IMG/VR virus record: IMGVR_UViG_3300044841_000053
Location: 1-24,629 of that record
Reading direction: 5' to 3' (one strand)
Source: a virus
Length of the DNA stretch: 24,629 nt
Notes under the pieces: generated by a model
Told to the model about the DNA's origin: nothing
The model's database searches: none
Seen by the model: only the letters and a program-made list of their open reading frames with translations
Position numbers and translations under genes: made by a program
In this document: one piece after another, positions 1 through 24,629 of the stretch
Numbering within the stretch: position 1 is the stretch's first letter
Layout of the letters: each line of letters starts with the position of its first letter

Positions 1-1079
1 AGCTGCATGCGATCGAAGATCTGGGCGCCGTACTTGAAGGCACCGGTCAGGAACGTGCCGGCCGTCATGGCGATGCTCGAAACAACCGGGAGACCCCACA
101 GCCGCGGCGTCACCGTGCCCTGCGGGTCGCCGATGATGTAGCGGCCCATGCTGTCCTTCGTCATCTCGATCTTGGTCCAGTCGGTAGGATTGAGCACGGT
201 TCCGGTCATCGGATAGAGCGCAAGCACACCCTGCAGCATCGCGAGGCGAATACGGTCGATCGCGGTTTCAGGCGTAACCACGAAAGCTGCGGAGTACGCA
301 GTCGCCTGCGGCACAATGCCGAGGACGTGGGCACCAGTGCCGTCGCCGTAGAGGAATTCAGCCTCTTCGGCAAAGCCAAGCCCGTAGCGCATTTCACCAT
401 CGATCGTGCTGCGAAGTCCCGGCGCATCGTCCAGGATTTGACGGGACGCCTTGACCAGATGCGCGATGGTTCGCACCGGGAAGTTGACGAGGTTCCAGGT
501 GTAGTTCGAGGACGGCTTCAGCGCACCTTCCGCGACGACCGCAGCGTTGTTGGTGCGCGCGACCTGGACGGCGAATTCCACCGCATTCGAACTTGTCTCG
601 CCGGGCTCCAGAAGATCGCGCACCGTCATCTGACGCATCGGCAGTCCGACCACCGGCTGGCGATCGGCGACCACCAGCGAGTTGCTGACAGACGCCGTGG
701 CGCCCCAGGTGCCGCTGGCGCTCAGGATGGTTTTGGTATCGATCGTCAGATTGAGGCGGTCCTTCTTGCTGCCGCCGAGCAGCCGCGTCTTGACTTCCTC
801 GTTCTCCACAACGATGGCACCGAGCGATTTGCGTTCGTCCACCTGATTGGCCGGCTTGCGCGCCAACATCTGCTCAATGTTGACAAGCTGAGATTTCAAC
901 TCGTTGGTCGTGATCAGCCCTTCGTCGGCCTTCTCCTTCAGAGAAGTCGAAAGTTCGATCCCGCGCTTGGCTTCAGCAATCGCCTCTTCAGCAATCGCCT
1001 TCACGGCATCAAACGCTTTGGCGTGCGCAGCCTTCACCTCGTCGGCGAGCTGCTCAATGGTTTTCGTTTCCGTGCTCAT
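1..1079 (-). CDS. Major capsid protein, HK97 gp5 type (partial, C-terminus beyond window)
   Basis: This gene encodes the coat subunit that builds the icosahedral head. It opens at an ATG at 1079, with AGGA about 10 bases upstream, and stays open to the left edge, so about 359 residues are visible and the C-terminus is missing. The first ~100 residues are charged and helical (MSTETKTIEQLADEV...), as expected for the scaffolding delta domain removed by the prohead protease. After this comes the typical capsid core, with LVVADRQPVVGLPMRQMTVRD, then VEFAVQVARTNNAAVVAEG, then VRTIAHLVKASRQILDDAP, and later FLYGDGTGAHVLGI. It lies 35 bases downstream of the prohead protease in standard HK97 head order. 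A 15-base tandem duplication within the delta region repeats AIAEE/AIAEA. The family assignment is very secure from the sequence pattern and the neighbours. Confidence 0.95.
   Translation of the reverse strand, partial: MSTETKTIEQLADEVKAAHAKAFDAVKAIAEEAIAEAKRGIELSTSLKEKADEGLITTNELKSQLVNIEQMLARKPANQVDERKSLGAIVVENEEVKTRLLGGSKKDRLNLTIDTKTILSASGTWGATASVSNSLVVADRQPVVGLPMRQMTVRDLLEPGETSSNAVEFAVQVARTNNAAVVAEGALKPSSNYTWNLVNFPVRTIAHLVKASRQILDDAPGLRSTIDGEMRYGLGFAEEAEFLYGDGTGAHVLGIVPQATAYSAAFVVTPETAIDRIRLAMLQGVLALYPMTGTVLNPTDWTKIEMTKDSMGRYIIGDPQGTVTPRLWGLPVVSSIAMTAGTFLTGAFKYGAQIFDRMQ
971..1000. repeat. 15-bp perfect tandem duplication within the capsid gene
   Basis: The unit cttcagcaatcgcct occurs twice head to tail (971-985 and 986-1000). 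It is in frame and duplicates five residues in the helical delta region of the capsid protein, where length changes are probably tolerated. Confidence 0.9.
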
Positions 1080-1114
1080 GGATTCGGTTTCCTTGGAATG
1101 AGGGTTTGAAGAAA

Positions 1115-1999
1115 TCAGCCGCCCGACTTGAGTGCCGTCAAAAATGCGACTGCGTTTTTCGCCTGATCGTTTTCCTCATCCCGAGGTAGCGATGCCTTGA
1201 ACCCGGACTCGGCAATGGCCCGGGCTTGCGCGTGCGAAAACTTGCATTCATCCCGAAGGAAGCTTTCGAACTCGCGAACTGTTTTCGGCGCGGACTTCAT
1301 GCCGGCCGGAGTGCGCTGACCTGTCAGCGCCTCGTGAATGTCTTGGAGATGCGTTTGCAGTGCTGCGCGCTCTTCCGCGCTGGGGCTGTCGCCACCGGCC
1401 ATCGTCGCTGCATGAAGCTGTAGCGCCGCGGCCGCGGCTGCTGTTGCCTTCGACACGTCAGCAACCTTCATCAACTCCTTGATCTCATCCATCATCGCGG
1501 ATTTGATTTCATCGACGCGAGACAGCGCATTCGACGGTGAATCCACAAGGCTGATTTCGCGAAGGTCCAGGTTCGTCAGGACACGTTTCGGCTCGCCAGC
1601 CCTTTTTCCGAGGACGGCGCCGTTCGGCTTCACCTTGTAGCCAATCGATAGACCGCCGAACGCCCCATCCTTCGCGCGCTCATAAATCAGACGGCCCATG
1701 TCCGTATTCATGCCACTGATCTTGCCGTCCGTGACTTTAAGTCCCGTATCGTCCTCCGACAGATTCGGAAGGACACCGATCGGCAGTCCGTCGCCGCCGT
1801 ACACGCGGTGCATCAGATGCAGCGGGACCGGACGGCCGGACGCCTTGATTTCCGCGAGGCTTTCCGTGAACGCGCCTGGCTTGATGATGTCACCATGCGA
1901 GTCCAGATTCCCGAACACCGCAGCGTAGCCATTGAACAATCCTGCCGGAGCGTTCTTCGCGAACTTCAATTCCAGTGGTGCATAGAAATGATCGTTCAT
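1115..1999 (-). CDS. HK97-family prohead protease (peptidase U35)
   Basis: This serine protease matures the prohead by cutting the capsid delta domain. It has 294 residues. The protease core covers residues 1-165: FNGYAAVFGNLDSHGD, the histidine segment LHLMHR (His61/His64), the catalytic-serine segment GLSIGY (Ser118), and LREISLVDSPSN near residue 150. Residues 170-294 form an Ala-rich, probably helical tail ending in REFESFLRDECKFSHAQAR, a C-terminal block I recognise from phage proteases that carry a scaffold-like extension. The start at 1999 overlaps the portal stop by four bases (ATGA), so the two are translationally coupled. The capsid gene follows after 35 bases. Confidence 0.94.
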   Translation of the reverse strand: MNDHFYAPLELKFAKNAPAGLFNGYAAVFGNLDSHGDIIKPGAFTESLAEIKASGRPVPLHLMHRVYGGDGLPIGVLPNLSEDDTGLKVTDGKISGMNTDMGRLIYERAKDGAFGGLSIGYKVKPNGAVLGKRAGEPKRVLTNLDLREISLVDSPSNALSRVDEIKSAMMDEIKELMKVADVSKATAAAAAALQLHAATMAGGDSPSAEERAALQTHLQDIHEALTGQRTPAGMKSAPKTVREFESFLRDECKFSHAQARAIAESGFKASLPRDEENDQAKNAVAFLTALKSGG

Positions 2000-3288
2000 G
2001 GTGCTTTTCCTGGAATGTTCGCGCCGGTTGTCGAAGGCGTGTTGGCGGGCGCGTCAGGTTTTTGCGATGCGAGAGGAGACGCCAGATGCTCGGCGGTGCC
2101 GATGATTTCGAGCGGGACTAAATTGGATTGAACGGTCGCCTTGTCGCCGCCCGCGATCGGCGGGAAGTTGTCGAGTGCTCGGAGTTCGTCGCGCGTGCGG
2201 AGTCCGTTCTGTGCTAGTGACGCCATCTGTTGTGCGCGGGCCGCGCTGTCTGCACGAAGCAACGCATCAACGTTGAACTCCGCGTAATAAGATGCCTGCT
2301 CTTTCGCCGTCAGCAGCCGCGCCCAGATTGCTTGTTCGATTCGTTTCAGATGAGACCGCAGGCCCAGCGTGAGCCAACCGAGCATGATCTGCTCGATTCC
2401 AGATCCCCATGTCGTCTGCCCAGAATGGCCGATCAGCACAGGCGGGATATCGAACCAACGGCAGATTTCCTCAACGTGGAACGCGCGCGTTTCCAGCATT
2501 TGCGCGTCGTTCGGCGGTATCTCCAGTTTTTCCCACTTCCACCCGCCTTCCAGCAAAGGCGTTCCACCCGTCTGCGCAGCTCCCTTGAATGCCGCGAGTA
2601 TTACTTTCGCATCTTCGCGTTGGGCTGCATTCAAGTATGACGGAGCCGAGAGAGTGCCGGACGGACGCATGCCGTTACGAAATATTGCGGCAGATGCTCT
2701 CTCGGCAGCTCTTGCACTTCCGAGAGTTTGCCGCGCTTGGCTGACAGGCGACATGCCCATCAGGCCGTCGAGCGAGAAACCCTTGATGTGAAAAACATCG
2801 TCTTCATTGAACGTCTGCGTCAGACCGGCGAACGTGTAGATGTAGATCAACGATCCATCGACCTGCCGACGAACAGTGACACGATCTGGCCGCATCGGAT
2901 TAAGCGCAACGATCTGGCCTATCGAGCCCCTGTCAATCGAGGCGTAAGCGTTGCCCCAGAGAAGATAGCAACCGACCATCGCCTCCCAGAACTCCACGGC
3001 CGTCATTTCAATATTCGGACGGTTATGAAGAACGCTATAGAGCGGATGATCGTCGGCGCGCTGCGCCTTGCGATCCAAATCCATTCGATAGAGATGCAAC
3101 GGCAACGTAGAAACCGTCTCGGCGTTGCGCCTGGTGCACGCCCACACGACACCGTTATTCATCGAGCCGTCTACGCTGACACGCTCACCCGCGTCTGTGC
3201 TTTCTCCTCCGACGAAATGATAAAGCCTCGGATCGGTCAGTCCGATGTTGCGCGCAAGATACGAGATTGCCTTCGTGTACAGACCCAT
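1996..3288 (-). CDS. Portal protein, HK97 family
   Basis: The portal is the dodecameric ring at the head vertex through which DNA enters. It has 430 residues, normal for the HK97/lambda-like portal family. Recognisable segments are NGVVWACTRRNAETVSTLPLHLYR near the N-terminus, HPLYSVLHNRPN, the module FWEAMVGCYLLWGNAYASI, the FNEDDVFHIKGFSLDGLMGMS segment, and VEEICRWFDIPPVLIGH in the C-terminal half. The last 30 residues are Pro/Ala-rich and probably disordered. The ATG at 3288 has GAGG seven bases upstream. It sits between terminase and protease, 19 bases after terminase and overlapping the protease start by four bases. Confidence 0.95.
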   Translation of the reverse strand: MGLYTKAISYLARNIGLTDPRLYHFVGGESTDAGERVSVDGSMNNGVVWACTRRNAETVSTLPLHLYRMDLDRKAQRADDHPLYSVLHNRPNIEMTAVEFWEAMVGCYLLWGNAYASIDRGSIGQIVALNPMRPDRVTVRRQVDGSLIYIYTFAGLTQTFNEDDVFHIKGFSLDGLMGMSPVSQARQTLGSARAAERASAAIFRNGMRPSGTLSAPSYLNAAQREDAKVILAAFKGAAQTGGTPLLEGGWKWEKLEIPPNDAQMLETRAFHVEEICRWFDIPPVLIGHSGQTTWGSGIEQIMLGWLTLGLRSHLKRIEQAIWARLLTAKEQASYYAEFNVDALLRADSAARAQQMASLAQNGLRTRDELRALDNFPPIAGGDKATVQSNLVPLEIIGTAEHLASPLASQKPDAPANTPSTTGANIPGKAP

Positions 3289-3307
3289 CAGGCAGCCTCG
3301 ATTGTAT

Positions 3308-4987
3308 TTAGGCGACTAGCGGAGTCCTAAGAAATCCGCCCATTCCCCCGAGCGCTGGCGGGTTCATCGACATCAGCGCCATCGCATCGAACAGCGCCAT
3401 CAGAGGATCAATTTTTCCGTAGCCGGATGCATCACGCGCGATGCGCATTCCGGTCGCAGTCGGCTCAACGATCGCATTGCCGGCACACCACGTCATCATC
3501 GGTTGACCGCAGTGCTTTAACGACCCGTCCGCCAGCTTCCGCTCCGTCGCCTTGATCGCGCCCATCAGAGCGATACCTTGACGAACGCCGCCAAGCTGTT
3601 TCGATTCTTCCGTGACGCCGATGCGAGCGAGGCTGTCGACGATGATTCCAAGTCCCGCCGGATCGACGCCGACCTGTGACAACAGGCCCGCAGCGTTTAC
3701 TTGCTGCACAACCGAAACCAGCGCGTCGATATCGTCCTGTATATTCTTGACCAGCGTTAGATCGCCGGCTTCGATGAAGTCTTGGTAGATCGAAGCGTTT
3801 GCCTTGCGGCGCTCCCATCCCTCTGGAGAAATGTAGGCGTGAGACCAAGTCAGCCAGCGCAGACTTCCCTTTTCTCTGCCGACAATCGAGACCCCGAGCA
3901 AGTCATCCAAGCCGCCGCCGTCGATTCCGACTGTAACAACTTCGCTGCGCTCCAAGATGTGTTCGAATGTTAGCGCCCGCTCCACACCTCGCGGCCAAAG
4001 CACAGCGCCGGACCATCCGTCAGAGCGAAGGCTTTGGTTAACCTCCACGTTGAAGTGCTGAGAAGCGATCAGCGCCATTTGCGCTGGACCATCTTCTTCA
4101 GCCTTCATCAACTCATTGATCAGAAACTTTTCGTTGGTCGATCGGCCGAGGTTCGGATTGATGAGCGGCCAATACTTCCGCTCTTTCCACCCGCCATCCT
4201 TCGAAACCTCTTCCGGCAATTCGTACAGGACCGGCAGAAGTGGCAACTTCATTTTGCCGTCGCGCACTGCGCGCGCCATATCGAGTTCTGACTTGAAAAC
4301 GCCCGATGGCGGCTTCTTCGACTGAGTCGTTGTCTGATAGAGAAACCCGTCACGCCGTTTTGTCAGCGCGCCGCGGAGTTCAACAAACACCTCTTTCGCA
4401 TTCGACCGCTTCGCAAATACATGCGTCTCGTCGATCATCGTCCCGGTCGCCTTCGACCCGGTGATGACATCAGTGTCCGCAGCCTTGATCTGCAGTGTCG
4501 CGCCTGACTTGCGGTGCGTGACCTTCCGGATGTGATCCTGAATCTGGAATAGCTTGTCCAGCTCGGGATCAATCTTGATCGTTCCCTTCGCCTGCTTGAA
4601 CGCGATGCCAGCAATTTCCAGTGTCGGCGCCACCAAGAGGAACTCCGCCTCCGGTCTCTTGTTGACGATCAACCCCGTCAACATCAGCGCTCCACCGTTA
4701 GAGCTTTTGCTGTTCCCTTTCGGGATTAGCTGAAACACTTCCTGGATCATGCGAACATTGTTGTCCGCATCGTAGGAACCGAATAGCGCCTCGACGATCG
4801 GAAAGAACCATGGCCCGCAGGCCTCTTCCATCGTCGGCGTGCCGATCACGTCTGGCATCTTCAGGCGCTTGAAGACCCGCAGCGCCCGCGCGGCTTCCGT
4901 CTTGAACAGCGGCAGACCGGGAACCAGTGAGCGCCCCGAGAGGATTCGATCTTTCCAGTCGAGGCAGGATAGGTCCCAATCGTCCAT
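3308..4987 (-). CDS. Terminase large subunit (packaging ATPase/nuclease)
   Basis: This is the DNA-packaging motor and headful or cos nuclease. It has 559 residues. The ATPase half carries a Walker A-like IPKGNSKSS at residues 88-96, the KGNxKS form common in Terminase_1 proteins rather than a classic GKS/T. A Walker B TGTMIDETH lies at 181-189. The nuclease half begins with VTVGIDGGGLDDLLG (Asp356, Asp361, Asp362 as metal-ligand candidates). A late acidic element, DPLMALFDAMALMS, lies near the C-terminus. The start overlaps the small-subunit stop by one base (TGATG). Together with TerS, portal and protease it defines the HK97-type packaging module. Confidence 0.96.
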   Translation of the reverse strand: MDDWDLSCLDWKDRILSGRSLVPGLPLFKTEAARALRVFKRLKMPDVIGTPTMEEACGPWFFPIVEALFGSYDADNNVRMIQEVFQLIPKGNSKSSNGGALMLTGLIVNKRPEAEFLLVAPTLEIAGIAFKQAKGTIKIDPELDKLFQIQDHIRKVTHRKSGATLQIKAADTDVITGSKATGTMIDETHVFAKRSNAKEVFVELRGALTKRRDGFLYQTTTQSKKPPSGVFKSELDMARAVRDGKMKLPLLPVLYELPEEVSKDGGWKERKYWPLINPNLGRSTNEKFLINELMKAEEDGPAQMALIASQHFNVEVNQSLRSDGWSGAVLWPRGVERALTFEHILERSEVVTVGIDGGGLDDLLGVSIVGREKGSLRWLTWSHAYISPEGWERRKANASIYQDFIEAGDLTLVKNIQDDIDALVSVVQQVNAAGLLSQVGVDPAGLGIIVDSLARIGVTEESKQLGGVRQGIALMGAIKATERKLADGSLKHCGQPMMTWCAGNAIVEPTATGMRIARDASGYGKIDPLMALFDAMALMSMNPPALGGMGGFLRTPLVA

Positions 4988-5568
4988 CAGTTCGGCCGGC
5001 CGGTCACACCCGAGTCGAGATCGCTACCCCATCCAGAACCTTGGCCGGCAGTCTCAGCATCGGCTTTGGCCTGGTCTTTCTTGCCAGGCGCAGCATCCGT
5101 CAGCTTCGCCAGCGCCGTTGCCAGATAGTTCGCGCTCTTCGTGCGCGTCTCGTGGTCCAGTGCCTTCAGCAGCTTCCGCTTGGCCGAGTCGTCGTCTTCG
5201 CCATTGAAGTGCTGTTCGACCATCTCCGACAGGACGCCGGCATTCTTGTTCAGAAACTCCAGCTCCGACATCAGGTCCAAGATCACGCGGCGCCCGCGTT
5301 TCACCAGTTCGGCTGACCGGGCTGAAATAGTCTCGGCTATCGCCTCATCGGGCCGCGTTTGTTCTGGTTCGCAATAAGGTTCGCGGAGCGGTTCGCACCC
5401 AGGGTCATCGGCATCGGGCCGGGACCATTTCCGCTTTTTCGCTTCCTTCCGGATGGCCGTATCGGAGATGCGGTGATCCCGCGCTATCTCTCTGATAGGC
5501 TTGCGAGTATTCCGAAACGCTTCCCCGATCTGAATCCAGTCCGTAGAATTTTCTTCTCTAGTTCGCAC
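4987..5568 (-). CDS. Terminase small subunit, HTH-containing
   Basis: This protein should recognise the packaging site and recruit the large terminase. It has 193 residues and begins at a GTG (5568). Residues 10-48 (WIQIGEAFRNTRKPIREIAR, then DHRISDTAIRKEAKKRKW) form a clear helix-turn-helix of the phage TerS type. Residues 80-160 are predicted helical and likely form the oligomerisation region. The last 30 residues are Gly/Asp/Lys-rich and low in complexity. No strong ribosome-binding site precedes the GTG, so the exact start is less secure than the gene. It is immediately upstream of, and one-base overlapped with, the large subunit. Confidence 0.88.
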   Translation of the reverse strand: MRTREENSTDWIQIGEAFRNTRKPIREIARDHRISDTAIRKEAKKRKWSRPDADDPGCEPLREPYCEPEQTRPDEAIAETISARSAELVKRGRRVILDLMSELEFLNKNAGVLSEMVEQHFNGEDDDSAKRKLLKALDHETRTKSANYLATALAKLTDAAPGKKDQAKADAETAGQGSGWGSDLDSGVTGRPN

Positions 5569-5665
5569 TGGTTTGCACCAACCAAAAACCCCATTAGACC
5601 AAAAATTCTATGCGTGACTACCCCTGCGGTTCCGGCCCCTAAGGGTTCCGGACTTCGGACCCGCC

Positions 5666-6004
5666 CTACGCCATCACATCAGCGGCGCGGCGCGCACGCT
5701 CCCGCATCGTCTTGATGGTGTGATGGCGGCCACACAGACACATGCCATCGCCCTGATCTGGCCCGCTATCGCTGCGCTCACGTACATGGTCGGCGAACAA
5801 CCGGTGGCCCGTACCGGCGCTTGCGGTGCAGCGCTGGCCATCCGTCACCCATTCGCAACGCCAACCCGCTCTGTTGAGCACGCTGCGCCGCCACTCCTTG
5901 TGCTGGGCTGTATGATAATATGGGTCCGCCGTCTTCTCAGCGGGCCTAACCGATCGGGTATCGATAGCGGCTAGGCGCGGGCGGATGATTGTTAGCTTGG
6001 GCAA
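5666..6004 (-). CDS. HNH endonuclease, packaging-associated
   Basis: This is a small metal-dependent HNH nuclease of the type usually encoded beside terminase in HK97-like phages, where it assists genome cutting during packaging. It has 112 residues. The start is a TTG at 6004, preceded by GGGCGGA four bases upstream. The fold signature is Cys50 and Cys59, then LFADHVRERSD (Asp72-His73), then GDGMCLCGRHHTIKT (Cys89, Cys91, His94, His95). This is the H-N-H/zinc pattern ending in the usual KT. It lies 97 bases upstream of TerS. It differs from the two AP2-type HNH proteins elsewhere in the window. Confidence 0.9.
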   Translation of the reverse strand: MPKLTIIRPRLAAIDTRSVRPAEKTADPYYHTAQHKEWRRSVLNRAGWRCEWVTDGQRCTASAGTGHRLFADHVRERSDSGPDQGDGMCLCGRHHTIKTMRERARRAADVMA

Positions 6005-6069
6005 TAGGTCCGCCCTTTATCCCCGTCGAGACCGCGCAATGAAATCGCGGCGGGCGGATGTTGGTTATG

Positions 6070-6282
6070 CTATGCAGCGCGAGCTTTAACTTCTTCGGCG
6101 GCGAGCACGGTAAGCGTGACGGAATCGTCTACTACCATGGTCTTGTTCTTGAGTGCCGGTATCTTGCTTATATTGTCTCTGAGGTCGACTAGCGCAATGC
6201 TGGTTAGCGTGCCCCTAACTTGAAAAATCAATAGCTCATTAGGCCCAAGCGTCAGGCGCTTCACGTCTTCGATATTGATCAC
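6070..6282 (-). CDS. Small hypothetical protein, third gene of an overlapping cassette
   Basis: The protein has 70 residues (begins VINIEDVKRLTLGPNEL, ends VKARAA) and no family I recognise. It starts at a GTG (6282) that overlaps the previous stop (GTGA) and has GGAG seven bases upstream. A longer upstream reading in the same frame is not coding-like. The pattern of alternating beta-strand and charged segments suggests a small folded soluble protein. It is the last gene before the packaging HNH, from which it is separated by a 65-base gap containing GC-rich inverted repeats. Confidence 0.75.
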   Translation of the reverse strand: MINIEDVKRLTLGPNELLIFQVRGTLTSIALVDLRDNISKIPALKNKTMVVDDSVTLTVLAAEEVKARAA

Positions 6283-6461
6283 GCGCGATCTCCGCTGTAT
6301 TCCGCTGGCGCCGTATCTTCCGGGTCCGCACACCGCTGCGTGAGGTCGCAGATCGGCTCGGCTAGATTGCGCGCCCTGAAGTTCGGATGCGCGCGTAACA
6401 GTCTCGCCTTCCCACCGTCCTTTGGTGCTGGTGTGGGGAATGCAAGTACGGTTGCGGTCAC
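6279..6461 (-). CDS. Small hypothetical protein, second gene of an overlapping cassette
   Basis: The protein has 60 residues (begins VTATVLAFPTPAPKDGGKAR, ends EYSGDRA). The GTG start at 6461 overlaps the stop of the membrane-protein gene (GTGA), and its own stop overlaps the next GTG in the same way. It has an N-terminal Pro/Ala stretch, then ARNLAEPICDLTQRC with two cysteines. I do not recognise a family. Its reality rests mainly on the exact overlaps at both ends. Confidence 0.68.
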   Translation of the reverse strand: MTATVLAFPTPAPKDGGKARLLRAHPNFRARNLAEPICDLTQRCADPEDTAPAEYSGDRA

Positions 6462-6619
6462 CGACGCCGCCTCGTATCGCCGCCCATCGCCTGATCCCAT
6501 ATCGCAATCACCAGAAGCCCGACGATAGCGAGTCCGATGAAATACGCCGCGGTCGCTTCCATGATCGGGTTGACCTGTGGTGTGCTGGGCTTGCGGAAGG
6601 GGAGGATTTGCGCGGTCAT
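6458..6619 (-). CDS. Small single-pass membrane protein
   Basis: The protein has 53 residues. The ATG at 6619 has AAGGGG eight bases upstream. A basic/polar N-terminus (MTAQILPFRKPSTPQ) is followed by one hydrophobic segment, AAYFIGLAIVGLLVIAIW (about residues 24-41), and a very basic C-terminus ending RRRR. The arrangement would suit an inner-membrane protein. Its position between the presumptive late regulator and the packaging genes is where lysis genes can lie, but one TM segment alone does not show holin function. It is translationally coupled (GTGA) to the next gene. Confidence 0.78.
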   Translation of the reverse strand: MTAQILPFRKPSTPQVNPIMEATAAYFIGLAIVGLLVIAIWDQAMGGDTRRRR

Positions 6620-6688
6620 GCGAAACGCCCCTTGGCCAATTAGTCATGAAAACGCCCGCTGCGAGTTTCCCCGCGCGGGCGCAAATCA

Positions 6689-7426
6689 CTACCTATTACC
6701 CGCAATATGCGGCGTCATCGGTCCCCTGTCAATGCCCCTTTTTACAGTCTTCACAGTGTCTCCAAATTTGCCAGTGGACAGTTCAGTGACGGGGCCGGTA
6801 TGGCCTTCCGACGATGACCGGATGTCATCCTTCACAGGAATCAGCGCGCCGTTGCGGCGGTAGTGCTGTTTCCGGTCCTGAATAATTGGTGACGACTCCA
6901 TCTTGCGGTAACGCACAATCTGATCCAGCGCCTCTATCATGCGGGCTACGGCATAGCCTTCTGCCCGGCGGCCAGTGACGACGCCACCCGCCTTTGACCA
7001 TTTGGCCGCAACATCCTCGATCCGCTTGCCTTCCCCTACAATCTCGATCAAGAATTGAGCGCCAACGGGACCGACGACGTTCAGGATGCGGTTTAGCTCC
7101 CGTGTCGCCTTCACCAGCCTATCGGATATCGGGTCACCAACATCGCCGCCGTCCACATATTCTTTTGCGGGATCGATGCCTTGGCTTCTTCCCACTGCCG
7201 CCAGTTCCCATAGTTTCCGGAACAGATGCCCAGCATCAGCTTGTGATGGATTAATCCGGCCGCGGCTGGCCATGTGGTCGATCGAACTCTCGCGCACGTT
7301 GACCGTTACCTCCATCTTGGCTGTAGGCTCCAGGGGGTCGTCAACCCTGCGCTTGCCGTATTCGACCAACCCTTCCGAGCCGTGTGACAGGTAGGGCACC
7401 CGTTTCTTTGATTTTGCTTTCGCCAC
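6689..7426 (-). CDS. DUF6456-like HTH protein, possible late-gene regulator
   Basis: The protein has 245 residues and starts at a GTG (7426) with AGGA seven bases upstream. Residues 45-175 resemble phage proteins carrying the alphaproteobacterial DUF6456 region: DPAKEYVDGGDVGDPISDRL, then LVKATRELNRILNVVGPVGA, then FLIEIVGEGKRIEDVAAKW, then a second helical segment containing GRRAEGYAVARMIEALDQIV. This looks like a helix-turn-helix module. The C-terminal 60 residues are polar and basic. Its position, after the replication and accessory genes and before packaging, is that of a Q-like late activator in lambdoid phages. That role is inference from position; only the family resemblance is seen. 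Confidence 0.75.
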   Translation of the reverse strand: MAKAKSKKRVPYLSHGSEGLVEYGKRRVDDPLEPTAKMEVTVNVRESSIDHMASRGRINPSQADAGHLFRKLWELAAVGRSQGIDPAKEYVDGGDVGDPISDRLVKATRELNRILNVVGPVGAQFLIEIVGEGKRIEDVAAKWSKAGGVVTGRRAEGYAVARMIEALDQIVRYRKMESSPIIQDRKQHYRRNGALIPVKDDIRSSSEGHTGPVTELSTGKFGDTVKTVKRGIDRGPMTPHIAGNR

Positions 7427-7441
7427 GTCTCGTTCCTTTTC

Positions 7442-7467
7442 GTGATGCGCCTTTGGCCCGATACGCG
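7442..7467. promoter_or_regulatory. Conserved intergenic element, copy 1
   Basis: In the 60-base gap upstream of the DUF6456-like gene, gtgatgcg (7442-7449) is followed after one base by ctttggcccgatacgcg (7451-7467). The same two blocks, with one mismatch, occur in the gap upstream of the 8601-8936 gene. No coding function explains the match. It may be an operator, promoter part or termination/antitermination site. Confidence 0.55.
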
Positions 7468-7486
7468 ACCGATACTTGGTGGACGG

Positions 7487-8593
7487 CTAAACTGCTCTTT
7501 TTAACCTAACCTTGACGCGGTTGTGTGTCCGCGCAGCGCGCCATTGCGCTGCCTGCGTTTTAAAGAATTCATTTTTTTCCAGATCGAAGGCGCTTACCAA
7601 CAGCTCGCAGGGAAGGTCACACCAACTAAACCGTGTTGCTCCGCGCAGATGGTCGCGCACGTAGGCGATATCAGTTTCTTTAGACCTGTAGTGGTTGTGA
7701 ACCCAATGACGTAGCGCGGCCCTACGTTTTGCGCCTTCCGTTAATTCCCGGTTTTTGAAGAGCGCTGATGCGCCGCCGCTAGATGTTGGAAGTAATAACC
7801 GAGGACCATCTTCGGTGCCAAACGCCGCGTGCCACTCGTAGCGTTCGGTCAGAGCGAAGCTGAACATCATGGATGTGCTAAGAGCAAACTCGCTTTGGTG
7901 AAATTTGCTGTTCGGTTGCGACTTTACTTTTCCGCCCTTGACTATGGTTTTAATGTTATCAATCGGCATCCACTTGCCGTTGACTAGACCACCTATCCGT
8001 GTCTCAGCCCACCAAGAACCGTCATCATTTAGAGTGGCATGAACGTAATAGACCGCCTTCGTTGTGAAGATGCTTGTTTGCCCTCGGATTTGTTCCGGCC
8101 TCGCCGTAAAGCATCGAGTTAAATAATAGCAACTCTCCTTCCTGCAGACGACACCAATATCAATTGGCCATGTCATAGCCGCAAGATCGACAATGTTGTC
8201 GACTTGTGGCGTAAAAACCGATCTTTCGGCGATACCCAAATCGCCATCGGAAATTTCTGCAATTAGGTGAAAGTCGCAACCCAACAGCAGCTCAAGCGAC
8301 CGCTGGGTCTCTAGTGAGTGCGAACCGCCTTCCAAAGTTGACTGGTTCAACCTCTCGAATCGATCAAGAATGTCTGACGCCGTGTCGGCTATCTTGATTC
8401 TAGCTCTCGTCATTTTCCTGCGAGTGCGACGTTCAGCCAATTCTTCGGGGCTTCTTTCCACAATCACTGGAGCCGCCACACCTTCTATTGTCGACTCGAC
8501 ATGCACCGGCTGATCTACACTCGCGACGCGGGAAGATGGCGTCTGCGCCCAAACAACCAAGCGGCGTAAATATTTATGAACCAGCTTGAGCAT
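7487..8593 (-). CDS. Uncharacterised protein of alphaproteobacterial phages
   Basis: The protein has 368 residues. I chose the ATG at 8593 because GGAAAGG lies ten bases upstream and it clears the upstream stop at 8601; an ATG at 8617 would add eight residues and overlap. The N-terminal 100 residues are basic and rich in Arg/Glu (AERRTRRKMTRARIKIAD). The central 200 residues look like a beta-rich folded domain. The C-terminal block LRHWVHNHYRSKETDIAYV, then RDHLRGATRFSWCDLPCELL, resembles a conserved block I have seen in hypothetical proteins of rhizobial prophages. No catalytic motif or transmembrane segment is evident. The function is unknown. Confidence 0.85.
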   Translation of the reverse strand: MLKLVHKYLRRLVVWAQTPSSRVASVDQPVHVESTIEGVAAPVIVERSPEELAERRTRRKMTRARIKIADTASDILDRFERLNQSTLEGGSHSLETQRSLELLLGCDFHLIAEISDGDLGIAERSVFTPQVDNIVDLAAMTWPIDIGVVCRKESCYYLTRCFTARPEQIRGQTSIFTTKAVYYVHATLNDDGSWWAETRIGGLVNGKWMPIDNIKTIVKGGKVKSQPNSKFHQSEFALSTSMMFSFALTERYEWHAAFGTEDGPRLLLPTSSGGASALFKNRELTEGAKRRAALRHWVHNHYRSKETDIAYVRDHLRGATRFSWCDLPCELLVSAFDLEKNEFFKTQAAQWRAARTHNRVKVRLKRAV

Positions 8594-8600
8594 TTTGCTT

Positions 8601-8936
8601 TTACCTTTCCAGCGCATCTATAGCCGGCTTCGCTCCCGCCGCATGCTTTGCATCGGCGGCGTCCATTTGCTCATTTGTCATAGCCTGATGTATCTGCTGA
8701 ATTGACCAAGGCCCGCAAGCAGCGCCGCGCTTGGCAAAACGTGAGGCTTCGTCGGCCGTCTCGAATGGACCGTGAAGCAAACCTTGATATGCGAGAACGA
8801 ACTGACGCGGGCGCGGCGGTGGATCGTCTAGCTTCAGCATTCCAAGACACGCGGAGCCGCTGACGTGCAGATCAGCCTGCGTCCTGGTCCAGCCTAATTC
8901 TTTTTGCAGCTTCTCGCTCGCCTGATCTCTCGTCAT
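8601..8936 (-). CDS. Hypothetical phage protein
   Basis: The protein has 111 residues. The ATG at 8936 has GGGAGAA five bases upstream. An N-terminal helical part (TRDQASEKLQKELGWTRTQA) is followed by a compact segment, FVLAYQGLLHGPFETADEAS, resembling the beta-strand/helix pattern of small phage accessory proteins. An Ala-rich tail ends at LER. It has no recognised family. Its stop lies seven bases before the next start, and its upstream gap holds the conserved intergenic element. Confidence 0.82.
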   Translation of the reverse strand: MTRDQASEKLQKELGWTRTQADLHVSGSACLGMLKLDDPPPRPRQFVLAYQGLLHGPFETADEASRFAKRGAACGPWSIQQIHQAMTNEQMDAADAKHAAGAKPAIDALER

Positions 8937-8957
8937 TTTAATTCTCCCATTGTCCCT

Positions 8958-8988
8958 GTGATGCGATTTTACTTTGGCCGGATACGCG
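8958..8988. promoter_or_regulatory. Conserved intergenic element, copy 2
   Basis: Here gtgatgcg (8958-8965) is followed after six bases by ctttggccggatacgcg (8972-8988), with 8/8 and 16/17 identity to the element at 7442-7467. It lies in the 67-base gap upstream of the 8601-8936 gene. Only the spacing differs (six bases against one). Confidence 0.55.
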
Positions 8989-9003
8989 GGCCGTGGATTT
9001 TTC

Positions 9004-9327
9004 TCAGACTTTTGGCTTTGACGCGCGCAGTGCCTGGACGCGCCCTACTTCTTTGCCAATTCGAACAAACGATTCAGGCGAGACTTCGCCAAGAAGCTTT
9101 TCGATTGATCGCGCGTCCGCCTCCATATTCGTAAGCCAGAACTCGACGGCGATGCGCTCTAGCTTATCGATCAGCCGCCTCTCGTTTACGGCGACACGTT
9201 CCAGCGCATCGTTCTCTGCGGCTCGGATTGCGGCGGCAATCAGCCTAGCGAGTTCGTCGGTCGCGCTGCTGGGCAACGCCTCCTCATAAATCTTGCTGAT
9301 CTGTGCGGCTCGATCTTCTGGCGTCAT
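9004..9327 (-). CDS. Hypothetical helical phage protein
   Basis: The protein has 107 residues and is almost entirely predicted helical: MTPEDRAAQISKIYEEALP, LARLIAAAIRAAENDAL, then RLIDKLERIAVEFWL and IEKLLGEV. Two ATGs (9333 and 9327) are possible. The second sits eight bases after GGGGAG, while the first is only two bases from it, so I chose 9327. The acidic/basic heptad-like pattern suggests a coiled-coil or helical bundle. No family is recognised. Confidence 0.8.
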   Translation of the reverse strand: MTPEDRAAQISKIYEEALPSSATDELARLIAAAIRAAENDALERVAVNERRLIDKLERIAVEFWLTNMEADARSIEKLLGEVSPESFVRIGKEVGRVQALRASKPKV

Positions 9328-9345
9328 TTCCATCTCTCCCCTACC

Positions 9346-9555
9346 TTACGGCGTCTTACACAATTCGAGTGCCTGCGATTCTGTGAAGCCCTCTTCGACT
9401 AGCGCGAGATATGATGCGCGCCGGACCCTTGCCATTGTTTGCGCGTGAAGTATCAACTCTGGAACGGCGCGGCGAAACTTCTCAATGTCGCCCTTCATCT
9501 GGTTACGCACGTCGAGAGTGACGACTTTCGGTCCATCGTTTTTATCGTCGTCCAT
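9346..9555 (-). CDS. Small conserved phage protein
   Basis: The protein has 69 residues. I chose the ATG at 9555 because AGGGGAG lies just upstream; an ATG at 9576 precedes that site. The sequence has an acidic N-terminus (MDDDKNDG), then KVVTLDVRNQMKGDIEKF and a C-terminal helix, VRRASYLALVEEGFTESQAL. The last block matches a pattern I recognise from many small phage and prophage proteins (RRASYLALVxEGFTExQALELC). No biochemical role is known to me. Confidence 0.83.
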   Translation of the reverse strand: MDDDKNDGPKVVTLDVRNQMKGDIEKFRRAVPELILHAQTMARVRRASYLALVEEGFTESQALELCKTP

Positions 9556-9591
9556 TTTCTCTCCCCTGTGATGCACTACGGGCGGGTGTGC

Positions 9592-9768
9592 TTATTCAAA
9601 TACAAAGCCGCGTGGTTGGTCGATTTCATGCTCTTGAATTTCGAACAGGGTTCCAGCTCGATCATCGGAAGCAGCGTAACATTTGGCAATCTCATGCGAG
9701 CTAAACACACCCTCTGGCTTCCCGTAACCCTCCGGTCCGTAGTCGGGATACACAACCCAGACCTTCAT
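9592..9768 (-). CDS. Small hypothetical protein
   Basis: The protein has 58 residues (begins MKVWVVYPDYGPEGYGKPEG, ends RGFVFE). The ATG at 9768 is preceded by GGGAGAG at five-base spacing, one of the clearest ribosome-binding sites in this region. The sequence starts with a beta-strand (KVWVVYPDYG) and is acidic overall. It is likely a compact alpha/beta protein. No family is recognised. Confidence 0.75.
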   Translation of the reverse strand: MKVWVVYPDYGPEGYGKPEGVFSSHEIAKCYAASDDRAGTLFEIQEHEIDQPRGFVFE

Positions 9769-9818
9769 TTTCTCTCTCCCTCTATTGCGAACTAGGCCCG
9801 GATAGGATGGGCTGAGTT

Positions 9819-10034
9819 CTAGGTGAAGTGTTTAGCTAAATACGAAACCTGAACGAGGTCGCGGCCTTCAGCATCTTTTACTGTCGCAAAATTCCCAACG
9901 AAACCATCTGCCTCTAACTCACGAATTATCGGCTGGATATGTTCGCGCAAAGCGTCATTGAGACGCCGCCGATATTCCGCTGCGCGTTCCTTATCCGGAC
10001 GCGTCGTGATTAACTGCGCAACTGATCCGCTCAT
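9819..10034 (-). CDS. Small hypothetical phage protein
   Basis: The protein has 71 residues. The start at 10034 overlaps the upstream stop (ATGA), which rules out the longer reading that begins at 10130. The sequence has a polar N-terminus (MSGSVAQLITTRPDKERAAE), then YRRRLNDALREHIQPIIREL, then FATVKDAEGRDLVQVSYLAK. A helix followed by a beta-hairpin is suggested. No family is recognised. Confidence 0.75.
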   Translation of the reverse strand: MSGSVAQLITTRPDKERAAEYRRRLNDALREHIQPIIRELEADGFVGNFATVKDAEGRDLVQVSYLAKHFT

Positions 10035-10189
10035 GATGCAACACCATCCAACTGATCCTTGACTTCCCTCTTCGCATTCCTGCGCCGAAATTTCCGTCCC
10101 GCTTTCTTCGCATCGACCTTCCGGCACCACGCGCCCTTGCCGCGCTTTGGGCCGTTGTGTTCCTTACGTGCTCCAGCTTCGAGGGCCAT
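10031..10189 (-). CDS. Very basic small phage protein
   Basis: The protein has 52 residues (begins MALEAGARKEHNGPKRGKGA, ends LDGVAS), more than a third of them Lys or Arg. The motif NGPKRGKGAWCRKVDAKKAG, then RRRNAKREVK, resembles small basic proteins common in phage early and middle regions. Nucleic-acid binding is plausible from charge but not shown. The ATG overlaps the preceding TAA by one base and the stop overlaps the next ATG by four, so both ends are fixed by coupling. Confidence 0.75.
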   Translation of the reverse strand: MALEAGARKEHNGPKRGKGAWCRKVDAKKAGRKFRRRNAKREVKDQLDGVAS

Positions 10190-10407
10190 TATGCTGACTT
10201 TCGATATTCGGTTTCGTCGCGATCTCGCGTGAGACGCGTCAGGATTCCAGCATCAACTAAAATATTCAATGCACGCAGGCTAGCATGTTCGGCGCACAGG
10301 TTTTCGCCGAAATAATTAAAATCCGAAATGCGCCTGCATTGCCCATCGCATTCTAAACCGCGACGCGCTCGCAGGTAATGTCTAGAAAGTTTTGCTTCGC
10401 ACCTCAC
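10189..10407 (-). CDS. Small Cys-rich protein (possible zinc finger)
   Basis: The protein has 72 residues. The GTG at 10407 lies seven bases after GGAGG. It has four clustered ligand candidates: CDGQC near residue 22, then CAEHAS about 20 residues later, suggesting a CxxxC...CxxH zinc site. It ends DRDETEYRKSA. The start codon lies inside the preceding reading frame, which ends at 10382. A 16-base tandem duplication just upstream (10416-10447) separates the two frames; deleting one copy would fuse this gene in frame to the preceding one. It may therefore be the C-terminal half of a once single protein. Confidence 0.7.
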   Translation of the reverse strand: MRCEAKLSRHYLRARRGLECDGQCRRISDFNYFGENLCAEHASLRALNILVDAGILTRLTRDRDETEYRKSA

Positions 10408-10753
10408 GCCACAACCTCCTCCGATGCTGGGCTCCTCCGATGCTGGGAGGGACGACAGATGGCGTTCCGTCTTCTGCAATTTCAACGCGCGAGCCGTCGC
10501 GAAACTCAATCGCTCGAACAGGATCATATTTTCGGCTGACCGGGTTTAGTGTTACGAAATCGACTTTCCCTACCACTACACTGAGGTTCGCCATCGCGAG
10601 CTGACAGGTCGCCACGACCGTCTCGCGCTCAATAGTGATCTGAGCGCCATATTCGATTGCAAGCGTCTTGGACAAGTTCTCGCCGGTTGCAGTATTGATT
10701 AGCTTCGTATCGTTTGCTTCCAGGGTGATGTCGTAGCCTTCGATCATTGTCAT
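10382..10753 (-). CDS. Hypothetical protein, C-terminus possibly frameshifted by a 16-bp duplication
   Basis: The protein has 123 residues. The ATG at 10753 overlaps the previous stop (ATGA). The sequence is beta-rich: MTMIEGYDITLEANDTKL, AQITIERETVVATCQLAM, then VVVGKVDFVTLNPVSRKYD and VEIAEDGTPS. The final 18 residues (GGAQHRRRLWREVRSKTF) look different: very basic and encoded after the 16-base tandem repeat. With one repeat copy the frame would run straight into the Cys-rich protein downstream, giving a single protein of about 182 residues. No family is recognised. Confidence 0.72.
   Translation of the reverse strand: MTMIEGYDITLEANDTKLINTATGENLSKTLAIEYGAQITIERETVVATCQLAMANLSVVVGKVDFVTLNPVSRKYDPVRAIEFRDGSRVEIAEDGTPSVVPPSIGGAQHRRRLWREVRSKTF
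10416..10447. repeat. 16-bp perfect tandem duplication at a gene junction
   Basis: The unit ctcctccgatgctggg occurs at 10416-10431 and again at 10432-10447. Sixteen is not a multiple of three, so the duplication changes the reading frame of the gene crossing it. It also supplies the GGAGG used by the downstream GTG start. Confidence 0.92.
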
Positions 10754-10902
10754 GTCGTGCGCCCCGGAGGCCCCGGCCTCTCAAGCGTACCGCCGTACTG
10801 TTTCCAGCGCGAAAGATCGTTGACGCCGCAACCGCGACGATGCGGCCTGAAAGTCGACACCAGGCTTAGAATCACAATCAACACGATCAGCAATTCGATC
10901 AT
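10750..10902 (-). CDS. Small N-terminally anchored membrane protein
   Basis: The protein has 50 residues (ends PGPPGRTT). MIELLIVLIVILSLVSTF is a single hydrophobic N-terminal segment, followed by a basic RPHRRG stretch, which favours an N-out/C-in anchor. AGGAGG lies ten bases upstream of the ATG at 10902, which overlaps the replication gene stop (ATGA). Its stop overlaps the next ATG the same way. The function is unknown. Confidence 0.78.
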   Translation of the reverse strand: MIELLIVLIVILSLVSTFRPHRRGCGVNDLSRWKQYGGTLERPGPPGRTT

Positions 10903-11840
10903 GCCGCATTTTCCTCCTCAGATGCCGGAGGGAGTTTTTCTCCGGTTGCTTCGTCGTAGCCGGGAGCAAATTCTTTGGGCCACCACCACCCGACTTGGAT
11001 TCGACCGGCGTCGTCCTTGCGCTCAATCGTGCGTGACCAAGTGATCCCACGGATTTCTTTGGTGTGCGCGACCCAGCTTTTCCAGCCGAGTGTGCCCTCA
11101 ATTACGAAAACCTTATCGACGAAAAAATCCTTTGCTGCGGGCTTTGTAGGCTCCGGCGTCGCGCGCTGAAACCACGATACGAGCTGCGCATTCCAGTTCG
11201 GACGCACCGTTCCGCGGGCCATGTAGTAAGCTATGAACTTGCTGAATTCGTTGTTGTATTGTTCGTCACCGAATCCCATCCCACGAATTTCTTGACGCGT
11301 CTCGTCGCTTGCCGAAAAATCAATCGTAAGTGGACCTTCCCTTCCAAAATCAGTTTTTAAAACCTTCGCGCGCGCGGGCTTCACTCCCTCTCCAAGTCCA
11401 GATTCCTCCTTCCTTAGGTCTCCTCCCTCCTCCCTCAGCGAAGGTTTTTCCGGATCGGTGGAGGACTGGTGGAGAACCTGTAGCGAACCATCATCATTCA
11501 ATCCGGCGTAAGTTCGTAACTCAGGAGGCATGAAATAAGTGTATTTCGGTTTTTTAGGCCGTTGATACCGGCAGAAGTTCCGAACTAGTCCGTAACTCTT
11601 ATCATCTGAAGTGAACCTCTTTACGGAATTGCAGGTAACCATCTCCTCCATAAGCGCCGACGTTTCCACCGCGTCGGCCGGCATTAGCTTCATCTTGAAC
11701 TGCAGTGGCTTCCATTCAAAGATGCCGTGGTCGTCCGCCTCAGTCCAAATACCGATGTAGAGCACGCGCGCCGTCATCGAGAGCGACACGAACGCCTCGT
11801 CGGTAAAGAGCCCAGGATGGACACTGCGGATTCTCGCCAT
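10899..11840 (-). CDS. Phage replication initiator / O-like protein
   Basis: The protein has 313 residues. The N-terminal 110 residues (MARIRSVHPGLFTDEAFVSL, then WTEADDHGIFEWKPLQFKMK, then MEEMVTCNSVKRF) match the winged-helix N-terminal domain seen in many phage replisome-organiser proteins. The segment GLVRNFCRYQRPKKPKYTY closes the domain. The middle (115-170) is acidic and low in complexity. The C-terminal half (EYNNEFSKFIAYYMARGTVR, NWNAQLVSWF) resembles the helicase/primase-loading region of such proteins. It would bind the phage origin, which may lie in the gene, and recruit host helicase. GGGGAAG is ten bases upstream of the ATG, inside the bridging micro-ORF. Confidence 0.85.
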   Translation of the reverse strand: MARIRSVHPGLFTDEAFVSLSMTARVLYIGIWTEADDHGIFEWKPLQFKMKLMPADAVETSALMEEMVTCNSVKRFTSDDKSYGLVRNFCRYQRPKKPKYTYFMPPELRTYAGLNDDGSLQVLHQSSTDPEKPSLREEGGDLRKEESGLGEGVKPARAKVLKTDFGREGPLTIDFSASDETRQEIRGMGFGDEQYNNEFSKFIAYYMARGTVRPNWNAQLVSWFQRATPEPTKPAAKDFFVDKVFVIEGTLGWKSWVAHTKEIRGITWSRTIERKDDAGRIQVGWWWPKEFAPGYDEATGEKLPPASEEENAA

Positions 11841-11844
11841 CGTT

Positions 11845-11901
11845 TCAGATCTTCCCCGCCTTTAGCGCGTCTCTGAGGGGTTGGATTGAGTTGGGTGTCA
11901 T
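11845..11901 (-). CDS. Micro-ORF bridging base-modification and replication genes
   Basis: This has 18 codons (MTPNSIQPLRDALKAGKI). Its ATG overlaps the upstream stop (ATGA), and its TGA ends four bases before the replication-protein ATG. It carries that gene's ribosome-binding site. It could be a translated coupling leader rather than a functional peptide. Three other gaps in the operon have the same arrangement. Confidence 0.4.
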   Translation of the reverse strand: MTPNSIQPLRDALKAGKI

Positions 11902-12812
11902 GAGCCCCGCCCCGGAACGTAGAGCGCGCGTGGCTTGCCCTCACCGAGTTTGACGCGCAGATATTTGTCGGTCTCACAAAGGATGTTTGGTACGTCGCTG
12001 AAGTCCATCAAGACGTTGGTCTCTTGCTGGACGACCTTGTAGATTGCGCGCATTTCTACGAGTGCCTGGGCTTGCGAGAGAGGCGCATCGACAGCGCGAC
12101 CATGAATGCGATTGAGTCCGCGCAACGTACCCGGCCCAGCAGCGGCCCATTCATAGGTATCGAGCGCGTGTCTCAGTAATTCCGTGAAACGCATATCCAC
12201 GACGGCCTGATAGGCCATGAACTGGCCCCACCCGTTTGATCTCGTGATGAGCTCGTGCGTGCGCTGGAGTGTCGCGTTAGCGCCGAAGTGTCGCGCGAAG
12301 ATATCGCGGCGCCCCCAAAGCGCACCGATGACCGTTTCAGCAATATACGACTGCTTGTCCGCACCTTTGGTCGACGGCGCCGATATCATGTAAGCGCCAG
12401 TGTAGACCTTGTCGCCACGCGCCTTGCGGCGGTTCAACACCATTGTCATTTCGCTTGGCTTGAAACTGTCGTTAACCGGCCACGCGCCGTTGAAAACTAG
12501 GTCATCCAAGGTATCCGGCCAATTGATTTGACGGCAGATGCACAACATCAGCCACAACAACGGATGATCGACATAGCGTTCGCGGATGTGTTCCCGAATC
12601 CAGACTGTGCCGCGGTCATCCTCGCGCCGTACGCAACAGAACCGGAAGCCCGGTTCATACTCACCATCGACTATGCGACCCGCAAATATCCAGTCGTCGG
12701 ACCATGGCATCGGCTTCCCCGGTTCGGCTGGGACACGTTCGATTTCCTTACGGACGCGGATTTGCTCGCGCTCGCGCACCCAATAGAACAGCGGTTCGTA
12801 ATTCGGGGTCAT
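11898..12812 (-). CDS. Predicted DNA base hypermodification protein (aGPT-Pplase2 / HMUDK-helical type)
   Basis: The protein has 304 residues and resembles the all-helical family described in phage thymine-hypermodification systems as alpha-glutamyl/putrescinyl thymine pyrophosphorylase, related to the helical domain of 5-hmdU DNA kinase. The signature is YEPLFYWVREREQIRVRKE at the N-terminus, PWSDDWIFAG (36-45), FRFCCVRREDDRGTVWI (57-72), LLWLMLCICRQINWPDTLDD (85-104), and KARGDKVYTGAYMISAPSTK (130-149) followed by QSYIAETVIGALWGRRD. No P-loop is present, so it is not itself a kinase. The family acts on 5-hydroxymethyluracil-derived bases in DNA. No dUMP hydroxymethylase or hmU kinase appears in this window, so the substrate here is open. 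It overlaps the AP2-HNH gene upstream by four bases. Confidence 0.75.
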   Translation of the reverse strand: MTPNYEPLFYWVREREQIRVRKEIERVPAEPGKPMPWSDDWIFAGRIVDGEYEPGFRFCCVRREDDRGTVWIREHIRERYVDHPLLWLMLCICRQINWPDTLDDLVFNGAWPVNDSFKPSEMTMVLNRRKARGDKVYTGAYMISAPSTKGADKQSYIAETVIGALWGRRDIFARHFGANATLQRTHELITRSNGWGQFMAYQAVVDMRFTELLRHALDTYEWAAAGPGTLRGLNRIHGRAVDAPLSQAQALVEMRAIYKVVQQETNVLMDFSDVPNILCETDKYLRVKLGEGKPRALYVPGRGS

Positions 12813-13291
12813 GCAACCTCCCGCAACTCTGGAAAATTGAGGACGGCAAACTCTCCGAAAACTTTCAGAACATAGATGTCGCGCTCACGCGCGGCTAGCA
12901 ACGCATCGGTAAATCGCCCGATGGTAATCGTTTTGCTGTCAACTGTGGTCTGGGCCACGAACGTCTTGCGCTTGGGCTCCCAATATACACCCCGATATCC
13001 TGATGCTGGCGTGGGGTGGATGACGTTGGCCCGATTCAGGCTACCCGTGCAGAGCCGAAGATTTCCCCGAGTGTTGTTGAGGCCGTTATGATCTTTGTGA
13101 TCGACCTCGCAGCCAGGAGGGGCGGCAAGGATTTCGCGGTGCATGTAGACGCCTTGACTGTTGCGAGCGTACCAATTGGGCTCAGATGGATGATTTGTAA
13201 CGGCGTGCCATACACCAACCGAGAGGCGTTCAAAATCCTCATCGTCCACAATCACAACCTTTCCGCGCGATATTTTAATTTCTCTCAGCAC
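12809..13291 (-). CDS. HNH endonuclease with AP2-type DNA-binding domain (copy 1)
   Basis: The protein has 160 residues. The GTG at 13291 has GGGGA six bases upstream. The N-terminal strand region (KISRGKVVIVDDEDFERLS) is typical of this family. The HNH core is MHREILAAPPGCEVDHKDHN, then GLNNTRGNLRLCTGSLNRAN. It is followed by an AP2-like GYRGVYWEPKRKTFVAQ with TITIGRFTDALLAARERD. It ends in the usual GEFAVLNFPE. These are mobile homing-type nucleases. It is overlapped (ATGA) with the base-modification gene and so is embedded in the operon without an intron. Confidence 0.92.
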   Translation of the reverse strand: MLREIKISRGKVVIVDDEDFERLSVGVWHAVTNHPSEPNWYARNSQGVYMHREILAAPPGCEVDHKDHNGLNNTRGNLRLCTGSLNRANVIHPTPASGYRGVYWEPKRKTFVAQTTVDSKTITIGRFTDALLAARERDIYVLKVFGEFAVLNFPELREVA

Positions 13292-13292
13292 T

Positions 13293-13340
13293 CTAATTCC
13301 CCACCCTCTCAGTCTCTATGGCTTGGGTTGCTGCGGTCAT
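13293..13340 (-). CDS. Micro-ORF bridging cytosine-MTase-like and HNH genes
   Basis: This has 15 codons (MTAATQAIETERVGN). Its ATG overlaps the upstream gene's stop (ATGA) and its TAG ends one base before the HNH GTG start. The GGGGA ribosome-binding site of the HNH gene lies within it. It is likely a coupling leader; the peptide itself need not be functional. Confidence 0.4.
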   Translation of the reverse strand: MTAATQAIETERVGN

Positions 13341-14056
13341 TCTGCGGGCTCAGTAACTTTGGCTACCCACGTCATAAACGGCATCGCTAATTCCAGCGCC
13401 GTTGGTGGCGCTGGTTTCGCAAACAACGGTCCCCATTGCCGGGCAACAGCGTGGGCAATTCCGGGCTCAGTCTCGCTGCGCTTCTGTTCGCGATCCTCGC
13501 TCGGCGCCATTTTCCAGCACTTCGGCTCAATCTTCGCGTAGTCGGATTTCTTGAACTCACGTTTCAGCTTTGGCAGGCCGTACAGCCACCAACCGGCGGC
13601 CTTAGTGAAAGGATCGCCGAACCACCACGGCTGCGTGTATTGATCCGCGGTGCGTCCGATCAGCTTGACGGCGTGACCGTGCGGAATCGAGTTCTCGACC
13701 GCACGTCGCGGAATGTGGGTCGCGTCCCGGAACAGGTTAAAGAACCGGGCACCTTCCTCCATCTTCGCCCAACGATCGGGGTCGCGGCCATGCTCCTTGG
13801 CCCAAACGCCGTTGATGCGCCTGTAAAGGTGCTTCGCTCCGGAGTTCGCTAGGAACTTGCAGACAGGGTGGGCAATGAGGCCGCGCCAGTGACGAGCGCC
13901 CAGGATATCCCGCACGTCGCCATGGTAGTGAGGCCCCGGCCTGCGTGTTGGCTTCAGGTCGCAGGAAATTGCGCGGAGGCCTGCGGCAATCAGCGCGTCG
14001 CGCATAACCCCGCTTTCCTCGCAAGCAACTAAAATGTCAAAGTCCTCAATCCTCAA
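13337..14056 (-). CDS. Cytosine-C5-methyltransferase-like protein (phage short form)
   Basis: The protein has 239 residues. The TTG start at 14056 overlaps the previous stop (TTGA), with GGAGG five bases upstream. Motif I is FDILVACEESGVMRDALIAA, ending GLRAISCDL. The motif IV position reads AHPVCKFLANSG (Cys66) where relatives have HPPCT. Motif VI is RAVENSIPHG (Glu121) where relatives have VENPxPHG. Then follow QPWWFGDPFTKAAGWWLYGL and a C-terminal AHAVARQWG. It belongs to a short family usually annotated as DNA cytosine methyltransferase, lacking a separate target-recognition domain. The catalytic Cys and Glu are present, but the Pro before Cys is lost. Activity is uncertain. Confidence 0.8.
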   Translation of the reverse strand: MRIEDFDILVACEESGVMRDALIAAGLRAISCDLKPTRRPGPHYHGDVRDILGARHWRGLIAHPVCKFLANSGAKHLYRRINGVWAKEHGRDPDRWAKMEEGARFFNLFRDATHIPRRAVENSIPHGHAVKLIGRTADQYTQPWWFGDPFTKAAGWWLYGLPKLKREFKKSDYAKIEPKCWKMAPSEDREQKRSETEPGIAHAVARQWGPLFAKPAPPTALELAMPFMTWVAKVTEPAE

Positions 14057-14268
14057 GCCGCCCTCCCCACATCAACCGAAACCTCAACACATGCAGGCGT
14101 TCCCTTGCCTTCGATCTTGTCGAGTTCGCGCCAGAATTCAGTCCGCGTTTTGATTCCGTGGCGTGTCACTTTCACGACGCCGCAACCGTTCAAGCACTCG
14201 CGTTCTGTTTTGCGGGCGAGCGGAAACGGTACTCGCGCGCCCCAGCTATGGCGGGGTGAGGTGGTCAT
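14053..14268 (-). CDS. Small hypothetical phage protein
   Basis: The protein has 71 residues. The start at 14268 overlaps the upstream stop (ATGA), which rules out the longer reading from 14376. The N-terminus is basic (MTTSPRHSWGARVPFPLARK). It contains a CLNGCGVVKVTRHG segment (CxxxC then VTRH), a pattern I have seen in small phage proteins, followed by TEFWRELDKIEGKGTPACVE. It may bind a metal through its cysteines and His. The stop overlaps the next start (TTGA). The function is unknown. Confidence 0.75.
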   Translation of the reverse strand: MTTSPRHSWGARVPFPLARKTERECLNGCGVVKVTRHGIKTRTEFWRELDKIEGKGTPACVEVSVDVGRAA

Positions 14269-14510
14269 GCGGACTGCCCCGCGCGTTTGAACGCTTCCCA
14301 AGCGTCTTTGGCGCGACCTGTATTTGCGACCGCAGCCCATTTCGTTCGCTCTTGCTCTGTGAGGCCGTTCCACCAAGCCATGCCCGCGTCGTCGTCCGCG
14401 GCGACATCAAGCCGCTTCTGAAGGTCGCGCAGATAGGCCGCCTCGCGCAGCAGACTGCGGGCTTCTTCCTCTTTCCGTTCCGCGCGGCGGATATTTTCAC
14501 TTTTCCCCAT
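14265..14510 (-). CDS. Small helical hypothetical protein
   Basis: The protein has 81 residues. The ATG at 14510 follows GGGA at six bases; an ATG two codons upstream is too close to it. Residues 1-40 are a charged helix (MGKSENIRRAERKEEEARSL). A second part reads AWWNGLTEQERTKWAAVANT, then AKDAWEAFKRAG. It overlaps the preceding gene by 14 bases and the next by four. No family is recognised. Confidence 0.75.
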   Translation of the reverse strand: MGKSENIRRAERKEEEARSLLREAAYLRDLQKRLDVAADDDAGMAWWNGLTEQERTKWAAVANTGRAKDAWEAFKRAGQSA

Positions 14511-14673
14511 TGGCATTCCCAATCTTGGCGGCGCGGGCGACAAGTCGCTGCGCGATTTTTCTGACTTGCGAGCACGCGTGATAGGCACCAAGTGCGACCT
14601 GCCCGCGCTCGTGTTCGTCCGCGTATTCGCTGGTTAGCTGAATTATTCTTTTAAGCGCCCTGATGTCGCTCAT
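14497..14673 (-). CDS. Small helical hypothetical protein
   Basis: The protein has 58 residues (begins MSDIRALKRIIQLTSEYADE, ends GNANGEK). It is one long basic amphipathic helix pattern. The ATG at 14673 overlaps the stop of the frameshifted upstream gene in its restored frame (ATGA) and follows GGAGG at six bases. The function is unknown. Confidence 0.75.
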   Translation of the reverse strand: MSDIRALKRIIQLTSEYADEHERGQVALGAYHACSQVRKIAQRLVARAAKIGNANGEK

Positions 14674-14844
14674 ATCGCCCTCCGCAATTCACCAACGGTG
14701 AACGTGTTTTCGTCCATGCCGTCGAAGTCGATGCGGCTGAGCAACAGTTGGAAAAGCTGGGCCGGCTATCGCAGCAAAGTGAGCCGCAAGTGCAGCCTTG
14801 ATGTCGCGCATGTTGGATTCGGTGGCGGGTCCGGTGTGCTTCAT
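14670..14844 (-). pseudogene. Frameshifted small gene (one extra T in a TTTT run)
   Basis: The start at 14844 overlaps the upstream stop (ATGA). The frame reads MKHTGPATESNMRDIKAALA, AHFAAIAGPAF and then shifts out, ending after 51 residues at 14689 with an odd basic tail. Removing one T from the TTTT at 14752-14755 (AAAA on the + strand) gives a natural continuation, QLLLSRIDFDGMDENTFTVG, ending ELRRAI. The restored frame (57 residues) stops exactly in a four-base overlap with the next start at 14673. Both ends therefore obey the operon's coupling rule. It may be a mutation, a sequencing error, or a real +1 frameshift on GCT TTT C. Confidence 0.65.
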
Positions 14845-15077
14845 TCGTCACCCGATCGTGCCTTAGACATGCGCTTACGCATTCTCGCGGCCCTTTGGGC
14901 ACCGTGCTTCCAGATCAAACCCCGGCAGACCTGGCAGGTAGTAAAGGGCGGGAGCCTCGGATTTTCGCATCCGCGATTCACGCATCGCAGGATGTTGACC
15001 CCGCGGCGCAATGTTTCACGTTCTATTCTGTAAGTTCTTGATTTAACTAGATGTCGGTTCTGGATGTGCGCCATCAT
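14841..15077 (-). CDS. Small Cys-motif protein (possible zinc ribbon)
   Basis: The protein has 78 residues. The N-terminus is basic (MMAHIQNRHLVKSRTYRIER). Then LRCVNRGCENPRLPPFTTCQ leads into VCRGLIWKHG, giving CxxxxC...CxxC, a zinc-ribbon-like site. The C-terminal basic helix is QRAARMRKRMSKARSGDE. It is likely nucleic-acid binding from this make-up, but no named family is recognised. It overlaps neighbours by four bases at both ends. Confidence 0.78.
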   Translation of the reverse strand: MMAHIQNRHLVKSRTYRIERETLRRGVNILRCVNRGCENPRLPPFTTCQVCRGLIWKHGAQRAARMRKRMSKARSGDE

Positions 15078-15340
15078 GACCGCTCCTCGCCCAAAACAGC
15101 CGCAGCCAGCGCTATCTCGACTATTTCAGAATCGGGAACTGGGGGGGTGAAGGATTCGGGGCCGAGCCGAACGCTCTCGGCGCACGCTGGGAATAACAGC
15201 GCGCCTTCCCGCCGCCATTCCAGCATGTGACAGCCGGGCTCGGATGGATGCTCTCCGCAATCCGTCCAGCCTATATCCGTCCATTGCCGGACATCTGCGG
15301 CGCGCTCTGTGTGAAGTGGAAAGCGGGTGCGGTCGGTCAT
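15074..15340 (-). CDS. Hypothetical phage protein
   Basis: The protein has 88 residues. The start at 15340 overlaps the upstream stop (ATGA); a reading from 15364 would add eight residues and lose the coupling. The sequence is MTDRTRFPLHTERAADVRQW, then TDCGEHPSEPGCHMLEWRRE, with a hydrophobic/acidic C-terminal helix, SEIVEIALAAAVLGEERS. No family is recognised. Confidence 0.75.
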   Translation of the reverse strand: MTDRTRFPLHTERAADVRQWTDIGWTDCGEHPSEPGCHMLEWRREGALLFPACAESVRLGPESFTPPVPDSEIVEIALAAAVLGEERS

Positions 15341-15573
15341 GCCTTTACCTCGCGACCTTGCCACCTAAGCGAGGCGTCAATCTCCAGCGATACTCCGGCG
15401 CTCGCTTCAACTAGTGCCGCTCTGAGGGCGTCCGCAGCCCTGGAATCGTCCACACCGAAGCCGCCAACTTCCAATCGGAAATAACCGCCAGCGCCGTACC
15501 AGCGCCGCTCAATGATGGCCTCAACAACGTCGCCAGCAGGTGTTTTGCATTTGCGGAAGGTGATCCCGGTCAT
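15337..15573 (-). CDS. Small beta-rich hypothetical protein
   Basis: The protein has 78 residues (MTGITFRKCKTPAGDVVEAI, then RRWYGAGGYFRLEVGGFGVD, then a helix DALRAALVEASAG and a final strand VSLEIDASLRWQGREV). The pattern suggests a small two-layer alpha/beta domain. Four-base overlaps at both ends support the coordinates. No family is recognised. Confidence 0.78.
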   Translation of the reverse strand: MTGITFRKCKTPAGDVVEAIIERRWYGAGGYFRLEVGGFGVDDSRAADALRAALVEASAGVSLEIDASLRWQGREVKA

Positions 15574-15974
15574 GGCGCCACCGCATCAGGCAGGACGCGA
15601 TATTCGATGACCTTGCCGTGAAAGGTGGCCAGTTTGATCCCAACCTGCATCCCATTCGATATTCCGCGGTCGGTATACACAACCACCGCGTCCGCCCGAT
15701 GCATCCAGGCGTGCCCCGCATTGATGCCGTGAGCACGTTCTGCGGGGTGGCTATCGTCTAGAACTCCGTCTTGGGTGTATAGGAGGTGCGACGCGATCGG
15801 GCTTTCACCTCGAAGCAGACAATCCCTGACACAGGCGCGCGCATAGGCGATGTTTGCCGGGATGTCGCCAGCGAATGGCGACTCCAGCAACACGCAACGC
15901 ATATCCTTCGTGTGCGATCCGAACCGCGCAGGGTTCGAGAACGGCGAAAGATCGAGATTTTCGGTTCCGCCCAT
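15570..15974 (-). CDS. DUF7768 / nucleoside 2-deoxyribosyltransferase-like protein
   Basis: The protein has 134 residues. Residues 25-130 follow the phage DUF7768 pattern: MRCVLLESPFAGDIPANIAY, SPIASHLLYTQ (59-69), RAHGINAGHAWMHRADAVVV (80-99), YTDRGISNGMQVGI. This group belongs to the nucleoside 2-deoxyribosyltransferase/DUF4406-like fold, which handles nucleosides or nucleotides. The exact reaction is unknown for the phage members. The ATG at 15974 abuts the ParB stop (TAGATG) and follows GGCGG at five bases. Placement between ParB/methyltransferase and other modification-type genes makes a nucleotide or base role attractive. Confidence 0.8.
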   Translation of the reverse strand: MGGTENLDLSPFSNPARFGSHTKDMRCVLLESPFAGDIPANIAYARACVRDCLLRGESPIASHLLYTQDGVLDDSHPAERAHGINAGHAWMHRADAVVVYTDRGISNGMQVGIKLATFHGKVIEYRVLPDAVAP

Positions 15975-16787
15975 CTATTCCGCCGCCTGCCTGAGACCGG
16001 GTTTCAGAACGCCGATCTTTTCCAGCGCGTCCCGTGCAATTTCCGCAGCATCGCCATCGCCGTCTTTCGCGATCAATTCCAATGCGCCGATCATTGTCTT
16101 GATGTTGCCGGCAGTAGCCTGGAATTCACCCGTCGATGCTTTTACGTGAGCCGTGGTGATGCGGGATTTTCCTTCGGACGCGGCCTGGATTTTTGCCGCC
16201 GCGAGTGTCTCGCCCGCCTTGTCGCCGTGCTTGCGGACGACGTTCATTGCAGTTGATGGCGATACTTCGTTATCGCGTACCATCCGCTGAACGTCTTGAG
16301 GTGCGGCGAGTAAGTCGAGATGGTTATCGACCGTCTGTTTCGTTTCCCATCCGAGACGCTTCGCGATCTGCACCTTCTCCCATCCGAAACCGACGAGACG
16401 CTTCACGACCTCAGCAACTTCAAGAGCGGTTAGCGGCTCGCCGGAATTCGACACGACAAGATCAGCGCAGCGGTCCGCTTCGCTCGTTCCCTTCGGCTCC
16501 GGGATGCACGGCACGGCTTTGATATCCGCGCCGAGTTCATCAATTGCGATAAGCGCTGCGGCGCGGCGGCGATGGCCCGAGACCACAAACACCTCTTCGC
16601 CCTTCAACCGCACCATCAAGGGCTGCTGGACGCCAACGCTGGCGATTGAGCGCGCAAGCTCTTGCAGTTTTGCTTTCGCGTCCGGCGCTTCGAGATCGCG
16701 GATATTATATCCGGGTTCGACCTGGATTATTCTCGGATCAAATAAGAGCAGGTCGCGCTTACTTTCCGCTAGGTCACGAAGCTGCAT
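15975..16787 (-). CDS. ParB/Spo0J-family protein
   Basis: The protein has 270 residues. The N-terminal ParB domain holds VEPGYNIRDLEAPDAKAKLQ, then LARSIASVGVQQPLMVRLKG, then the nucleotide-contacting box SGHRRRAA (residues 70-77). An HTH follows at about 133-180 (VQIAKRLGWETKQTVDNHLD, then VSPSTAMNVVRKHG). The C-terminal 80 residues are helical. GGGAG lies six bases upstream of the ATG. In many phages a ParB domain is fused or adjacent to a DNA methyltransferase and is thought to serve modification or DNA targeting rather than partition; here it directly follows one. No parA partner is seen. Confidence 0.88.
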   Translation of the reverse strand: MQLRDLAESKRDLLLFDPRIIQVEPGYNIRDLEAPDAKAKLQELARSIASVGVQQPLMVRLKGEEVFVVSGHRRRAAALIAIDELGADIKAVPCIPEPKGTSEADRCADLVVSNSGEPLTALEVAEVVKRLVGFGWEKVQIAKRLGWETKQTVDNHLDLLAAPQDVQRMVRDNEVSPSTAMNVVRKHGDKAGETLAAAKIQAASEGKSRITTAHVKASTGEFQATAGNIKTMIGALELIAKDGDGDAAEIARDALEKIGVLKPGLRQAAE

Positions 16788-16824
16788 TATCGACTCCCAT
16801 GAAATTTGATTTTGTATTTGTCAT
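16774..16824 (-). CDS. Micro-ORF bridging methyltransferase and parB
   Basis: This has 16 codons (MTNTKSNFMGVDNAAS). Its ATG overlaps the methyltransferase stop (ATGA), and it ends 14 bases inside the ParB gene, spanning the GGGAG site of parB. It is probably a reinitiation bridge. Evidence is limited to position. Confidence 0.35.
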   Translation of the reverse strand: MTNTKSNFMGVDNAAS

Positions 16825-18374
16825 TCTGCTGCGGCCTCTAGTCCTGCGAAGAGCGAGTCCGCGCCGAACGGGGCCTTGTCTTTGCCGAGTTGCTTGACCA
16901 TGTGACGCGAGCCCTCTTCCTTGCCCATGAAGGCTGCTTCGATACGAGCGCGAGCGAGAGTGGCGTATTCGGGATTGAGTTCGATCAGTGTTGTCGTGCG
17001 GCCGAGCTGCGCAGCTACAAGCGCGGTCGTGCCCGCGCCACCGAATATGTCGAGTATGCGAGACGGTATCGGCGACGCGTCCGGACAATCACACGTTGGA
17101 GCGAAGCCAAGAGTCTTGACATTTTTTTCCAGTCGCACCGCGAACCCTGCCGTCTGCGCGCGATTGTCAGTGCTGCGCGGACCGTTCGTTGTTCGGTTGC
17201 CGGGGTTGTCGTAAGTTGTTTCGGTTTGGCGCCGCCACGGCGCTCCGCAGCACACACAAGCGCCAGCCTCACTAGATCCCGCTTTGATGCAGCGCTCCGC
17301 CAAAGCCGGTGGGAAAGTCGCGAAGTGTGCGTCCGAGAATGAAGCGGTCGGAATAGTCCAGACATTCCGCAGATTGCGTCCTGCCTCACGCGGCGCGAAG
17401 CCCGCACCCGACGTGCCTTCAGCGGATAGATCGGAGTCGCCGTCGATTATCTTTCGTCCATATTCTTTACTATGCGGCTTCTGCCCTCCAACAGCCTTCA
17501 TGTTACCGTTGGTTTTCTGGCCGCCGTTCGCGCGCGTCGATCCAGTTTGCGATTCTAAATCTTGCGCGAGTCGCCAAACAGACGATTGAGCAAGGGGCTC
17601 CGCTACCGCGTCCGCATCATAGAAATATCGATCCTGCTTTGAGAGTAGCCACACCTTTTCATGTGACGTGCCCGGCCGATCTTTGATGCTCTCCGGCATC
17701 GGATTTGGTTTATGCCAGACGATCTCGCTGCGCACGTACCAACCCGCTTCCTGGAGCGCTATAGCGAGACGATTTGGGATCATGCAAAGGTCTTTGGGCT
17801 TAAGGTAGCCACCGCCACGCCAGCGGATTGAATCGTCACTCTTGCCCCATCCGCCGACGTCGACGTCCTCACGTTCCTCACCAGCCGTTATTCGCTTGCC
17901 GCCTATCGCAACAATTCTGCCGGGGTGGTTTGAGCCTTCATTTCGTTGCTGCTTGCAGTCGCCACCACGCCGATCGCCGCTCTCATGGTTCGGAGAGTAG
18001 ATCTCACCTACGGTAGAGAACGGCTTATCCCGGAACGTCCGATCATCGTTGCCTGCGGCCTTAGTGTCCGCCGCGCTGCGCCCGTTCGGCGATGTCGCGT
18101 AGCAATCCCCATAATTCAACCAGAGCGTTGCGCTCGGCTTCATTACCCGGCGCACCTCATTGAACACGTCGACCATCACGGCCAGGTGCTCGCCTAGCGT
18201 CGGCTCCAGCCCGATCTGCCCCTCGACATCGTAGTCCCTTAAACCCCAGTAGGGCGGAGAGGTCACCACGCAATCAAAATGATCGTCTGGCAACGTCCTG
18301 AGCATTGCTCGCACGTCGCCGAGAAGCATCGTAACGCGACCATCAAGAAACGTGGTTTGGAAGTCAGCGCTCAC
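16821..18374 (-). CDS. Site-specific DNA methyltransferase, beta class (N4-C or N6-A)
   Basis: The protein has 517 residues. The GTG start follows GGGAGG at six bases. Motif IV TSPPYWGLRDY (38-48) comes first, and the AdoMet-binding motif I DIFGGAGTTALVAAQ (442-456) comes last with IELNPEY, the order of beta-class enzymes. The SPPY form is commoner in N4-cytosine enzymes, but N6-adenine cannot be excluded. The middle (110-430) includes the likely target-recognition region, with PNRLAIALQEAGWYVRSEIV, then WHKPNPMPES, and a CVCCGAPW...CDC cysteine cluster. No restriction endonuclease is visible, so protection or regulation is more likely than a restriction system. Confidence 0.93.
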   Translation of the reverse strand: MSADFQTTFLDGRVTMLLGDVRAMLRTLPDDHFDCVVTSPPYWGLRDYDVEGQIGLEPTLGEHLAVMVDVFNEVRRVMKPSATLWLNYGDCYATSPNGRSAADTKAAGNDDRTFRDKPFSTVGEIYSPNHESGDRRGGDCKQQRNEGSNHPGRIVAIGGKRITAGEEREDVDVGGWGKSDDSIRWRGGGYLKPKDLCMIPNRLAIALQEAGWYVRSEIVWHKPNPMPESIKDRPGTSHEKVWLLSKQDRYFYDADAVAEPLAQSSVWRLAQDLESQTGSTRANGGQKTNGNMKAVGGQKPHSKEYGRKIIDGDSDLSAEGTSGAGFAPREAGRNLRNVWTIPTASFSDAHFATFPPALAERCIKAGSSEAGACVCCGAPWRRQTETTYDNPGNRTTNGPRSTDNRAQTAGFAVRLEKNVKTLGFAPTCDCPDASPIPSRILDIFGGAGTTALVAAQLGRTTTLIELNPEYATLARARIEAAFMGKEEGSRHMVKQLGKDKAPFGADSLFAGLEAAAE

Positions 18375-18438
18375 CCGCCGCCTCCCGACGCTTCAATTCA
18401 CGAGTTGATGACGTACTGCGATGGTTGGGGGTGCTCAT
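18364..18438 (-). CDS. Micro-ORF upstream of the methyltransferase
   Basis: This has 24 codons (MSTPNHRSTSSTRELKRREA, then AGER). The ATG overlaps the upstream stop (ATGA), and its TGA falls 11 bases inside the methyltransferase frame, covering that gene's GGGAGG site. It is polar and basic. It is the longest of the four micro-ORFs with this arrangement. Confidence 0.4.
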   Translation of the reverse strand: MSTPNHRSTSSTRELKRREAAGER

Positions 18439-18878
18439 GCGGGCACTCCGAACATGCCGAGATACAGTGCCAACTCACTTACAGGCGCGTCCTCATCAAT
18501 CGCGTCAGATAGTCTGCAAGCGTTATTTCCGCTTGCGCCGCCGACCGTGAATTTGCGGCTGCGCAGCGCGAGGTTCAAAAGCAACGTGGCGTCGGCTAGT
18601 GAAAGCTCGTATTCGTTCCAGCACCAGTTGCCGACATGCGAAGCGGCATTGATGACTTTGAACTCGCGCCGAAATATTCGGATCGTCTCTTCGCATTCAG
18701 TGAAGCGCGGCGCGGCGCCTCCGGACAAGTCTAAGTCAAGCGTCTCGCCCTTGTGGCTAAACGACAAGCCCTCAGCCGTCCCGACGAAATATCCGCCGTC
18801 ACCATTGCAGGCCACGCCGACTCGGATGGTCGGTTCCGGAGCGCGGCGTGCGCGCTTGCGTTGCTTGAGGCTACTCAT
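18435..18878 (-). CDS. Hypothetical protein
   Basis: The protein has 147 residues. The start at 18878 overlaps the upstream stop (ATGA). A basic N-terminus (MSSLKQRKRARRAPEP) is followed by a beta-rich part, IRVGVACNGDGGYFVGTAEG, then LSFSHKGETLDLDLSGGAAP and a helical/hydrophobic C-terminus, LSLADATLLLNLALRSR, ending VSELALYLGMFGVPA. No catalytic motif or family is recognised. It directly precedes the methyltransferase. Confidence 0.78.
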   Translation of the reverse strand: MSSLKQRKRARRAPEPTIRVGVACNGDGGYFVGTAEGLSFSHKGETLDLDLSGGAAPRFTECEETIRIFRREFKVINAASHVGNWCWNEYELSLADATLLLNLALRSRKFTVGGASGNNACRLSDAIDEDAPVSELALYLGMFGVPA

Positions 18879-19402
18879 GCTGCCAACCCCTGCATAGTCC
18901 ACAGAGGGGCAATCATGGCCGCCAAATCGGGATAGCGCTCCGCAACATCGCGCCGAAGCGGCAGGCCATCAACAAAATCGCGGAGCGCCCTTTCTTCTGC
19001 ATTGTACCGCACACGCTGCGCTTCGATATCATCGCAGAACGGGATCAGCGCTGGAATCTCCGACGAGTACAGGCTTTTGTACGTGCCCCGAAACCCATCA
19101 TTTCCAGGCATCGCCACGATCTTCCCCTCCGGGAACTTAAACCCGTACCGCCGATCCCAAAGCTTTGTTGTTTCGTTGAACGCGGTCACGTTGACCACCA
19201 CAACATCGTCAACCAACTTGTAGCGCCGAAGCACTTCAAGATCAGCGGCCGGGAATTGCGCGGCTGCCCATTCGTTCACGATATCGAATACTTTCTCGCT
19301 AATTGAAGGTGCAACCTCGTTGAACCTCTCGCGCATCAAATGCGAGTAGTGCTGGCGCAACCGCTCAGCGTCGCTACGGCGTATGCGTCCCTTAAACTTC
19401 AT
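18875..19402 (-). CDS. Uncharacterised protein, weakly Nmad5-like
   Basis: The protein has 175 residues, starting at 19402 in a four-base overlap with the upstream stop. The helical N-terminus (MKFKGRIRRSDAERLRQHYS, then FNEVAPSISEKVFDIVNEWA) leads to LEVLRRYKLVDDVVVVNVTA. A beta-rich middle, LWDRRYGFKFPEGKIVAMPG, is followed by a late helical part, DIEAQRVRYNAEERALRDFV, and a C-terminal RRDVAERYPDLAAMIAPL. This order, and the ending with a tyrosine-proline-aspartate segment before a final hydrophobic helix, recalls phage Nmad5 (nucleotide-modification-associated) proteins. The match is weak and needs a profile search. The gene is certain; the family is not. Confidence 0.65.
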   Translation of the reverse strand: MKFKGRIRRSDAERLRQHYSHLMRERFNEVAPSISEKVFDIVNEWAAAQFPAADLEVLRRYKLVDDVVVVNVTAFNETTKLWDRRYGFKFPEGKIVAMPGNDGFRGTYKSLYSSEIPALIPFCDDIEAQRVRYNAEERALRDFVDGLPLRRDVAERYPDLAAMIAPLWTMQGLAA

Positions 19403-19713
19403 GCCGACACCCGCGCGGATTTTTTCTGATGCTCGCGCCACAATCGCGCAGCCGGGCTTTCCGTGCCGGCCGCCATGTGACGTTCTAGTTCTGCAAACGC
19501 TGCCTTTGCGCGAGCCTTACAGGTCCGCAGCGGCAACCTCCACCAGCACCATGTTGGCTCACCACCTCGATCGGCGACGCCCTCGATACGAAGCGTCACG
19601 CCGCCATGTTCCCATCCGAACAGAACGGGCTGCAATTGGCCAAGGCCGACCACACGCCAGCATTTCTGCCAACGCATGGACCGGTCGCACATGCGGAGGA
19701 TTCGCGTGTTCAT
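19399..19713 (-). CDS. Hypothetical Trp/Cys-rich protein
   Basis: The protein has 104 residues. I chose 19713 because it overlaps the clamp gene stop (ATGA); 19749 would run far into that gene. The N-terminal MNTRILRMCDRSMRWQKCWR is followed by VLFGWEHGGVTLRIEGVADR and WCWWRLPLRTCKARAKAAFA, with several Trp and three Cys. The C-terminal helix is basic. No family is recognised. Confidence 0.75.
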   Translation of the reverse strand: MNTRILRMCDRSMRWQKCWRVVGLGQLQPVLFGWEHGGVTLRIEGVADRGGEPTWCWWRLPLRTCKARAKAAFAELERHMAAGTESPAARLWREHQKKSARVSA

Positions 19714-20825
19714 GCCGCTTCCGCCCTGCGATTTGTTTTTGAAGCACACGGAACCAGGATGTTGACCGCAAACGGCTCTTGCGGATCAATCACCCGAAAC
19801 GCTTCTCGCTCGTTAGGAATTCTGAATTGGACCGTCTCGCCATCCATAGCCTCAAGCGCGCTCGTCAATTGTTCGGCGCGGAGGCAGACGAATCCCTCGG
19901 TTTCGGATTCACATTCGATCTTTTCCGCGCCATCAGCTGCGCCAGTGACGGAAATAGATATTTCTTCGTTGGCGATCTCAATGTCGACCAGGTCCGTTTC
20001 GCTGAAATCACCCGCAGCTCGCAACCGCGCTAGGCACTCCAGAACGGTTTCGCGATCGATCTTCGCCATACCGATTCGCTCATCGGTCGCCCCAATGACC
20101 CCTTGAAATGCTTCTGGGTAGGTAGAGTCGATAAGTTTGGAGCTGTAGATGGCGCCAGCAACTGAAAACGAGACGATACGGTCTGAGATTGCAAGTTCGC
20201 CGCCCTTGCCAAACTTAACGATCTCATCGGCTGCGCTCCTCGGGATGATCGCCCCCTTGAAGGCGCCTGGCTCAATTGGCGTCCCGAAACGCATAAGCGC
20301 GTAACCATTGGTCGCCACCGAGCAGAGCCGCCCAGCGTCAGGGTGAACATAGAAGCCCTGTAGGCATGTCCGCGGCTCTTTAGGGTTGATCGCAGACCGT
20401 GCCCTGACAAACAGCTGCTTGATATCTTCTGATGAAATCTGGAACTTTGCGCCACCCTCGGCCGTAAGCGGCGCGGGCATGTCTTTCGCGTCTAGAACGG
20501 GTAATTTATAGCGGGACCGCCCGGACCGGATGATTGCATCCTTACCGACAACTTCAACGATGACAGATGCGGCCTTATGAAAACCGGCTGCAATCCGAGC
20601 AAGCGGTTCAGCAGGAATTGCAGATGCGCCAGGGGCACCAACTTCTGCCGCAACCGTAGCCTCGCTGGAAGAGTCCATATCGTGACCAAGAAGCCGCACC
20701 TCTGCGCCTGCAGCCGCCTCGCATCGGATATGTTTCAATATCGCGATGACGTTAGCCGCCCGCGCCCGATCACACGGCCCGCGCAGCGCAGCCGAAAGCT
20801 CTCCCGCATTGACGGTGAATTTCAT
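19710..20825 (-). CDS. dnaN: DNA polymerase III beta subunit (sliding clamp), phage-encoded
   Basis: The protein has 371 residues, normal clamp length (about 366-375). It has the three-domain layout: MKFTVNAGELSAALRGPCDR opens domain 1; RSGRSRYKLPVLDAKDMPAP closes domain 1, as in clamps (SGRSRFxLP); domain 2 contains FYVHPDAGRLCSVATNGYAL; domain 3 contains EMDGETVQFRIPNEREAFRV and a late AVNILVP. In bacterial clamps the ring tethers polymerase III to DNA. A phage copy may recruit host polymerase to phage forks. No phage DNA polymerase lies in this window. Four-base overlaps occur at both ends. Confidence 0.93.
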   Translation of the reverse strand: MKFTVNAGELSAALRGPCDRARAANVIAILKHIRCEAAAGAEVRLLGHDMDSSSEATVAAEVGAPGASAIPAEPLARIAAGFHKAASVIVEVVGKDAIIRSGRSRYKLPVLDAKDMPAPLTAEGGAKFQISSEDIKQLFVRARSAINPKEPRTCLQGFYVHPDAGRLCSVATNGYALMRFGTPIEPGAFKGAIIPRSAADEIVKFGKGGELAISDRIVSFSVAGAIYSSKLIDSTYPEAFQGVIGATDERIGMAKIDRETVLECLARLRAAGDFSETDLVDIEIANEEISISVTGAADGAEKIECESETEGFVCLRAEQLTSALEAMDGETVQFRIPNEREAFRVIDPQEPFAVNILVPCASKTNRRAEAA

Positions 20826-21169
20826 GGGTTGCGCCCCACTGCGTCATGGAGGGCGACGATGGTCTGCATTGCGCGATCAGTTTGCGGAACATCGTATTTC
20901 AGCGGCGCTACGCGCACGCATTCATCCAGGAAGCGGTTAATTGCTTCGACTGCGCCAAGTTCGGTGGCCGCGCCCTCGCCCTCGATTTCGACAAGCCTTT
21001 CTTCAAACCTTTCTTCAAACCTTTCTTCGGCGGTATAAAGCTTGCCCGCAAGATCGGAGTTCTTGCTATCTAGCGAGTTGATCTTGCCTGCCAGTCGGTC
21101 AATCTCCGCATGACAAGCGGTCACCGTCTTTGGATATTCGACTTCCAGATCGTCAATGGTTTCGCTCAT
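20822..21169 (-). CDS. Coiled-coil hypothetical protein
   Basis: The protein has 115 residues. The start at 21169 overlaps the previous stop (ATGA); a reading from 21205 breaks that. Residues 20-70 form a heptad-like charged helix (HAEIDRLAGKINSLDSKNSD, then YTAEERFEERFEERLVEIEG) built partly by a 12-base tandem repeat. The C-terminus is INRFLDECVRVAPLKYDVPQ with a final helix. It is directly upstream of the clamp gene. The function is unknown. Confidence 0.82.
   Translation of the reverse strand: MSETIDDLEVEYPKTVTACHAEIDRLAGKINSLDSKNSDLAGKLYTAEERFEERFEERLVEIEGEGAATELGAVEAINRFLDECVRVAPLKYDVPQTDRAMQTIVALHDAVGRNP
20996..21028. repeat. 12-bp tandem repeat (2.75 copies) in a coiled-coil gene
   Basis: The unit cctttcttcaaa occurs at 20996-21007 and 21008-21019, with a partial copy (9 bases) at 21020-21028. 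It is in frame, giving repeated FEER in the coiled coil. Confidence 0.9.
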
Positions 21170-21516
21170 GATAACTCCCTGAAATTCGGATGACATGACC
21201 GCCACAACGGCGTCGGACTTCGATGCCGGTTATTGCTGATCCCGTACCCGTTCCGATGAATGAACTTGTCGCGCGAACACGACATGAAGGCACCGCCCCA
21301 GGCCCGCGCGTCATGCGGCTTCGGAATCCCCGCCACATAAGCCGCAGCTACGCATTCCTCGCTGATGAATTCGCGATGCGTTGCGCTATAGGTTACGATC
21401 CAGTCTCGCGCCTGTTTGCCCCACCCCCGGATATTCTCATCCGCATGCACCGTGACGCTGGCAATAGCAGCGTCTCGTTGTGCGGTGGCGGCGTATGTTC
21501 CAGATGAATCTGTCAC
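21166..21516 (-). CDS. Phage protein with probable winged-helix segment
   Basis: The protein has 116 residues. The GTG at 21516 overlaps the HNH stop (GTGA), excluding the longer reading from 21639. After an Ala/Thr-rich start, ADENIRGWGKQARDWIVTYS is followed by HREFISEECVAAAYVAGIPK, then RAWGGAFMSCSRDKFIHRNG and a C-terminal RHRSPTPLWRS. This resembles a recurring small phage protein with a DNA-binding-like fold (helix, then ...ARALGxAMxxAxxxGxI, then a C-terminal hxxPxxVWRS). The role is not known. Confidence 0.8.
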   Translation of the reverse strand: MTDSSGTYAATAQRDAAIASVTVHADENIRGWGKQARDWIVTYSATHREFISEECVAAAYVAGIPKPHDARAWGGAFMSCSRDKFIHRNGYGISNNRHRSPTPLWRSCHPNFRELS

Positions 21517-22016
21517 GCGACCCTCGCAAATTCGCCATAAGCCTCGCGCTCGACAGTGAGTCGCCAAGAGAGCGCATCCTCGAACGAATTGAAGCGTTTC
21601 TTTATTCGCCGCCCGCAAAGGTAAATCTGCGCCGACCACTTACTCTCACTCGGGCACCAAATAACCCCATTTTTTCCAGAGGAATTATTACGACTTATGC
21701 CGCGGTTTCTCCTATTCTGAGTAGGAGAAGCCAAACGCAAGTTTGAGCGCCTATTGTTTAGTGTATCTCCGTTAATGTGGTCGCCCCATTCCCCGGGCGC
21801 GGCGCCCAACAAATACCGGTGCATTTTGATTTGCTCGCGTGTCCCCGCCTTATGCGTCGTCGCGTAAGCATGCCCTTTAGCGCAGTGCGCGAACCACTTG
21901 AAGCTACGCACAGCAGGGACATCTGCAGCGTCGACAAGCGCGACAAATCCATTAGTCAGCGGAACAAACCCAACGCCGTCGACAACCTGAATAATGGGAA
22001 GGTGCGTGAGTCGCAT
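21513..22016 (-). CDS. HNH endonuclease with AP2-type DNA-binding domain (copy 2)
   Basis: The protein has 167 residues. FVPLTNGFVALVDAADVPAV opens the family N-terminus. The HNH core is MHRYLLGAAPGEWGDHINGD, then LNNRRSNLRLASPTQNRRNR. The AP2-like part is KNGVIWCPSESKWSAQIYLC, then KKRFNSFEDALSWRL. It ends early with REAYGEFARVA; relatives often carry a further LNF-type tail. The protein is homologous to, but clearly diverged from, the HNH at 12809-13291. The ATG at 22016 is two bases after the upstream stop and its own stop overlaps the next GTG, so it is embedded in the operon. Confidence 0.92.
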   Translation of the reverse strand: MRLTHLPIIQVVDGVGFVPLTNGFVALVDAADVPAVRSFKWFAHCAKGHAYATTHKAGTREQIKMHRYLLGAAPGEWGDHINGDTLNNRRSNLRLASPTQNRRNRGISRNNSSGKNGVIWCPSESKWSAQIYLCGRRIKKRFNSFEDALSWRLTVEREAYGEFARVA

Positions 22017-22018
22017 GA

Positions 22019-22276
22019 CTAGACCACCACCATCCCGACCACACGAGCGCGTGCCCAGCGCGGGTCGCTATGGTCAACCCTCTTTGCAATGCTTCCCCCG
22101 CCCCTATGTTTTCGTCGGGGAGCGAGGCCGAGCGAGCCCGCGTGGCTCATGGCGTAGTTCGGCGACACGCCGTATTCGCGCGCGAGTTCAGCAGAAGGTG
22201 CGAGGCCGAGATGCAGGTAAACCTGCAATAATTGATGTTGCTGCGCCGCTGTGATTTTCTGGCGGGGGATTTTCAT
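22019..22276 (-). CDS. Small helix-turn-helix protein
   Basis: The protein has 85 residues. MKIPRQKITAAQQHQLLQVY, then LHLGLAPSAELAREYGVSPN and YAMSHAGSLGLAPRR, forms a probable HTH at residues 12-52. A basic Gly/Arg-rich tail follows. The ATG overlaps the GcrA-like gene's stop (ATGA). It is likely DNA-binding, from the HTH pattern; no specific target can be inferred. It may regulate early genes. Confidence 0.75.
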   Translation of the reverse strand: MKIPRQKITAAQQHQLLQVYLHLGLAPSAELAREYGVSPNYAMSHAGSLGLAPRRKHRGGGSIAKRVDHSDPRWARARVVGMVVV

Positions 22277-22848
22277 GCAGCCTCCTCATCCCCAGCGACC
22301 GCCAACGAAAGTACGTTTGGCAACAGGGCGCGGTGAATGATTGCGGTCGCGTCTGGCCGCTCGCGACCTCGCATCGCTCCCGCTGGAGTGTGACAGAGTT
22401 CGTGATGCAGATCGCAGTACGGCCCGCCCAACGTTGCGTGACCGCAGTACGCATAAGGCGGGATGTCCCCATATGGATAATGACAAACGCCGTCCCGAAG
22501 TTCGTCAATCGAGATACTCAGCGGCTCTACGGCGGCACACCGGAGCGCGATCGGTTCCGACTCGACGCTCTCGATGATGCGGTGACGATTGCTGTTGCCG
22601 TTCGCCTGGATAATGCGGACGCGGGGCTTGCGTTTCCGCATCCGCTCCGGATTGGGCATGGTCGGTTTTCTGTCGTGGTTGTTGAGACCCATTCTTCCGG
22701 CGCGTCCGATCACTGCGTTTCTGGAATATCGAGTTCCAAATCTTGCGTTCAGCTCGTCGCGAACCCTCGAAAACGACAACTTTCCAGCCGCCAGATATTC
22801 GCGAAGGGCGTTTGAATGGTCGTCATGCCAAACGGTTGCAAAGCCCAT
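22273..22848 (-). CDS. GcrA-family cell-cycle regulator homologue
   Basis: The protein has 191 residues. GcrA proteins of alphaproteobacteria bind RNA polymerase sigma70 and activate promoters with N6-methylated GANTC sites. The N-terminal HTH is visible (VWHDDHSNALREYLAAGKLS, ...YSRNAVIGRAGRMGLN, residues 6-56), matching the family's RNAVIGKxxRLGL motif. The C-terminal domain is also present: GVCHYPYGDIPPYAYCGH then GGPYCDLHHELCH (120-153), like the C-x-WP-GDP...FCG...PYCxxH of GcrA. The linker is basic. AGGG lies upstream of the ATG. A phage copy could redirect host transcription or read methylation of phage DNA. Confidence 0.85.
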   Translation of the reverse strand: MGFATVWHDDHSNALREYLAAGKLSFSRVRDELNARFGTRYSRNAVIGRAGRMGLNNHDRKPTMPNPERMRKRKPRVRIIQANGNSNRHRIIESVESEPIALRCAAVEPLSISIDELRDGVCHYPYGDIPPYAYCGHATLGGPYCDLHHELCHTPAGAMRGRERPDATAIIHRALLPNVLSLAVAGDEEAA

Positions 22849-22877
22849 TGTCCCTACCCTTTTGTGATCTGGAAAAT

Positions 22878-22921
22878 CCCCTCCCCCGCGAATACAGTCT
22901 CGCGGGATTACGCTGGAGGGG
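22878..22921. repeat. Nested inverted repeat between two early genes
   Basis: The outer arms are cccctcc (22878-22884) and ggagggg (22915-22921). The inner arms are cccgcga (22885-22891) and tcgcggg (22900-22906) with an eight-base loop. On the minus strand the structure precedes the GcrA-like start by about 30 bases and is followed by only a short T run (ATTTTCC), so it is not a classical terminator. It could be an operator or attenuator for the GcrA-like gene. Confidence 0.6.
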
Positions 22922-22944
22922 TACGCTTACGAAACGAGACGTGA

Positions 22945-23184
22945 CTACGAGTCTAGCGTTGGACTCTGGCCGCCCTGTTGCTTGAGGACGGGCTCCATGA
23001 AGCGCAGAGTTTTGATTGCCGCATCCGGGCCGACTTCGGCGCAAAGAAGGTGCGATCCGATTCCAATTAGGAATGAGCCAATCTGACCGCGGGTCCAGCC
23101 ACAGTCGTCTGTGACGGACTCAATAAGCTCTAGGAACGCTGTGCAAACAGCTACGTGCTCTTCACTCGGATCGGGTTTTTTCAT
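22945..23184 (-). CDS. Small hypothetical protein
   Basis: The protein has 79 residues. MKKPDPSEEHVAVCTAFLEL, then DDCGWTRGQIGSFLIGIGSH and LLCAEVGPDAAIKTLRFMEP form a mostly helical protein with three Cys. The ATG overlaps the upstream stop (ATGA). It is the last gene before a 96-base gap that holds a nested inverted repeat. No family is recognised. Confidence 0.78.
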   Translation of the reverse strand: MKKPDPSEEHVAVCTAFLELIESVTDDCGWTRGQIGSFLIGIGSHLLCAEVGPDAAIKTLRFMEPVLKQQGGQSPTLDS

Positions 23185-23711
23185 CGGCGCCGTCCTTTGG
23201 ACGGAGCCACGGAGCCACGATCAGCGCCAGGCGCGGCAGTCTCATCGTATCCCGCAAGAACAGCGCCATAGAAGACCGGGTCTTGAGCGCGAAAGGCAGC
23301 GGAGAATCCGGCGGCGGTATCTGCGTCGGCATGGAACACCCGGCTAAGAAGTTTTGCGTCTGCGCGGCGTCGCTCTTCGACGGTGCCGAGGATACCCATC
23401 TTCAGCACGGCTTTCCACCAAGCCGGGCGCTGCTTATCCATCAAGACGACTAGGAAATGGATGCCTTCCTCGCTTTGGAGCAGCTTCGCGATCTCCGCAG
23501 CGGTGAACTTGCGCTTTGCAGAGAGCCGGTATTTCGCGTCCCGTTCGCACAGATTAAGCATCTGCATTAACGCCGTGCACGGCTTGACGAAAATGGACTT
23601 CGCGCATTGCGCAAGCGAAGCATTCAGGTGAACAAAATCCGACTTTGAGGTGCACAAAGTGCCACCCCTCGAATTTGCACAAACCGGCTTCATGGCTGAT
23701 GGTTGCAGCAT
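23181..23711 (-). CDS. Hypothetical phage protein
   Basis: The protein has 176 residues. The ATG at 23711 is three bases after the upstream stop (TGA GCC ATG). The first 50 residues contain several Cys and no clear fold, so internal starts near residues 49-51 (MQMLNLCERDAKYRLSAKRK) remain possible. The conserved-looking core is FTAAEIAKLLQSEEGIHFLV, then VLMDKQRPAWWKAVLKMGIL, ending in a basic SVAPSKGRRR. No family is recognised. The stop overlaps the next start by four bases. Confidence 0.72.
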   Translation of the reverse strand: MLQPSAMKPVCANSRGGTLCTSKSDFVHLNASLAQCAKSIFVKPCTALMQMLNLCERDAKYRLSAKRKFTAAEIAKLLQSEEGIHFLVVLMDKQRPAWWKAVLKMGILGTVEERRRADAKLLSRVFHADADTAAGFSAAFRAQDPVFYGAVLAGYDETAAPGADRGSVAPSKGRRR

Positions 23712-23714
23712 GGC

Positions 23715-24611
23715 TCAGTTACTCGCTTCAGAACTGGATTTGGAAAACCGCGCTTCGTCGCGGCGGATCGTGTTCGGCGATTCACCGCACATCAACGCAA
23801 GCTTCGCGCCGCGGTCCCGATCCCAACCCGCTTCAAGATCAGAAACGATGGCGTCGAGATCGCCGCAGCACGAGCTGGGATCGGCGCATGAGAATATTGG
23901 TGTGACGGCCGGCGCGGGGACCAGCCTGCCGACCGTCACTGGCGATCCCCCTTGCGGGAGGGCGGTGATTGAATCTTGCGGGCCGGGCGCAACTCCGGCT
24001 ACTGCACAGTCCGGCCCATTTTGGGGTCCCCGGAGAATAGGGCTTACGCCCATCGGTTTTTGTGCATCGACCCGATATCGAACGTGTCCGCTTTCCACGT
24101 CGCCGCAAGAACTCGAATTAGACTCCGGGGCTTGGCCGCAGCCAACCTCTACAGCAGCCGGTTCTACTGGCGCGCGCAAATCCGGAAGCACCGCAGGCCG
24201 CGCGCCGACTGTCGATGCTCCCCCCGCTTTCGCGGGCTGGGGAATTAGGGTGACGGCCGCAGGCGCGGTTGGGAGGGGGGACGATCCCGCGGCCGTCACG
24301 TTTTCGCCGGAGATGGGGGCCACGGCGAAACTGGAATCGTTTTCGAGATGGGCTTCAACCGCAAGCCAACACTCCGCGCAAAGAATGATGGTCCCGTCGA
24401 CGCGAAGAAATGCGGGCTGGGAACAGCGCGAGCAGAGCGGCGTTGCGCGGAGCATTCCGCCGAGTAGCGCGCCGAGCACGTCATCGTTGGCAGCCGGCGT
24501 GGTGTCGCATCGCGCGCAAACGATAATCCCGCCGTCATCTTCACGCGTCGCGGGAACGTCGCCACATTCATCGCACGGCGCGCGGGTATGGAGTGCGGTG
24601 GCGCCGATCAT
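23715..24611 (-). CDS. Double zinc-ribbon protein with long disordered linker
   Basis: The protein has 298 residues. The first 85 hold two similar zinc-ribbon units: Cys13/Cys16...Cys32/Cys35 (CDEC...CARC) and Cys60/Cys63...Cys78/Cys81 (CSRC...CAEC), each with a GGIIVC or GTIILC strand before the second pair. Residues 100-240 are Pro/Ala/Gly/Ser-rich and likely disordered. A C-terminal helical part (CGDLDAIVSDLEAGWDRDRG, then LMCGESPNTIRRDEAR) may bind DNA. The ATG overlaps an upstream stop (ATGA). Two hairpin-forming inverted repeats lie within the linker region. A regulatory or nucleic-acid-binding role is plausible; no named family is recognised. Confidence 0.7.
   Translation of the reverse strand: MIGATALHTRAPCDECGDVPATREDDGGIIVCARCDTTPAANDDVLGALLGGMLRATPLCSRCSQPAFLRVDGTIILCAECWLAVEAHLENDSSFAVAPISGENVTAAGSSPLPTAPAAVTLIPQPAKAGGASTVGARPAVLPDLRAPVEPAAVEVGCGQAPESNSSSCGDVESGHVRYRVDAQKPMGVSPILRGPQNGPDCAVAGVAPGPQDSITALPQGGSPVTVGRLVPAPAVTPIFSCADPSSCCGDLDAIVSDLEAGWDRDRGAKLALMCGESPNTIRRDEARFSKSSSEASN
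23902..23939. repeat. Inverted repeat 1 (GTGACGG arms)
   Basis: The arms are gtgacggccgg (23902-23912) and ccgaccgtcac (23929-23939), 10 of 11 paired with one G-T wobble, and the loop is 16 bases. The arm sequence recurs at 24250-24299. It lies in the disordered-linker part of the zinc-ribbon gene. Confidence 0.7.
24250..24299. repeat. Inverted repeat 2 (GTGACGG arms, perfect)
   Basis: The arms are gtgacggccgc (24250-24260) and gcggccgtcac (24289-24299), perfect over 11 bases, with a 28-base G-rich loop. The first nine bases of the left arm match inverted repeat 1. Confidence 0.75.
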
Positions 24612-24629
24612 GCTGGCGCTCCATTCGGA
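24608..24629 (-). CDS. C-terminal end of an upstream gene (partial)
   Basis: A TGA at 24610-24608 forms an ATGA overlap with the zinc-ribbon gene's start. The frame upstream reads PNGAPA and continues off the right edge. Only the operon's usual overlap supports it; no product can be assigned. Confidence 0.4.

What the first reader, a model, noticed from the sequence alone, without database searches (positions are those of the whole stretch)
11898..12812. Base-hypermodification enzyme without its usual partners
The 304-residue protein has the all-helical aGPT-Pplase2/HMUDK-helical signature (PWSDDWIF, CVRREDDRGTVWI, CRQINWPDTLDD, KARGDKVYTGAYM). In characterised phages these enzymes act after a dUMP hydroxymethylase and a 5-hmU DNA kinase. 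Neither is present in this 24.6 kb window. Either the partners lie outside, or this phage uses a different substrate base.
Basis: partly seen in the sequence, partly recalled or inferred. Interest (0 to 1): 0.72.

Follow-up and report, generated by a model that had tools for sequence, protein, structure and literature searches.

The report
Orphan phage DNA-base enzyme, partners lost
A phage gene from a family known for helping phages disguise their DNA turns out to belong to a widespread branch that lives alone, without any of the other enzymes that route needs and with part of its likely working pocket rebuilt, so it probably does a different and still unknown job on DNA bases.

Summary
The record ends with the window, so the rest of this phage cannot be read. 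The question can be answered through relatives.

Tree: the protein falls in a clade of about 30 (SH-aLRT 97-99%). None of the 26 related virus records (up to 225 kb) or the window encodes a thymidylate-synthase-like dUMP hydroxymethylase, 5-hmU DNA kinase or ADDT transferase. Sister-clade records do (12/12, 6/6, 6/6). The gene is the only one these otherwise unrelated phages share. It is under purifying selection, and all 27 aligned members have lost one conserved loop (RAES....WY.W.K) while keeping the core residues. So 'partners lie outside' is unlikely and 'different role' is favoured.

The AlphaFold model (pLDDT 93) resembles HhH DNA glycosylases. One clade member has a hydroxymethylase alone beside it. 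Distant bacterial members sit in TIR/Nmad2/TS operons like reported anti-phage systems. Best reading: a stand-alone base-flipping enzyme repurposed from thymidine hypermodification, perhaps acting on foreign hmU-type DNA. The substrate is unproven. New variant of a known kind.

The parts
11898..12812 (-). Orphan HMUDK_hel (aGPT-Pplase clade 1) gene, 304 aa, ATG start overlapping the stop of the upstream HNH gene (ATGA)
   Evidence: ORF list; PF18723 E=1.3e-35; phrog_2396 E=3.8e-53; AF2 model pLDDT 93.4; ATGA junction with GGGAGG upstream
12600..12644 (-). Residues 57-71, RFCCVRREDDRGTVW: N-terminal signature; F58, R63, E64, D66, T69 kept in all 62 aligned homologues
12354..12386 (-). Residues 143-153, ISAPSTKGADK: remodelled loop. 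Cassette members have R-A-E-S-xxxx-W-Y-x-W-x-K here; lost in all 27 orphan-clade members
12195..12233 (-). Residues 194-206, GWGQFMAYQAVVD: hairpin resembling the helix-hairpin-helix GxGxxxA of DNA glycosylases; Phe198 stands where EndoIII has its lyase lysine (inferred)
   Evidence: weak profile alignment; Foldseek to MjOgg
12159..12161 (-). Asp218, invariant in all 62 homologues; about 20 residues after the hairpin, where HhH-GPD glycosylases carry the catalytic Asp (18 in Nth/MutY); inferred active-site residue
11955..11996 (-). Residues 273-286, DVPNILCETDKYLR: C-terminal signature (D273, C279, E280, K283 invariant)
12809..13291 (-). Upstream, translationally coupled HNH endonuclease gene with AP2 domain (homing-type); context, not a shared partner
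   Evidence: HNH_3 E=1.7e-6, AP2 E=3.2e-4; no counterpart in the eight related records compared

Best explanation
The gene is a stand-alone member of a partner-free clade of the HMUDK_hel / aGPT-Pplase1 family. Shown by computation: family membership, loss of the hydroxymethylase-kinase-ADDT pathway from the clade's genomes, spread as a single gene among unrelated phages, integrated elements and chromosomes (the named bacterial carriers are alphaproteobacterial), purifying selection, retained core residues, and loss of one clade-diagnostic loop next to the TGAYMI motif. Inferred from the model: a helix-hairpin-helix DNA-glycosylase-like fold that would bind duplex DNA, flip a base into a pocket holding invariant Asp218, and act on it without a phosphorylated or pyrophosphorylated hmU intermediate, because no kinase is available to make one. 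Most likely target (inferred, about 0.35): a 5-hydroxymethyluracil-type base that the carrier does not make itself, that is DNA of competing hmU/hypermodified phages or oxidised thymine, so that the protein works as exclusion or repair rather than as self-disguise.
For: PF18723 match, no ADDT match. Tree: one clade, 83/97 support with long branches, SH-aLRT 98.9 without; 29 of its 30 rows have no hydroxymethylase or kinase within 10 kb, while 58 of 60 rows outside it have at least one. Whole records: PF00303 in 0/26 orphan virus records against 12/12 sister records (Fisher 3.7e-10, though the rows share ancestry); kinase PF18748 0/27 with the window against 6/6; ADDT PF18724 0/27 against 6/6. 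G002, which shares capsid, protease and portal genes with the window, is 61.6 kb with head, tail-type, lysis-type and integrase genes and has none of the three. No other gene shared by more than 5 of 29 loci, apart from ORFs antisense to or overlapping the target. dN/dS about 0.16. Loop lost 27/27. Model pLDDT 93.4, pTM 0.91; top PDB match MjOgg glycosylase, probability 1.00; viral matches are HMUDK_hel and, weaker, ADDT proteins. Link to hmU: clade member L107 has a phage-type hydroxymethylase (47% identical to M6 TS) 17 bp downstream, with a dCTP-deaminase-like gene near. Cargo/immune setting: integrase beside homologues in L108 and L133 and in 6/24 orphan against 0/15 sister virus records; bacterial homologues in TIR-Nmad2-TS-TylF operons or next to a CBASS-type phospholipase; a TS and a '5-hydroxymethyluracil kinase' domain validated in anti-phage systems (PMC13092281).
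Against: No biochemical data for any clade member were found, and the role of HMUDK_hel is not settled even in M6. The structural match to glycosylases is by fold only (E=0.01, TM 0.38-0.50, no Pfam HhH-GPD match), and ADDT transferases share it, so the fold does not distinguish excision from transfer. Orphan genes often lie in early regions among DNA methyltransferases, which would also suit self-modification. The immune-like operons belong to bacterial homologues of low identity (21-26%), not to this clade. All virus records are possibly incomplete (no end repeats).
Confidence: 0.5

Rival explanations
1. Self-modification with unknown or host-supplied partners: the enzyme adds a group to a base in the phage's own DNA, using a handle made by an unrecognised enzyme (for example a non-TS hydroxymethylase, or a methyltransferase-made handle) instead of hmU.
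For: Window carries two DNA methyltransferase-type genes close by (phrog_757 at 13337-14056; N6_N4 at 16821-18374); L004 has C5 and D12 methyltransferases upstream, L041 an MT-A70 enzyme; C5 methylase PF00145 in 7/24 orphan against 0/15 sister virus records; G002 has Nmad5, a gene of the M6 cassette. Retained core residues.
Against: No partner family is shared across the clade; methyltransferases are common in temperate phages; no TET/JBP match, although that search had no positive control.
Confidence: 0.25
2. The canonical partners exist but lie elsewhere: outside this fragment, in the host chromosome, or supplied by a co-resident phage, and the enzyme does ordinary thymidine hypermodification.
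For: The window is a 24.6 kb fragment. One clade member, L107, has a hydroxymethylase next door.
Against: 0/26 related virus records, up to 225 kb, have hydroxymethylase, kinase or ADDT; in cassette phages these genes are within a few kb. No kinase or ADDT in the four bacterial genomes that carry clade members. Loop lost in the whole clade.
Confidence: 0.1
3. A DNA-binding protein without base chemistry: a former base-flipping domain kept as a modified-base reader, transcription factor or host-takeover factor.
For: In SP10 the domain belongs to a larger protein named as a kinase, so it could originally serve recognition; the window phage also carries a GcrA-like regulator.
Against: Putative catalytic residues (R63, E64, D66, D218, R235, D273, E280, K283) are invariant through the clade and beyond, which recognition alone does not predict.
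Confidence: 0.15

Closest known systems
HMUDK_hel / aGPT-Pplase clade 1 of cassette phages (Pseudomonas M6 gp55, Pam3 Pam3_50, Rhizobium RHph_TM26 EVB34_007)
   Same: Same Pfam family over the full length (M6 gp55 tested); 40-46% identical to the window protein; same core residues
   Different: Those sit in a cassette with dUMP hydroxymethylase, P-loop 5-hmU DNA kinase and ADDT-type genes and carry the RAES..WY.W.K loop; the orphan clade has neither
ADDT (PF18724, aGPT-Pplase2; structure 8z2n, glycinyltransferase of a Pseudomonas phage)
   Different: No sequence-profile match; ADDT uses phosphorylated hmU made by a kinase, which is absent here
HhH-GPD DNA glycosylases (MjOgg 3fhf/3knt)
   Same: Best structural match in the PDB; hairpin and following Asp in similar places
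   Different: No profile match; lyase lysine replaced by Phe198; substrate unknown
Bacterial HMUDK_hel operons: ThsB_TIR + Nmad2 + TS + TylF + HMUDK_hel, and DCD + HMUDK_hel + ACPS; DefensePredictor TS / 5-hmdU-kinase-domain defence systems (PMC13092281)
   Same: Same Pfam domain without the P-loop 5-hmU kinase in the stretch; mobile, immune-like setting
   Different: Only 21-26% identical, longer (330-400 aa), multi-gene with effectors; the phage clade is a single gene. That DefensePredictor's '5hmdUk' is PF18723 was not checked

Membership tests
HMUDK_hel / aGPT-Pplase clade 1 (PF18723) | Full-length profile match above the curated cut-off | tested here: met
   123.6 bits vs 25; residues 5-291 on profile 4-278 of 281
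HMUDK_hel / aGPT-Pplase clade 1 (PF18723) | Conserved core residues of the family | tested here: met
   20 invariant columns in 62 homologues, all kept in the window protein
HMUDK_hel / aGPT-Pplase clade 1 (PF18723) | RAES....WY.W.K loop after TGAYMI, seen in cassette members | tested here: not met
   absent in all 27 orphan-clade members, second W in 100% of 32 cassette members; the distant bacterial members also lack it, so it marks cassette members rather than the Pfam family
ADDT / aGPT-Pplase clade 2 (PF18724) | Profile match | tested here: not met
   no ADDT hit at E up to 0.5; M6 gp51 hits ADDT at 1.4e-46
M6-type thymidine hypermodification pathway | dUMP hydroxymethylase (TS-like) | tested here: not met
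   absent from the window and from 26/26 related virus records
M6-type thymidine hypermodification pathway | 5-hmU DNA kinase (PF18748) | tested here: not met
   0/27 including the window, 6/6 sister records
M6-type thymidine hypermodification pathway | Amino acid:DNA transferase ADDT | tested here: not met
   0/27 including the window, 6/6 sister records
M6-type thymidine hypermodification pathway | Modified thymidine in virion DNA | not testable with these tools
   needs LC-MS of a carrier phage
HhH-GPD DNA glycosylase | HhH-GPD profile match | tested here: not met
   none in Pfam scan; hhalign to Nth/MutY/AlkA under 1% probability
HhH-GPD DNA glycosylase | Fold with hairpin and catalytic Asp | tested here: inconclusive
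   MjOgg best PDB match, probability 1.00, E=0.01, TM 0.38/0.50; Asp218 placed by motif spacing only
Known anti-phage defence system | Match to a catalogued defence protein | tested here: not met
   no PADLOC-DB match at E up to 1

The most novel reading that the evidence does not exclude
A single-gene, phage-borne immunity or exclusion factor made from a DNA-disguise enzyme: the orphan protein recognises hydroxymethyluracil-derived bases in the DNA of competing phages and excises or attacks them, turning the rivals' protection into a target.
Probability: 0.22. Interest if true: 0.82.

Novelty: new variant of a known kind. Interest (0 to 1): 0.52.

Why it matters
HMUDK_hel proteins are usually read as a sign that a phage hypermodifies its thymidines. 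This clade shows that inference fails for a whole branch: the gene alone, with its loop rebuilt, is not evidence of thymidine hypermodification. The sharp contrast (no partners and no loop against partners and loop) also gives a natural comparison for finding out what the domain does, which is open even in M6, and links phage DNA modification to TIR/TS operons of bacterial immunity.

Tried and rejected
(1) Clade 2/ADDT label: rejected, no profile match. (2) Chance or spurious ORF: rejected. (3) Missing partners as an artefact of a short fragment: tested in whole relatives and disfavoured. (4) A hidden shared partner next to the orphan genes: all-against-all comparison of 29 loci found none in more than 5, apart from ORFs antisense to or overlapping the target. 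(5) TET/JBP dioxygenase as another hmU source: no match, but no positive control, so inconclusive. (6) Single-protein kinase search with RHph_TM26: no hit and no control; replaced by the Pfam profile. (7) Solved-structure search by sequence: nothing useful. (8) First AlphaFold model with 8 sequences was poor (pLDDT 71); the 62-sequence model replaced it. (9) Sequence-profile homology to HhH glycosylases: under 1% probability, only the hairpin lines up. (10) A three-residue alignment was a mistyped request and carries nothing. (11) Key papers (Lee 2018 PNAS, Lee 2022 NAR gkab781, Wen 2024 NAR) could not be read: the latter two were looked up and are not held, the first was not looked up. Statements on their content rest on citing papers or my own knowledge, and I could not check whether they mention partner-free members.

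Full report
What is there. The finding gives no strand. The ORF at 11898-12812 is on the minus strand, 304 codons, intact (the plus strand has four stops). Its ATG overlaps the stop of the upstream HNH gene (ATGA) and has GGGAGG a few bases upstream. It matches Pfam HMUDK_hel (PF18723) end to end at E=1.3e-35 and PHROG 2396 at 3.8e-53. No ADDT match appears. Scanning Pseudomonas phage M6 as a yardstick separates the families: gp54 is the P-loop 5-hmdU kinase (PF18748), gp55 is HMUDK_hel, gp51 is ADDT, the amino acid:DNA transferase. The window protein is therefore the M6 gp55 type (aGPT-Pplase clade 1).

The window is a whole IMG/VR record of 24,629 bases, so nothing more of this phage can be read. 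It encodes a capsid protein cut by the end and a protease-type protein (both judged from sequence and order), portal, terminase, a DnaT-like replication protein, ParB, a polymerase sliding clamp, two DNA methyltransferase-type proteins, DUF7768 and GcrA. No dUMP hydroxymethylase, kinase or ADDT is in it, and no window ORF of 100 aa or more has a Walker A motif.

Relatives. The closest cultured phages are 46% identical or less, and the ones looked at (RHph_TM26, Pam3, M6) carry a thymidylate synthase (the hydroxymethylase) and a P-loop kinase beside the gene. Closer relatives, 54-71%, are all uncultured virus contigs or bacterial genomes. I took 87 loci plus M6, Pam3 and RHph_TM26, searched each with reference hydroxymethylases, kinases and other M6-cassette proteins, and built a tree. 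The window protein lies in a 30-row clade (83/97). Of these, 29 have neither gene within 10 kb (or within the contig, where shorter) and one (L107) has a hydroxymethylase but no kinase. Of the 60 rows outside, 58 have one or both; the two exceptions are distant bacterial proteins. Without the three long branches the orphan set is one side of a single branch, SH-aLRT 98.9.

Whole records. The flank search could miss distant genes, so whole records were searched with curated profiles. PF00303: 0 of 26 orphan-clade virus records, 12 of 12 sister records. Kinase PF18748: 0 of 27 including the window, 6 of 6. ADDT PF18724: 0 of 27, 6 of 6. A few orphan records carry identical copies of the protein, so independent records number about 23. 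Eleven are longer than 39 kb, one 225 kb. The best stand-in for the missing part of this phage is G002 (61.6 kb), which shares capsid, protease, portal, clamp and ParB homologues with the window as well as the orphan gene. Its called genes cover head, tail-type, lysis-type and integrase functions (tail and lysis genes judged from sequence and order only). It has none of the three partners, though it has Nmad5, another M6-cassette gene. None of these records has end repeats, so completeness is not proven.

One mobile gene. In an all-against-all comparison of the neighbourhoods, the orphan gene (with ORFs antisense to or overlapping it) is the only thing common to all 29 loci; the next families reach 5. 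In Bradyrhizobium sp. LHD-71 it lies between chromosomal metabolic genes with no phage gene in sight. In L108 an integrase follows, and a 39%-identical homologue in another genome (L133) directly follows an integrase. Tyrosine integrases occur in 6 of 24 orphan and 0 of 15 sister virus records. dN/dS is about 0.16, with synonymous sites near saturation, so the gene is kept by selection.

What changed. Comparing 27 orphan with 32 cassette sequences, the core is the same (R63, E64, D66, T69, R94, N97, D218, G226-P-G, R235, D273, C279, E280, K283), but one loop after TGAYMI differs. Cassette: R-A-E-S-xxxx-W-Y-x-W-x-K, with small departures in a few rows. Orphan: S-A-P-xx-K-G-A-D-K-Q, five residues shorter, tryptophans absent in all 27. 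L107, which has a hydroxymethylase, has the short loop too; the sister group with full partners has the long one. More distant bacterial members also lack the tryptophans. Reading: the loop belongs to work with the kinase or its phosphorylated product. That is inference.

Structure. With 62 sequences AlphaFold2 gives pLDDT 93.4 and pTM 0.91. Among viral models the best matches are HMUDK_hel proteins of RSL1 (TM 0.83), phiW-14 and the 637-aa SP10 '5-hmdU DNA kinase', with ADDT weaker. In the PDB the best is the HhH 8-oxoguanine glycosylase MjOgg (probability 1.00, E=0.01, TM 0.38-0.50). GWGQFMAYQ lines up with the glycosylase hairpin, Phe198 at the lyase lysine and Asp218 near the catalytic Asp (weak; spacing 20 against 18, read by eye). 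A DNA-binding, base-flipping enzyme is the natural inference; excision is not shown.

Function. Amino-acid or polyamine transfer to hmU needs a phosphorylated leaving group (established for M6/ViI-type pathways; own knowledge), so without a kinase this enzyme cannot do that reaction as known. Two leads point to hmU all the same: the hydroxymethylase beside L107, and the recurrence of TS with HMUDK_hel but no kinase in bacterial operons with ThsB_TIR, Nmad2 and a TylF-type methyltransferase. Another bacterial homologue lies next to a CBASS-type phospholipase in Gloeothece. A 2026 screen validated a thymidylate synthase and a '5-hydroxymethyluracil kinase' domain in anti-phage systems and predicted an aGPT-Pplase domain as defensive (PMC13092281). 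A carrier without its own hmU could meet hmU in foreign phage DNA or in oxidised thymine. I therefore put first an enzyme acting on hmU-type bases the carrier did not make (about 0.35 for that step), then self-modification with unknown partners. PMC9599517 notes that in M6-like phages TS always occurs with aG/PT-PPlase1. The orphan clade is the converse case, which I did not find described in the literature held here.

Verdict. Observation confirmed, family label corrected, 'partners outside' disfavoured, role open. New variant of a known kind.

Noticed in passing
L134:4801-9782, L135:4633-9613, L137:8680-12331; Sinorhizobium chiapasense plasmid L141:310-8110: Bacterial operon ThsB_TIR + Nmad2 + thymidylate synthase + TylF-type methyltransferase + HMUDK_hel (the L137 copy was read for the last three genes only; domains were scanned in L134), without the hmU kinase; looks like a multi-gene immune system and resembles TS/5hmdU-kinase-domain systems in PMC13092281.
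   Followed up: partly
L136:8241-10893, L138:9065-12325, L107:12826-13620: dCTP deaminase-like (DCD) genes close to HMUDK_hel in three genomes; in L136 with a 4'-phosphopantetheinyl transferase (ACPS), in L138 an ACPS-like ORF by sequence only. Function of the set unknown.
   Followed up: partly
L142:114-2175 (Gloeothece plasmid pP742404): HMUDK_hel gene overlapping a CBASS cGAMP-activated phospholipase gene, with TIR genes nearby.
   Followed up: no
L034:5917-9213; compare L004:6543-9302 and L009:5051-8941: Very large protein just upstream of the orphan gene, combining a PAPS-reductase domain and a D12 adenine methyltransferase (L034); the L004 protein has the D12 domain only, the L009 one was not scanned.
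   Followed up: no
window 22273-22848 (-): GcrA cell-cycle regulator homologue (PF07750, E=2.4e-19) in the phage; the N6/N4 methyltransferase at 16821-18374 has only a weak CcrM-like match, far under its cut-off.
   Followed up: no
window 15570-15974 (-): DUF7768 / nucleoside 2-deoxyribosyltransferase-like gene; a DUF7768 gene also lies upstream of the orphan gene in L043, and a 63%-identical copy is in G003.
   Followed up: no
L037:5580-6701, L044:10807-11796, L105:8477-9460: DUF5131 proteins (cysteine pattern like radical SAM) within a few genes of the orphan gene in three loci.
   Followed up: no
L106:9968-10855 (Bradyrhizobium sp. LHD-71): Orphan gene in a bacterial chromosome between TctC/GntR-type genes, no phage genes nearby; the one named, non-MAG carrier found.
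   Followed up: partly
window residues 46-55 of the target (12648-12677, -): Window protein alone has an insertion of about 10 residues before RFCCVRRED, absent from the seven relatives in alignment A1.
   Followed up: no
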